64,000 nt of DNA from contig NZ_CP072610.1 of the NCBI RefSeq assembly GCF_021029445.1, forward strand, positions 1,302,001-1,366,000, given 5' to 3'. Positions 1-64,000 of this stretch are shown in pieces; within the stretch, counting starts at the first letter, position 1; each line of letters begins with the position of its first letter. The notes under the pieces are model-generated. The model saw only the letters and a list, made by a program, of their open reading frames with translations. It ran no database searches and was not told the DNA's origin. The stretch is from Pseudomonas wenzhouensis (GTDB lineage: Bacteria; Pseudomonadota; Gammaproteobacteria; Pseudomonadales; Pseudomonadaceae). The position numbers and the translations under genes are program-made.

Positions 1-546
1 GGTGAGCATGAACTCACTGACATTGAGCTTCGGGTGCTGGGCGCGCACAGCCTGCATCACGCGGTACAGGTCGTCGGCATCTTCCGGGTTGTAACCGGGT
101 GTGGCAGAGCGTGAGGCGGCGGCCATGAAGTCGTAGCTGGTCGGCGATGATAGCTGCACGACGTGGAAGCCGGCTCCGTAGAACAGCTTCTTCAGGTACT
201 CGGTGGTGCCGCTGGCGTAGTGGGCGCCGGTGCCGGCGATGATGAAGATCAGCGGCGCGCGGCCTTTCTGCTCGGCCAGGCGATAACGCAGCCGGGTCAC
301 TGGCCAGAAGTTCTCCAGCAACTCGAATTGTCGATCCGGGCGTAGGCGTACCGAGTAGTCGCGCTGCCTGATGTCGTCATCAGCCGGCAGCGCCGGGCGC
401 AGCTCGGGCGGCGTGGTGGCGATGGTCGCCTCGAACGGGTTGGCCAGCGGATAACCGTAGCTTTCGGCATCCACATCGGCGGCCAGCGCCGAGGCACAGA
501 AGACCAGGCCACCGAACAAGGCGGCGAGTCGGGCAAGGCTGTGCAT
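1..546 (-). CDS. Exported alpha/beta-hydrolase-like protein, N-terminal part
   Basis: The reading frame is open from an ATG at 546 to the left edge, giving the first 182 residues; the C-terminus lies outside the window. Residues 1-22 form a signal peptide ending in a run of Ala, so the product is exported. The segment FIIAGTGAHY (about 101-110) followed by a Gly/Phe/His-Val strand resembles the early beta-strands and oxyanion region of an alpha/beta hydrolase. The nucleophile elbow is not within the visible part. I cannot name a substrate, and the hydrolase assignment is an inference from the fold-like pattern only. Confidence 0.6.
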   Translation of the reverse strand, partial: MHSLARLAALFGGLVFCASALAADVDAESYGYPLANPFEATIATTPPELRPALPADDDIRQRDYSVRLRPDRQFELLENFWPVTRLRYRLAEQKGRAPLIFIIAGTGAHYASGTTEYLKKLFYGAGFHVVQLSSPTSYDFMAAASRSATPGYNPEDADDLYRVMQAVRAQHPKLNVSEFMLT

Positions 547-705
547 GTGTGTAAGTCCCTTTGAATAAGAGAACGTCTGGATTGAACAGCTGGCTTTCGA
601 CAGCAGCAAGCAGGGCAAAGTGCCAGACTATCCTGACCTATCGCGGGGATCTTGAGTAGCAGGGCCATGTGGTCAAGCGTGTCAGCCGGGGGCTGGCTTG
701 TTCAG

Positions 706-930
706 TCAGGCCTGATGGTGCAACCAGGCGTGCTTGGGACGCTCCGGTGCAGGCGGACGATTGCGCTCGAAACACTGCCAGATTTTTTCGTGGAAGTAGA
801 AACCCACCGAGTTGCACAGCGGTTCGATGGCGGCCACCAGGCCACTGGCGGCAACGCTGCCGGTCAGCGCGTAGGTGACGCCGAAGGCGATGCAGAAGTG
901 CATGATGGTGAAGGTCAGGGTCTTGAGCAT
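706..930 (-). CDS. DUF2061-type small membrane protein
   Basis: A 74-residue protein with a hydrophobic N-terminal helix containing the FGVTYALTGS segment that is typical of the DUF2061 family (small predicted inner-membrane proteins), a second hydrophobic stretch around residues 25-45, and a basic Pro/Arg-rich tail. The function of the family is unknown. The gene stands alone, with about 160 bases of non-coding sequence on either side. The start at 930 is the first Met of the hydrophobic segment. Family assignment is from the sequence pattern and not from a search. Confidence 0.7.
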   Translation of the reverse strand: MLKTLTFTIMHFCIAFGVTYALTGSVAASGLVAAIEPLCNSVGFYFHEKIWQCFERNRPPAPERPKHAWLHHQA

Positions 931-1091
931 GATGCACCTCGTTGAGAATCATTTCCTACGTAGGTAAGGCTAGTCGCACGCCCTCGAGTCGGGAAATGCG
1001 GCGTTTGCATGGTTGCAATAGCTCTACTCAATGAGGTTTTGGTTTTGAGGCCGTTTTTATCTATTTATCTTCGCCGCTCAAAGGAGGCGCA

Positions 1092-1460
1092 ATGTTTTGG
1101 CGTATGGCTGCCGACGCGCTGGTGGTGGTCCACCTCGGTTTCATCCTCTTCGTCATGCTCGGCGGCCTGTTGCTGCTGCGCTGGCCAAGGCTGATCTGGC
1201 TGCATGTGCCGGCGGTGGCCTGGGGTGTAATCGTCGAATGCCTGCACCTGGGCTGCCCGCTGACGCCCTGGGAAAACCAGTTGCGTCGTATGGCCGGGCA
1301 GGCCGGCTACGAGGGCGGCTTCATCGAGCATTATCTGATACCGCTGATCTATCCGGCCGGGCTCACTCCGGCTATTCAGCTGTGGCTGGGGGCCATCGTC
1401 GTGCTGGCCAACGCTGCCGTATATGCCTGGCTGATCGGGCGCTGGCGCAGGAAAACGTGA
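1092..1460 (+). CDS. DUF2784 family membrane protein
   Basis: A 122-residue protein with three to four hydrophobic helices. The N-terminal pattern ADALVVVHLGFILFVMLGG and the central ECLHLGCPLTPWEN segment with paired cysteines are characteristic of DUF2784 (predicted integral inner-membrane protein, function unknown). A strong ribosome binding site (AAAGGAGG) sits just before the ATG, which fixes the start. It appears to be a single-gene unit upstream of the SDR gene. Confidence 0.8.
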   Translation: MFWRMAADALVVVHLGFILFVMLGGLLLLRWPRLIWLHVPAVAWGVIVECLHLGCPLTPWENQLRRMAGQAGYEGGFIEHYLIPLIYPAGLTPAIQLWLGAIVVLANAAVYAWLIGRWRRKT

Positions 1461-1565
1461 TCGTGATTTGCCCTGCCTATTCATAAATCTGATGAAGGCA
1501 TGGTGGCTTTATCGCCTTCGCTACACTGGCAGCCATCGCAACCAATCAATAAAGGCAGGGCTGCT

Positions 1566-2378
1566 ATGCAAAACCGCATGATGATCACGGGCGCCGGTTC
1601 CGGTCTGGGCCGCGAAATGGCCCTGCGCTGGGCGCGTGAGGGCTGGCGCCTGGCGCTGGCCGATGTCAACGAGGCCGGGCTGGCGCAAACCCTTAAGCTG
1701 GTGCGTGAGGCCGGTGGTGATGGCTTCACCCGTCGCTGCGACGTGCGTGACTACAGCCAGCTGACCGCCCTGGCGCAAGCCTGCGAAGAGCAGTTCGGCG
1801 GTATCGATGTGATCGTCAACAACGCCGGTGTGGCCTCTGGTGGCTTCTTCAGCGAGCTGTCGCTGGAGGACTGGGACTGGCAGATCGCGATCAACCTGAT
1901 GGGCGTGGTCAAGGGCTGCAAGGCATTTCTGCCGCTGCTGGAAAAGAGCAAGGGCAAGATCGTCAATATCGCCTCCATGGCCGCCCTGATGCAGGGGCCG
2001 GGCATGAGCAACTACAACGTGGCCAAGGCCGGCGTGGTGGCCCTGTCGGAAAGCCTGCTGGTGGAGCTGCGCCAGCTGGAGATCGGCGTGCATGTGGTCT
2101 GTCCGTCCTTCTTCCAGACCAACCTGCTGGACTCCTTCCGCGGCCCGACCCCGGCGATGAAGGCTCAGGTCGGCAAGCTGCTGGAGAGTTCGCCGATCAG
2201 CGCAGCGGATATCGCCGATTACATCCACGCTGAAGTGGCCAAGGGCAGTTTCATGATCCTGCCGCATGAAATGGGGCGCATGGCCTGGGCGCTGAAGCAG
2301 AAGAACCCGCAGGCGCTGTATGACGAGATGGCCAATATGGCCGAGAAAATGCGCGGCAAGGCCAAGTCCGCCAGCTGA
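1566..2378 (+). CDS. Short-chain dehydrogenase/reductase (SDR)
   Basis: A classical SDR of 270 residues: an NAD(P)-binding TGAGSGLG motif at residues 8-15, NNAG at 85-88, and a catalytic Ser137, Tyr150 and Lys154 (YNVAK). It should be a soluble NAD(P)-dependent oxidoreductase of unknown substrate. The frame is open further upstream to an ATG at 1500, but the start at 1566 is preferred because AGGCAGGG precedes it and the glycine-rich motif then lies at the usual distance from the N-terminus. No operon partner is evident. Confidence 0.88.
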   Translation: MQNRMMITGAGSGLGREMALRWAREGWRLALADVNEAGLAQTLKLVREAGGDGFTRRCDVRDYSQLTALAQACEEQFGGIDVIVNNAGVASGGFFSELSLEDWDWQIAINLMGVVKGCKAFLPLLEKSKGKIVNIASMAALMQGPGMSNYNVAKAGVVALSESLLVELRQLEIGVHVVCPSFFQTNLLDSFRGPTPAMKAQVGKLLESSPISAADIADYIHAEVAKGSFMILPHEMGRMAWALKQKNPQALYDEMANMAEKMRGKAKSAS

Positions 2379-2478
2379 CCATGAGGTCAGTTATTTCCTC
2401 CTGCAGGCTTGCCTGGCGCGGCCTGCAGGGGTAGGGTGGCCGCCCCGGCCTGCCTGCCGTCATGACCTCGGATAACTT

Positions 2479-3642
2479 GTGAAACCAGTCCCTCGGGCCC
2501 TGTTGCTAGTGGCCCTGGTGTTGGCGGCGATCAATTTGCGCCCCGGCATCACGTCTCTCGCGCCGCTGATCGAGCGCATCGCCATGGAGCTGTCGCTAAG
2601 CCGCAGCTTCATCAGCCTGACCACGGCCTTGCCGGTATTGTGCATGGGCCTGCTCGCGCCCCTGGCACCGCGCCTGGCCATGCGCTGGGGGCTGGAGCGC
2701 ACCATCCTGGTCTGTCTCGGAGTAATTGGCCTGGCGCTGTTGTCGCGTCTGGCCGCGTATCAGAGTGCGGTGCTGATCGGCAGTGCCATCGCGCTGGGCG
2801 CTGCCATCGCGGTGGCCGGACCGTTGCTGTCGGGCTTTATCAAGCGCCATTTCGCCAGCCAGATGGGGCGTGTGGTCGGCTGGTATTCGCTGGGCATGGC
2901 CATTGGTGGTGCCGGTGGTGCAGTGCTGACTGCGCCGGCCACGGCGCTGTTCGGCGATGCCTGGCACCTGGGCCTGGCCGTGTGGGCTACGCCGGCGTTG
3001 CTCGGGGTGATGCTCTGGCTGTGGCTGCCCAACCAGGCCGGCGCAGCCGAAGGCCAGGAGAGTGCTGGATTGCCCTGGCGGCAGCCGCGCGCCTGGCTGA
3101 TCAGTTGTTTCTTCGCCATTCAGGCCGGACTGTTCTATGCCATCGCCACCTGGGCCGTGGCACGCTACCACGAAGCCGGGCTGAGCATGTTGCGCAGCAA
3201 CTCGCTGCTCAGCCTGGCCATGCTCATGGGCTTGCCCAGTTCATTCCTGTTGCCCTGGCTGGCTCAGCGCTACAACGCCCGTTACCCGCTGTTGCTGGCG
3301 TGCGGGCTGGTCACCTGTGGCTGCCTGGCGATGGTGACCTTCATGCCGCGTTTCGTTCCCGAATTGTGGGCGGTGGTCATGGGCTTCTCGATGGGCGGCT
3401 CCTTCGCCCTGTCACTGGTGCTGCCGCTGTACGAAGCCGGTTCACCGCTGGCAGTCAGCCGCTGGACGGCGATGATGCTGTTCACCGGTTACAGCCTTGG
3501 CAGCCTGACACCGATTCTCACCGGGCTGGCCCGCGATCTGTCCGGCAGCTACCGTTTGCCGTTCGCGGTGCTCACCGGGCTGGCCCTGGTGATGACGCTG
3601 GTAGCCTGGTTACTGGGGCGTCATCGCCAGCAGCGGCATTGA
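2479..3642 (+). CDS. MFS transporter, CynX/NimT-like
   Basis: A 387-residue integral membrane protein with about 12 hydrophobic segments, starting at a GTG codon. The N-terminal AAINLRPGITSLAPLIERI pattern is characteristic of the CynX/NimT group of the major facilitator superfamily (CynX is the putative cyanate transporter of E. coli). No cyanase gene is nearby, so the substrate is unknown; sugars, nitroimidazoles or organic anions cannot be distinguished. It lies about 100 bases after the SDR gene and may be transcribed separately. Confidence 0.82.
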   Translation: MKPVPRALLLVALVLAAINLRPGITSLAPLIERIAMELSLSRSFISLTTALPVLCMGLLAPLAPRLAMRWGLERTILVCLGVIGLALLSRLAAYQSAVLIGSAIALGAAIAVAGPLLSGFIKRHFASQMGRVVGWYSLGMAIGGAGGAVLTAPATALFGDAWHLGLAVWATPALLGVMLWLWLPNQAGAAEGQESAGLPWRQPRAWLISCFFAIQAGLFYAIATWAVARYHEAGLSMLRSNSLLSLAMLMGLPSSFLLPWLAQRYNARYPLLLACGLVTCGCLAMVTFMPRFVPELWAVVMGFSMGGSFALSLVLPLYEAGSPLAVSRWTAMMLFTGYSLGSLTPILTGLARDLSGSYRLPFAVLTGLALVMTLVAWLLGRHRQQRH

Positions 3643-3716
3643 ACAATTGGCCGCAGTTCCTTTCCTGCCCAGGCGGGCTGTGTTAGAAGGCGTTCTGCTT
3701 TTTCAGGAGTGCCGGT

Positions 3717-4145
3717 GTGGAGTCCGAATCCATCGTCTATGGCTGCATCCGCGACTGGCCCTCGGATGACCCCGAGCTGCGTCGCCTGCGCCGTGAAACC
3801 AATCATGGCGTGCTGGCGGAATTGCCGGCTGGCGAGTTGTGGCCTTTTCTCGGGCGCGAGATGTTTTCCTTCTGCGAGACGCCGGGGGCGGGGTTGTACC
3901 AGACCCAGGTGATCCACTTCGGCGCCAGCTATGGCGCGATCGAGTACGAGTGGAACCTGTGGATCGAGGCTTTCGAGGCGTTGCTCAAGCGGCTGTATTG
4001 GGCCAGCGCAGTGGTGCACCTGGATACCGAGCTGGGTGGTCTGCACACCTTCCGCTGGGAGTCCGACAACGGCTTTCACAGCCCGCAGGAAGGTGCGTTA
4101 CGCGTGCGCTGTGCCTGGGAGCGTGAAGGCAGCTTGCGTGGTTAG
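3717..4145 (+). CDS. Conserved hypothetical protein, unknown function
   Basis: A 142-residue soluble, acidic and aromatic-rich protein that I do not recognise. It begins with GTG at 3717, preceded by CAGGAG at the right distance. It has no signal peptide, membrane segment or nucleotide-binding motif. Trp and Phe are frequent, with an IEYEWNLWIEAFE helix in the middle. It lies nine bases upstream of a ynfA-type gene and may be co-transcribed with it. Third-position GC is high as in its neighbours, which supports real coding. Confidence 0.7.
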   Translation: MESESIVYGCIRDWPSDDPELRRLRRETNHGVLAELPAGELWPFLGREMFSFCETPGAGLYQTQVIHFGASYGAIEYEWNLWIEAFEALLKRLYWASAVVHLDTELGGLHTFRWESDNGFHSPQEGALRVRCAWEREGSLRG

Positions 4146-4154
4146 GTTAGGCGC

Positions 4155-4487
4155 ATGATCAACTATCTCTGGTTCCTGCTGGCCGCGTTGTTCGAGATTG
4201 CCGGTTGCTACGCCTTCTGGATGTGGCTGCGGCTTGATCGCAGTGTCTGGTGGATTGTCCCGGGGCTGCTCAGCCTGGCGCTGTTTGCGCTGATTCTGAC
4301 GCGTGTCGAGGCCGCCTTCGCCGGTCGTGCCTATGCCGCCTATGGCGGTGTGTACATCGTCGCATCGCTGCTGTGGCTGGCGCTGATCGAGAAGACCCGG
4401 CCCATGCTCAGCGATTGGTTGGGCGCAGCGCTGTGCCTGGCGGGCGCCACCCTCATTCTGCTGGGCCCGCGACTGCAGTCTTCCTGA
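4155..4487 (+). CDS. ynfA: YnfA family (UPF0060) inner-membrane protein
   Basis: A 110-residue protein with four hydrophobic helices. The [17 protein letters not shown] segment, the [11 protein letters not shown] segment and the conserved [13 protein letters not shown] before the last helix are diagnostic of the YnfA family. Members are small inner-membrane proteins related to SMR-type multidrug transporters; a role in drug efflux has been proposed in enteric bacteria. The start follows the upstream hypothetical gene by nine bases. Confidence 0.9.
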
Positions 4488-4520
4488 GCTGCTTATAAGT
4501 AGCGGATGTAAAAAGTTCCG

Positions 4521-4538
4521 CTGTCATCAAATATTTAT
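4521..4538 (+). promoter_or_regulatory. Candidate PhoB box (one good half-site)
   Basis: CTGTCAT followed by CAAA and TATTTAT. The first seven bases match the Pho box repeat exactly; the second repeat matches at only three of seven positions. It lies about 110 bases before the OprO/OprP-type porin, whose P. aeruginosa relatives are PhoB-controlled. Confidence 0.35.
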
Positions 4539-4583
4539 ATATCGGCAACTGCGCTGAAATAACCCCTCGCCAAGATTCCCCCC

Positions 4584-4612
4584 AACACGAACGAGCCCAT
4601 CGCTCGGGTGTT
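4584..4612 (+). repeat. Interrupted hairpin in the porin leader
   Basis: AACAC pairs with GTGTT and CGAGC pairs with GCTCG around a CCATC loop, followed by TTTT. It may be a weak terminator for the upstream ynfA gene or a 5' leader structure of the porin mRNA. Confidence 0.35.
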
Positions 4613-4645
4613 TTCAACACTTAAAGTCCAACAGGGGAATCCTCG

Positions 4646-5950
4646 ATGATCCGTAAGCACTTCGCCGGTTTCGCAGCCAGCGCTCTGGCTCTGGCCGTTT
4701 CCGCCCAGGCTTTCGCCGGCACCGTCACCACTGACGGCGCCGACCTCGTGATCAAGACCAAAGGTGGCCTGGAAGTCGCCACCACTGACAAGGCATTCAG
4801 CTTCAAGCTGAGCGGCAAGCTGCAGTGGGATGCCACTCAGTTCGATGGCCTGATGGCTGCCGACCAGAACAAGCCGTTCGACGATACCTTCAACACCTTT
4901 ATCCGTCGCGGTGAGTTCGGCCTGGAAGGCACGGCCTACAGCGATTGGGACTGGGGGCTGCGTCTGAGCTACGACGAAGCCGATGACACCAGTGTCGACC
5001 GTGCCTTCATCGCCTACACCGGCCTGGACATCGGAACCTTCACCGTCGGTCGTTTCGGGGTCGATTACGGCCTGGAGAACTCCACCAGCTCCTCCTGGAT
5101 CACCGCCATCGAACGTCCGTTCATGTACGACTTCCTCAATGGTGATGAGGACACCCAGTTCGGTGTCAACTTCAAGCATTCGGGCGACAACTACGGCCTG
5201 ATGGCCCAGGTTGCCACCTACGAAGGCGACAACAACTACAAGAACGAAGACAACGACGAACTGTACGGCTACACCCTGCGCGCCCACTGGGCTCCGTATC
5301 TCAATGGCACCGACGTCATTCACCTCGCGGCCAACTACCACAACAGCGAGTCCGACGATAACCGTGCCCGCGCGCGCACCCGCATGGGGATTCGCAGCGA
5401 CAACGACTTCCGCCTGACCTTCGGCGATGTGCGCGTGGCCGACAAGGACGTTGAATGGGTGCTGGAATCCGGTGCTCAGTTCGGTTCTTTCCGTGCTCAG
5501 GCCGAGTATTTCCAGCGTCAGATCAGCGGCGAAACGCTGGCCGGCGCCAAGTCCGACGTCGACCTCAATGGCTATTACGCTCAGGTTTCCTACATGTTCA
5601 ACGGCGTGCGCCAGTACAAGGCTGCCGATGGCAAGTGGGACAAGCCGGACAACATGAAAGGCTCCTGGGAAATCTTCGCTCGTTACGAGAGCACCACCAT
5701 CGACTCCGATGCCGGTGCCATTCCGGGCAACCTGGGGCTGGCCGGTATCGTCGCTGACGACGTCAACGACGAGTTCGAGACCAAGGCCATGGTGGTCGGT
5801 GTGAACTACTTCGTGACCCCGTCCGTACGCACCAGCCTGAACTACGTCGACTATCAGGTGGACAACATCAATACCTCCAACCAGGTTGGTGGCAAGAGCG
5901 TGCAGGACGATGGCAAGGCCATCGTAGGTCGCCTGCAGTACGTCTTCTAA
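4646..5950 (+). CDS. OprO/OprP-type phosphate/polyphosphate-selective porin
   Basis: A 434-residue outer-membrane porin with a signal peptide (residues 1-24, cleavage after AFA) and a C-terminal Phe (RLQYVF), as in trimeric porins. The N-terminal TTDGADLVIKTKGGLEV followed by FSFKLSGKLQWDATQF matches the OprO/OprP family, which transports phosphate (OprP) or pyrophosphate/polyphosphate (OprO). Which anion is preferred cannot be decided by eye. The gene is monocistronic, with a hairpin-bearing leader and a strong terminator. A half Pho box upstream suggests phosphate-starvation control. Confidence 0.88.
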   Translation: MIRKHFAGFAASALALAVSAQAFAGTVTTDGADLVIKTKGGLEVATTDKAFSFKLSGKLQWDATQFDGLMAADQNKPFDDTFNTFIRRGEFGLEGTAYSDWDWGLRLSYDEADDTSVDRAFIAYTGLDIGTFTVGRFGVDYGLENSTSSSWITAIERPFMYDFLNGDEDTQFGVNFKHSGDNYGLMAQVATYEGDNNYKNEDNDELYGYTLRAHWAPYLNGTDVIHLAANYHNSESDDNRARARTRMGIRSDNDFRLTFGDVRVADKDVEWVLESGAQFGSFRAQAEYFQRQISGETLAGAKSDVDLNGYYAQVSYMFNGVRQYKAADGKWDKPDNMKGSWEIFARYESTTIDSDAGAIPGNLGLAGIVADDVNDEFETKAMVVGVNYFVTPSVRTSLNYVDYQVDNINTSNQVGGKSVQDDGKAIVGRLQYVF

Positions 5951-5979
5951 GTAACACCTTCAACCGTTGCTCCTGATTG

Positions 5980-6006
5980 AGCCCCGCCACTGGCGGGGCT
6001 TTTTTA
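5980..6006 (+). terminator. Rho-independent terminator after the porin
   Basis: A near-perfect hairpin (AGCCCCGCCA / TGGCGGGGCT) is followed by a run of T. Confidence 0.9.
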
Positions 6007-6032
6007 TCGATAAATTCTTTGGAGATGCCTCG

Positions 6033-6962
6033 ATGCGTCCAATCATCCTGCTACTGCTTGCGTTGGGGGTGAGCTCAGCCGCCCTGGCTCAGGATTACAG
6101 GGCAGCCAAGCCTGGCGAGCTGCTTCAGGTGCCGCTGCGGGCCTTGCATCCGACCCAGGCTGTGGTCGGTTACGACCAGATCTACTACAAGCTCGGCCGC
6201 TTTGCACAAGAGCGCAACAAGCTGTTCGACGAATACTGCGAGGCCAACGGGCAGGGCGAAAGTGCCAGTGTGCCGGGGGATGCCGACCTGCACAAACCAG
6301 ACAGCTTCACCTGTCAGAACCAGGTCGGTGCCCGCAGCGGCGAGATGAAAACGGTGGTCGTCGGCCCCCAGGGCAAGCTGTTCCTGACCGATGGCCATCA
6401 CACCTTCACCGTGCTGCTGGAGCACCCCAGGGGTGGGGAGAGTCTGAACATGTGGGTCAAGGTGACCGACAACTTCAGTGACAGCCCGGACATGGCCAGT
6501 TTCTGGCAGCGCATGGCGCAGGCAGGCAAGGCCTGGCTCAGGGACGGTAGCGGTCAGGTCATCGACCCTCAGCAGATACCCGGCCAACTGGGCTTGCAGC
6601 ACCTGGCCAACGACCCCTATCGGGCGTTGGTGTACTTCACCCGCGAGGTGGGTTACGACAAACCGCGCTCCGGCGAAGTGGCCCCGGAGTTCCTGGAGTT
6701 CTACTGGGGCAACTGGTTGCGCTCGGTGATGGCGCTGGATGGCTATGACCTGAGCGAGCGTGGCGATTACCGCGACGCGGTCGAAGCGGCGGCGAAGAAG
6801 ATGGTGGCACTCGCGCCAGAAGATGAAGTCGGCAACAGTGGCTTCAAGGCCCGTGAGCTGGGCGGCTATTCGTCGATGGATCGCAAGGAGCTGAACAAGG
6901 TGGCCGGCCGCAAGCTGAACTATGTCACCCGCTACAAGAAGGCGTTGGCCGATACGCATTGA
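6033..6962 (+). CDS. Exported ParB/Srx-like (ParBc_2) domain protein
   Basis: A 309-residue protein with a signal peptide (residues 1-19, cleaved after ALA). The rest resembles the ParB-like nuclease superfamily subgroup ParBc_2: a QVPLRALHPTQAVVGYDQI start strand and the signature DGHHTF at 120-125. The fold is shared with ParB and sulfiredoxin, but the secretion signal rules out a role in chromosome partitioning in the cytoplasm. The true activity is unknown. The frame is open upstream to 5967, but the Met at 6033 starts the signal peptide and is preceded by GGAGA. It lies between the phosphate porin and an exported pyrophosphatase that converges on it. Confidence 0.78.
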   Translation: MRPIILLLLALGVSSAALAQDYRAAKPGELLQVPLRALHPTQAVVGYDQIYYKLGRFAQERNKLFDEYCEANGQGESASVPGDADLHKPDSFTCQNQVGARSGEMKTVVVGPQGKLFLTDGHHTFTVLLEHPRGGESLNMWVKVTDNFSDSPDMASFWQRMAQAGKAWLRDGSGQVIDPQQIPGQLGLQHLANDPYRALVYFTREVGYDKPRSGEVAPEFLEFYWGNWLRSVMALDGYDLSERGDYRDAVEAAAKKMVALAPEDEVGNSGFKARELGGYSSMDRKELNKVAGRKLNYVTRYKKALADTH

Positions 6963-6972
6963 TCACGACTGC

Positions 6973-7003
6973 AGACAAGCCCGACGCTCGGTCAGGCTTG
7001 TCT
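6973..7003. terminator. Hairpin shared by converging genes
   Basis: AGACAAGCC pairs with GGCTTGTCT, with an inner GAC/GTC pairing. It lacks a clear T-run, but sits between the two converging stop codons, so it may serve both genes. Confidence 0.5.
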
Positions 7004-7012
7004 GGTGAGTGA

Positions 7013-7618
7013 TCAGTTGTTGCTTGTGTAGTTTTCCAGCGCGGTCTTAATCATCTGGCGTGCTTCGGCGGCATTGCCGTAGCCATTGAGTTCGACTTTC
7101 TTGCGGCCTTCGGGCAGTTGCTTGTAAACGCGGAAGAACGCCTCGATGCGCTGACGTTCGATCAGCGGCAGGTCATCGATGTCCTTGATGTTGTCGTAGC
7201 TCGGGTCGATATCGCTGCTGGGCACACCGATGATCTTTTCGTCCGCTTCACCGCCATCGATCATCTTCAGATAACCGATCGGGCGGAACTTGATCAGAAC
7301 TCCAGGGTGAAGTGGTTCGCGCGTCAGCACCAGGCCGTCGAGCGGATCGTTGTCGCCACCCAGGGTGCGAGAAAGCGAGCCGTAGTTGGCCGGGTAAACC
7401 ACAGGCATGGACTGGAAGCGGTCGACGAAAACCAGGCCTTCTTCGTTGATCTCATATTTGGTGAAGCTGCCCGCCGGGATTTCCACCGCCATGTGCACGT
7501 TATTCGGTGCATCCTCTGCCTGAGAGGCGTGAAAGGGATGGGTGATCGACTGCTGTGCGATGGCTGTGCCGCTGCCGAGCAGCAGGGCGAGGGTGGTGGC
7601 GAGAATGGATCGTTGCAT
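7013..7618 (-). CDS. Exported type I inorganic pyrophosphatase
   Basis: A 201-residue protein with a signal peptide (1-21, cleaved after AIA) followed by a complete family I inorganic pyrophosphatase. The signature DNDPLDG (residues 89-95) carries the metal-binding aspartates. It should hydrolyse pyrophosphate to phosphate outside the cytoplasm, which is unusual because the housekeeping Ppa enzyme is cytosolic. The start at 7618 is preferred because AAGGAG precedes it; a longer frame to 7678 would bury the signal peptide. It lies about 1 kb from a phosphate/pyrophosphate-type porin, so a joint role in phosphorus acquisition is possible. Confidence 0.88.
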   Translation of the reverse strand: MQRSILATTLALLLGSGTAIAQQSITHPFHASQAEDAPNNVHMAVEIPAGSFTKYEINEEGLVFVDRFQSMPVVYPANYGSLSRTLGGDNDPLDGLVLTREPLHPGVLIKFRPIGYLKMIDGGEADEKIIGVPSSDIDPSYDNIKDIDDLPLIERQRIEAFFRVYKQLPEGRKKVELNGYGNAAEARQMIKTALENYTSNN

Positions 7619-7719
7619 GCGTAACTCCTTCACAGCGCTGAAAATAATAAGGTTGGCCCGCTCATAGTGCCGGTGCATTGTTAGAGATATATTGCAGCCT
7701 GACTGGCGGGATTCAGCTC

Positions 7720-8853
7720 ATGCCCATTATCACTATCGACTCTCTGGACGACGTGTCAGCGGCTGCCTGGGATGCCTTGTTGCCACAACGACAGCCGTTT
7801 CTGCGTCATGCCTTTCTGTCCGCGCTCGAGGACAGCGGCAGCGTGGGTGGTCACAGCGGCTGGCAGCCATCGCACCGGCTCTGGTGCGATGCGCAAGGCG
7901 CGCTGCAGGCGGCCATGCCGGCCTACCTGAAGCAGCATTCCTACGGCGAATACGTGTTCGATCACGCCTGGGCCGATGCCTGCAGGCGTGCGGGTATCGC
8001 CTATTACCCCAAGCTACTGGGCGCCGTGCCGTTCTCGCCGGTAACCGGCGCGCGCTTGCTCGGCGATGCCCAGGCAGCCGGGCAGTTGCTGGCGGCACTG
8101 ACGGCCGGTTTGAGCACCGAGGGGTTGTCGGGCCTGCATGTGAACTTCACCAGCCCGGCCTGCGATGCAGTGATCGGGGCGTGCGAGGGGTGGCTTGAGC
8201 GACTGGGTTGTCAGTTCCACTGGCACAACCGGGGCTATCGTGATTTTCAGGATTTCCTCGACACGCTCGCTTCGCGCAAACGCAAGCAGATGCGCAAGGA
8301 GCGTGAACAGGTCGCGGGGCAGGGCATCGATTTCGAGCGGCGCGCTGGCCATGAGTTGACTGAGGCCGACTGGGATTTCGTCTACCAGTGCTACGCCAAC
8401 ACCTATCATGTGCGCGGCCAGGCGCCCTATCTGGCGCGGGACTTCTTCAGTCTGCTGGCCGAGCGCATGGCGGAGATGATTCGTGTGGTATTCGCCCGGC
8501 AGCATGGACGGCCGCTGGCCATGGCGTTCAGCCTGGTCGATGGCGATACCTTTTACGGTCGCTACTGGGGCTGCCTGGCCGAATTCGACCGCCTGCATTT
8601 CGAAACCTGCTTCTATCAGGGCATGGAGTGGGCCATCGCCGAAGGGCTCGAACGCTTCGATGCCGGGGCGCAGGGCGAACACAAGCTGATTCGTGGTTTC
8701 GAACCAGTAATTACCCGTTCGTGGCATCATTTGGCCCACCCGGGGTTGCAGGCAGCGGTCGCCGGGTTTCTCGAGCAGGAGCGCTCTGGCGTGCGGGTTT
8801 ACGCTGAACAGGCGCGCAGTTATCTGCCCTTTCGTCAGTCTGGCGAAGCCTGA
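7720..8853 (+). CDS. FemAB-like GNAT acyltransferase (PF04339 type)
   Basis: A 377-residue soluble protein of the DUF482/PF04339 group, which is related to FemAB aminoacyl transferases and GNAT acetyltransferases. Visible hallmarks are a basic SRKRKQMRKEREQ helix after the first half, FVYQCYANTYHVRGQ, the GRYWGC strand, CFYQGMEWAI, and GEHKLIRGFEP near the C-terminus. The physiological acceptor is unknown. The start at 7720 is taken because family members begin with a short strand like MPIITIDSL; the frame is open 14 codons further upstream. It is divergent from the pyrophosphatase. Confidence 0.82.
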   Translation: MPIITIDSLDDVSAAAWDALLPQRQPFLRHAFLSALEDSGSVGGHSGWQPSHRLWCDAQGALQAAMPAYLKQHSYGEYVFDHAWADACRRAGIAYYPKLLGAVPFSPVTGARLLGDAQAAGQLLAALTAGLSTEGLSGLHVNFTSPACDAVIGACEGWLERLGCQFHWHNRGYRDFQDFLDTLASRKRKQMRKEREQVAGQGIDFERRAGHELTEADWDFVYQCYANTYHVRGQAPYLARDFFSLLAERMAEMIRVVFARQHGRPLAMAFSLVDGDTFYGRYWGCLAEFDRLHFETCFYQGMEWAIAEGLERFDAGAQGEHKLIRGFEPVITRSWHHLAHPGLQAAVAGFLEQERSGVRVYAEQARSYLPFRQSGEA

Positions 8854-9308
8854 TCGAGCGATCAGGTTATCGCGCAAGACGCGCAATGGCTGTTTGTCAC
8901 AAGTTCCCTGCGTCGGAGATTTTTGCAAAAACTCCATAGCTTTCAGCAAGAAGCTCGCTCACCTCTGCCACTAAATTCCGCCCTTACTTTCGCGACAAGC
9001 GTTTTGTCTGCACGGACCGGTCTGATTGGTCTGGTTGAGCTGTAGCGATGACAACGGTTGCGCAGTCGAAAGGGTGGTAACGCGATTTGCTGGCCGCAGG
9101 CGCAAGCCAGTCAGGCCAGAGACAGTGCGCAAGCACTTGCCGATGCAGTGCGTGGTGATTGTATTGCGCCGGAATCTACCCTGATCATGTCCGGCGGTCA
9201 TCGGCGTGACGAGGAACAGAAACCGGAGCCCCGTATCCGCTCAGGCGGATGCGCTTTGCCAAACCGGGCACGGTGCCCAAGAACAACAAACGAGAGGGGA
9301 GCCCCCCA
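8854..9308. other. 455-base intergenic region before putP
   Basis: No convincing gene was found. A short hairpin (CCTGATC / GATCAGG, 8849-8866) overlaps the stop of the preceding gene and may end its transcript. The putP promoter must lie here, but I cannot point to one. The last 30 bases hold the A-rich motif and ribosome binding site listed separately. Confidence 0.6.
9279..9290 (+). promoter_or_regulatory. Candidate Hfq/Crc catabolite-activity motif
   Basis: AAGAACAACAAA is four perfect AAN repeats ending about 18 bases before the putP start and just before its ribosome binding site (GAGAGGGGAG). In Pseudomonas such AAN-repeat motifs near start codons are bound by Hfq with Crc to repress translation of catabolic genes. 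Confidence 0.6.
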
Positions 9309-10793
9309 ATGACAGCTAGTACTCCAATGCTCGTCACCTTCGTGGTGTACATCGCAGCCATGGTACTGATCGGCCTGATCGCCTATCTGCGTACCAAGAA
9401 CCTTTCCGACTACATTCTCGGTGGCCGCAGCCTCGGTAGCTTCGTGACCGCGCTGTCCGCTGGTGCCTCCGATATGAGTGGCTGGCTGCTGATGGGCTTG
9501 CCGGGTGCGATCTTCGTCGCCGGTCTGTCGGAAAGCTGGATCGCCATCGGCTTGATTGCCGGCGCCTATCTCAACTGGTTGTTCGTCGCCGGCCGTTTGC
9601 GCGTGCAGACCGAGCACAACGGCAATGCCCTGACCCTGCCGGATTACTTCACCAACCGTTTCGAGGACAACAGCCGCCTGCTGCGAATCTTCTCGGCGCT
9701 GGTGATCCTGGTGTTCTTCACCATCTACTGCGCCTCGGGTGTGGTGGCCGGCGCCCGCCTGTTCGAGAGTACCTTCGGCATGTCTTACGGCACCGCCCTG
9801 TGGGCCGGCGCTGCGGCGACCATCGCCTACACCTTCATCGGTGGTTTCCTGGCGGTTAGCTGGACCGATACCGTGCAGGCCACGCTGATGATCTTCGCAC
9901 TGATCCTCACCCCGATCGTGGTGATGATTGCCACCGGTGGTGTAGAGCCGACCTTCATCGCCATCGAAATGCAGGATGCAACCAACTTCGACATGCTCAA
10001 GGGCGCGACCTTCGTTGGCGTGATTTCCCTGCTGGCATGGGGCCTGGGCTACTTTGGCCAGCCGCACATCCTGGCGCGCTTCATGGCGGCCGACTCGGTC
10101 AAATCGATCCCGGCAGCCCGTCGCATTTCCATGACCTGGATGATCCTCTGCCTCGGTGGCGCGGTCGCCGTGGGCTTCTTCGGTATTGCCTACTTCTCGG
10201 CCAACCCGGATCTGGCCGGCCCGGTCAGCGAAAACCCGGAGCGTGTATTCATCGAGTTGGCCAAACTGCTGTTCAACCCGTGGATCGCCGGCATCCTGCT
10301 GTCCGCCATCCTGGCCGCGGTGATGAGCACCCTGAGCTGCCAGTTGCTGGTGTGCTCCAGTGCCCTGACCGAGGACTTCTACAAGGCCTTCCTGCGAAAG
10401 GGCGCCTCGCAAACTGAACTGGTCTGGGTCGGCCGTGCCATGGTGCTGCTGGTGGCGCTGATTGCCATCGCCCTGGCTGCCAACCCGGAAAACCGTGTAC
10501 TGGGCCTGGTGTCCTACGCCTGGGCCGGCTTCGGCGCTGCGTTCGGTCCGGTGGTTATCCTGTCGCTGGTGTGGAAGGGCATGACCCGTAACGGCGCCCT
10601 GGCTGGCATGCTGGTCGGCGCGGCCACCGTGATCGTGTGGAAGAACTGGATCGGTCTGGGGCTGTACGAAATCATCCCGGGCTTCATCCTCGCCACCCTG
10701 GCCATCGTCATCTTCAGCCGCATCGGTAAGGCGCCGAGCCAGTCGATGCTGAGCCGCTTCGACCAGGCCGAGAGCGAGTACAAGTCGGTCTGA
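9309..10793 (+). CDS. putP: Sodium/proline symporter
   Basis: A 494-residue member of the sodium:solute symporter family with about 13 membrane helices. The N-terminal RTKNLSDYILGGRSLG, SAGASDMSGWLLMGLPGA and GQPHILARFMA segments are those of PutP. It brings proline into the cell with Na+ for use as a carbon and nitrogen source. The start at 9309 follows GAGAGGGGAG; a longer frame to 9249 lacks family support. No putA is adjacent. The A-rich motif before the start suggests translational catabolite repression, and the gene ends in a strong terminator. Confidence 0.94.
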   Translation: MTASTPMLVTFVVYIAAMVLIGLIAYLRTKNLSDYILGGRSLGSFVTALSAGASDMSGWLLMGLPGAIFVAGLSESWIAIGLIAGAYLNWLFVAGRLRVQTEHNGNALTLPDYFTNRFEDNSRLLRIFSALVILVFFTIYCASGVVAGARLFESTFGMSYGTALWAGAAATIAYTFIGGFLAVSWTDTVQATLMIFALILTPIVVMIATGGVEPTFIAIEMQDATNFDMLKGATFVGVISLLAWGLGYFGQPHILARFMAADSVKSIPAARRISMTWMILCLGGAVAVGFFGIAYFSANPDLAGPVSENPERVFIELAKLLFNPWIAGILLSAILAAVMSTLSCQLLVCSSALTEDFYKAFLRKGASQTELVWVGRAMVLLVALIAIALAANPENRVLGLVSYAWAGFGAAFGPVVILSLVWKGMTRNGALAGMLVGAATVIVWKNWIGLGLYEIIPGFILATLAIVIFSRIGKAPSQSMLSRFDQAESEYKSV

Positions 10794-10811
10794 TCCAGCT
10801 GGCTTGAATAC

Positions 10812-10846
10812 AAGGCGATGACTGCCCGGCAGTCATCGCCTTTTTC
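10812..10846 (+). terminator. Terminator after putP
   Basis: A long stem (AAGGCGATGACTGCC pairing with its complement) is followed by TTTTT. Confidence 0.9.
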
Positions 10847-10880
10847 GTTTATGGCACTAAGATAGGCGCACGTTAATTCG

Positions 10881-11105
10881 ATGGATGTCGGTATGAGCAG
10901 CAATGACCCGCTTCACGGCCTGACCCTGCAGGCGATACTCACCGCTCTGGTCGAGCGTATCGGTTGGGATGGCCTTGCCGTGCATGTCGATGTGCGCTGC
11001 TTCAAGCATGAGCCGAGCATCAAATCGAGCCTGACCTTTCTGCGCAAGACGCCCTGGGCGCGGGCCAAGGTCGAGCAACTCTATCTGCAGCAGTTCAAGC
11101 CCTGA
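10881..11105 (+). CDS. VF530-type DNA-binding protein (DUF2132)
   Basis: A protein of about 74 residues with the [12 protein letters not shown] start, the central [22 protein letters not shown] block and a C-terminal VEQLY helix typical of the VF530/DUF2132 family. A solved structure from Vibrio fischeri was described as a double-stranded DNA-binding fold; its cellular role is unknown. Translation may begin at 10881 or at the in-frame ATG at 10893, where most family members start. It converges with the hydrolase gene, with four bases between the stop codons. Confidence 0.82.
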
Positions 11106-11109
11106 ACGT

Positions 11110-11991
11110 TCAGTTGATCTGCAGCCCCAGCGCCTGTAAAGCCTGGCGGTAACTGTTGCCGGCCATGCGCAGGCCGTTGTTGTGGTTGGCGCCGTCGATC
11201 AGCAGCAATTGCTTGGGCTCACGGGCCGCATCGAACAGGGCTTCGCTGAAACGGGCGGGCACGTAGCGGTCATCACGCCCGTGGGCAATCAGCACGGGGA
11301 CGCCGACCGCGCCGATCTTGCTCAGTGAGTCGAACTCCTGCGACAGCAGCCAGCGCACCGGTAGCGAGGTATTGCTCACTGCGGTGGCCACATCGCCCAG
11401 GTTGGTGAAGCTGGATTCGACGATCAGCCCCGCCGCTTGCGGCGACTGCTTGTCGTCGGCCAGTTCATGGGCCAGGTTGACGGCCACCGCGCCGCCGAGG
11501 GAATGGCCATAGATGAAGCGTTTGCTCGCCTCTGGTTGCAGGCGCACCAGATGCTCCCAGGCGATCAGCGCATCCTGGTAGACGCTGGCTTCGGAGGGCA
11601 GGGGGCCACGGCTCTGACCGAAGCCCCGGTAGTCCACTGCCAGCACCGAGAAGCCCATGGCGTGCAACTGCTCGATGCGAAACAACTGGCCGGTCAGGTT
11701 CCAGCGCGAGCCATGCAGGTAGAGCAGCGCCGGGGCGTCCTTGCGCGGCGCGGGCCACCACCAGGCGTGCAGGCTTTCATCGGCAGCGAGCGTGGGTGAT
11801 TGCAATTGCACGTCCTCGACGCCAGCGGGCAAGCCGCTGAACCAGCGCGCGGTGCCTGGCTCGATACGAAACACCAGTTCGCGCTCGGTCTGCTCCAGTT
11901 TGGCGCAGCCGATGGGCAGGAGGACCAGCAGGCTGGCCAGAACGATCAGGCTCAGGCGACGACGGCGCAGAGGAAACCAGGACGAAGACAT
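11110..11991 (-). CDS. Lipoprotein alpha/beta hydrolase (BEM46-like)
   Basis: A 293-residue protein with a basic N-terminus, a hydrophobic segment and a lipobox (LPIGC, Cys29), so it is probably membrane-anchored by lipid. The hydrolase core has a LYLHGSRWN oxyanion region, VDYRGFGQS, the nucleophile elbow GHSLGG (Ser164), a late HGRDDRYVP with the acid, and a GANHNN histidine. The substrate is unknown. It is a single-gene unit. Confidence 0.85.
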   Translation of the reverse strand: MSSSWFPLRRRRLSLIVLASLLVLLPIGCAKLEQTERELVFRIEPGTARWFSGLPAGVEDVQLQSPTLAADESLHAWWWPAPRKDAPALLYLHGSRWNLTGQLFRIEQLHAMGFSVLAVDYRGFGQSRGPLPSEASVYQDALIAWEHLVRLQPEASKRFIYGHSLGGAVAVNLAHELADDKQSPQAAGLIVESSFTNLGDVATAVSNTSLPVRWLLSQEFDSLSKIGAVGVPVLIAHGRDDRYVPARFSEALFDAAREPKQLLLIDGANHNNGLRMAGNSYRQALQALGLQIN

Positions 11992-12086
11992 GGATGAGAC
12001 TCACGAACAGCGACGGATGATGCTGCCATGGACTGCATATCCAATGCCGGGTTTCCCCAGGCGCCGGCCGCTGTGGTTACCGGGTA

Positions 12087-15000
12087 TTACCGCCTGCTGA
12101 TCTGCGCCGGACTTGCGGGCGTGGTACACAGGGTCGCGCTGCCCGGTTCGAGATAAGGCGCGAGGATCGGCGCCATGCCCTTGAGCACCTGTACCGGCAG
12201 CGCCGAGGTGAAGGTGAATCGCTCGGCATCACGCCCCGGTACGAATGCGGTGAGGGTGCCGTAGTGGCGCGGGCCGAGGAAGAACACGAAGGTGGCTGTG
12301 CGGTTCATGGCTCGCGAGCTGATCACCCGTCCGCCCGCGCCCACGCTTTCGATGCGGTTGTCACCGGTTCCGGTTTTGCCGCCAAGCGTCAGGCTTTGGC
12401 CGTCCTGCAGTTGAAAGGTGCCTTGCAGGCGCCGGGCGGTGCCACCCTCGACGACCTGAGAAAGGGCATTGCGCAGCGCCGCCGCGACCTCGGACTGCAT
12501 CACCCGCATGCCGCCATGAGTATCGCGCTCGACCCGTGTTTCGTAAGGCGTGCCAGCGGCGAAATGCAGTTCGTCGATGCGCAGTACCGGCTGCCGGATA
12601 CCGTCGTTCTGGATGATGCCCATCAGTTCCGCCAGCGCTGCCGGCCGGTCACCGGAGCTGCCCAGGGCGGTGGCCAGTGATGGCACCAGATGCTGGAAGG
12701 GATAACCGAGGTTCTGCCAGCGCCGGTGAATGTCGGAGAAGGCTTCGACTTCCAGCATGATGCGAATGCGACTGTCACGGGCACTCTTGTGCCGGGTGCG
12801 CAGCAGCCAGCCGTAGACCTCCTGACGCTCGTCGACACTGGCCGCCACGGCGTCGCTGAAGCTCGCCTGCGGGTTATCGGTCAAATAACCCAGCAGCCAC
12901 AGTTCCAGCGGATGCACGCGGGCGATATAGCCCTGATCCGGCAGGCTGTAGGCACCGGGGGCGTACTCCTTGTACAGGCGGGCGATGAGTTGCTCACTGA
13001 GGTTTTCCTGCGGCAGTTGCGCCCGCAGGAAGGCGGCGAAGGTCGCTTCGTCGGCCTGCGGCAGCAGGTAACGGTGCACGGCACCCAGGCGTACCGGCGT
13101 CTGACGCAGACCATTGATGAAGGTCTCCAGACGCTGCTGCGGCGGCTGGCCCTGGTACTTGCGCCAGAAGCGCAGGAGGAACGTGCGCCCTTCCTGGTCG
13201 GCGAAGCGCTGCAGGTATTCCTGGCGGCGCGGATCCTTGTCGTCCTTGAGCAGCTCGGCGCTGTTCTGGTAGGTGCTGTAGCGCACCAGGTCGCGCATCA
13301 GACGCACGAACGGCAGATTGATCGATTCGCGCAGCGACTCGCGCAGGGTCGGGTTGCGGCCATTGTCCTCGCGGCGGAAGTTGCCGAAGGTGTGCAATCC
13401 GCCGCCGGTGAAGAAGCGCTCATTCGGGCTGGCGGAGTAGCGCCGCTCCAGCGCATCTTCCAGCATGCTGGCCAGGTCGGCTTCGGGGTTGGCTTGCAGG
13501 TAGCCCACGGCCCAGCGGCTGAGGTAGTCCTGCTCGGCGATATCCACCTGGCGCAGCTCGGCCGGGCTCTTGCCGGCATGGCGCTGATGCAGTTCGGCGA
13601 TGATTTCCAGGTAGGTGGCCAGCACCCGCAGTTTGGCGGTGGAACCGAGCTCCAGCTTGCTGCCCTCGTTGATGTCGAAAGGCTGGTCGGTGCTGTCGGT
13701 CTGCACGCGTACCCGGCTGCCGGTCGGTGTGCGCTCGAACAGGGTGAAGCTGTAGCGTACTTCCGCGGTTTTCTCAGGCGATAGCAGGCGCTCGCCGAAC
13801 AGACCGATCTTGCCGGCGAAGTCCGGATTGGCGAGGTTCTGCAGGTAAGTGCTGGCCTGTTGCTGCAGGTCGCGCTGCAGCGTGCTGCGTGTGGAGAGGT
13901 CGAGACGATCCAGGTCGTACAGTGGCATGCCCAGCAGATTGGAAAGGCGTGAGCGCGCCACGCTGATGCCTTTGTCACTTTCCACGGCGCGCAGATTGGG
14001 CTCCTGCTGCCAGTCGCGATACTGCAGTTTCTGCGAGAGCGCGGCGTCGCGCAGGTCGGCGGTGATCAGCCCGGCGTTGGCGAGCAGGCGGATATGGCTT
14101 TCGGTCAGTGCCTCCATGTCGCGGCGCCCTTGCGCGAGGTAATAGGAGGGGCGGCGCTGGGCGATCATCAGCGACAGCACCTGGCGCAGCGCCAGGCCGC
14201 GCTCGGCCAGGCTGGCGTCAGGTGAGTGACGCGGGTCGAGCAGGGCATTGGTGCGCTCGAAGTCGGCGCCGTACCAGATGCGCAGCCCATCAGCCAGGCC
14301 GTGTACTTCGCCATGGCCGGGGGCGGCGGAGAGAGGCACGCTGTTGAGGTAGTCGCGCACGATGCGCTGCCGTGCTTCCAGTGTCTGTGGCCCTTGCTGG
14401 TAGGCGCGCACGCTGGCGGAAATCATCTGCCGCAGCTTCTCTCCGGCAGACAGCGTCAAGCCATCGGGAGAATGACGGTACTTCTCCAGCTGAGTCGCCA
14501 GGGTGCTGCCGCCAGCGGACTGGTCCTGCACGTCGAGCATTTTGCCCAGCTGCGACAGCGCTGCCATGGCGAAGCGTGGCCAGTCTACCGCCGGGTTGGC
14601 CAGCGGTTGCGACGCATCGAGCAGGTGTCGGTTCTCGATGAACAACAGGCTATCGACCACCAGCGGCGCGATACTGGCGAAGTCGGCGTAGCCCTGCTGC
14701 GGGTAACGAAATTCGTAGAAGGGCGTACCCCGGCAGTCGCTGATGCTCAGGCCGCTCTGGCTCTTCTCGAGAAAGGGTGGGAATAACCCGCGGCTGCTGT
14801 AGGTCATCAGTTCGTCGGAGAAGCGCGACTGCTCGGTAATCTGATAATCGCGCTGCTGCAGGCGTTCCAGCAGTAGCGGCAGGTACGCGTAACCCTGGCG
14901 CTTGTCGAAAGGGCCGTCGCTTGGGTAAACGATCCGTTCGCTGGGGCCAGGTTCGACTTGGTAGCTGAGGCTTGCGGCATAACGGCTCAGCTCGCGTGAT

Positions 15001-15152
15001 TGAAAATGTGCGCTGCGCGATTCGAATACCAGCAGGGCAGTAGTGGCCAGTACCAGAACCGCCAGCACAAGGTAGAACGTCAGGCGCCAGTAACGCCCTG
15101 TTTTCGCAACCAGGTCACTCTGCCGTGGTTTGCCTTGCCATGCTGCACCCAT
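12087..15152 (-). CDS. Large class A penicillin-binding protein-like transglycosylase/transpeptidase
   Basis: A 1021-residue inner-membrane protein: one transmembrane helix (about 23-43), a GT51 glycosyltransferase domain with FIEN (Glu173) and GGSTLATQLEK (214-224), and a transpeptidase domain with STAK (Ser504-Lys507), SIN (610-612) and KTG (926-928). All three penicillin-binding motifs are present, so peptidoglycan polymerisation and cross-linking are expected. It is longer than PBP1a or PBP1b, and the spacing between STAK and KTG (about 420 residues) is unusually wide, implying an insert of unknown role. It is monocistronic. Confidence 0.85.
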   Translation of the reverse strand: MGAAWQGKPRQSDLVAKTGRYWRLTFYLVLAVLVLATTALLVFESRSAHFQSRELSRYAASLSYQVEPGPSERIVYPSDGPFDKRQGYAYLPLLLERLQQRDYQITEQSRFSDELMTYSSRGLFPPFLEKSQSGLSISDCRGTPFYEFRYPQQGYADFASIAPLVVDSLLFIENRHLLDASQPLANPAVDWPRFAMAALSQLGKMLDVQDQSAGGSTLATQLEKYRHSPDGLTLSAGEKLRQMISASVRAYQQGPQTLEARQRIVRDYLNSVPLSAAPGHGEVHGLADGLRIWYGADFERTNALLDPRHSPDASLAERGLALRQVLSLMIAQRRPSYYLAQGRRDMEALTESHIRLLANAGLITADLRDAALSQKLQYRDWQQEPNLRAVESDKGISVARSRLSNLLGMPLYDLDRLDLSTRSTLQRDLQQQASTYLQNLANPDFAGKIGLFGERLLSPEKTAEVRYSFTLFERTPTGSRVRVQTDSTDQPFDINEGSKLELGSTAKLRVLATYLEIIAELHQRHAGKSPAELRQVDIAEQDYLSRWAVGYLQANPEADLASMLEDALERRYSASPNERFFTGGGLHTFGNFRREDNGRNPTLRESLRESINLPFVRLMRDLVRYSTYQNSAELLKDDKDPRRQEYLQRFADQEGRTFLLRFWRKYQGQPPQQRLETFINGLRQTPVRLGAVHRYLLPQADEATFAAFLRAQLPQENLSEQLIARLYKEYAPGAYSLPDQGYIARVHPLELWLLGYLTDNPQASFSDAVAASVDERQEVYGWLLRTRHKSARDSRIRIMLEVEAFSDIHRRWQNLGYPFQHLVPSLATALGSSGDRPAALAELMGIIQNDGIRQPVLRIDELHFAAGTPYETRVERDTHGGMRVMQSEVAAALRNALSQVVEGGTARRLQGTFQLQDGQSLTLGGKTGTGDNRIESVGAGGRVISSRAMNRTATFVFFLGPRHYGTLTAFVPGRDAERFTFTSALPVQVLKGMAPILAPYLEPGSATLCTTPASPAQISRR

Positions 15153-15362
15153 AAATCACCGGCCTGGCTTGTCAGCATTGTTGCGAGGCGCCTGGCCGGC
15201 TGCTGACCTCAGCTCGCCAGGGCTGCGTTCTTTCTTTTGTCCTGATAACAGCTTAGACGCTGACGGGGCGTCTGGCCGGCGGTTTTATCGATTAACCGAG
15301 CTGTACGCCGCAGCGGGCAGGCCTGCTAGACTCGCCAGAGCGCATCGATGCAGGGCAGCACC

Positions 15363-16043
15363 ATGCAACGCGACCACCGGGAACAACTTCAGCAAAGCTG
15401 GCAGGCCAATGCCGATGCCTGGGCGGCTGCGGTGCGTGAGCAACGCATCGAGAGCCGGCGGCTGGTTACCGATGCCGCCATCATTCAGGCCGTGCTGGCA
15501 TTGCAACCCAGGCGTGTGCTGGACATTGGCTGCGGTGAGGGCTGGTTGTGCCGTGGTCTGGCTGAGCACGGCATCGAACCGGTCGGGGTCGATGCCTCTG
15601 CACCGCTGATCGACGCGGCGCGCGCGGCGTGCGATGGGCGCAGTCAATATCGTGTCTGTGGCTATGCCGAGCTGGACGCGCATGCCGATGAGCTTGGGCG
15701 TTTCGAGGTGCTGGTGTGTAATTTCGCCCTGCTCGAAGACCCACTGCAGCCGATTTTGCGCAGCTTACATGGGCTGCTCGCACCAGGCGGCAGCCTGCTG
15801 ATTCAGACTCTGCATCCGTGGCGTGCCAGTCATGGTGAGCCTTATCAGGACGGTTGGCGGGTAGAGGATTTCGTTGGCTTCGGTGAGGGATTCCAGGCGC
15901 CCATGCCCTGGTTCTTTCGGACGCTGCAATCCTGGCTGGCGCTGATGGGCGAAACCGGCTGGCGCCTGGAGTGGCTGCAGGAGCCGCTCCACCCCGAAAG
16001 TGTTCAGCCAGTCTCCCTGCTGTTATTGCTCAAGCCACTGTGA
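15363..16043 (+). CDS. Class I SAM-dependent methyltransferase
   Basis: A 226-residue soluble protein with motif I LDIGCGEG (53-60), an acidic strand end at GVDAS, and PGGSLLIQTLHPW as the later conserved block. The order fits a class I Rossmann-fold methyltransferase. The substrate is unknown. The start at 15363 is preferred because AGGGCA lies before it; an ATG at 15348 would add five residues. It is divergent from the large PBP-like gene and converges with a lipoprotein gene. Confidence 0.85.
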   Translation: MQRDHREQLQQSWQANADAWAAAVREQRIESRRLVTDAAIIQAVLALQPRRVLDIGCGEGWLCRGLAEHGIEPVGVDASAPLIDAARAACDGRSQYRVCGYAELDAHADELGRFEVLVCNFALLEDPLQPILRSLHGLLAPGGSLLIQTLHPWRASHGEPYQDGWRVEDFVGFGEGFQAPMPWFFRTLQSWLALMGETGWRLEWLQEPLHPESVQPVSLLLLLKPL

Positions 16044-16073
16044 ACTGAAGACCGGCAGGCAGCCAGTTGATCA

Positions 16074-17033
16074 TCAGTTGGTTGCCGGATCCGCCGCTAG
16101 GCGGCCGGCGTCCTGAAGCAAGGCCTTGAGGAACGCTTCCTGCAGTTCGGGGTCATTGCGCGTCAGCTCGATCAGGCTCTGCTCCAGCTCACTGGCCTCC
16201 TCTTCCAGACCCAGGTCGGACAGCCGTTTGACTCGATGCACCCACTGTTCGACGTCGTCACCTTCGAGATCATCGAAGATCAGGTCATGCGCTTCACGCA
16301 GTTTTCCGCGCAGCGTATGGCTGACCATGAGCGTCGTTTGCGCCCGTGCGACATCGTCGCCAAGCTGGTCTTCAACGCTCAGTTGCAGCATGTTCAGGCG
16401 GCCGATGTCCTGTTCGGTGAATGGGCTGTCCAGCAGGTTGAGACGCAGCACGCCGCTGTTGTCGGTGAGTAGCTCGAACTGCTGGTCACCCGCCTTGACC
16501 TGCACCGGGCGCTCACTCCAGGGCAGGTTGGTGTATTCCATGCGCCTGTCGCGTTGCACCTCGTTGATGCTCGCCAGGTTCTGCTCGGCGCGCCCATTGG
16601 ACTCGACGTTCATGAACGGGTTGAGCCCGGCCATGCCGTAACTGATCCAGTCGCGGGTCGCGGTTTCCGGCAGGCTGCCGAGCAATACGACATTCAGGAT
16701 GTTGGCGCCCACACCGGCTACCACGGCTACTGCGCCCATTGGCACTTCATAGAGTTCGCGCCAGGGTTGGTAGGGGGTGTAACGGTCGTAGCGACGGGTC
16801 ACCTCGAAGGCCGTGACCTCGTAGCTCTTCTGGTCATGCACACGCACCCGGCGCTGCGGCAGCTCCAGCACCTTGGGTTCGCCGGCATCAATCTGCAACT
16901 GGTGATCCAGCAGTTTGCGTTCGACGCGCTCCTCATGTTCGCTGCGTTGCGGCAACTGATTGGCGCAACCGCTGAGGAAGAGGGCGCCGCACAAGGCGGC
17001 GCCGGTCAGGCGAAGTTTGTTGCTCGTGTGCAT
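16074..17033 (-). CDS. Conserved lipoprotein of unknown function beside proS
   Basis: A 319-residue protein with a signal sequence ending in a lipobox (LSGC, Cys23). The mature part has a short hydrophobic segment (about residues 100-122) and a C-terminal helical acidic region. A similar gene stands downstream of proS in P. aeruginosa (PA0957 position). I do not recognise a catalytic motif. It follows proS by 20 bases on the same strand, so the two are probably co-transcribed. Confidence 0.75.
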   Translation of the reverse strand: MHTSNKLRLTGAALCGALFLSGCANQLPQRSEHEERVERKLLDHQLQIDAGEPKVLELPQRRVRVHDQKSYEVTAFEVTRRYDRYTPYQPWRELYEVPMGAVAVVAGVGANILNVVLLGSLPETATRDWISYGMAGLNPFMNVESNGRAEQNLASINEVQRDRRMEYTNLPWSERPVQVKAGDQQFELLTDNSGVLRLNLLDSPFTEQDIGRLNMLQLSVEDQLGDDVARAQTTLMVSHTLRGKLREAHDLIFDDLEGDDVEQWVHRVKRLSDLGLEEEASELEQSLIELTRNDPELQEAFLKALLQDAGRLAADPATN

Positions 17034-17053
17034 GATGTCTCGGTTGGGCGTGA

Positions 17054-18769
<1,716 letters not shown>

Positions 18770-18892
18770 GTTTGGCCGTTCTGTCGGTTGCTAGGGCTTG
18801 GAATAGGCTGGCATTGTACGGTGCCTATACAGTGGCGTACAGGACGGCTGCAGTGGCGAAAGTGCTACCGCGTTTACCGGGAGGAATAAACC

Positions 18893-19306
18893 GTGGGATT
18901 GACCGCGCTTGAGGTTCAGGCACTGATTCGGGCTGGATTGCCGATGGCCGAGGATATCGACCTACGTATCGATCGCCTCGATGAGAGTGGCGTGCTGGCG
19001 CGTGTGCCATTTCACGCCAAGCTGGTGCGCCCGGGCGGCACGTTGTCAGGGCCGACCATCATGGCGCTGGGGGATGCGGCCATGTATGCCGTGGTGCTAG
19101 GGAGGCTCGGTCGAGTAGAGATGGCGGTCACCTCCAATCTCAATATCAACTTTCTGGTCAAACCCAGGCCGGTGGACCTGTTGGCCGAGGCGCGCATATT
19201 GCGCTTGAGTCGGCGCCAGGCGGTTTGCGAAGTTTCGTTATATTCGGCAGGTAACGAGGAGGAACTGGTTGCGCATGTAACGGGGACATACGCGTTGCCG
19301 ATTTAA
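18893..19306 (+). CDS. PaaI-type hotdog thioesterase
   Basis: A 137-residue hotdog-fold protein starting at GTG, preceded by GGGAGGAA. The central PGGTLSGPTIMALGDAAMYA helix is the hotdog helix of the PaaI/YbgC class with its conserved Asp, followed by TSNLNINFLVKPRP. It probably hydrolyses an acyl-CoA thioester, but the substrate is unknown. It is divergent from proS and ends in a strong bidirectional terminator. Confidence 0.85.
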   Translation: MGLTALEVQALIRAGLPMAEDIDLRIDRLDESGVLARVPFHAKLVRPGGTLSGPTIMALGDAAMYAVVLGRLGRVEMAVTSNLNINFLVKPRPVDLLAEARILRLSRRQAVCEVSLYSAGNEEELVAHVTGTYALPI

Positions 19307-19327
19307 ATCACTGGGGTCTAAATAAAG

Positions 19328-19354
19328 AAACCCGGCCAAGGCCGGGTTTCTTTT
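19328..19354. terminator. Bidirectional terminator between thioesterase and oprD-type gene
   Basis: AAACCCGGCC pairs with GGCCGGGTTT; a T-rich run follows on the plus strand, and the minus strand also has a T-rich tail. Confidence 0.85.
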
Positions 19355-19379
19355 ATACCGCTATCGAGTAGCGCTGAAG

Positions 19380-20675
19380 TTACAGAATGCTCAGCGGGTA
19401 TTCGAGGATTACGCGGACTTCATCAATCGATGGCGACCCGTAGTAGACGCCATCACTGCTGCGGTAAGTGGCTTGACGAACGCGCATGTTGAGGTCTTTC
19501 GCCGGGCCATCCTGGATGGTGTAACCAACCTGAATGTCACGCTCCCACTCTTTGCCGTTATTAGTTACACCTGTATCTGCATCGGAACCACTGATGTAAC
19601 GGGCCATGAATGTAAGACCGGGTACACCGTATTCAGCGAAGTCCAAGTCATAGCGCAGTTGCCAAGATTTCTCATCCTTGGCATTGAAGTCGGAGCGTTG
19701 TACGGAGTTGGCGAGCCAGACAGTGCCGCCGCCGTCTACACCGTAATCGTAACCAACCGTGAAGGGATTGCCATTGTCGTCAAGTGCGGTGTAACCGCCA
19801 TGAGACTTCTGGTAGGCTGCAGTGAGCGTATGAGCTCCAAAGTTATAGGCTGCGGCAAGACTCCAGATAGTATTGTCTTCGCTCTTTCCGGTATTTGTAT
19901 ATTCTTTATCGTAATCAGTCTTGTATATATTGAAATCAAAGTTAAGGGACTGATCTTCGCTAATGCCGAAGGTATAGTTGACGTTGCCGTAGTACTTCTT
20001 GAAAGCGTCTTCTACATCGGAAAGGTAGAGTGCGGCTGACAGGTCATCACTAAAGCTGTAGGTGCCACCGAGTACGTCAGCGCTTTTCAAGCCAATGCTG
20101 TCGCGATTGGTTTGATCTTGGGCATTGATGCCGGTGAAGTGACCGGCGTGCAGCTCCAGGCCTTCGATTTCGTTGCTGGTTACCAGGAAGCCTTCTGCAG
20201 TTTCTGGCAGCAGACGACTGTCGTCAGTGCTCAGAACAGGCAGGGCAGTGAACTGAGTACCGTATTTCAGTACTGTACTGGACAGGCGCAGTTTTACGGC
20301 GCCGCCTGCTTCGGAGTAATCGTCTTGGGAGCGGCCATCACTGCCTGTCGGAAACAGGCCGGTACCGGTGCGGCCTTTACCGCTATCCAGTTTGATCCCA
20401 AGCATGCCGATAGCATCTACACCAAAGCCGATAGTGCCCTGAGTGAAGCCAGATTCAAAGGTGCCAATGATGCCATGACCCCATTCCTGAGGGTCATCAT
20501 TTAGGTCTGGACCTGCGTTGCGGAAATCGCGGGAGAAGTACAGGTTACGGTTCAGTACGTTGAAGCTGCTGTCCTCAACAAAGCCGTTGGACTCAGATTG
20601 TGCGCTGGCGAAAGCCAGTTGGCTGGTGCCCGCGGCGACTGCCAGGGCGATTACGCTCCACTTCATCACTTGCAT
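19380..20675 (-). CDS. OprD family outer-membrane porin
   Basis: A 431-residue porin with a signal peptide (about 1-24, ending AFA) and the OprD-family sequence after it: NGFVEDSSFNVLNRNLYFSR, then YSEAGGAVKLRLS and a C-terminal EVRVILEYPLSIL. OprD porins admit basic amino acids, small carboxylates or carbapenems depending on subtype; the subtype cannot be assigned here. The start at 20675 follows AAAGGAG, and the longer frame to 20777 is rejected. The central part (roughly 19560-20100) is visibly AT-richer than its neighbours. It occupies the position of the PA0958 oprD locus. Confidence 0.92.
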   Translation of the reverse strand: MQVMKWSVIALAVAAGTSQLAFASAQSESNGFVEDSSFNVLNRNLYFSRDFRNAGPDLNDDPQEWGHGIIGTFESGFTQGTIGFGVDAIGMLGIKLDSGKGRTGTGLFPTGSDGRSQDDYSEAGGAVKLRLSSTVLKYGTQFTALPVLSTDDSRLLPETAEGFLVTSNEIEGLELHAGHFTGINAQDQTNRDSIGLKSADVLGGTYSFSDDLSAALYLSDVEDAFKKYYGNVNYTFGISEDQSLNFDFNIYKTDYDKEYTNTGKSEDNTIWSLAAAYNFGAHTLTAAYQKSHGGYTALDDNGNPFTVGYDYGVDGGGTVWLANSVQRSDFNAKDEKSWQLRYDLDFAEYGVPGLTFMARYISGSDADTGVTNNGKEWERDIQVGYTIQDGPAKDLNMRVRQATYRSSDGVYYGSPSIDEVRVILEYPLSIL

Positions 20676-21328
20676 CGTGATTGCTCCTTTGGTTTGGAAG
20701 AGTTGCGCTGCCCATTGTTTTGTTATATGGGCGGCTCTTTCTTTTTGTGTCGGCGCTAACTTATAGCACACGGCCAAGGTTGGCGATAGTTACAGTCTAT
20801 TCGTTGCGACTTCTGCGGCTCCGTGTCGCATGGAGTTGAGGGAATGTCGCAAATGTGTAGCTCTGCAGGCGTGCTACGGCTGGCCGACGTTTTCGCGGTT
20901 CTGCTGTGCCGGGTACCGCTGTTATTGATCGACTGCACGGCTTGCCGGGCATTGTGCTGGACATTAGCAAGAGTCGTGCTCAAAACCGGATGTGCTCTGT
21001 AAAACCTTGTTTTTACGCTGTGTGGCGCCTCATGGCAGGTCAGTGGACTCAAGGGTGGCGCGGGTTTATCGCGACTGGGTGTGCTGTCGGCAGTTCGCAG
21101 TCAGGGGCCTGTTTCGGGCCTGGCCAGGGCTCGCATGGGGTAACGCCTGGGGGCATGCATTACGAGAAGAAACATCATGTTGCACGCCTGCGGTGCGTCT
21201 CTGTATCGAGTGCCTTGCGCTGGTGCAGGGGCTGCGGATGAATTGTCCGAGGGGCCCGCGTATGCTGCGCGCCATCGCGTGGCTCAGGCGCTACGCTTGA
21301 GTGATCTGTTCAAAGGAGAAGAATCGCC
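20676..21328. other. 653-base intergenic region between porin and HIT genes
   Basis: No supported gene. It should carry the porin promoter (minus strand) and the HIT-slyX promoter (plus strand). On the porin side the leader has an A-rich AAAAAGAAAG stretch (around 20737-20746) that could be an Hfq/Crc site, but the match is weak. A small TA-rich dyad (GTAAAA...TTTTAC) lies near 21000. The frames here have no start, ribosome site or family resemblance that would support a protein. Confidence 0.6.
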
Positions 21329-21760
21329 ATGTTCGCTCTGGATTCACGTCTTCAGCAGGATTGTCTGCTGGTCGGGGACTTTGCATTGAGTCGTCTGCTG
21401 TTGATGAACGATGCCCACTACCCCTGGTTCATCCTCGTGCCGCGTCGCGAGGAAGTGAGCGAGCTGTTCCAGCTCGATGCGGCCGATCAGCGTCAGTTGT
21501 GGCAGGAAACCACGCTGCTGGCCGAGACCCTCAAGGATACTTTTGCCGCCGACAAGATGAATGTCGCCACGCTCGGCAATGTGGTGAGTCAGTTGCACAT
21601 GCATGTGATCGTGCGCCGGCGTGATGACATCGCCTGGCCCGCGCCGGTCTGGGGGCGGCACCCGGCGCAGCCTTACGAGGCGCATCAGGTCGAGCAGATC
21701 ATCGCCAGGTTGCGGTTGGTGCTGACCAGGGATTTTCAGTTTGCCGGAGAGTCTGCATGA
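21329..21760 (+). CDS. HIT family nucleotide hydrolase-like protein
   Basis: A 143-residue HIT protein with [13 protein letters not shown], the core [13 protein letters not shown] (His90 and His92) and WPAPVWG. The usual His-x-His-x-His triad has Ile94 at its third position, as appears typical for this proteobacterial subgroup. It probably acts on a nucleotide or nucleotidyl bond; the substrate is unknown. AAAGGAGAAG precedes the start. Its last four bases overlap the slyX start (ATGA), indicating translational coupling. Confidence 0.88.
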
Positions 21761-21963
21761 GCCTTGAGTCGCGGATCATGGAGCTGGAAAGCCGCCTGGC
21801 CTTTCAGGATGACACCATTCAGGCACTGAGCGACGAGCTGGTGGAGCAGAACAAGCGTATCGAGCGCATGCAGTTACAGCTAAAGGTTCTGGCACGTCGT
21901 CAGGAGGACTTGAGTGGGCAGGCGGGGATTGCCGAAGACGAAGCGCCGCCTCCGCACTACTGA
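21757..21963 (+). CDS. slyX: SlyX family protein
   Basis: A 68-residue protein, mostly one coiled coil with Leu/Ile heptads ([19 protein letters not shown]) and the typical C-terminal PPPHY of SlyX. The family's function is unknown; in E. coli slyX lies near slyD. It overlaps the HIT gene by four bases and is followed by a bidirectional terminator. Confidence 0.93.
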
Positions 21964-21969
21964 TGTGAA

Positions 21970-21991
21970 AAAGCCCGGTTTCCCGGGCTTT
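21970..21991. terminator. Bidirectional terminator after slyX
   Basis: AAAGCCCGG pairs with CCGGGCTTT between the converging slyX and cold-shock-domain genes. Confidence 0.85.
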
Positions 21992-22005
21992 GCTTGGTGT
22001 GCCGC

Positions 22006-22629
22006 TCAGCGCCGCGCGGGGGGCGCTGCGATCACGTCTTCGGCTTGCAGGCCTTTGTCACGCTGCATGACCGAGAACTCCACACGTTGACCTTCGACCA
22101 GTACGCGGTGGCCTTCGCCGCGAATGGCACGAAAGTGCACGAAGATATCCTCGCCCGAGTCGCGGGAAATGAAGCCAAAGCCCTTGGAGGTATTGAACCA
22201 CTTGACCGTGCCAGTCTCGCGATCGTCATCGCTGAAGCTGGTGCTGACGCTGGTAGGCTGCGAGGGTGCGCGTTGTTCTGGGCTGCGAGGGGCGGTCTTC
22301 AGGTGTGCGGCCAGGTTCAGCGCCACGGCGACGAGCAGGGTCAGCAGTGGCAGCCAGATGGCTGGTTGACCGCCAATGTTGGGCAGTGGAGCAAGCAGGA
22401 TCAGGCTTTGTATCACCGAGGCCAGTATCAGCAGTGCAGAAGACAGGCCGAGCAGTTGCTGCCGCGCAGCCGGAGCGCTCTGTTGTTGCGAGGCGGCCAG
22501 CAGGTTGAGCAGGCCAGTCAGTGCCAGGTAGACGGCATCAGGGGTGGTCAGCAATGAAGTGGAAAAACCGGGTACGGCGCAAAGCAGCAGGGCAGCAAAC
22601 CCTGTAACGAGATGGGCAATCTTCAACAT
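22006..22629 (-). CDS. Membrane protein with C-terminal cold-shock domain
   Basis: A 207-residue protein: three to four hydrophobic segments in the first 110 residues, a linker of about 28 residues rich in Ser, Pro and Arg, then a complete cold-shock domain (140-200) with KWFN, RNP1 KGFGFI (149-154) and RNP2 DIFVHF (161-166). The domain should bind single-stranded nucleic acid close to the inner membrane. A start at 22629 is the first Met of the hydrophobic part; the longer frame to 22779 has no support. It matches the PA0961 position. Its ribosome binding site is poor. Confidence 0.82.
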
Positions 22630-22797
22630 CTTCGATGAACTCACTAATTGATGATGACTCAAGGTGTTGCGGAGAGAGCGCGCTAACCGCCTGCCAACTG
22701 AACGGCAGGTGCGCACCGGTATGCAAGGTTGGCCATGCCACAGGAAGGTGATATGGCAGGCCGGCCTATTTAACAGCAAAGAAGATGGCTTCTCAAA

Positions 22798-23865
22798 TCA
22801 AGCGCTTACTATCGCTTCGCTGATCGCGGGGTGTACCTGATTGCGGCCTGCACGCTTGGCTCGATAGAGCGCATCATCGGCGCGGGTCAGGAGGGATTCG
22901 AACGTGTCGCCGTTTTCGGCCATGGCGCAGCCGAAGGACGCGGTGATGCTGTCCAGAACCTGGTCGGTGCGTCTGACCTTGACCCGCAGGGACTGAATCT
23001 TGTTGCGCAATTGTTCGGCGAAGGTCAGTACCTCACCAAGGCTGGCGCAATTGCGCAGCACGACGCAGAACTCCTCGCCCCCATAGCGCGCTGCGAAAGC
23101 CTCGGGTGGCAACAGGTCGCGCAGCAGTTGACCGACATGCTGGAGCACGCGGTCGCCCAGAGGATGGCCGTACTGGTCGTTGAACTGCTTGAAATGATCG
23201 ATATCCAGCATCAGCAGCGCCAGTCCGTCTGTTGATTCGCTCAGGGCGCGCTCCAGCAGGCGGGTAAAGGCGTGACGATTGAATACGCGGGTCAGGCTGT
23301 CGAGCGTTGCAGCCAGGTGGGCGCGCTCCAGTTGGCTGCGCAGATGGGTTATCTCCTGCTGTGCGGCGCGCAGGCGATAGAGGAATTTTTCCTGCTGATC
23401 CTGCATCAGTTGCGTGCTTTCCTGTAACTCGCTGAGCACGCCGGGCAGATCGTCGATGATCGGCTCCTGCAAGGCGCTGAGACCCTGGCTCAGGCTCTGC
23501 TGGTAGTGCTGGCTACCGATCACGCTGCTGGAGACGTCCCCTTCGATATCGTCGACCAGCTCGATGACTTGTTGCTGGCCGGCGCGTGCTTCTTCCAGTT
23601 CGCCGCGGATGATGTAGTCGCGAAACAGGCGGCTGGCGGTTTCCGGGGGGAATACGTCGAAGTCCTCGACCACCTTGTCCAGGCGTCGGTTGAGTTCGGG
23701 TTCGCTGCCTCTGCTGTAGGTGTACCACAGTGCATAGTGCACCGGGTTGGGCGGTATGGCGTGGCGCATCATCAGCGGCACCGCTTGTTTCAGTAGTTCC
23801 GCCGCCTCGCGGGTATCTTCCGGGTAGAGGTTGATGATGCTGGGCGGTTTGGTTGCTTGACTCAT
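22798..23865 (-). CDS. Diguanylate cyclase with GGDEF domain
   Basis: A 355-residue soluble protein. The N-terminal about 110 residues have the PVHYALWYTYSRG helix pattern found in a family of Pseudomonas GGDEF proteins, then a coiled coil (about 150-190) and a GGDEF domain with the active-site GGEEF at 262-266. It should make c-di-GMP from two GTP. The RxxD inhibitory site that normally precedes the motif is absent (residues 253-256 are PPEA), so simple product inhibition is not expected. The start at 23865 is the Met of the conserved N-terminus. It follows dps on the same strand after a terminator-like hairpin. Confidence 0.88.
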   Translation of the reverse strand: MSQATKPPSIINLYPEDTREAAELLKQAVPLMMRHAIPPNPVHYALWYTYSRGSEPELNRRLDKVVEDFDVFPPETASRLFRDYIIRGELEEARAGQQQVIELVDDIEGDVSSSVIGSQHYQQSLSQGLSALQEPIIDDLPGVLSELQESTQLMQDQQEKFLYRLRAAQQEITHLRSQLERAHLAATLDSLTRVFNRHAFTRLLERALSESTDGLALLMLDIDHFKQFNDQYGHPLGDRVLQHVGQLLRDLLPPEAFAARYGGEEFCVVLRNCASLGEVLTFAEQLRNKIQSLRVKVRRTDQVLDSITASFGCAMAENGDTFESLLTRADDALYRAKRAGRNQVHPAISEAIVSA

Positions 23866-23929
23866 TGCGGCAGGAACTCGCTGGCTAATGGCCAGAGCAT
23901 AGAACAGGGCATGGCTGTGTGCCAAATGA

Positions 23930-23953
23930 AAAGGCCCGGATGACCGGGCCTTT
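23930..23953 (-). terminator. Terminator after dps
   Basis: AAAGGCCCGG pairs with CCGGGCCTTT around an ATGA loop; read on the minus strand it ends in a T-rich run. Confidence 0.85.
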
Positions 23954-23957
23954 GGGG

Positions 23958-24428
23958 TCAGGCTGCGAGCAGGCTGCGCAGCATCCAGGCGGTTTTCTCG
24001 TGTACCTGCATGCGCTGGGTCAGCAGGTCAGCCGTCGGTTCGTCACTGACCTTGTCGAGCAGCGGGAAGATATCGCGAGCAGTACGCACCACGGCTTCCT
24101 GGCCCTGAACCAGTTGTTTGATCATGTCTTCTGCCGTGGGCACGCCTTCTTCTTCCTTGATCGACGACAGGCGAGCATAAGCGGCGTAGGTGCCCGGCGC
24201 CGGGAAGCCCAGGGCGCGGATGCGTTCGGCGATGGCGTCGACGGCCAGGGCCAGTTCGGTGTACTGCCCTTCGAACATCAGGTGCAGGGTGTTGAACATC
24301 GGGCCGGTGACGTTCCAGTGAAAGTTGTGGGTCTTCAGATACAGGGTGTAGGTGTCGGCCAGCAGGCGGGAGAGGCCTTCGGCAATGGAGGCGCGATCCT
24401 GTTCGGCGATTCCGATATTGATTTCCAT
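23958..24428 (-). CDS. dps: Dps-family ferritin-like DNA-protection protein
   Basis: A 156-residue ferritin-like protein. Residues around [20 protein letters not shown] carry the conserved ferroxidase His and acidic ligands, and [15 protein letters not shown] is the typical C-terminal helix. Dps dodecamers oxidise and store Fe2+ with peroxide and protect DNA in starvation or oxidative stress. It corresponds to PA0962. AAAGGAGAAAT precedes the start. A 12-bp palindrome lies about 110 bases upstream and might be an operator. Confidence 0.92.
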
Positions 24429-24535
24429 GATTTCTCCTTTCAGTTGGTCCGGGCGTGGCCCGCATGATGAGTGAAGGCTAACACGCGGGCTGCCAGGATG
24501 AGCCTGGCTTACATCAATGAATACGATGTTTGGAT

Positions 24536-24547
24536 GTTATCGATAAC
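24536..24547. promoter_or_regulatory. 12-bp palindrome upstream of dps
   Basis: GTTATCGATAAC is a perfect palindrome in the only gap between the Hpt/HD-GYP-like gene and dps. The binding protein, if any, is unknown. Confidence 0.3.
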
Positions 24548-24593
24548 GAACGGTTCATTTTCAATGGGTCGCATACGCTCGTCGTGGCAGCAT

Positions 24594-25700
24594 TCAGCGA
24601 TGAGCCAGGGTTGGCTGCTGTTGCAAGGTTCGATTGAACACCTCTACCCAGTGGGCGCTGAACTGTTGGCCGGCCAGGTTGTTGATTTCCAGAATGGCGC
24701 GCAACAGAGGGCGCTTGCTCAGGGTCTGGTGGGCGCGTTCGTGGGTGCGTGCGTCGAAGGTATCGACGATATGCAGTATCAGTGCGCCGGGCGTGATTTC
24801 CGCCTCGCGCAGCCCTTTCGGGTAGCCGCTGCCGTCGGCGTGTTCCTGGTGCTGGAGGATGATCTCCATGGCGCCTGACCAGTCCGGCATGCGTTTGAGC
24901 AGTTCACTGGCCAGGCGTGGGTGGCCCTGCATCATGCGTCGCTCGTCGCGGCTCAGTGGGCTTTGCTTGTGCAGTAACGGCAGGGGCAAAAAGGCCATGC
25001 CGAGATCGTGCAGACAGACTGCTGCAGCCAGTTGCGCCGGCTGTTCGGCGAAGCCACCTGCAGCATTGATGCTCAGTGCCAGTTCGAGTTGGCGCAGGTG
25101 GCGCCCCTGCCAATAGGGTGAGCGCTGCTGCGCTGCCTCGGCCAGTGCGCAGAACAGTTGCAGGTCGGGTGTGCTGTCGATGCCGTGGCGAGCGAGCAGG
25201 GCTTCACTGTGGCTGGGTTGCAGGGCTTGCCGGGGAGGCAGGCGGGTCTCGGGATCCAGTCGCAGCAGCAGTTCACGCCGCCGCTCGTCCTGTTGCTCGG
25301 TTGGGGCTGTGGCCAATGCGTGCAGGGCGCTACACAGTTGCCGGATCTGTCCGCTGTCAGGCTCATGATCGCTGCCTTTCAGGGCCTTATCCAGCAGGGT
25401 GCGTAACTGGTCGAGGCTAAGCAGCAGGATATCGCCCAGCAGGCTGTCGAAGGTCATGGCGCCGCAACGCAGGGCGTCGAGTACGTCCTCGATGGCTTGT
25501 GGTAGCGGCATCAGTGCGTTGAGCTCGACGTAACCCAGGTTGCCCTTGAGCGTATGGATCAGGCGAAACAGCTCGCGCAGTCTTTCCGCGCTTTTGGGCG
25601 CTCGTTCAAGCTCGATCAGCAGTTGTTCGCAGCGTGGTAGCTGCTCGGCGGCTTCGAGGCGAAAGTCTTCCAGTAAGTCGCTGGGCAGGTCACTGCGCAT
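24594..25700 (-). CDS. Hpt domain fused to an HD-GYP-like domain
   Basis: A 368-residue soluble protein. Residues 1-110 look like a histidine phosphotransfer domain with HTLKG (His49, Lys52, Gly53). Residues 200-330 resemble an HD-GYP domain: HD at 231-232, GHP at 260, then HQE...DGSGYP at 284-294. Two conserved positions are changed: the HDxGK lysine is Met235 and the HHE pair reads HQE. It may be a phosphorelay-controlled c-di-GMP phosphodiesterase or an inactive binding protein. Start at 25700, preceded by AGGAG; the frame is open ten codons further. Confidence 0.8.
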   Translation of the reverse strand: MRSDLPSDLLEDFRLEAAEQLPRCEQLLIELERAPKSAERLRELFRLIHTLKGNLGYVELNALMPLPQAIEDVLDALRCGAMTFDSLLGDILLLSLDQLRTLLDKALKGSDHEPDSGQIRQLCSALHALATAPTEQQDERRRELLLRLDPETRLPPRQALQPSHSEALLARHGIDSTPDLQLFCALAEAAQQRSPYWQGRHLRQLELALSINAAGGFAEQPAQLAAAVCLHDLGMAFLPLPLLHKQSPLSRDERRMMQGHPRLASELLKRMPDWSGAMEIILQHQEHADGSGYPKGLREAEITPGALILHIVDTFDARTHERAHQTLSKRPLLRAILEINNLAGQQFSAHWVEVFNRTLQQQPTLAHR

Positions 25701-25898
25701 GGTCGTTCTCCTGACGGGAGGCTTCATCAATTATAGAAGCCATCTGCCGGGCGGCTGCGTCATGGCGATTTACGCTATATAATCCCGCTCTTTATCGGCG
25801 TGCGACGTACAGTTGGACGTTTGCTGCGGTGTGGCTCCTGCCCAGGGCGCTGGGGGCTGCCTGACCTATCCAAGACCTTAGAGAAGCGAAACACGATC

Positions 25899-27674
25899 AT
25901 GATGCGCAGCCACTATTGCGGCCAGTTGAACGAGAGCCTGGATGGCCAGGAAATCACCCTTTGCGGCTGGGTACACCGTCGCCGTGACCATGGCGGGGTG
26001 ATCTTCCTCGATATCCGTGATCGTGAAGGCCTGGCTCAGGTGGTGTTCGATCCTGATCGTGCCGAGACCTTCGCCAAGGCCGACCGCGTGCGCAGCGAGT
26101 ACGTGGTCAAGATCACCGGCAAGGTGCGTCTGCGTCCGGCCGGTGCGGTCAACCCGAACATGGCCAGCGGCGCCATCGAGGTGCTGGGCTACGAGCTGGA
26201 AGTTTTGAACGAGGCGGAAACCCCACCGTTCCCGCTCAACGAATACAGTGACGTTGGCGAGGAAACCCGTCTGCGCTACCGTTTCATCGATTTGCGCCGT
26301 CCGGAAATGGCCGAGAAGCTCAAGCTGCGTTCGCGCATCACCTCGAGCATCCGCCGTTACCTGGATGACAACGGTTTCCTCGATGTCGAGACGCCGATCC
26401 TGACCCGCGCCACGCCGGAAGGCGCGCGCGACTACCTGGTGCCGAGCCGCACCCACGCTGGCAGCTTCTTCGCCCTGCCGCAGTCGCCGCAGTTGTTCAA
26501 GCAACTGCTGATGGTCGCTGGCTTCGACCGCTACTATCAGATCGCCAAGTGCTTCCGCGACGAAGACCTGCGCGCCGACCGCCAGCCGGAATTTACCCAG
26601 ATCGACATCGAGACCAGCTTCCTCGATGAAAAAGACATCATGGGCATCACCGAGACCATGGTGCGCAACCTGTTCAAGGAAGTGCTGGACGTCGAGTTCG
26701 GCGAGCTGCCACACATGACCCTGGCCGAAGCCATGCGCCGCTTTGGCTCGGACAAGCCGGACCTGCGCATTCCGCTGGAGCTGGTGGATGTGGAAGATCA
26801 GCTCAAGGACGTCGAATTCAAGGTCTTCGCCGGCCCGGCCAACGACCCGAAATGCCGCGTTACCGCGCTGCGCGTACCGGGCGGGGCGAGCATGCCGCGC
26901 AAGCAGATCGACGATTACACCAAGTTCGTCGGCATCTACGGTGCCAAGGGCCTGGCCTATATCAAGGTCAACGAGCGCGCAGCCGGTGTTGACGGTCTGC
27001 AGTCGCCGATCGTCAAGAACATCCCGCTGGATAACATCAACGTCATCCTCGACCGCGTTGGCGCGGTCGATGGCGATATCGTGTTCTTCGGTGCCGACAA
27101 GGCCAAGATCGTCAGCGAAGCCCTGGGCGCGCTGCGCATCAAGTTGGGTCATGACCTCAATCTGTTCACCTGCGAGTGGGCGCCGCTGTGGGTCGTCGAT
27201 TTCCCGATGTTCGAGGAGAACGACGACGGCAGCCTGACCGCCATGCACCACCCGTTCACCGCACCGAGCTGCAGCCCGGAAGAGTTGGAGGCCAATCCGG
27301 CTGCCGCGCTGTCGCGTGCCTACGACATGGTGCTCAACGGTACCGAGCTGGGTGGCGGTTCTATCCGTATCCACGACAAGGCCATGCAGCAGACCGTGTT
27401 CCGGGTGCTCGGCATCAGCGAGGAAGAGCAGGAAGAGAAGTTCGGCTTCCTCCTCGATGCCCTCAAGTACGGCGCGCCGCCCCATGGTGGTCTGGCCTTC
27501 GGCCTGGATCGCCTGGTGATGCTGATGACTGGCGCACAGTCGATCCGCGAAGTGATTGCCTTCCCGAAAACCCAGAGTGCGGCCTGCGTCATGACTCAGG
27601 CGCCGGGTATCGTCGACAACAAGTCGCTGCGCGAGCTGCACATTCGCCTGCGCGAGCAACCCAAGGCCGAATAA
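25899..27674 (+). CDS. aspS: Aspartyl-tRNA synthetase
   Basis: A 591-residue class II synthetase: an N-terminal OB-fold anticodon-binding domain ([20 protein letters not shown]), a catalytic core with motif 2 around [18 protein letters not shown], a GAD insertion, and motif 3 [13 protein letters not shown] near the end. It charges tRNA with aspartate in the cytoplasm. The MMRSHYC start at 25899 matches Pseudomonas aspS; the frame runs upstream but without support. In P. aeruginosa this enzyme is non-discriminating and also serves tRNA-Asn with GatCAB; I assume the same here. Confidence 0.97.
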
Positions 27675-27684
27675 GCCTGCCAAA

Positions 27685-27710
27685 GAAGCCTGGAGATTCC
27701 AGGCTTCTTC
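27685..27710 (+). terminator. Hairpin after aspS
   Basis: GAAGCCTGGA pairs with TCCAGGCTTC, followed by TTCGTTATT. It may be attenuating, since pmpR lies close downstream. Confidence 0.75.
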
Positions 27711-27778
27711 GTTATTGGGTGGAGAGACTCGAACTCTTACGCCCCGGTAATCGTGAAACCTTATAGATGGAGTGAGTT

Positions 27779-28528
27779 ATGGCTGGTCATTCCAAATGGG
27801 CCAATATCAAGCACCGCAAGGGACGTCAGGACGCCAAGCGGGGCAAGATCTTCACCAAGCTGATTCGTGAGTTGACGGTCGCCGCCAAGCACGGCGGGCC
27901 GATTCCGGCGGATAACCCGCGTCTGCGCCTGGCCGTGGACAAGGCGCTGACCAACAACATGTCGCGTGACGTGATCGACCGCGCCATCGCCCGCGGCGCC
28001 GGCAACAACGAAGCCGACAACGTCGTCGAGTTCAGCTACGAGGGCTACGCACCCAGCGGTGTGGCGATCATCGTCGAAGTGATGACCGACAACCGCAACC
28101 GTACCGCTGCCGAAGTACGCCATGCCTTCACCAAGTGCGGCGGCAACTTGGGCACCGACGGTTCGGTGGCCTACATGTTCGAGCGCAAGGGCCAGATCAG
28201 CTTCGCGCCGGGTGTCGATGAAGATGCCCTGATGGAAGCTGCCCTGGAAGCCGGTGCCGATGATGTGGAGATGGGGGAAGATGGCTCGGCCCTGGTGTCG
28301 ACCAGCTTCACCGAGTTTCATGCCGTCAACGAGGCGCTGAGTGCGGCCGGATTCAAGGGCGAGGAAGCGGAAATCGCGATGATCCCTTCGATCAATGCGC
28401 CGATTGCCGATCTGGAAACCGCGCAGAAGGTCTTCAAGCTGATCGACATGCTCGAAGACTTGGATGACGTGCAGAACGTCTACCACAACGCCGAAGTCGC
28501 TGACGAGATCATGGAGCAGCTTGGCTGA
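27779..28528 (+). CDS. pmpR: YebC/PmpR family regulator or translation factor
   Basis: A 249-residue protein beginning [18 protein letters not shown], diagnostic of the YebC/TACO1 family. In P. aeruginosa PmpR represses the quinolone-signal regulator pqsR; later work on YebC points to help in translating proline-rich stretches. It lies about 100 bases after aspS and some 220 bases before ruvC, in the conserved aspS-pmpR-ruvCAB order. Confidence 0.95.
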
Positions 28529-28589
28529 AGGGATGCGTGGGATGGGGCGGGCTGCGATCCGTGTGTGCCTGCCATGGGTAAGCAGCCCT

Positions 28590-28611
28590 GGTGGGCTGAA
28601 GCCCACCCTAC
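28590..28611. repeat. GTAGGGTGG-type dispersed hairpin repeat (minus orientation)
   Basis: GGTGGGC TGAA GCCCACC followed by CTAC; on the minus strand it begins GTAGGGTGG. Related copies lie at 29894-29922 and 58185-58214, with a partial one at 2431. Confidence 0.6.
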
Positions 28612-28686
28612 GCCCACCCTGCGTCCACCTTGCGGCCGCCCGGCGCTCCTTCTGCGGTTTTCTCTGGTTCCTCAGGTGCGTCACGA

Positions 28687-28715
28687 GTGACGGCGCATGA
28701 GCACGCCCGTATACT
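28687..28715 (+). promoter_or_regulatory. Candidate sigma-70 promoter of ruvC
   Basis: A -35 GTGACG (4/6) and a -10 TATACT (5/6) are separated by 17 bases, placing transcription start near 28722, inside the LexA-type box. The ruvC leader would be only about 24 bases, with no obvious ribosome binding site. Confidence 0.55.
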
Positions 28716-28721
28716 CGCCAA

Positions 28722-28737
28722 CTGGATAAATAGACAG
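28722..28737. promoter_or_regulatory. Candidate LexA (SOS) box before ruvC
   Basis: CTGGATAAATAGACAG fits CTG-N10-CAG with an AT-rich centre, the consensus of gammaproteobacterial LexA. It overlaps the predicted start of transcription, a good place for repression. Confidence 0.65.
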
Positions 28738-28745
28738 TTGCCGAC

Positions 28746-29270
28746 ATGACCCTCATCCTAGGAATCGATCCCGGTTCGCGCATTACCGGCTATGGCGTGG
28801 TTCGCGATACCGGGCGTGGTTGCGAGTACGTGGCCTCGGGCTGCATTCGCACGGGTAATGGGCCGTTGGCCGAGCGCCTGCAGATCGTCTTTCGCGGCGT
28901 CAGCGAGGTGATTCGCACCCATGGTCCGGTGACCATGGGCATCGAGCAGGTGTTCATGGCGCGTAATGCTGACTCGGCGCTCAAGTTGGGGCAGGCGCGC
29001 GGTGCGGCCATCGTCGCAGCGGTGGAGGCGGGGCTGGAAGTCAGCGAATACACAGCCACCCAGGTCAAGCAGGCGGTAGTCGGCACCGGCGCGGCGGACA
29101 AGCAACAGGTGCAGATGATGGTCATGCACCTGCTCAAGCTGGTGCAAAAGCCGCAGATCGACGCCTCCGATGCCCTGGGCATCGCCCTGTGCCATGCCCA
29201 CCATCGACAGAGTCTCATCCCCCATGGGCTGGCCGGCGCCAAGCGGCGTGGCGGTCGTCTTCGTTTGTAA
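28746..29270 (+). CDS. ruvC: Holliday junction resolvase RuvC
   Basis: A 174-residue RNase H-like endonuclease. [12 protein letters not shown] at the N-terminus carries the first catalytic Asp, GIEQVF the Glu, and [15 protein letters not shown] the C-terminal acidic pair. It cuts Holliday junctions in recombination repair together with RuvAB. It starts the ruvC-ruvA-ruvB operon, and a LexA-type box lies just before it. Confidence 0.97.
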
Positions 29271-29291
29271 TCGGATCAAAGGAACACAGTG

Positions 29292-29897
29292 GTGATCGGA
29301 CGTTTGCGCGGCACCCTGGCGGAGAACCAGCCGCCACATTTGCTTCTGGATGTGAATGGCGTCGGTTATGAGCTGGAAGTGCCGATGACGACCCTTTATC
29401 GTCTGCCTGCAGTGGGTGAGCCGCTGACCCTGCACACTCATCTGGTCGTGCGTGAGGATGCGCACCTGCTCTATGGCTTTTTCGAGAAGCGTGAGCGTGA
29501 GCTGTTCCGTGAGCTGATTCGTCTCAATGGCGTCGGCCCCAAGCTGGCGCTGGCGTTGATGTCGGGGCTCGAAGTCGATGAACTGGTGCGCTGCGTGCAG
29601 GCACAGGACACCGCAGCGCTGGTCAAGGTGCCGGGAGTCGGCAAGAAAACCGCCGAGCGACTGCTGGTCGAGCTCAAGGATCGTTTCAAGGCCTGGGAGT
29701 CGATACCGTCCATCGCGCCTCTGGTGGTTGAACCTCAACTGGCTCAGGCAGTCTCAAGCGCGGAGAACGACGCGGTCAGCGCGTTGATCTCTCTTGGCTA
29801 CAAGCCGCAGGAAGCCAGTCGGGCTGTGGCCGCTGTCAAGGAGGATGGCATGAGCAGTGAAGATTTGATCCGGCGCGCGCTGCGCGGCATGGCGTAG
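29292..29897 (+). CDS. ruvA: Holliday junction branch migration protein RuvA
   Basis: A 201-residue protein with the N-terminal OB fold ([10 protein letters not shown]), tandem helix-hairpin-helix motifs ([14 protein letters not shown] and [18 protein letters not shown]) and a C-terminal domain that contacts RuvB. It binds four-way junctions. Two adjacent GTG codons are possible; the second (29292) gives the M-IGRLRG start of P. aeruginosa RuvA. It is 21 bases after ruvC. The stop codon TAG is the start of a GTAGGGTGG-type repeat. Confidence 0.96.
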
Positions 29898-29922
29898 GGT
29901 GGGTGACGCCTTTTCATCCACC
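29894..29922. repeat. GTAGGGTGG-type hairpin repeat at the ruvA stop
   Basis: GTAGGGTGGGTGA, a short loop, then TCATCCACC (one G-T pair). It lies in the ruvA-ruvB gap and supplies the ruvA stop codon. Confidence 0.6.
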
Positions 29923-29997
29923 GGCCTTCTGCTGGGAAACGCTGCATGGTTTGCCGCCCGGCAGGGCAATTCAATGGACTTTTAGTGGAATGCCTCG

Positions 29998-31050
29998 ATG
30001 ATCGAAGCTGATCGCCTGATTACCGCCGGCCCCCGCGAGCGCGAAGAGCAGCAGGATAGGGCCATTCGTCCGCTGCGTCTGGCTGACTACATCGGCCAGC
30101 CCGTGGTGCGCGAGCAGATGGCGCTGTTCATCCAAGCGGCGCGGGGCAGGGCGGAAGCGCTCGACCATACGCTGATCTTCGGCCCGCCGGGCCTGGGCAA
30201 GACCACGCTGGCCAATATCATTGCCGAGGAAATGGGCAGCTCGATCAAGAGCACTTCCGGCCCGGTGCTCGAGCGTCCGGGAGATCTGGCTGCGCTGCTG
30301 ACCAACCTGGAAAGCGGCGATGTATTGTTCATCGACGAAATTCATCGCCTGTCGCCGGTGGTTGAGGAAGTGCTGTATCCGGCCATGGAAGACTTCCAGC
30401 TCGACATCATGATCGGCGAAGGCCCGGCGGCGCGGTCGATCAAGCTCGACCTGCCGCCCTTCACCCTGGTCGGTGCCACCACCCGTGCCGGCATGCTGAC
30501 CAATCCTCTGCGTGACCGTTTCGGTATCGTTCAGCGCCTGGAGTTCTATGGCGTTGATGACCTGGCCACCATCGTCGCGCGCTCGGCCGGGATTCTCGGC
30601 TTGCCCATCGAGGCCAAGGGCGCCTTCGAGATTGCCCGTCGCGCGCGCGGCACGCCGCGTATCGCCAATCGCCTGCTGCGCCGGGTGCGCGATTTTGCCG
30701 AAGTGCGTGGCACGGGCCACATCACCCCATCGATTGCCGACCAGGCACTGAATCTGCTCGATGTCGACGAACGCGGTTTCGATCACTCCGACCGCCGCTT
30801 GCTGCTGGCCATGATCGAGAAGTTCGACGGCGGCCCGGTAGGGCTGGACAGCCTGGCGGCGGCCATCGGCGAGGAACGCCACACCATCGAGGACGTGCTC
30901 GAGCCCTATCTGATTCAACAGGGCTACATGATGCGCACCCCGCGCGGGCGTGTGGTCACCCGGCATGCCTATCTGCACTTCGGGCTGAACATTCCCAAGC
31001 GCGCTGGCGAGCAGGCCGCTGGCGATCTGTTCAGTGCAGGTGACGAATGA
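29998..31050 (+). CDS. ruvB: Holliday junction helicase RuvB
   Basis: A 350-residue AAA+ ATPase with Walker [10 protein letters not shown], Walker B FIDEIHRL, sensor GATTRAGML and the C-terminal winged-helix DNA-binding domain ending in [12 protein letters not shown]. Hexamers drive branch migration of Holliday junctions with RuvA. It is separated from ruvA by 100 bases that include a hairpin repeat, but is probably still part of the operon. Confidence 0.97.
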
Positions 31051-31103
31051 CGAAAAAATTCTTACCAGGCCGGATTGGCAAGCCGCAGGCCGAGGACTAG
31101 AGT

Positions 31104-31556
31104 ATGCGCGCGCAAAACGGAGTCCAGCCGTTCAGCCACCATTGCCGGGTCTATTACGAAGATACCGACGCGGGCGGCATCGTCTACTACGTCAACTACC
31201 TCAAATTCATGGAGCGGGCTCGCACCGAGCGCCTGCGTGAGCTGGGTTATTCCCAGTCGACGCTTGCCGGTGAGGGCCTGTTGTTCGTCGTGCATTCGGC
31301 TGAAGCGCGTTATCACGCGCCGGCACGTCTGGATGACCAACTGGTGATCAGCGCCGATGTAATCGAATTGAACCGTGCCAGCCTGCGCTTTCGTCAACAG
31401 GTAAGGCGGGCTGCGGATGATGTGCTGCTCTGCGAAGGGCAGTTTCTGGTGGCCTGTGTGCGCGCCGACAACTTGAAACCCCGGGCCATTCCCGAGCCTC
31501 TGCGACATGCGTTCGCCGGGACGCAGGCGCCGGGTCCAATTGCAGCAGGAGAGTAA
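31104..31556 (+). CDS. ybgC: Tol-Pal-associated acyl-CoA thioesterase YbgC
   Basis: A 150-residue hotdog thioesterase with the signature [20 protein letters not shown], in which the Asp is catalytic, and [12 protein letters not shown] after it. YbgC hydrolyses short or medium acyl-CoA and is linked to phospholipid metabolism. It lies 53 bases after ruvB and two bases before tolQ, so it opens the tol-pal operon. Confidence 0.95.
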
Positions 31557-31558
31557 GC

Positions 31559-32251
31559 GTGGAAGCCAACGTAGACAATATGTCGGTCTGGAGCCTGATC
31601 AGTCATGCCAGCCTGGTGGTGCAGCTGGTCATGCTCACCCTGGTGGCGGCGTCCGTCATATCCTGGGTGATGATCTTCCAGCGCAGCACCGCCATTCGTG
31701 CTGCCAAGCGTGCGCTGGACAACTTCGAGGACCGTTTCTGGTCCGGCATCGACCTGTCCAAGCTGTATCGCCAGGCCGGCAGCAACCCGGATCCGGACTC
31801 CGGCCTGGAGCAGATTTTTCGCGCCGGCTTCAAGGAGTTTTCGCGCCTGCGTCAGCAGCCGGGCGTTGACCCGGATGCCGTGATGGATGGTGTGTCGCGT
31901 GCCATGCGCGTTGCCATCTCCCGTGAAGAGGAGAAATTGGAGACCGCTCTGCCGTTCCTGGCAACCGTCGGTTCCACCAGCCCGTATATCGGTCTGTTCG
32001 GCACCGTATGGGGCATCATGAATTCCTTCCTGGGCCTGTCCCAGGTGCAGCAAGCCACGCTGGCTACCGTTGCCCCGGGCATTGCCGAGGCGCTGATCGC
32101 GACCGCCATCGGCCTGTTCGCGGCGATTCCGGCAGTCATCGCCTACAACCGCTTCTCTGCCCGTGGCGAAATGCTGATCGGTCGTTATTACACCTTCGCT
32201 GACGAGTTCCAGGCCATCCTGCACCGCAAAGTGCACACCTCGGAAGAATAA
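31559..32251 (+). CDS. tolQ: Tol-Pal system inner-membrane protein TolQ
   Basis: A 230-residue MotA/TolQ/ExbB-type proton channel subunit with three membrane helices (near residues 15-35, 135-155 and 170-195). The motif GLFGTVWGIMNSFLGL and PGIAEALIATAIGLFAAIPAV are typical. With TolR it uses the proton-motive force to energise TolA. It starts at GTG, two bases after ybgC, with a CAGGAGAG ribosome site inside the end of ybgC. Confidence 0.97.
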   Translation: MEANVDNMSVWSLISHASLVVQLVMLTLVAASVISWVMIFQRSTAIRAAKRALDNFEDRFWSGIDLSKLYRQAGSNPDPDSGLEQIFRAGFKEFSRLRQQPGVDPDAVMDGVSRAMRVAISREEEKLETALPFLATVGSTSPYIGLFGTVWGIMNSFLGLSQVQQATLATVAPGIAEALIATAIGLFAAIPAVIAYNRFSARGEMLIGRYYTFADEFQAILHRKVHTSEE

Positions 32252-32278
32252 GGCGAGCGAAGAGGACAGGTTTTTACC

Positions 32279-32731
32279 ATGGCGAGAATTCGCAACAGAC
32301 GCAAGCCGGTCGCCGAGATGAACGTGGTGCCCTACATCGACGTGATGCTGGTGCTGCTGGTCATCTTCATGGTCACCGCGCCGATGCTCAATCAGGGGGT
32401 CAAGGTCGACTTGCCCAAAGTCAGCAGCGAGGTGTTGCCGCAGGACAACGACGCCCTGGTGCTGACCATCTCCATCAAGGCCGACAAGACCTATTACTGG
32501 AACATGGGCAGCGAGGTCGATGTCGATACCGAGCAGGAACGTGCCGTCAATCTCGAGCAGATGACCCAGGCTGTGTCGGCCATCATCAGTGAGAATCGCC
32601 GTCAGGGTAAGCAGGTGCAGGTGTTCGTGCGCGGTGATAAATCGGTTGATTACGGCACGGTCATGGCGGCCATGGGCGGCTTGCAGCAGGCCGATGTCGG
32701 CAATGTCGGACTGATAACCGAGGCGCCTTGA
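32279..32731 (+). CDS. tolR: Tol-Pal system protein TolR
   Basis: A 150-residue ExbD/TolR-type protein with a short basic N-terminus, one membrane helix (about 20-40) containing the conserved Asp in VVPYIDVMLVLLVIFMV, and a periplasmic domain. The helix Asp is needed for proton use. Its stop TGA shares one base with the tolA start (TGATG), indicating coupled translation. Confidence 0.97.
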   Translation: MARIRNRRKPVAEMNVVPYIDVMLVLLVIFMVTAPMLNQGVKVDLPKVSSEVLPQDNDALVLTISIKADKTYYWNMGSEVDVDTEQERAVNLEQMTQAVSAIISENRRQGKQVQVFVRGDKSVDYGTVMAAMGGLQQADVGNVGLITEAP

Positions 32732-33678
32732 TGCAGCACGAGCGCACGCAGTCGGAAAGCTACTTCTGGCCTGTAGTCTGGGCAGTGGGCCTGCACGTAC
32801 TCATCTTTGCCATGCTGTTCGTCAGTGTCGCCTTCACCCCGGAGCTGCCACCGGCGCGCCCGGTGGTTCAGGCTACGCTGTACCAGTTGCAGTCGCAGAG
32901 TCAGGCCACTACACAGACCACGCAAAAGGTCGCCGGCGAAGCACAGAAAACCTCCGCACCGCAGTTCGAGGCCGAAAGGCTGGAGCAGAAGAAGGCCGAG
33001 GAGCAGAAGGTCGCAGCCGCCAAACGTGCCGAGGAACAAAAACAGGCTGAGCAGGCCAAAGCCGAAGCTGCCAAGGCTGAGGCAGCGAAGAAGGCCGAGG
33101 CCGAGAAGGCTGCCGAACAGAAGCGCCAGGCCGATATCGCCAAGAAGCGCGCTGAGGAAGAAGCGAAGAAAAAAGCCGCTGAAGAGGCCAAGAAAAAGGC
33201 CGCTGCAGAAGAGGCGAAGAAAAAGGCAGCCGCCGAAGTCGCGAAAAAGAAAGCGGCCGAGGATGCCAAACGCAAGGCTGAAGATGCACGGCGCAAGGCC
33301 GCCGAGGATCAGAAGGCTGCAGCGCTGGCTGAGTTGCTCTCGGACAATGTGCAGAACCAGCAGGCGCTGGCCGAAACCCATGGCGATCAGGTGGCCGGCA
33401 ACCTCGATGATCTGATCATCAAGCTGATCACCGAGAACTGGCAGCGGCCGATGTCGGCCCGTCGTGGCATGAGTGTCGAGCTGGTGATCCAGATGTTGCC
33501 CGATGGCACCATCACCAACGCCAGCGTATCGCGCTCCAGTGGCGATGCGCCGTTCGATAGTTCGGCCGTGGCAGCTGTACGTAACGTCGGGCGTATTCCC
33601 GAGATGCAACAATTGGATCGCGCTACCTTCGACAGTCGGTACAGGCAGCGTCGCGTCATTTTCAAACCGGAGGATTGA
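32731..33678 (+). CDS. tolA: Tol-Pal system protein TolA
   Basis: A 315-residue protein with one N-terminal membrane helix (about 11-35), a long Ala/Lys/Glu-rich helical domain II (roughly 80-200) and a compact C-terminal domain III with the [16 protein letters not shown] strand pair. It spans the periplasm and links TolQR to Pal in outer-membrane constriction at division. The ATG at 32731 is chosen over an upstream TTG. The repetitive domain II is coded by near-repeats of GCC/AAG/GAG codons. Confidence 0.96.
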
Positions 33679-33683
33679 GCGCT

Positions 33684-34982
33684 GTGAACAACCTGATTCG
33701 TATCGCCCTGCTGGGGCTGGTCATGCTGGTCGGTAGCGTCCAGGCGGCCGACCCGCTGGTGATCTCCCAGGGCGCCGACCGCGCCACGCCCATCGCTGTC
33801 GTGCCCTTTGGCTGGCAGGGCGGTTCGGTATTGCCCGAAGACATGTCGCAGATCATCGGCAACGACCTGCGCAACTCCGGCTATTTCGAGCCGATCCCTC
33901 GGCAGAATATGATCAGTCTGCCGACCCAGGCCAGCGAGGTCATCTACCGCGACTGGAAGGCACTGGGCGCCCAGTACGTGCTGGTCGGCAACATCGTGCC
34001 CAATGGTGGTCGGCTGCAGGTGCAGTACGCGCTGTTCAACGTCAACACCGAACAGCAGGTCATGACCGGCAATGTCGGTGGCGGCACCGAGCAGTTGCGC
34101 GACATGGCGCACCATATCGCTGATCAGTCGTTCGAGAAGCTCACCGGCGTCAAGGGCGCGTTCTCCACGCGTCTGCTCTACGTTACGGCCGAGCGCATGG
34201 GGGCCAACAACACCCGTTATACCCTGCAGCGCTCCGATTACGACGGTGCCCGCGCGGTGACCCTGCTGCAGTCGCGCGAGCCGATCCTGTCGCCTTCGTT
34301 CGCGCCGGATGGCCGTCGTATTGCCTATGTTTCGTTCGAGCAGCGTCGTCCGCGAATCTTCGTACAGCACATCGATACCGGTCGCCGCGAGCAGATCACC
34401 AACTTCGAAGGCCTCAACGGCGCGCCTGCCTGGTCGCCGGATGGCAATCGCCTGGCCTTCGTGCTGTCCAAGGACGGCAACCCGGAAATCTACGTGATGG
34501 ACATGGGCAGCCGGCAGATGCGTCGCGTCACCAACCATTACGCCATCGATACCGAACCCTTCTGGGGCAAGGATGGTCAGACCCTGTACTTCACCTCGGA
34601 TCGTGCGGGGCGTCCGCAGATCTACAAGACCAACATCAATAGCGGGGCCGTGGAGCGAGTGACCTTCGTCGGGAACTACAACGCCAACCCGAAATTGTCG
34701 GCTGATGAAAAGACCCTGGTGATGATCCATCGCCAGGAAGGTTTCACCGTGTTCAAGGTGGCTGCCCAGGACCTGGAAACCAACCGTCTGCGCATACTTT
34801 CCGACACAAGTTTGGATGAGTCGCCCACTGTTGCGCCCAATGGCACCATGCTAATCTACGCCACCCGCCAGCAGGGCCGGGGAGTCTTGATGTTGGCGTC
34901 CACCAATGGACGCGTGAGGCTCCCTCTTCCTACCGCTCAAGGCGAAGTTCGAGAGCCTTCTTGGTCCCCTTACCTGAACTGA
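33684..34982 (+). CDS. tolB: Tol-Pal system beta-propeller TolB
   Basis: A 432-residue periplasmic protein: a signal peptide (1-21, ending VQA), an N-terminal alpha/beta domain, then a six-bladed propeller with repeated [36 protein letters not shown] motifs. It binds Pal and TolA. GTG at 33684 is chosen because GGAGG at 33669-33673 is well spaced; a TTG at 33675 would be too close. It follows tolA directly. Confidence 0.95.
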
Positions 34983-35035
34983 TGCGGTGCTACACCTTTT
35001 GCTTAACACAACTGGGGTTCATTAGGAGTTACATG

Positions 35036-35533
35036 ATGGAAATGCTGAAATTCGGTAAGTTCGCTGCACTGTCCCTGGCTCTCGCCGTTGCCGTAGGTTG
35101 CTCCTCCAAAGGCGGCGACGCTGCTGGCGAAGGCGCAGTTGACCCGAACGCTGGCTACGGTGCCAACACTGGCGCTGTCGATGGCAGCCTGAGCGAAGAA
35201 GCGGCTCTGCGCGCTATCACCACTTTCTACTTCGAGTACGACAGCTCCGACCTGAAAGCCGAAGCCATGCGCGCTCTGGACGTACACGCCAAGGACCTGA
35301 AAGGCAACGGCGCTCGCGTCGTTCTGGAAGGCCACGCTGACGAGCGCGGTACCCGTGAGTACAACATGGCTCTGGGCGAGCGTCGTGCCAAGGCCGTTCA
35401 GCGTTACCTGGTTCTGCAGGGCGTCTCCCCGGCTCAGCTGGAAGTCGTTTCCTACGGCGAAGAGCGTCCGGTTGCCACTGGCAACGACGAGCAGTCCTGG
35501 GCTCAGAACCGTCGCGTAGAGCTGCGTAAGTAA
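35036..35533 (+). CDS. oprL: Peptidoglycan-associated lipoprotein Pal/OprL
   Basis: A 165-residue lipoprotein: a signal peptide with lipobox VAVGC, then a short linker and an OmpA-like peptidoglycan-binding domain with [34 protein letters not shown] and NRRVELR. It anchors the outer membrane to the cell wall and binds TolA/TolB. The Met at 35036 matches OprL of P. aeruginosa; TAGGAG precedes it. The longer frame to 34961 overlaps tolB and is rejected. Confidence 0.97.
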
Positions 35534-35539
35534 GCTGCC

Positions 35540-36352
35540 ATGCGTGATTGCCGCCGTATTCTGACCCTTCTGACGCTCGCCTTGCCGCTCGCGGCGATGG
35601 CGGAAGTTCCCGTACTGGAAAGCAGCTCCATGCAACAGGGCAGCAGCTATCCACCGGCGGGTTATGGTACGGCCGGCGCCTCTGTCGGAGCGGGTGCGCA
35701 AGCGCCCGCCTCTGCACAGGGCATGTTGTTCAACCAGCTCGAGCAGATGCAGCAGGAAATTGCCCAGCTGCGCGGCATGGTCGAAGAGCAGCAGAATGAA
35801 ATCCAGCGCCTCAAGCAGGAAGGCCTGGAGCGTTATCAGGATCTGGATCAACGCATTTCTTCCGGCGCAGCTGCCGGTGGAGCTCCTGCACAAAATTCAG
35901 CCACTGGCGCGATCAACGCCACTGGCACCCCGACGCCACCTGCCGCACAGCAGCAGGCCAGCGCCGAGCCGGGTGACCCGGCCAAGGAAAAACTCTATTA
36001 CGATGCCGCCTTCGACCTGATCAAGGCCAAGGATTTCGACAAGGCATCGCAGGCGTTCGGCGCCTTCCTCAATCGTTATCCCAATAGCCAGTACGCGGGT
36101 AATGCACAGTACTGGCTGGGCGAAGTGAACCTGGCTAAGGGCGACCTGCAGGCTGCCGGTCAGGCCTTTGCCAAGGTCACTCAAGCCTACCCGAGTCATG
36201 CCAAGGTGCCGGATTCGTTGTTCAAGCTGGCCGATGTCGAGCGCCGTCTGGGTAACAATGACAAGGCCCGTGGTATTCTGCAGCAGGTGATTGCGCAGTA
36301 CCCGGGCAGCTCAGCAGCGCAGCTGGCGCAGCGTGATCTGCAGCGACTGTAG
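35540..36352 (+). CDS. cpoB: Cell division coordinator CpoB (YbgF)
   Basis: A 270-residue periplasmic protein with a signal peptide (about 1-21), a coiled-coil segment (about 68-100, LEQMQQEIAQLRGMVEEQQN), a low-complexity Ala/Pro/Gln linker, and TPR repeats (about 150-265) with YYDAAFDLIKAKDFDKASQAF. CpoB links PBP1b activity with Tol energy at the division site in E. coli. It starts six bases after oprL and closes the tol-pal operon, followed by a terminator. Confidence 0.95.
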   Translation: MRDCRRILTLLTLALPLAAMAEVPVLESSSMQQGSSYPPAGYGTAGASVGAGAQAPASAQGMLFNQLEQMQQEIAQLRGMVEEQQNEIQRLKQEGLERYQDLDQRISSGAAAGGAPAQNSATGAINATGTPTPPAAQQQASAEPGDPAKEKLYYDAAFDLIKAKDFDKASQAFGAFLNRYPNSQYAGNAQYWLGEVNLAKGDLQAAGQAFAKVTQAYPSHAKVPDSLFKLADVERRLGNNDKARGILQQVIAQYPGSSAAQLAQRDLQRL

Positions 36353-36369
36353 GTTCGAGATTCGATGAA

Positions 36370-36397
36370 CAAACCCGCGCCAGTCGCGGGTTTTTCT
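36370..36397 (+). terminator. Terminator after the tol-pal operon
   Basis: AAACCCGCG pairs with CGCGGGTTT, followed by TTTCTT. Confidence 0.9.
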
Positions 36398-36568
36398 TAT
36401 CCGTAGTTTGCCGGCTTCCATTAGAATGCCCCTCGCCTGATGACAGGGTTTCAGCTCGGCTGATGTCCTTGTCACCAGGCATCGTCGAATGGCGGCTGCT
36501 GTCGGCATTCCTGTCTTTTCACGCAACGGAGGCGGATGGCCTGTTTCGTCATCACGCCCGTGGCTACC

Positions 36569-37216
36569 ATGCAAGAAACCCTGCGTATTACCGAGATTTT
36601 CCACTCGTTGCAGGGGGAGACACGTACCGCCGGCTTGCCGACGGTATTCGTGCGCCTGACCGGCTGCCCCCTGCGCTGTCAGTACTGTGATACCGCCTAT
36701 GCCTTCAGCGGCGGCGAGATCGTCACCCTGGACAGTATCCTCGAGCAGGTGGCCGCCTATCGGCCGCGCTACGTCTGCGTGACGGGCGGCGAGCCGCTGG
36801 CCCAGCCGAACTGCATCCCCTTGCTCACACGTCTGTGCGATGCCGGTTACGAGGTGTCACTGGAAACCAGTGGCGCGCTCGATGTATCGCCAGTCGATCC
36901 GCGCGTCAGCAAGGTGCTCGACCTGAAGACCCCGGGCTCTGCTGAGGTGCAGCGTAATCGCTACGAGAATGTCCAGTGGCTGACGCGCAACGATCAGGTC
37001 AAGTTCGTCATCTGCTCGCGCGAGGACTACGACTGGTCCGTGTCCAAGCTGATCGAATATGACCTGGCTGCCAAGGCCGGCGAAGTACTGTTTTCGCCCA
37101 GCCACAAACAGGTCGATGTGCGGGCGCTGGCTGACTGGATCGTGGCGGACAACCTGCCGGTACGCCTGCAACTGCAGTTGCACAAGATTCTCTGGAACGA
37201 CGAGCCGGGACACTGA
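36569..37216 (+). CDS. queE: 7-carboxy-7-deazaguanine synthase
   Basis: A 215-residue radical-SAM enzyme with the cluster-binding CPLRCQYC (Cys33, Cys37, Cys40) and [11 protein letters not shown]. It makes 7-carboxy-7-deazaguanine in queuosine biosynthesis. The Met at 36569 gives [11 protein letters not shown] as in Pseudomonas; an open frame upstream is not used. The queC gene follows after two bases, so the two form an operon. Confidence 0.95.
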
Positions 37217-37218
37217 AC

Positions 37219-37893
37219 ATGAACGACAAGAAAGCGGTCATCCTCCTTTCCGGTGGCCTGGATTCGGCCACGGTCATCGCCATGGCCAAGGCCGAGGGGT
37301 ACGCCTGTTACAGCATGAGTTTCGACTATGGCCAGCGCCATCGTGCCGAGTTGCAGGCGGCCGAGCGGGTGGCGCGGCAGCTCGGTGTGGTCGAGCACAA
37401 GGTGATCGGCCTGAACCTCAATGGCATCGGTGGTTCCGCGCTCACCGACAGCAGCATCGCTGTGCCTGAATTGCCCACTGACGGGATTCCCGCCACCTAC
37501 GTGCCGGCGCGTAATACGGTATTCCTGGCGCTTGCCTTGGGCTGGGCCGAGGTGCTCGAGGCGCGCGACATCTTCATTGGCGTCAACGCGGTGGACTATT
37601 CGGGCTATCCCGATTGTCGTCCTGAGTTCGTCGAGGCGTTCGAGCGCATGGCCAACCTGGCGACCAGGGCGGGTATCGAGGGGCAGGGTTTCAGCATTCG
37701 CGCACCGCTGCAGCAGATTAGCAAGGGTGAGATCATCCAGACGGGCATGCGCCTGGGCGTGGACTATGCGCTGACGGTCTCCTGCTACCAGGCCGATGAC
37801 GAGGGCCGCGCCTGTGGCAAATGCGACAGCTGCCGCCTGCGTGCCGCCGGTTTCGCTGCTGCCGGCGTACCCGATGTCACGCGCTACTATTGA
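37219..37893 (+). CDS. queC: 7-cyano-7-deazaguanine synthase
   Basis: A 224-residue ATP-dependent enzyme with the PP-loop SGGLDS (11-16) and a zinc site of four cysteines (Cys189, Cys199, Cys202, Cys205). It converts the QueE product to preQ0, the next step of queuosine biosynthesis. It is co-transcribed with queE and followed directly by tRNA-Lys. Confidence 0.96.
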
Positions 37894-37951
37894 AAATAAT
37901 TTCGTGAAGAGTTGATTTCCTGAATTAAATCAGTATCATGCGCCTCGCGTT

Positions 37952-38027
37952 GGGTCGTTAGCTCAGTTGGTAGAGCAGTTGGCTTTTAACCAATTGGTCG
38001 TAGGTTCGAATCCTACACGACCCACCA
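37952..38027 (+). tRNA. tRNA-Lys (anticodon TTT)
   Basis: The 76 bases fold as a cloverleaf: acceptor GGGTCGT with ACGACCC, D-arm TAGCTCAGTTGGTAGAGCA, anticodon stem GTTGG/CCAAT with loop CTTTTAA (anticodon TTT), T-arm with GGTTCGAATCC, and an encoded CCA end. It lies in the queC-nadA gap, which in P. aeruginosa is a well-known integration hotspot for genomic islands. Confidence 0.98.
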
Positions 38028-38033
38028 GATCGC

Positions 38034-38065
38034 AAAAGCCAGTCGTCAGACTGGCTTTTTTTTGC
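38034..38065 (+). terminator. Terminator after tRNA-Lys
   Basis: AAAAGCCAGTC pairs with GACTGGCTTTT, followed by a T-run. Confidence 0.9.
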
Positions 38066-38164
38066 TCTCGGAAAAGTCCTCTGGCTGATGCTGCATCGCC
38101 TGTGGTGATGTGGAGTCAGGGGCTATACTCGTAGCTCGCTAAAGAGCGCCGCAGGTTCGATGAC

Positions 38165-39223
38165 ATGACGCAGATTTCCGAACGCCTTCTGGTTCAGGCC
38201 CACCTCGATGCCAAACAGCCCAAACCGCTGACAGCCGAGGAAGAGGCTTTCTATCGCCGCGAAATCGCCGCCGAGCTGAAAAAGCAGAACGCGGTGCTGG
38301 TGGCACACTATTACTGCGATCCGGTGATTCAGGCATTGGCCGAGGAAACCGGTGGTTGCGTTTCCGACTCCCTGGAAATGGCCCGCTTTGGTAATCAGCA
38401 CCCGGCGCAGACCGTGGTGGTGGCCGGGGTCAAGTTCATGGGCGAGACGGCGAAGATCCTCAACCCGGAAAAACGCGTGTTGATGCCGACTCTGGAGGCC
38501 ACCTGTTCGCTCGATCTGGGGTGCCCGGTGGAGGAGTTCTCGGCCTTCTGCGATCAGCACCCGGAGCGCACCGTGGTGGTGTATGCCAACACCTCGGCGG
38601 CGGTGAAGGCGCGTGCCGACTGGGTGGTGACCTCCAGTTGCGCGCTGGAGATCGTCGAGAGCCTGATGGACAACGGCGAGACCATCATCTGGGCGCCGGA
38701 CAAGCACCTGGGCAACTACATCCAGCGCGAGACCGGTGCCGATATGCTGCTGTGGGACGGTGCCTGTATCGTCCATGAGGAGTTCAAATCCAAGCAGTTG
38801 CTGGACATGAAGGCGCTGTACCCTGATGCCGCCATTCTGGTGCACCCGGAGTCGCCGCAGAACGTGGTCGAGCTGGCCGATGCCGTGGGTTCCACCAGTC
38901 AGCTGATCAAGGCCGCGCAGACTCTGCCCAACTCGACATTCATCGTCGCCACTGATCGCGGCATCTTCTACAAGATGCAGCAGCTGTGCCCGGACAAGAC
39001 CTTCATCGAGGCGCCGACGGCGGGTAACGGTGCCGCCTGCCGCAGCTGCGCGCACTGTCCGTGGATGGCGATGAATACGCTGGAACGTGTGCTCACCGGT
39101 CTGCGTCAGGGCTCCGGCGAGATTCATGTCGATCCGGCACTGATTCCCAAGGCGATCAAGCCGCTCAAGCGCATGCTCGATTTCACCCAGGCGGCGCGCA
39201 TGAAGGTCGCCGGCAACGCCTGA
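38165..39223 (+). CDS. nadA: Quinolinate synthase
   Basis: A 352-residue iron-sulfur enzyme of NAD biosynthesis that condenses iminoaspartate with dihydroxyacetone phosphate. Visible features are [19 protein letters not shown], Cys114 (EATCSL), GACIVHEEF and the C-terminal [14 protein letters not shown] that supplies the last cluster ligand. Start at 38165; the gene stands alone after tRNA-Lys. Confidence 0.96.
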
Positions 39224-39259
39224 GCGGAGCAGCGACCAGCTTCAACTCACAAGCTGTAG

Positions 39260-39277
39260 CGCTTGCTTAGGCAAGCG
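39260..39277. repeat. Short hairpin downstream of nadA
   Basis: CGCTTGC TTAG GCAAGCG without a T-run. It is probably a structured repeat rather than a classical terminator. Confidence 0.4.
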
Positions 39278-39306
39278 ACTTGCCTTGTTCTTGCACGGTC
39301 TGCGCC

Positions 39307-39326
39307 CTCTCCCGCAAGTGGGAGAG
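39307..39326. repeat. CTCTCCC hairpin repeat
   Basis: CTCTCCC GCAAGT GGGAGAG, a sequence type that I recall as common between Pseudomonas genes. Confidence 0.45.
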
Positions 39327-39339
39327 GGGAGGCAAACAC

Positions 39340-39364
39340 GTAGCCCGGATTGCATCCGGGCTAC
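39340..39364. repeat. REP-like palindrome (GTAGCCCGGAT family)
   Basis: GTAGCCCGGAT, TGC loop, ATCCGGGCTAC: an 11-base perfect stem. Related copies lie at 50169-50235 and 63701-63725. Confidence 0.7.
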
Positions 39365-39378
39365 GGCAAGTCGTCAGT

Positions 39379-40452
39379 TCAGCTTGCCCAGTTCTCCGGC
39401 TCGTTGACCACGTCGAGCAGCGCACGCAGGCGGCCATAGTCACGACCGTTGAAGGCAAAGGCCAGGCGCGTCAGGTGGCACAGCTCGGGCTCGTCGTTTT
39501 CCAGTTCGCAATGGGGCTGCTGAGTGAAACCACCGCTCTTGCACAGTCCGCTGAATTCCTCGTCGAGTCGCGCGAGTGTCTGCTCGTTGAGCGGGTGCTT
39601 GAGACGAATCACGAAGCGATCCTTGAGCCAGCGGCTGGAGTGGAAGTTGCGATAGAAGTGGACGATTTCATCCACCGCTTCTTCGGCGCTGTACACCAGG
39701 TGCATCAGGTTCAGATCGCTGGGCAGGATGTAGCCATTGTCTTCAAGCTGACGGCGCATGAAGCCCAGGGCGTCCTTCCAGTAGCTGCCACCCGGCTGAT
39801 CGAGCAATACCACCGGTACCAGCGGGCTTTTGCCGGTCTGGATCAGGGTCAGCACTTCCAGCGCCTCGTCGAGCGTGCCGAAACCGCCGGGGCAAAGCAC
39901 CAGACCGTCGGCCTCCTTGACGAAGAACAGCTTGCGCAGGAAGAAGAAATGGAATGACAGCAGGTGGTTGCTGCCGCGTATCGTCGAGTTGGCCGTTTGT
40001 TCGAAGGGCAGGGTGATGTTGAACCCTAGGCTGTTGTCCACGCCGGCGCCTTCATGGGCGGCGGCCATGATGCCGCCGCCTGCGCCGGTGATCACCATCA
40101 GGTCACGCTGCACCAACCGTGCGCCCAGTTCACGAGCCTGCAGGTACAGCGGATGATCGGCTGGCGTCCGGGCCGAGCCGAAGACGGTGACCTTGCGCCG
40201 ACGCTTGAGCTGCTCCAGTACACCGAAGGCATTTTCCATCTCGCGCAGGGTCTGCAGCATGATTTTGGCGTCCCAGCGGTTGCGATCCGCCTGGGCCATA
40301 TGGATCACGGTACTGAGCATTTCCCGGTACAGCTGCAGGTTCGGGCTGTTGCCGGGGGCTGCCAGTGCCACCAGTTCGTCGACCTTGCGGGTCAGGTCGA
40401 CTTCGCTGGTTTGCACGTGGCGCGACAGATAGTCGTCCGCTTCGTAAGGCAT
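39379..40452 (-). CDS. LOG-family (TIGR00730-like) Rossmann protein
   Basis: A 357-residue protein with the Lonely-Guy/lysine-decarboxylase-like motif PGGFGTLDE and a glycine-rich TGAGGGIMAAAHEGA. Members hydrolyse nucleoside 5'-monophosphates to free the base; this longer form has about 80 extra N-terminal and over 100 extra C-terminal residues around the domain and may have a different substrate. The N-terminus is helical. It is a single gene on the minus strand. Confidence 0.8.
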   Translation of the reverse strand: MPYEADDYLSRHVQTSEVDLTRKVDELVALAAPGNSPNLQLYREMLSTVIHMAQADRNRWDAKIMLQTLREMENAFGVLEQLKRRRKVTVFGSARTPADHPLYLQARELGARLVQRDLMVITGAGGGIMAAAHEGAGVDNSLGFNITLPFEQTANSTIRGSNHLLSFHFFFLRKLFFVKEADGLVLCPGGFGTLDEALEVLTLIQTGKSPLVPVVLLDQPGGSYWKDALGFMRRQLEDNGYILPSDLNLMHLVYSAEEAVDEIVHFYRNFHSSRWLKDRFVIRLKHPLNEQTLARLDEEFSGLCKSGGFTQQPHCELENDEPELCHLTRLAFAFNGRDYGRLRALLDVVNEPENWAS

Positions 40453-40585
40453 GAAGGCTCTCCTGTTCTGAGCCGGGCGCGAGGCTGATGCGGCTCGCGC
40501 CCGTACCGGTTCCGTGATTATGGCGTTTCATGACGCTTGCCACAGCCAGGTTGCCGTTTCGCTGCCTGCTTTTCGTAAGCGCCGG

Positions 40586-41989
40586 TTACAGGGCGATCTG
40601 TTCACCGGGTTCGGGGATGTTGGCGATCCAGTTCAGGCGCTGGCGCAGTGCTTGTTGCAGGGTTTGCATCTTCTCCAGTTCGCCGTGCACCAGGTACAGC
40701 TCGGGGTGATGCTCGAACTGGCTGGCCCAGTCGATCAGCTGTGACTGGCCGGCGTGTGCAGAAAAACCGCCCAGCGTATGCACCCTGGCCTTCACGGCAA
40801 TGCGCTGGTGCAGCACCTTGACCGTTTCTGCGCCGTCGACGATCAGGCGGCCGAGCGTGCCCTTGGCCTGGAAACCGGGGAACACCAGATGGCAGTTCTC
40901 GCGCCACAGATTGTGCTTGAAGTGGTGGACGATACGCCCGCCGTTGCACATCCCGGCGCCGGCAATGATGATCGCGCCGCTCTTGATCCGGTTGATCGCC
41001 ATCGACTCTTCTGCCGTTGGCGTGCAGCGCAGGATCGGTAGCCAGTCCTCTACCCGGGTGACACCCTTGGCGGCCAGTGCGGCGCGGTCTTCGGCGGCGA
41101 ACTGATCATGGAAGCGGCTGTAGATGGCATTGGCGCGGATGGCCATGGGGCTGTCGAGAAACACCGCCTGCTGCGGCAGGCGGCCTTCCTGATAGAAGCG
41201 GCCGAGGTAGTAGATCAGATCCTGGGTGCGGCCGACGGCGAACGAGGGGATCAGCACATTGCCACCTTCCTTGTGCGCCTGCTGCAGAATCTCGGCCAGC
41301 TCCTCCAGGGTTTCGTCACTGGGGCGATGATCACGGTCGCCGTAGGTCGACTCCATCAGCAGTACGTCGGCCTTGTTCAGTTGCGTCGGCGCCTGCATCA
41401 GTGGCGAGCAGGTGTTGCCCAGGTCGCCGGAGAACACCAGATGACGCTGCAGGTGGTGATCCTGCACCTGCATTTCGACGATGGCCGAGCCGAGAATGTG
41501 GCCGGCATTGTGGAAGGTGACCTGCACGCCCTTGGCCACCTCGATCGTTGTGCCATAGGCATGCGCGCGGCGCTGGCTGAGCGCCTGCTCGGCATGGGCG
41601 ATGGTGTAGAGGGGTTTGACCGCCGGCTTGCCCTGGCGCGCACGCCAGCGGTTTTCCCATTCAGCGTCCTTCTCCTGGAGGAAGGCCGAATCCAGCAGCA
41701 TCAGTTCGAGCAGTTCGCTGCTGGCCTCGGTGGCGTGGATCGGGCCGCGATAGCCCTCGGCGACCAGGCGTGGCAGCAGCCCGCTGTGATCGAGGTGGGC
41801 GTGGGAGATCACCACCGCATCCAGCTCCCGCGGGTCGAAGGGAAAGGCGCTGCGGTTCTGATCCTCCTCCTGGCGGCGCCCCTGGTGCATGCCGCATTCG
41901 AGCAGTACCTTGGCGCCGTCGCGACTCTCCACCAGGTAGCAGGAGCCGGTAACTTGTTGGATTGCACCGAGAAAAGTGAGCAGGGCCAT
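40586..41989 (-). CDS. Metallo-beta-lactamase-fold beta-CASP RNase-like protein
   Basis: A 467-residue protein with the metal-binding HAHLDHSG (63-70), a second His region around FHNAGHILGSA, the beta-CASP segment, and a C-terminal GFSAHAGQSQLIDWA, the hallmarks of YSH1/CPSF-like RNA-processing nucleases. It may cleave RNA, but that is not established for this bacterial group. It is divergent from the phosphoketolase gene and shares an upstream region that holds a candidate Anr/FNR box. Confidence 0.85.
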   Translation of the reverse strand: MALLTFLGAIQQVTGSCYLVESRDGAKVLLECGMHQGRRQEEDQNRSAFPFDPRELDAVVISHAHLDHSGLLPRLVAEGYRGPIHATEASSELLELMLLDSAFLQEKDAEWENRWRARQGKPAVKPLYTIAHAEQALSQRRAHAYGTTIEVAKGVQVTFHNAGHILGSAIVEMQVQDHHLQRHLVFSGDLGNTCSPLMQAPTQLNKADVLLMESTYGDRDHRPSDETLEELAEILQQAHKEGGNVLIPSFAVGRTQDLIYYLGRFYQEGRLPQQAVFLDSPMAIRANAIYSRFHDQFAAEDRAALAAKGVTRVEDWLPILRCTPTAEESMAINRIKSGAIIIAGAGMCNGGRIVHHFKHNLWRENCHLVFPGFQAKGTLGRLIVDGAETVKVLHQRIAVKARVHTLGGFSAHAGQSQLIDWASQFEHHPELYLVHGELEKMQTLQQALRQRLNWIANIPEPGEQIAL

Positions 41990-42047
41990 GGTTCTGTCCT
42001 TGTTGTGATGATGTAGCGAGTCTGCCGGTTTGAAGCGCCGCGTGGTT

Positions 42048-42061
42048 TGATGCAGGTCACT
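42048..42061. promoter_or_regulatory. Candidate FNR/Anr/Dnr box
   Basis: TTGATGCAGGTCAC matches TTGAT-N4-ATCAA at eight of ten positions (a GTCA right half is a common Pseudomonas variant). A possible -10 TAAACT at 42084-42089 would put the start near 42096, with the box centred at -41.5, the class II position for FNR-type activators. Confidence 0.55.
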
Positions 42062-42114
42062 CGATATATGGCTCCGGGTGCCTAAACTGCAAGTGAATTT
42101 TCAGGAGATGACCC

Positions 42115-44517
42115 ATGTTTCAGCTATTGCCCGATGCCGCGACTCTGGCTCAGCACGCCCAGCAATACCCTGACTTCGCCCACTGGAAGGCGGGCCATGG
42201 ACCTGTTCAGCATAGCCCGCAGACCAGCGCTGCGGTCTTTCGTCTCGCCCATCAGCTGGTGCAAAGCGGTTTGCAGCCCGACCTGCCAAGCGTCTACCGC
42301 CTGTTTCGCGCGCTGGATGCGCTGACCGCAGCCGGCCTCTGGCTGGTGGTGCACATGACCTACGCCCGGCGTGTCCGGCTCGATGGTCAGCCGCTGCAGG
42401 CCGATGACTTCAAGCCGGTGCCGGAAGGCCATACCGGTGGCGCGCTGAACATGGTGCCGGCCTACGCCGGTTACCTGGCCCTCAACACGCTGACCGGTGA
42501 GACGCGTGGCTGGCTGATGGGGCAGGGGCATTGCGTGGCAGCCATCGAGGCGCTGAACCTGCTGACCGGCAACCAGCATCCCGAGCAGGCTAAGCGCTAT
42601 GCCTGTGATGAAACGGGCATGAGCCGCCTGGTGGCAGACTTCTACAGCTATGCGCAGGCAGCGGACGGCCGCCCTGGCGTGCCGCTGGGCAGCCATGTCA
42701 ATCCGCATACCGCTGGTGGTATCGCCGAAGGCGGTTACCTGGGCTTTGCCGAATTGCAGTACGCGCATCTGCCATTGCCGGGCGAAAAACTGGTGGCCTT
42801 CCTCTCCGACGGTGCTGCCGAGGAGCAGCGCGGCAGTGACTGGATGCCGCGTTGGTGGCGTGCCGAGGATTGTGGTGTGGCGCTGCCGGTGATGATCGCC
42901 AACGGCCGGCGTATCGAGCAGCGTACCGAACTCGGTACGTTGGAGGGGCTGGAGGGCTTTCGCCGGCACCTGCGCGGCTGTGGTTTCGATCCGCTGAGCT
43001 TCGATGGGTGTGACCCGGCAGCCTTCGTCTGTGCGCTGTGGGAAATGGAGCAGCGTCTGGCGCACCGGGTCGATGAGCGCAATCGCGAACTGATCGACTA
43101 TCCCCTGCCCATGCCCTACGGTATTGCCGAAACCACCAAGGGCTATGGCTTCTATGGCGCTGGCAGCAATGCCGCGCACAACCTGCCGCTACCGGCCAGC
43201 CCGGCGCTCGATGCGCACGCACGCGAACTGTTCAACCAGCATGCGGCGGCGTTGTGGGTGCAGCCGCAGGCATTGGCTGAGGCCTGCAGCCTGTTCGCTG
43301 CCGGCAAGGGGCGTGAGCCTGAACGAGACAATCCACTGGCCCGTCGTCAACCCGCGCAGCCGGCACAGCCAGCGCTGCATTTTCACGACGCGGCCTGTTC
43401 GCCCATGAGCGCGCTGGATCGCTACTTTGTCGATCTGGTACGGGCCAATCCGCAGTTACGCGCCCGTGTTGGCAACCCGGACGAACTGGCCAGCAACCGC
43501 CTGGGTGGCGTGCTGAAGGCGCTCAAGCACCGTGTCAGCCAGCCGGAAAGCGAGCTGGAGTCAGTGCATGGCGCGGTGATCACGGCGCTCAACGAGGAGG
43601 CCGTGGTTTCCGCCTGCCTGGCCAACCAGGGCGGACTGAATCTGGTGGCCAGTTATGAGGCGTTCTGCGTGAAGATGCTCGGCGCGGTGCGTCAGAGCCT
43701 GATCTTCGCCCGCCAGCAGAAAGAGGCCGGGCGCCCGGCTGGCTGGCTGGGTTGGCCGCTGGTGGCGACTTCGCACACCTGGGAGAACGGCAAGAACCAG
43801 CAATCGCACCAGGACACCACCTTCTGTGAGGCGCTGCTGGGCGAGATGCACGATGTCATGCGCGTGCTGCTGCCGGCCGACCACAATTCGCTGCTGGCGC
43901 TGCTGCCAGGCATTTATCAGGCGCGCGGCAGGTTGGCTTGCCTGGTGGTGGCCAAGCGCGAGCAGCCCTGCAGCTTCACGGCCGCGCAGGCACAACAACT
44001 GGCCCGTGATGGTGCCTTGCTGGTGGCTGCCGAGGGCGAGGGCGAGCCGGTGCTGCTGATCGCCAGCGGCAGTTACCAGTTACACGCGATGCGCCGTGCT
44101 GCTGTTCGTCTGAGTCAGCATGCGGTGGCCTGGCGTCTGATTTACTTGCAGGAGCCGGGACGTTTTCGGGCGCCGCGTGATGCCTGGGAAACACCGGCGC
44201 TGGCTACGCCTGCAGAGCATGAAGCGTTGTTCCCCGCTGCGTACCGGCGGCGCGTATTGCTCAGCCATATGCGCCCGGAGGTGGCACGGGGGCATTTGTC
44301 CACGGTGCTGGGCGAGGGCGCGTTCTGTCGGACGCTGGGTTATCGCAACCGCGGCGGTACCTTCGACGAAGCCGGCATGCTGTTCGCCAACGGCTGTACC
44401 TGGGCGCATGTGTTGCAGAGTGTCGCCGAGGTGCTGGGCACAGCGGTCGATGCCTGGCTGACGGCCGAGGAACGGGCCGCGCTGGCCGGCACGGGAGATC
44501 CCAACATCCTGCGCTGA
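42115..44517 (+). CDS. Phosphoketolase-family ThDP-dependent protein
   Basis: An 800-residue protein related to xylulose-5-phosphate/fructose-6-phosphate phosphoketolase (XFP). Shared blocks include GSHVNPHTAGGIAEGGYLG, a ThDP motif beginning SDGAAEE with Asn263 near its end, NPDELASNRL, NLVASYEAF, and SHTWENGKNQQSHQD. The ThDP motif has Ser231 where GDG is usual. Relatives in Pseudomonas are sometimes labelled xylulose-5-phosphate 3-epimerase, so the reaction is uncertain; cleavage of a sugar phosphate to acetyl phosphate is likely. CAGGAG precedes the start. A possible Anr box upstream suggests use at low oxygen. Confidence 0.82.
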   Translation: MFQLLPDAATLAQHAQQYPDFAHWKAGHGPVQHSPQTSAAVFRLAHQLVQSGLQPDLPSVYRLFRALDALTAAGLWLVVHMTYARRVRLDGQPLQADDFKPVPEGHTGGALNMVPAYAGYLALNTLTGETRGWLMGQGHCVAAIEALNLLTGNQHPEQAKRYACDETGMSRLVADFYSYAQAADGRPGVPLGSHVNPHTAGGIAEGGYLGFAELQYAHLPLPGEKLVAFLSDGAAEEQRGSDWMPRWWRAEDCGVALPVMIANGRRIEQRTELGTLEGLEGFRRHLRGCGFDPLSFDGCDPAAFVCALWEMEQRLAHRVDERNRELIDYPLPMPYGIAETTKGYGFYGAGSNAAHNLPLPASPALDAHARELFNQHAAALWVQPQALAEACSLFAAGKGREPERDNPLARRQPAQPAQPALHFHDAACSPMSALDRYFVDLVRANPQLRARVGNPDELASNRLGGVLKALKHRVSQPESELESVHGAVITALNEEAVVSACLANQGGLNLVASYEAFCVKMLGAVRQSLIFARQQKEAGRPAGWLGWPLVATSHTWENGKNQQSHQDTTFCEALLGEMHDVMRVLLPADHNSLLALLPGIYQARGRLACLVVAKREQPCSFTAAQAQQLARDGALLVAAEGEGEPVLLIASGSYQLHAMRRAAVRLSQHAVAWRLIYLQEPGRFRAPRDAWETPALATPAEHEALFPAAYRRRVLLSHMRPEVARGHLSTVLGEGAFCRTLGYRNRGGTFDEAGMLFANGCTWAHVLQSVAEVLGTAVDAWLTAEERAALAGTGDPNILR

Positions 44518-44554
44518 ATGACCGGGTTGGGGCAATTGCAAGGGAGGGGCAGGT

Positions 44555-44749
44555 ATGCCCAGGCTGATTGTGGAACTCGACACCGACCTCTATCGCATGC
44601 TGCAGGAGGCGGCACGGATCAACCAGTTGAGTCTGCAGGAGGAGTGCGTGCGTCGCCTCGAAGGGGGTGGGCGACGCTCACGCTACATGGAGGCCCTGCT
44701 CGCCGAGTTGCGCGCCGATGACGCCCAGCGCCGGGCACAGCGAGGCTAA
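44555..44749 (+). CDS. Small ribbon-helix-helix-like protein
   Basis: A 64-residue protein whose first half (RLIVELDTDLYRMLQEAARI) looks like the strand and first helix of an Arc/MetJ-type ribbon-helix-helix DNA-binding domain, followed by a basic tail. AGGGAGGGGC precedes the start. It lies 37 bases after the phosphoketolase gene and could be co-transcribed with it. No toxin partner is next to it. Function is unproven. Confidence 0.62.
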   Translation: MPRLIVELDTDLYRMLQEAARINQLSLQEECVRRLEGGGRRSRYMEALLAELRADDAQRRAQRG

Positions 44750-44762
44750 ACCTGGCCAGCAC

Positions 44763-45164
44763 TTACAGGCCGCAATCACCCTTGTCGAAGGTTTCGACGG
44801 TGACCGGGCGGTTGCTGCGGTATTCGCTGAACTGGTAGCGCAACTGCGCGCCCTGGGCCAGCAGGCTGCGATAGCCCGGATTGCGGCAGACGCTGGCTGC
44901 CAGTTGGCTGCGCACGATGTCCGGGTTGCCGCGCATGTTTGCCGCATGCGCCGGGCGTACGCTGAGGTGGTTGATCAGCGTGTGGCCATCCACGGTGTAA
45001 CCCTGATCGAGAATGTCCTCGTTGATCGCCCGTGGCGTGCCCTCGCTGCTCTGTCGGGCGACCTGCTCCAGGGTGCGAGTCAGCTCCATTTCCTTCAGCG
45101 AGGCGGCCTGGGCGGTGGCAAGCATCAGGCTGAGTGCGAGGGCAGGAAGGATGTAACGCAGCAT
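44763..45164 (-). CDS. Quorum-sensing-regulated virulence factor family protein (PF13652 type)
   Basis: A 133-residue exported protein with a signal peptide (1-20, ending AQA) and the family pattern LTRTLEQVARQSSEGTPRAI, LDQGYTVDGHTLINHLSV and CRNPGYRSLL. Two cysteines (93 and 131) could form a disulfide. The family is named after a P. aeruginosa protein (PA3611); its molecular role is not known. The start at 45164 has GGAG upstream, while the 259-residue frame lacks support. Confidence 0.8.
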   Translation of the reverse strand: MLRYILPALALSLMLATAQAASLKEMELTRTLEQVARQSSEGTPRAINEDILDQGYTVDGHTLINHLSVRPAHAANMRGNPDIVRSQLAASVCRNPGYRSLLAQGAQLRYQFSEYRSNRPVTVETFDKGDCGL

Positions 45165-45327
45165 GTGATGTAACTCCTGAAGGCGTGGACAGCCTTGGAC
45201 AGACCACGGTCGTGAATGTTCGCGGCGGTGGCCATTGGCCTGTGACGGCTGCAGTCTACTGGTTCTGGCCCGCCAGCGGTGCGGGCGAGGTGTTAGAATC
45301 GCGCGCCCAATCGCCGTTGCGCCTTTC

Positions 45328-46050
45328 ATGACTGATCCAGCCCCACATGCCGTCGCCCGCCTGCGCGCAGAGCGCCTGGCGCGCAGTATCAAGCCTTTCG
45401 TCGCGCGTGGCTCGCGTGCCGAGCGCTGCCCGCACTGTCGGGTGCAGCCGACGCACTGCTTGTGCGCCTGGCGTCCGCAGGTCCGGGCCAATGCCGGCAT
45501 GTGCCTGGTGATGCACGACATCGAGGCGCTGAAGCCGAGCAATACCGGCTGGCTGATCGCTGACGTGGTACCCGAGACCCATGCCTTCGGTTGGGCACGA
45601 ACCGCTGTCGAGCCGGCGCTGCTGGAGCTGTTGGCCGATCCGCAGTGGCAGCCCTATCTGGTCTTTCCCGGTGAGTACGTGGCGCCGTCGCGCGTGGTCG
45701 AGGAGGTGACATTGGCGCCCGGCAAGCGGCCGCTGTTCGTGCTGCTCGATGCCACCTGGACCGAGGCGCGCAAGATGTTTCGCAAGAGCCCCTATCTGGA
45801 CGCGCTGCCGGTGTTGAGTCTGACGCCGGCGCAACTATCGCGCTATCGCCTGCGCCGCTCTACCCGTGGTGAGCACCTGTGCACGGCCGAGGTGGCTGCC
45901 CTGTGCCTGGAGCTGGCCGGTGATCAGCGTGCCGGCGAGGCACTGGACGACTATCTGGATGCCTTCAGTCAGCATTACCTGGCGGCCAAACGGCGTCTGC
46001 CGCTGGATCTCAACGACGCGCTGCATCAGCGTTTGCAGACGTACCGCTGA
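45328..46050 (+). CDS. tapT: tRNA-uridine aminocarboxypropyltransferase (DTW domain)
   Basis: A 240-residue protein of the TapT/DTW family: a zinc-like cluster of cysteines (Cys34, Cys37, Cys44, Cys46), the MHDIEALKPSNTGWLI block, and LLDATW (141-144) in place of the usual DTW triad. TapT makes acp3U at position 47 of tRNA. It overlaps the end of the converging EamA gene by about 41 bases. Confidence 0.88.
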   Translation: MTDPAPHAVARLRAERLARSIKPFVARGSRAERCPHCRVQPTHCLCAWRPQVRANAGMCLVMHDIEALKPSNTGWLIADVVPETHAFGWARTAVEPALLELLADPQWQPYLVFPGEYVAPSRVVEEVTLAPGKRPLFVLLDATWTEARKMFRKSPYLDALPVLSLTPAQLSRYRLRRSTRGEHLCTAEVAALCLELAGDQRAGEALDDYLDAFSQHYLAAKRRLPLDLNDALHQRLQTYR

Positions 46051-46936
46051 GTTCACCTGGCAGTGGCTTGGGCCACAGCTGCGCCAGCAGCATGCCGCCG
46101 AACATCAGGGCGCAACCCAGATAGCCGCGCAGTGCCAGTATTTCACCCAGCAGCAGGGCGCCGGCGATGGCGGCGAATACGGCCTCAAGCGAGAGGATGA
46201 TCGCCGCGTGCGAGGCGATGGCATGCTGCTGCGCCACCACCTGCAGGGTGAAGCCCACCGCCACGCCGAACAGGCCGCCGTAGAGAATGGCCGGGCCGGC
46301 GGCAATGATGCCGTCCAGTGTCGCGGTCTCGAATAGCAGCGCCAGCAACAGGCTGATCAGCGCGCAGGTGGCGAACTGGATGAAGGCCAGACGCAGCGGG
46401 TCGTGACGGCTGGCGAAGAAGCCTACCAGCAACACATGCACGCCCCAGACGAAGGCGCCGGCCAGTTGCAGCCAGTCGCCGGAGGCCACGGTAAAGCCTT
46501 CGCCGACGCTGAGCAGGAACATGCCGACCACCGCCAGACTGGCGCCCAGCCAGATGCCGGCGCTGCTGCGCTGGCCGATCAGCAGGCCGAGAAGCGGCAC
46601 TACGATCACGTACAGGCCGGTGATGAAGCCGGAGTTGGTCACCGTGGTGAACAGCAGGCCGACCTGCTGCAGGTTGATTCCCAGCGACAGGGCCAGCCCC
46701 ATGATCACCCCGCCGACCAGCAGGTTGCGATTCACTGGGGCGGGGCGATGCTGCTGGCGACGTTGCAGCAGGGCCAGCACGGGCAGCAGCACCACGCAGG
46801 CCAGGGCAAAGCGCAGGCCGGTATAAAGGAAGGGGCCGATGTTATCCATGCCCAGGCGCTGGGCGACGAAGGCACTGCCCCAGATCATCGCGGTGATCAG
46901 CATCAACAGGTCAGCGCGCAGGGCTTGGCTTCGCAT
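46010..46936 (-). CDS. EamA/DMT family transporter
   Basis: A 308-residue protein with ten predicted membrane helices in two EamA repeats. LLMLITAMIWGSAFVAQRLG at the start and SLEAVFAAIAGALLLGE near the end are typical of this family of drug/metabolite transporters. The substrate is unknown. The Met at 46936 begins the first helix. The 3' end overlaps tapT on the opposite strand. Confidence 0.85.
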   Translation of the reverse strand: MRSQALRADLLMLITAMIWGSAFVAQRLGMDNIGPFLYTGLRFALACVVLLPVLALLQRRQQHRPAPVNRNLLVGGVIMGLALSLGINLQQVGLLFTTVTNSGFITGLYVIVVPLLGLLIGQRSSAGIWLGASLAVVGMFLLSVGEGFTVASGDWLQLAGAFVWGVHVLLVGFFASRHDPLRLAFIQFATCALISLLLALLFETATLDGIIAAGPAILYGGLFGVAVGFTLQVVAQQHAIASHAAIILSLEAVFAAIAGALLLGEILALRGYLGCALMFGGMLLAQLWPKPLPGELSGTSANADAARR

Positions 46937-47140
46937 TCGGGGATCTCGGCAGCAAAGCTGCGCATCCTGCCGCAAAGCATTGCGCTTGACCACCCCGTCA
47001 CAGCTCGGCATGCTGAGCGCCGCCGTCGGTTCGAGTGGGTGAGTCTGTGCTGCTGGATGTGCAGCCTTGAACGGATCTTCAGGCGAAAAGCACAGCCATA
47101 CTCACCTCCGTGCCATTCATAACAACAACAGGATCTGCCC

Positions 47141-47788
47141 ATGGCCGCCTACGAAATCCTGATTGCCGACGATCACCCACTGTTTCGCAGCGCGCTGCAG
47201 CAAGCACTGACCCTGGGGCTGGGGCCGCAGGTGCATCTGGTCGAGGCTGCCAGCATTGCCGAACTCGAGGGCCATCTGGCCGCCAAGAGTGACTGGGATC
47301 TGGTTCTGCTCGATCTCAATATGCCGGGTGCCTATGGTTTTTCCGGGCTGGTGCTGTTGCGCGGGCAGTACCCGCAGATCCCCGTGGTGATGATCTCCGC
47401 CCAGGAAGAGGCCTCGGTGGTCAACCGCTCCCGCGAGTTCGGCGCCAGCGGTTTCATTCCCAAATCCAGCCCGTTGGAAACCCTGCAGCAGGCCGTGCGC
47501 CATGTGCTCGATGGTGATACCTGGTGGCCCGCACTGGCTGAAGAAGGTGCGCCGGTTTCCGATGAGGCCAAGGCCGCGAGTGCCGGCCTGGCGAGCCTCA
47601 CGCCACAGCAGTTCCGGGTGCTGACCATGGTCTGCGAAGGGTTGCTGAACAAGCAGATCGCCTACGAGCTGAGCGTATCCGAAGCCACCGTCAAGGCGCA
47701 TGTGACGGCGATCTTCCGCAAGCTGGGCGTGCGCACCCGCACTCAGGCGGCGTTGCTGTTGCAGCAGATGGAATCGATCCCCGCATAG
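47141..47788 (+). CDS. erdR: LuxR-type response regulator, ErdR-like
   Basis: A 215-residue response regulator: receiver domain with acidic pocket Asp10-Asp11, phosphorylation site Asp58 (LLDLNMPG), the conserved Lys (IPKSS), and a C-terminal LuxR/NarL helix-turn-helix (LTPQQFRVLTMVCEGLLNKQIAYEL). It corresponds in position and sequence to ErdR (PA3604), which controls ethanol oxidation and acetate use in P. aeruginosa. No histidine kinase is adjacent. Gene name is given from resemblance and context. Confidence 0.8.
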   Translation: MAAYEILIADDHPLFRSALQQALTLGLGPQVHLVEAASIAELEGHLAAKSDWDLVLLDLNMPGAYGFSGLVLLRGQYPQIPVVMISAQEEASVVNRSREFGASGFIPKSSPLETLQQAVRHVLDGDTWWPALAEEGAPVSDEAKAASAGLASLTPQQFRVLTMVCEGLLNKQIAYELSVSEATVKAHVTAIFRKLGVRTRTQAALLLQQMESIPA

Positions 47789-47920
47789 CCAGGCGCGACC
47801 TGCTGCGCCAGGGTCTACGCAAGCGCAGCCGCATGATCGGGCTCAGCTTGTCCTCTCCTGTATAGGCTCTCCGACGGCGGATGCAGTAAGCTGCGCGCCT
47901 CTTTCGCAGGGGTAGGGCGC

Positions 47921-48286
47921 ATGTCCGAATTCAAGGGCCAGACGGGCCTGAAACGCATCCTCAATGCAGCGGGCTATTCGCTCGATGGCTTGCGCGCCGC
48001 ATTCCTTGGCGAGGCGGCGTTTCGTCAGCTGGTGCTGCTCAATCTGCTGCTGATCCCCTCGGCTTTTGTGTTCGAGGTCAGTCGCGCCGAGCGGGCCTTG
48101 ATGGTCGCGGTTTGTCTGCTGGCGCTGATCGTCGAACTGCTCAACTCGGCCATCGAGGCCGCCGTCGACCGCATTTCCCTCGAGCGCCATCCGCTGTCGA
48201 AAAATGCCAAGGACATGGGCAGCGCTGCGCAATTGCTGGCACTGGGCATGATCGCCTCGGTCTGGGCGATCATTCTGCTGGGGTGA
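47921..48286 (+). CDS. dgkA: Diacylglycerol kinase
   Basis: A 121-residue integral membrane enzyme with three helices. The conserved ELLNSAIEAAVDRISLERH and SKNAKDMGSAAQ segments contain the catalytic residues. It recycles diacylglycerol to phosphatidic acid in the inner membrane. It lies about 130 bases after the ErdR-like gene, as in P. aeruginosa (PA3603). Confidence 0.95.
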   Translation: MSEFKGQTGLKRILNAAGYSLDGLRAAFLGEAAFRQLVLLNLLLIPSAFVFEVSRAERALMVAVCLLALIVELLNSAIEAAVDRISLERHPLSKNAKDMGSAAQLLALGMIASVWAIILLG

Positions 48287-48289
48287 GGC

Positions 48290-49216
48290 TCAGACGATTG
48301 GCGGCAGGACGATCTGGTCGCTACGGCTGACGCCTGCGGTCAGCGCGCGACATTGCTCGAGAAACTCGCGCATCGCTGCCGTGCGGTACTTCTGCTTGTG
48401 CCAGATGAAGTAGAACTGCCGGCGCAGATCCAGTTGCGGGGTTTCCACCGGCATCAGGCTGCCCCGGCGGAAGGCGTCGCGCAGCGCCAGACGCGAGATG
48501 CAGCCGATGCCCAGGCCGGATTCCACCGCACGCTTGATCGCCTCGGTGTGTTCCAGCTCCAGACGGATGTTGAGGTTGCGCGGGTGATGGCGCATGGCCT
48601 GGTCGAAGGTCAGCCGCGTGCCCGAGCCCTGTTCACGCAGAATCCAGGCTTCGTGCGTCAACTCCTCCAGACTGGCACTGCCGCGCTTGGCCAGCGGATG
48701 CTGTGGCGCACAGAACACCACCAGTTCGTCCTCGACCCAGGGCTGCACCTCGATATCCGGGTGCTGGCAGTCGCCTTCGATCAAGCCCAGGTCCAGCTCA
48801 TAATGGGCGATCTGTTGCACCACATGGGCGGTGTTGTGCACCTGCAGCTTCACCCGGCATTCGGGATGGCGCTGCATGAAGCTCCCGATCAGCAGGGTGG
48901 CCAGGTAGTTGCCCACGGTCAGGGTGGCGCCAACGTTCAGTGAGCCATAGCCGCTCTTGCCGCCGAGCAGGCGCTCGATCTCGCGGGCCTGATCGATCAG
49001 CGCCACGGCCTCGGGCAGCAACTGCCGGCCCAGGGCGTTGAGCGCCAGGCGTTTGCCCGCGCGATCGAACAGCTGGCAATCGGATTGCCGTTCCAGTTCG
49101 GTCAGCGAGGTGCTGGTCGCCGACTGCGACAATGCGAGCGATTGCGCGGCGCGGGAAACGCTCTCATGCTGCGCCACGGCGACGAATACCTGAAGTTGTC
49201 TGAGGGTAAATCGCAT
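48290..49216 (-). CDS. finR: LysR-type regulator FinR
   Basis: A 308-residue LysR-type regulator with an N-terminal winged helix-turn-helix (RAAQSLALSQSATSTSLTEL) and a substrate-binding effector domain. It is divergent from fpr, the arrangement of finR/fprA in P. putida, where FinR activates the ferredoxin-NADP reductase gene under oxidative stress. An inverted repeat in the short gap may be its site. It converges on dgkA with three bases between stop codons. Confidence 0.85.
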   Translation of the reverse strand: MRFTLRQLQVFVAVAQHESVSRAAQSLALSQSATSTSLTELERQSDCQLFDRAGKRLALNALGRQLLPEAVALIDQAREIERLLGGKSGYGSLNVGATLTVGNYLATLLIGSFMQRHPECRVKLQVHNTAHVVQQIAHYELDLGLIEGDCQHPDIEVQPWVEDELVVFCAPQHPLAKRGSASLEELTHEAWILREQGSGTRLTFDQAMRHHPRNLNIRLELEHTEAIKRAVESGLGIGCISRLALRDAFRRGSLMPVETPQLDLRRQFYFIWHKQKYRTAAMREFLEQCRALTAGVSRSDQIVLPPIV

Positions 49217-49219
49217 ATC

Positions 49220-49241
49220 GATATAACCGATAACCTATATC
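49220..49241. promoter_or_regulatory. Dyad in the finR-fpr gap
   Basis: GATAT-N12-ATATC lies just upstream of finR and within reach of the fpr promoter. LysR-type sites are often AT-rich dyads, so it may be the FinR operator. Confidence 0.35.
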
Positions 49242-49329
49242 TTGATAATCCACTTAACAGATATTGTTGCCGCGAATAAAATCCTGCGCAATCGCGCCTT
49301 TGGCGCTGTCGTTTTTCGAGGAAATCATC

Positions 49330-50109
49330 ATGAGCAATATGAACGTCGAGCGTGTGCTCAGCGTCCACCACTGGAACGATACGCTGTTCAGCTTCAAGTG
49401 CACCCGTGATCCGGGCCTGCGCTTCGAGAATGGCCAGTTCGTGATGATCGGCCTGCAGCAGGAAAACGGTCGCCCGCTGATGCGCGCCTATTCCATCGCC
49501 AGCCCGAACTGGGAAGAGCATCTGGAGTTCTTCAGCATCAAGGTGCCGGACGGTCCGCTGACCTCGCAGCTGCAGCACCTCAAGGAAGGCGACGAGATCA
49601 TCATCAGCAAGAAGCCCACCGGCACCCTGGTGCTCGATGACCTCAATCCGGGCAAGCACCTCTATCTGCTGTCCACTGGTACCGGCCTGGCACCGTTCAT
49701 GAGCGTGATTCAGGACCCGGAAACCTACGAGCGTTTCGAGAAGGTGATTCTGGTTCACGGCGTGCGTTATGTGAACGAAGTGGCCTATCGCGAGTTCATC
49801 ACCGAGCACCTGCCGCGCAACGAGTTCTTTGGCGATGCGCTGAAAGAGAAGCTGATCTACTACCCCACCGTGACCCGCGAGCCGTTCGAGAACCAGGGCC
49901 GCCTGACGGACCTGATGCGCAGCGGCAAGCTGTTCGCCGACATCGGCCTGCCGCCGATCAATCCGCAGGACGACCGCGCCATGATCTGCGGCAGCCCAAG
50001 CATGCTCGATGAGACCAGCGCAGTGCTCGACAGCTTCGGTCTGAAGATCTCCCCGCGCATGCGTGAGCCGGGGGATTACCTGATCGAGCGCGCCTTCGTG
50101 GAAAAATAA
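49330..50109 (+). CDS. fpr: Ferredoxin-NADP(+) reductase
   Basis: A 259-residue FAD enzyme with GQFVMIGL, RAYSIASPN (FAD binding), the NADP-binding STGTGLAPFMS and the C-terminal EPGDYLIERAFVEK. It moves electrons between NADPH and ferredoxin or flavodoxin, supporting redox balance and Fe-S repair. The start at 49330 follows AGGAA and matches P. aeruginosa Fpr. It ends with a 16-base perfect hairpin. Confidence 0.95.
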   Translation: MSNMNVERVLSVHHWNDTLFSFKCTRDPGLRFENGQFVMIGLQQENGRPLMRAYSIASPNWEEHLEFFSIKVPDGPLTSQLQHLKEGDEIIISKKPTGTLVLDDLNPGKHLYLLSTGTGLAPFMSVIQDPETYERFEKVILVHGVRYVNEVAYREFITEHLPRNEFFGDALKEKLIYYPTVTREPFENQGRLTDLMRSGKLFADIGLPPINPQDDRAMICGSPSMLDETSAVLDSFGLKISPRMREPGDYLIERAFVEK

Positions 50110-50121
50110 GCGTCACCGTTC

Positions 50122-50156
50122 AACGACAAAGCCGCCCGATGGGCGGCTTTGTCGTT
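50122..50156 (+). terminator. Terminator after fpr
   Basis: A 16-base perfect stem (AACGACAAAGCCGCCC) around a GAT loop. Confidence 0.8.
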
Positions 50157-50168
50157 CATGGCGCTCTC

Positions 50169-50235
50169 GTAGCCCGGATGCAATCCGGGGAGGATGTGTT
50201 GCAATCCCCCGGATTGCATCCGAACTACGGGCTAC
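50169..50235. repeat. Long REP-like inverted repeat
   Basis: GTAGCCCGGATGCAATCCGGGG (left) and CCCCGGATTGCATCCG plus GGGCTAC (right), with seven extra bases in the right arm. It looks like two REP-type units facing each other, between fpr and the converging ppiA. Confidence 0.7.
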
Positions 50236-50244
50236 ATCTTTACC

Positions 50245-50799
50245 TTACAGACGCTTGGCCTCGATGATCAGCACCGGCTCGCGCGGTACGTTCTGGTGCA
50301 TGCCACGGTTGCCGGTCGGCACCTGGGCAATCTTGTCCACCACATCCATACCACGGGTGACCTTGCCGAACACGGCGTAACCGAAGTCACGCGAGCCATG
50401 GTCGAGGAAGGCGTTGTCCTTGTGGTTGATGAAGAACTGGCTGGTGGCCGAATCACGGGCCTGGGTACGGGCCATGGCCAGGGTGCCACGGACGTTGTGC
50501 AGGCCGTTGTCGGCCTCGTTCTTGATCGGCGCCTCGGTATCCTTCTGGCGCATGTCGGCATCGAAGCCACCACCCTGAACCATGAAGCCCGGAATCACCC
50601 GATGGAACTGGGTGCCGTTGTAAAAGCCGTTGTCGACGTATTTGAGGAAGTTTTGCGTGCTGATCGGTGCCTTGTCGGCGGCCAGCTCCACTTCCACTTC
50701 GCCCAGGCTTGTGGTCAGCAGTACCTTGGGGTTGTCGGCGGCCAGTAGGCTGGAGGACAGCAGCAGGGCGCCGGTGGCGAGAACGAGTTGCTTGAGCAT
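50245..50799 (-). CDS. ppiA: Exported cyclophilin-type peptidyl-prolyl isomerase
   Basis: A 184-residue protein with a signal peptide (about 1-20) and a cyclophilin core: [26 protein letters not shown] and [14 protein letters not shown]. It should catalyse proline isomerisation during periplasmic protein folding. It follows the hydrolase gene after five bases on the same strand, so the two likely form an operon, as in P. aeruginosa (PA3226-PA3227). Confidence 0.92.
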
Positions 50800-50804
50800 G
50801 ATGG

Positions 50805-51602
50805 TCAGTTTTCCTTGTTGGCAATCTCGCCGAGAAAGGCGAGCAGGGCGTTATTAAAGCGTTCCGGTTGATCCAGCGGTGTGGCATGGCGCGAGTTTTC
50901 GATCACCAGCAGGTGCGCGTTGGGCATTTCTGCCACGTATTCACGTTTGCGTTCAACCGGTGTGTAGTCGTGGTCGGCGCTGATCACCAGGGTAGGACAG
51001 GTGATGCGCCCAAGTCGTTCGCGCACGCCCCAGCCGATGATCGCGTCAAGGCTGGCCAGATAAGCGTGCTTGTCGTTCTGTGGCCAGCGTTCTGCGATCT
51101 TGCGCCGCAGCTCGGCCTGTTCCGGTTTGGGGAACAGCAGCTTGCCCAGCGCCTTGCCGATGGTGTCCAGGCTGAGCAGGCGCGACAGCGTCCAGCGCTT
51201 GCCGATTTCCAGCCATTCGCGCGCGTTTCTGGCTTTCACTTCGGGGCTGCTGTTGACGATGGTCAGGCTGCGCAACAGTTCGGGGCGGTCGACGCCAAGC
51301 TGGAAGCCAATCATGCCGCCCATGGAGATGCCCACCAGATGCACCGGTGGTAGTTGCAGGTGTTCGATCAGTGCGACCACGTCATCGGCGAAGTCGGCGA
51401 TGCGGTAAGATCCGCGCGGTTTGTCCGAACGGCCGTGGCCACGAACGTCCAGCGCCAGCACCCGGTAATGCCGGGCCAGCAGCGGAATCTGGTATTCCCA
51501 GTCGCGCGTGCTCGAGCCCAGGCCATGCACCAGTAGCAGGGGGGCGCCGTGGCCGTAATCCTCGTAGTGCAGCTGACAGCCATCGTTGTCGAAGTAGGGC
51601 AT
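50805..51602 (-). CDS. Alpha/beta fold hydrolase
   Basis: A 265-residue hydrolase with [20 protein letters not shown], the nucleophile GISMGG (Ser93), a late SADHDYTP with the acid and a C-terminal NSRHATPLD histidine. The substrate is unknown. The Met at 51602 starts the first strand; the frame is open 15 codons further. It is the partner of ppiA and follows a LysR gene. Confidence 0.88.
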
Positions 51603-51612
51603 GCGCGGGGTC

Positions 51613-52539
51613 TCAATGGTTTGGCGAGGGTGCCGCAAAGGCTGCATCCAGAGGCGTCGCGTCGAAATTCTTGATCAGCTCGATGAGAATCTGCGTGGCC
51701 GGGCCGAGGACACGGTCCTTGTTGCTGTAGAGGAAGAAGCGTGGCTTGCGGATGCCACCCTGTGCCAGCGGCAGAGGTTTGAGCAGACCTTCCTGCAGTT
51801 CGCGGACGATCAGGTGGCGCGGCAGCCAGGCAAAGCCCAGGCCGCTGCTGACGAAGGTGCGTGCGGTTGGCAGGCTGCCAACCGTCCAGCGCTGCTCGGC
51901 GCCCAGCCAGCCGGCATCACGCGGCTGCAGGCGGCCACTGTCACGGGTGACCACCTGCATCTGGCCTTCCAGGTCCTGAAAGCTCAATTCGCGTTGCAAG
52001 CGGTGCAGTGGGTGTTCCGGGTTGGCGACGGCAACGAACTCCACTTCGCCCAGCTCGATACCCAAATGGCCGGTGATGTTCAGCGCACTGATGGCCAGAT
52101 CGGCAGTGCCTTCGAGCAGCACCTCCTCGACCCCGGACAACACTTCTTCACGCAGGCGTACGCGGCAACCCCGGCTTTGCGGCATGAAGGCGGTGAGGGC
52201 GCGGACGATGGTTGCGGTGGGATAGGCTGCATCCACCACCAGGCGTACCTCGGCTTCCCAGCCCTGCTCCATGTGGTGCGCAAGGTCCTCCAGCTGGCTG
52301 GCCTGCTTGACCAGTTGCCGCGAACGGCGCAGCAGCACGTCGCCGGCCTCGGTGAGCACGGCCTTGCGACCGTCGATACGCAACAGCGGTACGCCGAGCT
52401 GTTCCTGCATGCGCGCGACGGTATAGCTGACCGAGGACTGCGAACGGTGCAACACGTCGGCGGCCTGGGCGAAACCGCCCTGATCCACGACAGCTTGCAG
52501 CGTGCGCCATTGATCCAGGGTTACGCGAGGAGCTTTCAT
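51613..52539 (-). CDS. LysR-type transcriptional regulator
   Basis: A 308-residue regulator with an N-terminal winged helix-turn-helix (GGFAQAADVLHRSQSSVSYT) and an effector-binding domain. It is the counterpart of PA3225. The neighbourhood (hydrolase and ppiA downstream, small periplasmic gene and azoreductase divergent) suggests control of the divergent genes. The start at 52539 begins MKAPRVTLDQW, the usual start; a longer frame to 52584 is possible. Confidence 0.88.
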   Translation of the reverse strand: MKAPRVTLDQWRTLQAVVDQGGFAQAADVLHRSQSSVSYTVARMQEQLGVPLLRIDGRKAVLTEAGDVLLRRSRQLVKQASQLEDLAHHMEQGWEAEVRLVVDAAYPTATIVRALTAFMPQSRGCRVRLREEVLSGVEEVLLEGTADLAISALNITGHLGIELGEVEFVAVANPEHPLHRLQRELSFQDLEGQMQVVTRDSGRLQPRDAGWLGAEQRWTVGSLPTARTFVSSGLGFAWLPRHLIVRELQEGLLKPLPLAQGGIRKPRFFLYSNKDRVLGPATQILIELIKNFDATPLDAAFAAPSPNH

Positions 52540-52616
52540 TGCATCATCCTGCCTGAGTCGGCTGTTATCGCCGACGATCTCCACCTACACTGGCGATCCC
52601 ACGTTGGAGAGCACCG

Positions 52617-52931
52617 ATGAAAAAAATAATCTGCTTGCTGTTCGCCTGTCTGCCGCTGGCTGCCCATGCCTACCCCATCGAGGTAGAAAAACAGTTCAAT
52701 GGTGCCGAGGTCTCGGCCAGCACACAGGTAATCGACCACAACATGTCGGCGCTGATGCTCTACAACTACGGACAGAGTGAGGCCGAATGCACGGCGGTGT
52801 TTCGCAATGGCCCCGAAGCACCACGTACCCGGCGTACCGTGTTGGCGCCTGGCGCCAGCAACAACATGACGGTCAAGTTCACCCGGAGCGTGATTCGCCT
52901 GCGGGTCAACCTGACCTGCAACCTGAGGTGA
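52617..52931 (+). CDS. Small periplasmic protein of unknown function
   Basis: A 104-residue protein with a signal peptide (1-19, ending AHA) and an Ig-like strand pattern in the mature part, with two cysteines (positions 60 and 102) that may pair. The same gene stands between the LysR and azoreductase genes in P. aeruginosa (PA3224). Related entries are sometimes wrongly labelled phosphoglycerate kinase; nothing here supports that. Function unknown. Confidence 0.72.
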   Translation: MKKIICLLFACLPLAAHAYPIEVEKQFNGAEVSASTQVIDHNMSALMLYNYGQSEAECTAVFRNGPEAPRTRRTVLAPGASNNMTVKFTRSVIRLRVNLTCNLR

Positions 52932-53030
52932 TGAAAGCCTAGACGCGGCAGGCCTATAAATCAATTTAATCGATATATGTAAGCGGATATTTGCGCTTTT
53001 TAATCGAAATGTGAGTCTCTACTCTGTGCT

Positions 53031-53056
53031 CCATCGACTCTCAACTCTCTCGATGG
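53031..53056 (+). promoter_or_regulatory. Hairpin next to the azoR ribosome site
   Basis: CCATCGA and TCGATGG enclose 12 bases, ending in the GGAG ribosome binding site region about ten bases before the azoR start. It could affect translation. Confidence 0.35.
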
Positions 53057-53066
53057 AGCCTCAGAC

Positions 53067-53666
53067 ATGTCCCGTGTTCTCGTTATCGAAAGCAGCGCCC
53101 GTCAGCAAGGTTCGGTTTCCCGCGAGCTGACCCGGCAGTTCATCGGTAATTGGCAAGCCGCACACCCGGCAGACCAGATCCATATTCGCGATCTGGCAGT
53201 CGAGCCGGTCCCGCACCTCGATGCCACCCTGCTGGGTGGCTGGATGACCCCGAGCGAGCAGCAGAGCGAGGCGGAAAAGGCCGCGCTGGCGCGCTCCAAC
53301 CAACTGACTGATGAACTGCTGGCCGCCGACGTGCTGGTGCTGGCTGCGCCGATGTACAACTTCGCCATCCCCAGCACGCTGAAGGCCTGGCTGGATCATG
53401 TGCTGCGCGCCGGCGTCACCTTCAAGTACACCGAAACCGGCCCGCAGGGCCTGCTGACCGGCAAGCGTGCCTTCGTGCTGACCGCGCGTGGCGGCATCTA
53501 CGCCGGCAGCGGTCTGGATCATCAGGAACCCTACCTGCGTCAGGCGCTGGCTTTCATTGGTATCCATGACGTGCAGTTCATCCATGCCGAAGGCCTGAAC
53601 CTGGGCGCCGAGTTCAGTGAAAAAGGCCTGGCCCAGGCCAAGGCCAAGCTGGCTGAAGTGGCCTGA
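53067..53666 (+). CDS. azoR: FMN-dependent NADH-azoreductase
   Basis: A 199-residue flavodoxin-fold enzyme: SSARQQGSVSRELT for the phosphate loop, PMYNFAIPSTLKAWLD around the flavin, and TARGGIY. It reduces azo dyes and quinones with NAD(P)H. It is the counterpart of AzoR3 (PA3223), in the same context with a LysR gene and the small periplasmic gene. A hairpin lies at the ribosome binding site. Confidence 0.92.
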   Translation: MSRVLVIESSARQQGSVSRELTRQFIGNWQAAHPADQIHIRDLAVEPVPHLDATLLGGWMTPSEQQSEAEKAALARSNQLTDELLAADVLVLAAPMYNFAIPSTLKAWLDHVLRAGVTFKYTETGPQGLLTGKRAFVLTARGGIYAGSGLDHQEPYLRQALAFIGIHDVQFIHAEGLNLGAEFSEKGLAQAKAKLAEVA

Positions 53667-53709
53667 AGCTCCCCCGACGCTCCTGAGCGCCCGCTAGCGG
53701 GCGTGCTAT

Positions 53710-53744
53710 ACCGGTCGTTCCGTGAGGGAGCGGCCGGTTTTTTT
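53710..53744 (+). terminator. Terminator after azoR
   Basis: ACCGGTCGTTCC pairs (two G-T) with GGGAGCGGCCGGT, followed by a run of T. Confidence 0.85.
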
Positions 53745-53831
53745 ATGGGGCTGGACAGCGCCTACCCTGGCGTATGGATTGTCCGGCGCAGGGGAACGCG
53801 CTAAGGTCGCCGCCTTCCTTCGGAGGTGGCT

Positions 53832-54704
53832 GTGCGATATCTGCTGATAGTGACCCTGCTGTGGGCTTTCTCCTTCAGTCTGATCGGCGAGTACCTGGCC
53901 GGTCATGTCGACAGCTATTTTGCGGTGCTGACGCGGATCGTCATCGCCGGCCTGTTGTTCATTCCGCTGACCCGCTGGCGTGGCCATGCCCCGGCATTCG
54001 TGCGCGGCATGCTGCTGATCGGCGCCCTGCAGTTCGGCATCACTTACGTGTGCCTGTACCTGAGCTTCTCGGTGCTGACCGTGCCGGAGGTGCTGTTGTT
54101 CACCATTCTCACGCCGCTGCACGTGACGCTGATCGAGGATGCGCTGAACCGCAGGTTCAATCCCTGGGCGCTGGTGGCTGCAGCGGTGGCGGTGCTGGGC
54201 GCCGGGATCATCCGCTATGACGGTATCAGCAGCGGCTTTTTATTCGGCTTCCTGCTGCTGCAGGTGGCCAACTTCACCTTCGCCGCCGGTCAGGTGCTGT
54301 ACAAGCACCTGTTGCTCAAGCATCCCTCGAGCGAGCCGCAGTACCGGCGTTTCGGCTTCTTCTATCTGGGGGCGCTGCTGATTGCCCTGCCTGCGTTCCT
54401 GTTGCTGGGCAATGGTGAACGCCTGCCTGGCACTCCGTTGCAGTGGGGGGTGCTGCTCTGGCTTGGCGTGGTGGCTTCGGGGCTGGGGCTGTACTGGTGG
54501 AACAAGGGCGCCAGCCTGGTCGATGGTGGCACCCTGGCGGTGATGAACAATGCATTGGTGCCGGCTGGCCTGCTGGTCAACCTGCTGATCTGGAATCACG
54601 ATGCCGACTGGCTGCGTCTGGCACTTGGCGGTGCGGTGATCGCAGCTTCGCTGCCGCTGGTTCGTCTGGGGCGTGAGCGCCGCATGCCGGCCGAGGTGCA
54701 CTGA
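53832..54704 (+). CDS. EamA/DMT family transporter
   Basis: A 290-residue protein with ten predicted helices of the EamA type, beginning RYLLIVTLLWAFSFSLIGEYL. The start is a GTG at 53832, with CGGAGG well spaced before it (an earlier in-frame GTG at 53826 overlaps that ribosome site). Its stop shares a base with the rarD-like gene (TGATG), so the two are translationally coupled. Substrate unknown. Confidence 0.82.
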   Translation: MRYLLIVTLLWAFSFSLIGEYLAGHVDSYFAVLTRIVIAGLLFIPLTRWRGHAPAFVRGMLLIGALQFGITYVCLYLSFSVLTVPEVLLFTILTPLHVTLIEDALNRRFNPWALVAAAVAVLGAGIIRYDGISSGFLFGFLLLQVANFTFAAGQVLYKHLLLKHPSSEPQYRRFGFFYLGALLIALPAFLLLGNGERLPGTPLQWGVLLWLGVVASGLGLYWWNKGASLVDGGTLAVMNNALVPAGLLVNLLIWNHDADWLRLALGGAVIAASLPLVRLGRERRMPAEVH

Positions 54705-55609
54705 TGCATCTCTCCGGACGTGGACTGGCGTTATCGATTGGCGCCTCGCTGCTGTTCGCCGTATTGCCGGGTTATGTGCAATGGCTGACCCCGCTCGATG
54801 GGGTGCAGGTATTCGCCCAGCGCGTGCTCTGGTCGGTCCCGCTGATTCTGCTGCTGGTGGTGGCGGCACGCCAGACCCACCTGCTGCGTGAGACATTCGT
54901 GCGCTTGCGGCATGAGCCGCTGCTTTTGGCGGCCTGTCCACTGGCGGCAGCGCTGATCGGCGTGCAGTGGTTTCTGTTTCTCTGGGCACCGCTGGTGGGG
55001 CGCATGCTGGAAGTGTCCATGGGCTACTTTCTGCTGCCGCTAGCCCTGGTGCTCAGTGGTCGGGTGTTCTACGGCGAGCGTTTGCGCCCACTGCAGCGGT
55101 TGGCGGTGGCCTGCGCCGTGCTGGGTGTACTGCATGAGCTGTGGCGGACTCAGGCATTTTCCTGGCTGACGCTGGCGACTGCCTTGGGCTACCCGCCTTA
55201 TATGATGCTGCGTCGCTGGATGCGCCTGGATGCGTTATCCGGTTTCGTTCTGGAAATGCTGATTCTGGCGCCCTTGGCGATCGGGCTGATCGTCATGTAC
55301 GGGCCTGCAGACGCGTTTGGCGAGCGGCCAGTGCTGTGGCTGTTGGTGCCGTTCATGGCGCTGATCGGTACCCTGGCTTTTGCTGCCTACATGGCCTCGA
55401 GCCGGCTGTTGCCGATGGGCCTGTTCGGCATTCTCAGTTATCTCGAGCCTGTCTTGCTGTTCATCGTGGCATTACTGCTGCTCGGAGAACACTTCGATAC
55501 CGGGCAATGGCTGACCTATCTGCCGATCTGGCTGGCGGTACTGCTGGTCGGCTGGGACAGCGCCCGGCTACTACGCAAGCAGCAGCGTGAGCGTATCAGG
55601 CCGCGTTGA
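54704..55609 (+). CDS. rarD: RarD-type EamA transporter
   Basis: A 301-residue membrane protein with ten helices and the RarD-specific GYVQWLTPLDGVQVFAQRVL near the start and SYLEPVLLFIVALLLLGE near the end. RarD proteins are predicted permeases (chloramphenicol-sensitive group). It overlaps the previous transporter by one base and its end overlaps the converging DHFR-like gene by 14 bases. Confidence 0.87.
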   Translation: MHLSGRGLALSIGASLLFAVLPGYVQWLTPLDGVQVFAQRVLWSVPLILLLVVAARQTHLLRETFVRLRHEPLLLAACPLAAALIGVQWFLFLWAPLVGRMLEVSMGYFLLPLALVLSGRVFYGERLRPLQRLAVACAVLGVLHELWRTQAFSWLTLATALGYPPYMMLRRWMRLDALSGFVLEMLILAPLAIGLIVMYGPADAFGERPVLWLLVPFMALIGTLAFAAYMASSRLLPMGLFGILSYLEPVLLFIVALLLLGEHFDTGQWLTYLPIWLAVLLVGWDSARLLRKQQRERIRPR

Positions 55610-56162
55610 TGCCAACGACCGGCAGACTGGCATGCTTCAGTACCTGGTAATGCAACTGCAGGGTGCCGCTGCTGAAGCGCCGCTCTTGGTTGAGGGTCAG
55701 GTGGCGTTCCATGCCTTTGGCCAGCAGTGGAATGCCGGCGCCCAACAGGTGTGGTACCAGGTTGATCATCACTTCGTCGATCAGCCCGGCGGTGTAGCAA
55801 TTGCCGGCTAGCAGGCTGCCACCGACCAGCCAGATACGCTGAAAACCGGCTTCGTGCAGAGCCGCTACAGCCTGGGCGGGAGTGCTATGGGTGAGTTGCA
55901 CTTCCTCTGCTGCGCGTGTCAGGGCAAGGCGTGTCAGCACCACGCAAGGCTTGCCCGAGTAGGGCCAGGGGCCACCCCGTGCCCGCAGTGCCTCGTAGGT
56001 GCCTCTGCCCATCAGCAGGGCATCGATAGCGCAATAGAAATACTCGAAAGCGTACGCTTCATCGGCCTGGCGTGATGCATCGAACCAGTCGAGCCGGCCA
56101 TCCGGGCGAGCGATGTAACCATCAAGGCTGCAAGTGACGTGGTAGATCAGTGATGGGTTCAT
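55596..56162 (-). CDS. Dihydrofolate-reductase-like (RibD C-terminal) protein
   Basis: A 188-residue protein of the RibD C-terminal/DHFR superfamily, with HVTCSLDGYIARPDG at the start, LLMGRGTYEAL (nucleotide binding) and WLVGGSLLAG later. It is probably an NADPH-dependent reductase, but not folate or riboflavin enzyme for certain. The Met at 56162 is chosen; the frame is open for 52 codons upstream without family support. Confidence 0.85.
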   Translation of the reverse strand: MNPSLIYHVTCSLDGYIARPDGRLDWFDASRQADEAYAFEYFYCAIDALLMGRGTYEALRARGGPWPYSGKPCVVLTRLALTRAAEEVQLTHSTPAQAVAALHEAGFQRIWLVGGSLLAGNCYTAGLIDEVMINLVPHLLGAGIPLLAKGMERHLTLNQERRFSSGTLQLHYQVLKHASLPVVGINAA

Positions 56163-56250
56163 GTCTGCACCTGTCGGCGGGCCATCTCCACGTTGGAGTG
56201 GCGCCGACGCTACGAGTTCGTCATGCGCCTTACCGCCTGTTGGCAGGCGC

Positions 56251-56658
56251 TCAGTCCAGGACATTACGCAGTATTTCGTAGACGATCCCGGTCGCGATGG
56301 CGACCAGCACCACGTCACGGCCGATCTGCTTCCATTCGTAGCCTTCGTAGTAAGGCAGGCGTGATACCAGGCGGCTGTCGAAATTCTTGGCGATACCCGG
56401 CGGTAGCGGTTTGCCGCGTGCCAGGTTCTTGGCGATGCCCGGTGGCAGAGAAGCGCTCGGGCCGATCAACTGGCGATTGTCGCCAAGGATGATACGCACC
56501 TGGCCGATATCCACGCGCGGGCCGCGCAGGTCGATCTGTACGCCATCATGCGGGTGACCCGGCTTGCCCTTGCCGGGCGGCGGGTTGGCCAGCACTGGCG
56601 CCGAGGCCAGCAGAATGCACAGGCTGATGCAGAGGGTCGCTTGGTTTTTGTTGAGCAT
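56251..56658 (-). CDS. CigR/RcnB-like exported protein
   Basis: A 135-residue protein with a signal peptide (about 1-24, ending VLA), a Gly/Pro/Lys-rich stretch (NPPPGKGKPGHPHDG), two copies of PPGIAKN (about 72-78 and 86-92) and a C-terminal hydrophobic helix (about 115-132). The PPGIAKN repeat and terminal helix are typical of the CigR family, named from a Salmonella anti-virulence protein. Its role here is unknown. Confidence 0.78.
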   Translation of the reverse strand: MLNKNQATLCISLCILLASAPVLANPPPGKGKPGHPHDGVQIDLRGPRVDIGQVRIILGDNRQLIGPSASLPPGIAKNLARGKPLPPGIAKNFDSRLVSRLPYYEGYEWKQIGRDVVLVAIATGIVYEILRNVLD

Positions 56659-56855
56659 GGCTCGACTCCTGATTTGCCGATGCGTCTTGGATATCAGAAG
56701 TGCCGGTGCGGTTCCTGCCTGCTGCTGCCGGATGGCACCTGCAGATGGCCGTTCGTCGGCCGCTGAATATGCCTTGGATGCAAAGAAATTCGGCCCCGGC
56801 GCCGGAAACCGTTAGGCTATGCACCGTTTTGTCGATTTCTCCGAGGTAGTGCCCC

Positions 56856-58181
56856 GTGTTTGCCCAATTCGCCCTGCATGAACGTCTGCTCAAAGCCGTG
56901 GCCGAGCTTAATTTCGTCGAGCCCACCCCGGTGCAGGCGGCAGCGATTCCGCCCGCGCTGGAAGGCAAGGACTTGCGGGTGATCGCCCAGACCGGCAGCG
57001 GCAAGACTGCCGCGTTCGTCCTGCCGCTACTCAATCGCCTGCTCGGCGACGGCAATTCCAAACAGCGCCTGAGCATTCGAGCGTTGATCCTGCTGCCGAC
57101 CCGTGAGCTGGCCCAGCAGACGCTCAAGGAAGTCGAGCGCTTTGCCCAGTTCACCTTCCTCAAGGCCGGCCTGGTGACCGGTGGCGAGGATTTCAAGGTG
57201 CAGGTGGCGATGATGCGCAAGATCGACATCCTCATCGGCACGCCCGGCCGTCTGATCGAGCACGCCAATGCCGGCAACCTGCCTCTGGAGGAGGTTGAGG
57301 TGCTGGTGTTCGATGAGGCCGACCGCATGCTCGACATGGGCTTTGCCGAAGACGCCCAGCGTCTGGCCGAGGCCTGCGGCACGCACCAGACCCTGCTGTT
57401 CTCCGCCACCACCGGCGGTAACGGCCTGCGTGAGATGGTCGCCAAGGTGCTCAAGGATCCGCAACACCTGATGCTCAACAGCGTCAGCCAGCTCAATGAA
57501 GGTACCCGTCAGCAGATCATCACGGCTGACCACAGCTACCACAAGGAACAGCTGGTTGACTGGCTGCTGGCCAATGAAACCTATGACAAGGCCATCGTCT
57601 TCACCAACACCCGGGTACAGGCCGACCGTCTCTACGGCAAATTGGTCGCCGCCGGGGTCAAGACCTTCGTGCTGCATGGCGAGAAGGACCAGAAGGACCG
57701 CAAGCTGGCCATCGACCGCCTGCGCCAGGGCGCGGTCAAGGTGCTGGTGGCCACCGATGTGGCCGCGCGTGGCCTGGATGTGGAAGGGCTGGATCTGGTG
57801 ATCAACTTCGACATGCCGCGTTCCGGCGACGAATACGTGCACCGTATCGGTCGTACCGGTCGTGCCGGTGGCGAAGGCCTGGCGGTATCGCTGATCTGTC
57901 ACACCGACTGGAACCTGATGTCGAGCATCGAACGCTACCTCAAGCAGCGTTTCGAACGTCGCACCATCAAGGAGCTGAAAGGCGTCTACCAGGGGCCGAA
58001 GAACCTCAAGGCGTCCGGCAAGGCCGCTGGCAGCAAGAAGAAAAAGACCGAGAAGAAAGATCCGAAGAAAGCCACCGCCGCCAAGCGCAAGACCGGCCCA
58101 CGCCCGGCTGGCAAGTCTTCAGTGCTGGTCAGCGCCGATGGCAGCGCGCCACTCAAGCGCAAGAAGCCGGTGGCGGAGTAA
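56856..58181 (+). CDS. DEAD-box RNA helicase
   Basis: A 441-residue helicase: Q motif (PTPVQAAAIPPAL), Walker A AQTGSGKT (44-51), PTRELAQQ, DEAD (VFDEADRML), SAT and the C-terminal ARGLDVEGLDLVINFDMP and HRIGRTGRAG motifs. It ends in a Lys-rich tail (about 385-440), as in SrmB-like helicases that bind RNA or ribosome precursors. It starts at GTG. Substrate not known. Confidence 0.95.
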   Translation: MFAQFALHERLLKAVAELNFVEPTPVQAAAIPPALEGKDLRVIAQTGSGKTAAFVLPLLNRLLGDGNSKQRLSIRALILLPTRELAQQTLKEVERFAQFTFLKAGLVTGGEDFKVQVAMMRKIDILIGTPGRLIEHANAGNLPLEEVEVLVFDEADRMLDMGFAEDAQRLAEACGTHQTLLFSATTGGNGLREMVAKVLKDPQHLMLNSVSQLNEGTRQQIITADHSYHKEQLVDWLLANETYDKAIVFTNTRVQADRLYGKLVAAGVKTFVLHGEKDQKDRKLAIDRLRQGAVKVLVATDVAARGLDVEGLDLVINFDMPRSGDEYVHRIGRTGRAGGEGLAVSLICHTDWNLMSSIERYLKQRFERRTIKELKGVYQGPKNLKASGKAAGSKKKKTEKKDPKKATAAKRKTGPRPAGKSSVLVSADGSAPLKRKKPVAE

Positions 58182-58184
58182 GGG

Positions 58185-58214
58185 GTAGGGTGGACGACGC
58201 TTCATTCGTCCACC
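58185..58214. repeat. GTAGGGTGG-type dispersed hairpin repeat
   Basis: GTAGGGTGGACGA, an eight-base loop, TCGTCCACC. It is the clearest copy of the family also seen at 28590-28611 and 29894-29922. The rest of 58215-58460 holds no gene that I can support. Confidence 0.65.
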
Positions 58215-58460
58215 GCGCTGCCATCCCTGGGGGGCAAGCACATCGGCTACGCGTGCGAGCCACCTGCACGTTTCAGTGCAACAAACCTGTGCGGTTGTCC
58301 AATGCAGGGCGGGAGTCTCCCGCCCTGTATCTACCCCCGCGAACCCGCCTTGGCTGACGCGGCCCTGGGCGTGCATGCAGGGCGTCACCCGCGAGCCGTA
58401 TGATCGATGACCTTCCGGCCGTCCAGCAGCCTTTGCTGAGCTGACGACGCTGCCAGTGCT

Positions 58461-59525
58461 TTAGTGTGAGCGGATCTCGGTCAGCAGCGGCTTTTGCAAT
58501 TCGCTGGCCCAGGCCAGCAGCGGCACGTGCACCTCAGGCTGCCAGATACGCTTGAATAGCAAGGCCAGGTGTTCGGACTCGCCGCGACTGAAGGGCAGGC
58601 GGTCGATGCGCTCATGCACCTGCCACTGACCCTCTTTCCTCTGCGCGAAATCGAAGCGGAAGGGATGAAAACCGGTCATGCCCAGGCGCAGGTCGGTGAC
58701 CACCAGGCGATCACCGATCTGGTCATAGCGCAGCACACCGCCGCTGAACCACTCCAGGCGTTGATGCATGGGGGCGTCAGCCAGGTGCTCACGCAGATGA
58801 GTGCCGCGCGGCAAGCGTTGCAGTTGCGGTGGCTCGTCATCGAACCAGCCAACCAGGGCTTCGTGATAGTGCTCGCCATCGAGCACGATGACGCGCCACA
58901 ACAGCGTGTTGAGCGGTGTCGGTGTGGTGAACAGCCGTTCGGCCTGGATGCCCTGACGCGCCAGTTCGCGCTCCACACGTTGCTCGGCCATGAATTTGCC
59001 AGCCAGACTGAAGCCTATGTACAGCGTCGAAACCGTCAGTGCTACGGCCGGTACGCGCCAGCTCTGCTCGCGCAGGCCGGTAAACAGGCTGATCAGCACT
59101 GCTGCGATCAGCGGCACGGTGTACAGCGGGTCGATGATGAACAGGCTGGACCAGGCCGTCGGCGTTGGCATCAATGGCCAGAACAGCTGGGTGCCATAAC
59201 TGGTGAAGGCGTCAAGCAGGGTATGGGTGACCAGTATCAGCCACAGTGTGAGTAACAGGCGGCTGGTCGAGTAACCGGGATGCGGTCGAAAGCGCCTGAT
59301 CAGCCAGGTCAGCAGCAGGGCGAAGCCGCTGAGGACGAACAATGAATGACTGAAGCCACGGTGGTAGGTCATGTTGGCCACGGCATCGCCGTATTCCATG
59401 ACCACGTCCAGATCGGGCAGGGTGGCAAGCGCAGCGCCGTAAAGCAGGGCTTTGCGACCCTGCCAGCGGCTGAGCAAGGCGCCCTGGATGCTGGCGCCAA
59501 GTACGGCTTGGGTTATGGAGTCCAT
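58461..59525 (-). CDS. Membrane-bound metal-dependent hydrolase (YdjM/DUF457 type)
   Basis: A 354-residue protein beginning MDSITQAVLGA with several membrane helices (near residues 30-50, 70-90, 95-115, 130-160). MTYHRGFSHS and THTLLDAFTSYGT carry the conserved His/Asp of the YdjM-type membrane-bound metal-dependent hydrolases. The soluble C-terminal half is less conserved. Substrate unknown. The ORF is open upstream to 59600, but the MDSITQ start is typical. Confidence 0.88.
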   Translation of the reverse strand: MDSITQAVLGASIQGALLSRWQGRKALLYGAALATLPDLDVVMEYGDAVANMTYHRGFSHSLFVLSGFALLLTWLIRRFRPHPGYSTSRLLLTLWLILVTHTLLDAFTSYGTQLFWPLMPTPTAWSSLFIIDPLYTVPLIAAVLISLFTGLREQSWRVPAVALTVSTLYIGFSLAGKFMAEQRVERELARQGIQAERLFTTPTPLNTLLWRVIVLDGEHYHEALVGWFDDEPPQLQRLPRGTHLREHLADAPMHQRLEWFSGGVLRYDQIGDRLVVTDLRLGMTGFHPFRFDFAQRKEGQWQVHERIDRLPFSRGESEHLALLFKRIWQPEVHVPLLAWASELQKPLLTEIRSH

Positions 59526-59649
59526 CGAATGCTTCCGAAAAAGGCAGGCCGCTAAGTTAGCCGAGCTGCCGGGCGAATGCCGTGGGGAAATTTCAAGCAA
59601 AGATTACAGCTGCGGCAGGTATGCTGATGGTTATACCTATTCAGAAAGC

Positions 59650-60069
59650 ATGGCCATGCTGATCGTCTCCAACAGTGTTCACCTGCCCGATGAGGAAATC
59701 GAGTTGACTGCCATCCGTGCCCAGGGCGCGGGCGGGCAGAACGTCAACAAGGTGTCCAGTGCCGTGCACCTGCGTTTCGACAGCCAGGCCTCGTCGCTGC
59801 CGCCGTTCTACAAGGAGCGCCTGCTGGCGCTTGCCGACAGTCGCATCACCGCAGATGGCGTGGTGATCATCAAGGCGCAGCAGTATCGCACCCAGGAGCA
59901 GAATCGTGCCGACGCCCTCGAGCGTCTTGCCGAGTTGATCCGCAGTGCCGGCAAGGTGGAAAAGAAACGCCGCCCGACCAAACCGACTCTCGGCTCGAAA
60001 AAGCGTCGCCTGGATGGCAAGAGCAAGCGCGGAGCGATCAAGGCGGGGCGGGGCAAGGTGGATTTCTAG
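59650..60069 (+). CDS. arfB: Alternative ribosome-rescue peptidyl-tRNA hydrolase
   Basis: A 139-residue protein with the class I release-factor GGQ motif in RAQGAGGQNVNKVSSAVH and a long basic C-terminal tail (KKRRPTKPTLGSKKRRLDGK) that reads the empty mRNA channel. It rescues stalled ribosomes by hydrolysing peptidyl-tRNA. Translation may start at 59650 or at 59656. Its TAG stop lies in the left end of an inverted repeat element. Confidence 0.92.
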   Translation: MAMLIVSNSVHLPDEEIELTAIRAQGAGGQNVNKVSSAVHLRFDSQASSLPPFYKERLLALADSRITADGVVIIKAQQYRTQEQNRADALERLAELIRSAGKVEKKRRPTKPTLGSKKRRLDGKSKRGAIKAGRGKVDF

Positions 60070-60259
60070 CAGGCCGTTGAAAAACGTCGGCGAGGCAGGC
60101 ACGGCAATACCGATGGCGGCCCCGCAAAAACGGCCGAAAAAAGCACTGGGCCCGCACTCGGGTTTACGAGTTGTAAATGAGCATTTTGACTGGGCTCGCA
60201 CGCGAGGCCGTTTTTAACGCAGTATTGCCAACGCAGGTAGTTTTTCAATGGCCTGCTAG
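60066..60259. mobile_element. MITE-like palindromic element, 194 bp
   Basis: Its ends are 20-base inverted repeats with one mismatch: CTAGCAGGCCGTTGAAAAAC (left) and the same with an A for G (right, minus strand). Nested inside are GGCAATAC/GTATTGCC (60103-60110, 60222-60229) and AAAAACGGCC/GGCCGTTTTT (60126-60135, 60206-60215), so the whole can fold as an interrupted long hairpin. It encodes no protein. The terminal CTAG supplies the stop codons of both flanking genes. It might be a non-autonomous transposon or a structured terminator-like element. Confidence 0.65.
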
Positions 60260-60720
60260 CCGCGTGCCGCCAGGTACGCCTGATAGTCAGGAATACGGTA
60301 CTCGTGCTGCTGCTCCAGCAGGCTGCTGCTGAGCATGTAGTCGGCGCTGCTCTCGTTGCAGGCTACCGGGATGTTCCACACCGCCGCTACACGCAGCAGT
60401 GCCTTGATATCCGGGTCGTGTGGCTGTGGCTCGAAGGGGTCCCAGAAGAACACCAGCATGTCCACGCGCTGTTCGGCGATGCGCGCACCGATCTGCTGAT
60501 CGCCGCCCAGTGGGCCGCTGATCATGCTTTCCACCGGCAAATCCAGACGTTTGCTCAGCAGCAGGCCGGTGGTACCAGTGGCCAGTAGGTGATGCCCGGC
60601 CAGCCGCCCGCGCTGACGTGCGCACCAATCGAGCAGAAAGCCTTTGCAATGGTCGTGCGCGACCAGGGCGATGCGTTTGCGTGCCGGCAACTGGGCGTGG
60701 GTGAAGCTGATACGGCTCAT
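60256..60720 (-). CDS. mgsA: Methylglyoxal synthase
   Basis: A 154-residue enzyme with IALVAHDHCK (catalytic Asp), TGTTG, and SGPLGGDQQIGA, followed by FFWDPFEPQPHDPDIKALLR, all typical of MgsA. It converts dihydroxyacetone phosphate to methylglyoxal, a bypass of glycolysis under phosphate-limited sugar stress. Its stop codon lies in the right end of the palindromic element. It lies 13 bases after gap on the same strand, so it may be co-transcribed with it. Confidence 0.94.
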   Translation of the reverse strand: MSRISFTHAQLPARKRIALVAHDHCKGFLLDWCARQRGRLAGHHLLATGTTGLLLSKRLDLPVESMISGPLGGDQQIGARIAEQRVDMLVFFWDPFEPQPHDPDIKALLRVAAVWNIPVACNESSADYMLSSSLLEQQHEYRIPDYQAYLAARG

Positions 60721-60733
60721 CGAGCCTCCTTGT

Positions 60734-61735
60734 TTAGTGCAGCCGGGCCAGCACCAGGCAGTTGTCCAGCATGCGGTTGGAGAAGCCCCATTCGTTGTCG
60801 TACCAGGCCATCACCTTGAGCAGTCTGCCGCTGACCTTGGTGTGGTTGGAGTCGAAAATCGATGACAGCGGGTTGTGGTTGAAATCGCAGGACACCAGCG
60901 GCAGCGCGTTGTAACCCAGTACCGGGGACTGCTCGCTGGCCGCCTTGAGCAGGGCGTTGACGTCCTCGGCAGTGGTCTCGCGCTTGACCTGCACGGTCAG
61001 ATCGACCAGCGACACATTGATCACCGGCACCCGCACGGCCATGCCGGTAAGTTTGCCGGCCAGCTCCGGCAGCACCAGGCCGACCGCTTCGGCGGCGCCG
61101 GTCTTGGTCGGGATCATCGATTGCGTTGCCGAGCGTGCACGGTACAAATCGCTGTGATAAACGTCGGACAGGTTCTGGTCGTTGGTATAGGCGTGAATGG
61201 TGGTCATCAGCCCCTGTTCGATGCCCAGTTCGCGCTGCAGCACCTGCGCCACCGGCGCCAGGCAGTTGGTGGTGCAGGAGGCGTTGGAAATGATCTGCAT
61301 GTCAGGCGTCAGTACCTGCTCGTTGACGCCATACACCACGGTGGCGTCGGCACCCTTGGCGGGCGCCGAGATCAGCACCTTGCGCGCGCCGGCGGTGAGG
61401 TGCGCGGCGGCCTTGTCGCGCTCGGTGAACAGCCCGGTGCATTCCAGCACCACATCGACCTGATGAGTTTTCCAGGGCAGCTCGGCCGGATTGCGAATGG
61501 CGCTGACGGCGATGCGGTCACCCCTGATCCACAGGCTTTCGCCGTCCACTTTAACTTCTTCAGGGAAATGGCCGTGGACGCTGTCATATTGCAACAGGTG
61601 GGCATTGATCGTGCTGTCGCCCAGATCGTTGATCGCCACGACCTGCAGGTGCTGGCGATATTGCTGGGTATAGAGTGCGCGTAGCACGTTGCGGCCGATG
61701 CGGCCGAAGCCATTGATGGCGATGCGTAGTGTCAT
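60734..61735 (-). CDS. gap: Glyceraldehyde-3-phosphate dehydrogenase, type I
   Basis: A 333-residue enzyme with NAD-binding INGFGRIGR (7-15), Asp37 after the second strand (NAD preference), and the active-site Cys154 in [12 protein letters not shown]. It oxidises glyceraldehyde-3-phosphate in the lower Entner-Doudoroff/glycolytic route. It is divergent from edd, with two HexR-type operators between them, as in other pseudomonads. Confidence 0.96.
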
Positions 61736-61756
61736 GGTGAGGGTCTCGTCAATTTG

Positions 61757-61771
61757 TTGTTGTAATTACAA
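61757..61771. promoter_or_regulatory. HexR-type operator, gap side
   Basis: TTGTTGTAATTACAA fits TTGT-N7-ACAA and contains the palindrome TTGTAATTACAA. It lies 22 bases before the gap start. HexR represses gap and edd in P. putida until 2-keto-3-deoxy-6-phosphogluconate is present. Confidence 0.8.
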
Positions 61772-61818
61772 GATTATTCCCATTGCTCTAGAAATCAAGC
61801 CCATTGAGTGGCAGTATT

Positions 61819-61833
61819 TTGTTGTAAATACAA
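61819..61833. promoter_or_regulatory. HexR-type operator, edd side
   Basis: TTGTTGTAAATACAA fits TTGT-N7-ACAA, 33 bases before the edd start. It differs from the gap-side site at one position. Confidence 0.8.
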
Positions 61834-61865
61834 ATAAGCGCTAGTCGCTAGCCTGGAGATTCCCC

Positions 61866-63689
61866 ATGCATCCCCGCGTTGTTGAAGTGACCGAACGTCT
61901 TGTCCAGCGCAGCCGCGCCACGCGCCAGCGCTACCTGGAGATGATCCGTGCCGCCGCCAGCGAAGGCCCGCAGCGGGGCAAGCTGCAGTGCGCCAACTTC
62001 GCCCATGGCGTGGCTGGCTGCAGCGGTCACGACAAGCAGACCCTGCGCCTGATGGATGCGGCCAACGTGGCCATCGTGTCTGCCTACAACGACATGTTGT
62101 CGGCCCATCAGCCCTACGAGACCTTTCCCGAGCAGATCAAGCAGGCGCTGCGTGAGCGGGGTTCGGTGGGGCAGTTCGCCGGTGGTGTGCCGGCCATGTG
62201 CGATGGTGTGACCCAGGGTGAGCCGGGCATGGAGATTGGGATCGCCAGTCGCGAGGTGATCGCCATGTCCACCGCCGTGGCGCTGTCGCACAACATGTTC
62301 GATGCGGCGCTGTATCTGGGCGTGTGCGACAAGATCGTGCCAGGGCTGATGATGGGCGCGCTGCGTTTCGGTCATCTGCCATCGCTGTTCGTGCCGGCAG
62401 GGCCGATGACCTCGGGGCTGTCCAACAAGGAGAAGGCCGACGTGCGTCAGCGTTACGCCGAGGGCAAGGCGACCCGCGACGAGCTGCTGGCGGCGGAAAT
62501 GGCCGCTTACCACGGGCCAGGTACCTGCACCTTCTATGGCACCGCCAATACCAACCAGCTACTGATGGAGGTGATGGGCCTGCACCTGCCAGGCGCTTCC
62601 TTCATCAATCCGGGCACGCCGCTGCGTGATGCGCTGACCCGTGAAGCTGCGCAGCAGGTCACCCGCCTGACCAAGCAGAGCGGGAGTTTCATGCCCATCG
62701 GCGAGATCGTCGACGAGCGTTGCCTGGTCAATTCCATCGTCGCCCTGCATGCCACCGGTGGTTCCACCAACCATACCCTGCATATGCCGGCCATCGCCCG
62801 CGCCGCCGGCATTCTGCTGACCTGGCAGGACATGGCCGACCTCTCCGAAGTGGTGCCGACCCTGGCGCACGTCTACCCAAATGGTAAGGCCGACATCAAT
62901 CACTTCCAGGCCGCTGGCGGCATGGCTTTCCTGATTCGTGAGCTACTCGACGCCGGCTTGCTGCATGAAGAAGTCAACACCGTGGCCGGGCGCGGTCTGT
63001 CGCGCTACACCCGTGAACCCTTCCTCGAGGATGGCAAGCTGGTCTGGCGCGACGGTCCGAGCGAAAGTCTGGAGGAAAGCGTGCTGCGCCCCGTGGCGCG
63101 GCCGTTCTCGGCAGAAGGCGGCCTGCGCCTGATGCAGGGCAACCTGGGGCGTGGGGTGATGAAGGTGTCCGCGGTGGCACCCGAGCATCAGGTGGTGGAA
63201 GCACCAGCGCTGGTGTTCGAGGATCAGTTGGAGCTGGTCGAAGCCTTCAAGGCCGGCAAGCTGGAGCGCGATTTCGTCGCCGTGGTGCGTTTTCAGGGGC
63301 CGCGCAGCAACGGCATGCCGGAGCTGCACAAGATGACGCCTTACCTGGGTGTGCTGCAGGATCGCGGCTTCAAGGTGGCACTGGTTACCGATGGGCGCAT
63401 GTCCGGCGCTTCGGGCAAGATCCCGGCAGCCATTCATGTCTGCCCGGAGGCTTTCGATGGCGGGCCGCTGGCGCGGGTGCGTGACGGCGATCTGATACGC
63501 CTCGATGGTACGACGGGAGCATTGCTGCTGCAGATCGACGAGGCGGAATTCGCCGCGCGCGAGCCGGCCGGGCGACCTGCACCAGCCAGTGGCTGCGGGC
63601 GCGAGTTGTTCGCCTTCATGCGCCACAACTTCAGCACGGCGGAGCAGGGCGCCAGTGCCTTTACCGAGAGCCTCGAGTCGCTGGTCTGA
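61866..63689 (+). CDS. edd: Phosphogluconate dehydratase
   Basis: A 607-residue IlvD/Edd-family Fe-S dehydratase with [54 protein letters not shown], and a C-terminal [17 protein letters not shown]. It makes KDPG from 6-phosphogluconate, the first Entner-Doudoroff step. TGGAGA precedes the start. The usual partner glk is not seen downstream within the window; instead repeat sequence follows the stop. Confidence 0.96.
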
Positions 63690-63700
63690 GGCAGGCGCCT

Positions 63701-63725
63701 GTTGCCCGGATTGCATCCGGGCTAC
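63701..63725. repeat. REP-like palindrome after edd
   Basis: GTTGCCCGGAT, TGC, ATCCGGGCTAC: the GTAGCCCGGAT family with one mismatch in the left arm. Confidence 0.65.
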
Positions 63726-63762
63726 TTGCCAGGCGCCGGCAAGGCCTGCAAAGCCGCTCTTC

Positions 63763-63837
63763 GTAGGAGCCCCGCTTCGGGGCGAAGCTTTATCCAAGCG
63801 TGCCCCGCCCTGATTTGCGGCGGGGCGCCGCTCCTAC
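63763..63837. repeat. Composite GTAGGAGC...GCTCCTAC repeat
   Basis: GTAGGAGC at the left and GCTCCTAC at the right enclose two hairpins (GCCCC-GCTTC-GGGGC and GCCCCGCC...GGCGGGGC). It resembles the paired REP elements common in Pseudomonas. Confidence 0.7.
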
Positions 63838-63853
63838 AGACCTGCGTCCTGCT

Positions 63854-64000
63854 TCAGATCCCCTGCGGAATCTCTTCGTCGCCCAGTGCGCTGAACAGCT
63901 CCGGCAGAAATTCCACCAGGGTCATCATCATCAGGATGAAGCTGGCGTCCTGCTGGGCCAGGGCGTCGTCACCGCCGTCCTGTTCGGCCTGCTCCTGCAG
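63854..64000 (-). CDS. C-terminal end of an unidentified protein
   Basis: A minus-strand frame enters from the right edge and ends at a TGA at 63854-63856, giving 48 residues that are acidic and Gln-rich ([18 protein letters not shown]) and then hydrophobic and Met-rich ([16 protein letters not shown]). The upstream part is outside the window, so I cannot identify it. The codon bias (high GC in third positions) supports coding. Confidence 0.5.

Follow-up and report, generated by a model that had tools for sequence, protein, structure and literature searches.

Among the closest described systems is MITEPsy1 of Pseudomonas syringae, a short Pseudomonas MITE of 100 nt that was shown to transpose, that duplicates 4 nt of its target, CTAG or YTAA, and whose ends resemble those of the IS5 element ISPsy2, as given in the available parts of the source, where the table writes 'IS5?' (PMC3189936). 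The target of IS5 is given as YTAR in the part of PMC10359306 at hand. For the intergenic hairpin repeats of P. fluorescens, the accessible sections of PMC2718517 state that R0 and R2 share ends with a resident IS and were called likely MITEs, that the tail-tail bias of the repeats was explained as a 'least worst' location, and that R178 is a repeat of 101 bp with an internal 11-bp inverted repeat. In Acinetobacter, MITEAba12, with a length of 111-114 bp and duplications of 9 bp, shares its ends with a coresident IS, according to the available text of PMC6382973.

Here we describe a palindrome of 194 bp at positions 60066-60259 of the window (the whole 64-kb stretch of DNA analyzed), between the arfB ORF and the mgsA ORF. 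This element is very probably a nonautonomous IS5-type MITE of the ISPst12 kind, inserted at a CTAG in which the stop codons of the convergent arfB and mgsA genes overlapped. It resembles MITEPsy1 in its size class and 4-nt duplication, and MITEAba12 in sharing ends with a coresident IS. It differs from MITEPsy1 in its ends, and from MITEAba12 in its host, length and duplication size. Neither a stop-codon bias nor a core shared among differently ended elements appears for MITEPsy1 in the parts of PMC3189936 available, and the overlap with stop codons is likewise absent from the account in the accessible sections of PMC2718517. In the open-licence literature, we found no description of the 194-bp element by its sequence, by the combination of stop codons and MITEs, or by ISPst12. 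The element itself is thus of a known kind, though instructively placed, and the excess of copies at stop codons and the shared hairpin core described below are the parts worth following.

Ends of the 194-bp element and the resident ISPst12

The first-pass annotation, made from the sequence alone, had reported a 194-bp palindrome between arfB and mgsA, with a 20-base terminal inverted repeat containing one mismatch and nested inner inverted repeats. Its coordinates were confirmed, the ORFs end at 60069 (arfB) and 60256 (mgsA), and the inner repeats were both read from the sequence and seen in the fold. The 20-base arms, separated by 154 nt, do pair at 19/20 positions, but the outermost four bases proved to be the target duplication, leaving an inverted repeat proper of 16 bp (CAGGCCGTTGAAAAAC) with 1 mismatch. 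The features of the locus are as follows.

59659-60069, plus strand: arfB (RF-1 domain), coding region to TAG; ORF 59452-60069; Pfam RF-1, E = 2.6e-24 on 59659-60066
60066-60069, no strand: left CTAG target duplication; arfB stop at 60067-60069; a single YTAG at empty sites; IS copies flanked by CTAG/CTAG, one by CTAA/CTAA
60070-60085, plus strand: left terminal inverted repeat CAGGCCGTTGAAAAAC; same as one ISPst12 end; the 16th base differs in the other IS end
60103-60110, plus strand: outer inner-repeat arm GGCAATAC, partner 60222-60229; read from the sequence; a comparable helix (helix 2) covaries in the 148-bp relatives
60126-60135, plus strand: inner stem arm AAAAACGGCC, partner 60206-60215; covarying helix
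60163-60184, plus strand: apical hairpin TTTAC-N5-GTAAA, then TGAGCAT; highly conserved among compared elements (alignments A1 and A2); core-model match 60126-60215
60206-60215, plus strand: inner stem 3' arm GGCCGTTTTT, partner of 60126-60135; from sequence and covariation
60222-60229, plus strand: outer inner-repeat 3' arm GTATTGCC, partner of 60103-60110; read from the sequence
60240-60255, minus strand: right terminal inverted repeat; 1 mismatch compared with the left repeat
60256-60259, no strand: right CTAG target duplication; mgsA stop (minus strand) at 60256-60258; a single YTAG at empty sites
60256-60720, minus strand: mgsA (methylglyoxal synthase) ORF; Pfam MGS, E = 6.7e-15

When the host genome, a single contig of 4.45 Mb, was searched with the 20-mer end, 19 matches were found at up to 3 mismatches, as compared with none for the reversed-pattern control. 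Twelve of them form six pairs 1339 bp in length, and two bound the 194-bp element; at this tolerance, no other copy of the element in this genome has both ends. Five of the 1339-bp pairs are flanked by CTAG/CTAG and one by CTAA/CTAA. The latter is a non-palindromic direct repeat, which identifies the four outermost bases as a target duplication and limits the true inverted repeat to 16 bp. One of the six copies, L031, encodes a 374-aa IS5-family transposase (NF033581, 263.9 bits, cutoff 140) and shows 99.9-100% identity to four plasmid copies annotated as ISPst12, from which we took the name.

The left end of the 194-bp element is the same as one end of ISPst12 over 16/16 bases, and both show the YTAR target duplication, CTAG/CTAG in the case of the element. 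In contrast, ISPst12 is 1339 bp long and carries a transposase, and beyond the 16-bp ends the two sequences differ by eye, with no similarity between the interiors. Since only the ends are common to both, the element is not a simple internal-deletion derivative of ISPst12; this simple case was ruled out, as no subterminal sequence is shared. The element shows the features of a bacterial MITE: it is short, lacks a transposase, has terminal inverted repeats, is accompanied by a target-site duplication and empty sites, and has near-full copies in two other genomes (G008 and G001). We propose that the transposase of the resident ISPst12, the matching IS, would move it in trans.

No match was found for 59900-60450 among the curated covariance models of Rfam up to E = 1, and a search of a phage collection likewise gave no match. 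A scan of 59900-60450 found a promoter-like site on the minus strand at 60248-60221 (9 of 12; shuffled mean, 0.1). P. aeruginosa and P. veronii plasmids carry relatives of the element (H11, LT969519.1, 75.6%; H12, LT599585.1, 67.2%), and, judging from these sequences, plasmids may be a route by which the element has spread.

The arfB-mgsA junction and its empty sites

Because the two ORFs end at 60069 and 60256, the TAG of arfB and that of mgsA each lie within an outer CTAG, as the first-pass annotation had noted. To describe the junction without the element, both flanks were joined through one CTAG and compared with 398 genomes of the genus (the host included); 42 genomes matched at E<=1e-100. 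Four of the 398 (G275, G290, G098 and G344) gave an ungapped 590/590-base match to the empty site, a minimum count, since scoring at this threshold was confined to two candidates from each genome; a fifth, G268, matched with 20 extra bases. The empty junctions read gattt-TTAG/CTAG-ccgcg, with one nearby base differing in G275, and a single TTAG is also present at the junction in P. indoloxydans and P. composti. In this arrangement, arfB-YTAG-mgsA, the TAG terminates arfB, and the YTA, in its opposite-strand reading, terminates mgsA. Once the shared YTAG is duplicated, each gene therefore has its own complete native stop, so that both proteins are unchanged. The earlier statement that the element 'supplies both stop codons' should be amended: the stops, which lie in the outer CTAGs, are native, having overlapped in one YTAG that was then duplicated.

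We suggest that the CTAG with the overlapping stops was the target and that insertion would have duplicated its four bases, leaving the proteins unaltered: a concrete case of an insertion between overlapping convergent genes that leaves both intact. The earlier proposal that a nonautonomous element inserted at a CTAG-like target is supported by the duplications, the empty sites and the matching IS. Each of the checks suggested with it had a positive outcome, as copies flanked by CTAG (five of the six 1339-bp pairs, and copies in relatives), empty sites in relatives (P. indoloxydans, P. composti and 4/398 genus genomes) and an IS with matching ends (the six 1339-bp pairs of ISPst12) were all found. 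The same insertion is present as a 178-bp version in P. chengduensis, G083 and G222. This common position would agree with a non-mobile local palindrome inherited vertically, an explanation made extremely improbable by the target duplications, the empty sites, the resident IS with the same ends and the copies at other loci in relatives.

P. indoloxydans is identical to G290 at the locus, so that the two may be one genome, and P. chengduensis is identical to G222 in both genes; a single genome probably stands behind more than one of these names and handles in some cases. The host arfB shows 99.3% identity to that of G275, and the absence of the insert from G275 is a point against the MITE reading. 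For the host mgsA, the identity is 91.7% with G275 and 92.8% with the insert-carrying P. chengduensis; beside the element, the values are 96.2% and 97.5%, respectively. In a tree of arfB and mgsA together, the host locus groups with G275 (84/99). These sequence comparisons suggest that the locus (59659-60720) may be a recombinant, with arfB like that of G275 and mgsA slightly nearer to that of P. chengduensis.

In other relatives, the arfB-mgsA gap holds different sequences of 24-419 bp, as judged by eye, so that repeated filling of this gap seems likely. Several of the gap sequences in L127/L216, L129/L210, L211, L212, L215, L208 and L128 share a GTAGGGTG..GCGCACC motif.

Stop codons at copies in related genomes

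Of 16 genomes chosen for a search, 15 contained the ends of the element, with as many as 110 occurrences and no match for the reversed control; when up to 3 mismatches were allowed in G008, the end pattern had 33 matches, as compared with 2 for the control. Among the matches listed, 57 sites were paired by hand in three related genomes (G098, 23; G197, 22; G389, 12), a set that omits unpaired ends and the sites of other genomes and that was found with a pattern itself containing YTAR. The 4-base duplications were identical at 27 of these sites, differed in one base at 22, and differed in two or three bases at 8; CTAA, TTAG and TTAA were also seen, and less often GTAG and TTAC. Exclusion of six sites judged orthologous from their shared flanks left 51, two of which (L301 and L302) are of IS length.

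The stop codon of a coding-like frame lies exactly at the duplication in 31 of the 57 sites, and in 26 of the 51 without orthologues. (A looser rule, which allowed several offsets and scored 16 left, 20 right and 5 both of the 57, was superseded by the exact offset.) For comparison, 400 kb of G098, one of the three site genomes, contains 686 YTARs, with 41 at a coding-like stop and 525 outside called genes; the coding-like frames were called by a simple GC3-based rule, under which 75% of this control DNA was coding. Within gaps of up to 1000 bp between called genes, the ratio of positions at a stop codon to those elsewhere was 26 to 21 for the sites and 30 to 211 for the control YTARs (odds ratio 8.7, Fisher p about 1e-9), with four sites scored inside a called gene left out. 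Stops on both sides of the duplication were found at 4/51 sites as compared with 1/525 control YTARs, a small excess that is only suggestive. In the 64-kb window, 8 of 82 YTARs are at stops, two of these being necessarily those of the 194-bp element itself.

These data indicate that copies accumulate at Y-TAA and Y-TAG stops. Since duplication of YTAR keeps a complete stop, such stops are sites where these elements harm little, and we infer that this tolerance is the reason for the accumulation. The places where such elements survive would then be simple to predict, as YTAR targets that include a stop codon. Alternatively, instead of the survival of harmless insertions, the excess could reflect a preference of the transposase for target sequence close to stops. 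When each side was scored for its nearest stop, 30 of the 102 sides had it at the exact offset, 29 within the preceding 200 nt and 43 had none; the numbers for all control YTARs (1332 sides), which are unfiltered and include ones possibly inside a neighbouring gene, were 39, 183 and 1109. The ratio of 30 to 29, as compared with 39 to 183, agrees with such a preference. However, little beyond (Y)TA(R) stands out around the 51 sites (T in 48, A in 50, and mildly G/C-rich flanks), and we regard target preference as unlikely.

The counts fit both target choice and the survival of harmless insertions, the latter being our preferred reading of the excess. The orientation of the neighbouring genes could be classified at 25 of the 51 sites and not at the other 26, with 15 tail-tail, 9 tail-head and 1 head-head, as compared with 50, 124 and 67 for the control YTARs.

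The copies vary in their interiors. Seven of them (L333, L335, L337, L338, L341, L342 and L347) are 47-100 bp long and have the same ends with a different or nearly absent interior. An optional internal GATTCGCTTCGCTCACCCC-like block (L317, L318, L324 and L344) and an optional internal GACGACTGCATGGATGCAGGAGG block (L294, L297, L316, L319, L330 and L343) are variably present among copies, suggesting that the hairpins are modular.

The nested hairpin and its occurrence within other ends

The 194-bp element folds more stably than expected (z = -3.84), with 0/200 shuffles as good, and A5 and T5 flank the inner stem on opposite sides. In an alignment of 27 relatives of 148 bp (A1; L075 together with 26 drawn from the 57 sites), 95.3% of cells are paired in the nested hairpin, and both sides are changed in 12 pairs and 60 cells, as compared with shuffled means of 6.4 and 21.8 and with at most 4 pairs and 11 cells in slid versions of the alignment; these cells count sequences, not events. 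Further pair types were not above chance in this alignment (22, as compared with 20.6 in shuffles; 116 of 500). When the cores of 33 sequences, picked by hand and differing in their ends, were aligned (A2; 30 of the 61 listed cores plus 3 others), 9 pairs and 41 cells are changed on both sides (shuffled, 3.5 and 12.0). The TTTAC/GTAAA apical stem and the TGAGCAT that follows are highly conserved in both alignments. It had been anticipated that covarying stems at a single locus would favour a local structured terminator; the stems do covary, but the element is found at many loci, and mobility and structure thus go together.

We considered whether selection has kept the element at the convergent junction as a structured bidirectional terminator or 3'-end stabilizer, its mobility being only historical. 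The strong fold, the A5 and T5 flanking the inner stem, the 60 doubly changed cells, the excess at gene ends with its tail-tail majority among classified sites, and the different sequences in the same gap of other relatives are all consistent with this explanation. On the other hand, a terminator scan of 59900-60450 (GC stem, loops of 3-8 only, T-run) found no site inside the element and a single site, in arfB, under a short-loop definition that does not extend to the inner stem, with its long loop and subsequent T5. Furthermore, four genomes of the genus do without the insert, stops on both sides are seen at only 4/51 sites, and the covariation could also come from palindrome-templated correction, without selection. 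We consider retention as a terminator possible but less likely than not. For a MITE inserted at the overlapping stops, our preferred explanation, the hairpin once in place may still act on transcript 3' ends.

In the host genome, a covariance model built on the core matched 37 places at E<=0.01 (150 of 1695 candidates scored). With up to 85 candidates scored per genome, it matched 38 of 57 genomes (the host included) at 1e-4, and 8 of the 38 belong to different families within the order. The core is surrounded by at least four kinds of ends; no higher number is claimed because automatic end-finding, which covered 30 of the 37 matches in the host genome, was clear for some cores and poor for others (e.g., L386, L392, L399 and L401). 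No IS-size pair was found in the host genome for the 'A' (GGGCRCCTCTAAAAAC), 'B' (GARCCTGTTCACGATC) or 'C' (GGTTCTGTACGAAAAGT) ends. The 'C' ends form one IS-size pair in G008 and one in G001. The former, L443, is an IS of ~0.9 kb with 88.9% identity to plasmid copies annotated as ISPst8. Like the 194-bp element, L443 has CTAG on both sides, and its ends bound 'C' elements carrying the same hairpin core; its ends are different, however, and it belongs to an IS5 subgroup (NF033580) other than that of ISPst12.

The interiors of an 'A' element of the host genome (L376) and a 'D' element of G098 (L296) share 102/108 bases, whereas the value for a pair of 'D' elements, both from G098, is 95/108. 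The 'B' and 'C' interiors have 86 and 82 matches to 'D', as compared with maxima of 70 and 69 in 100 shuffles. Since the 'A' and 'D' interiors are more alike than those of two 'D' elements, interior and ends seem to be of different history, which points to an exchange of ends. If MITEs exchanged their termini with one another, this would most simply account for the occurrence of one core within several kinds of ends. As a tentative hypothesis, to which we give appreciable but less than even credence, a structured passenger of ~110 nt may persist across Pseudomonadales by swapping ends of 15-20 bp, being moved by different IS5-family transposases and settling at stop codons since the stop-containing duplication keeps genes whole, with a conserved apical motif that would have a function of its own in RNA or protein binding. 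Family-by-family annotation would split such a hairpin core, which lies behind differently ended repeats. The core could be the R178 repeat of P. fluorescens (PMC2718517). In four 'B'-ended elements (L411, L078, L080 and L377), the first base is immediately preceded by a TGA or TAA resembling a gene stop, and a TGA-containing duplication is possible at elements of this kind.
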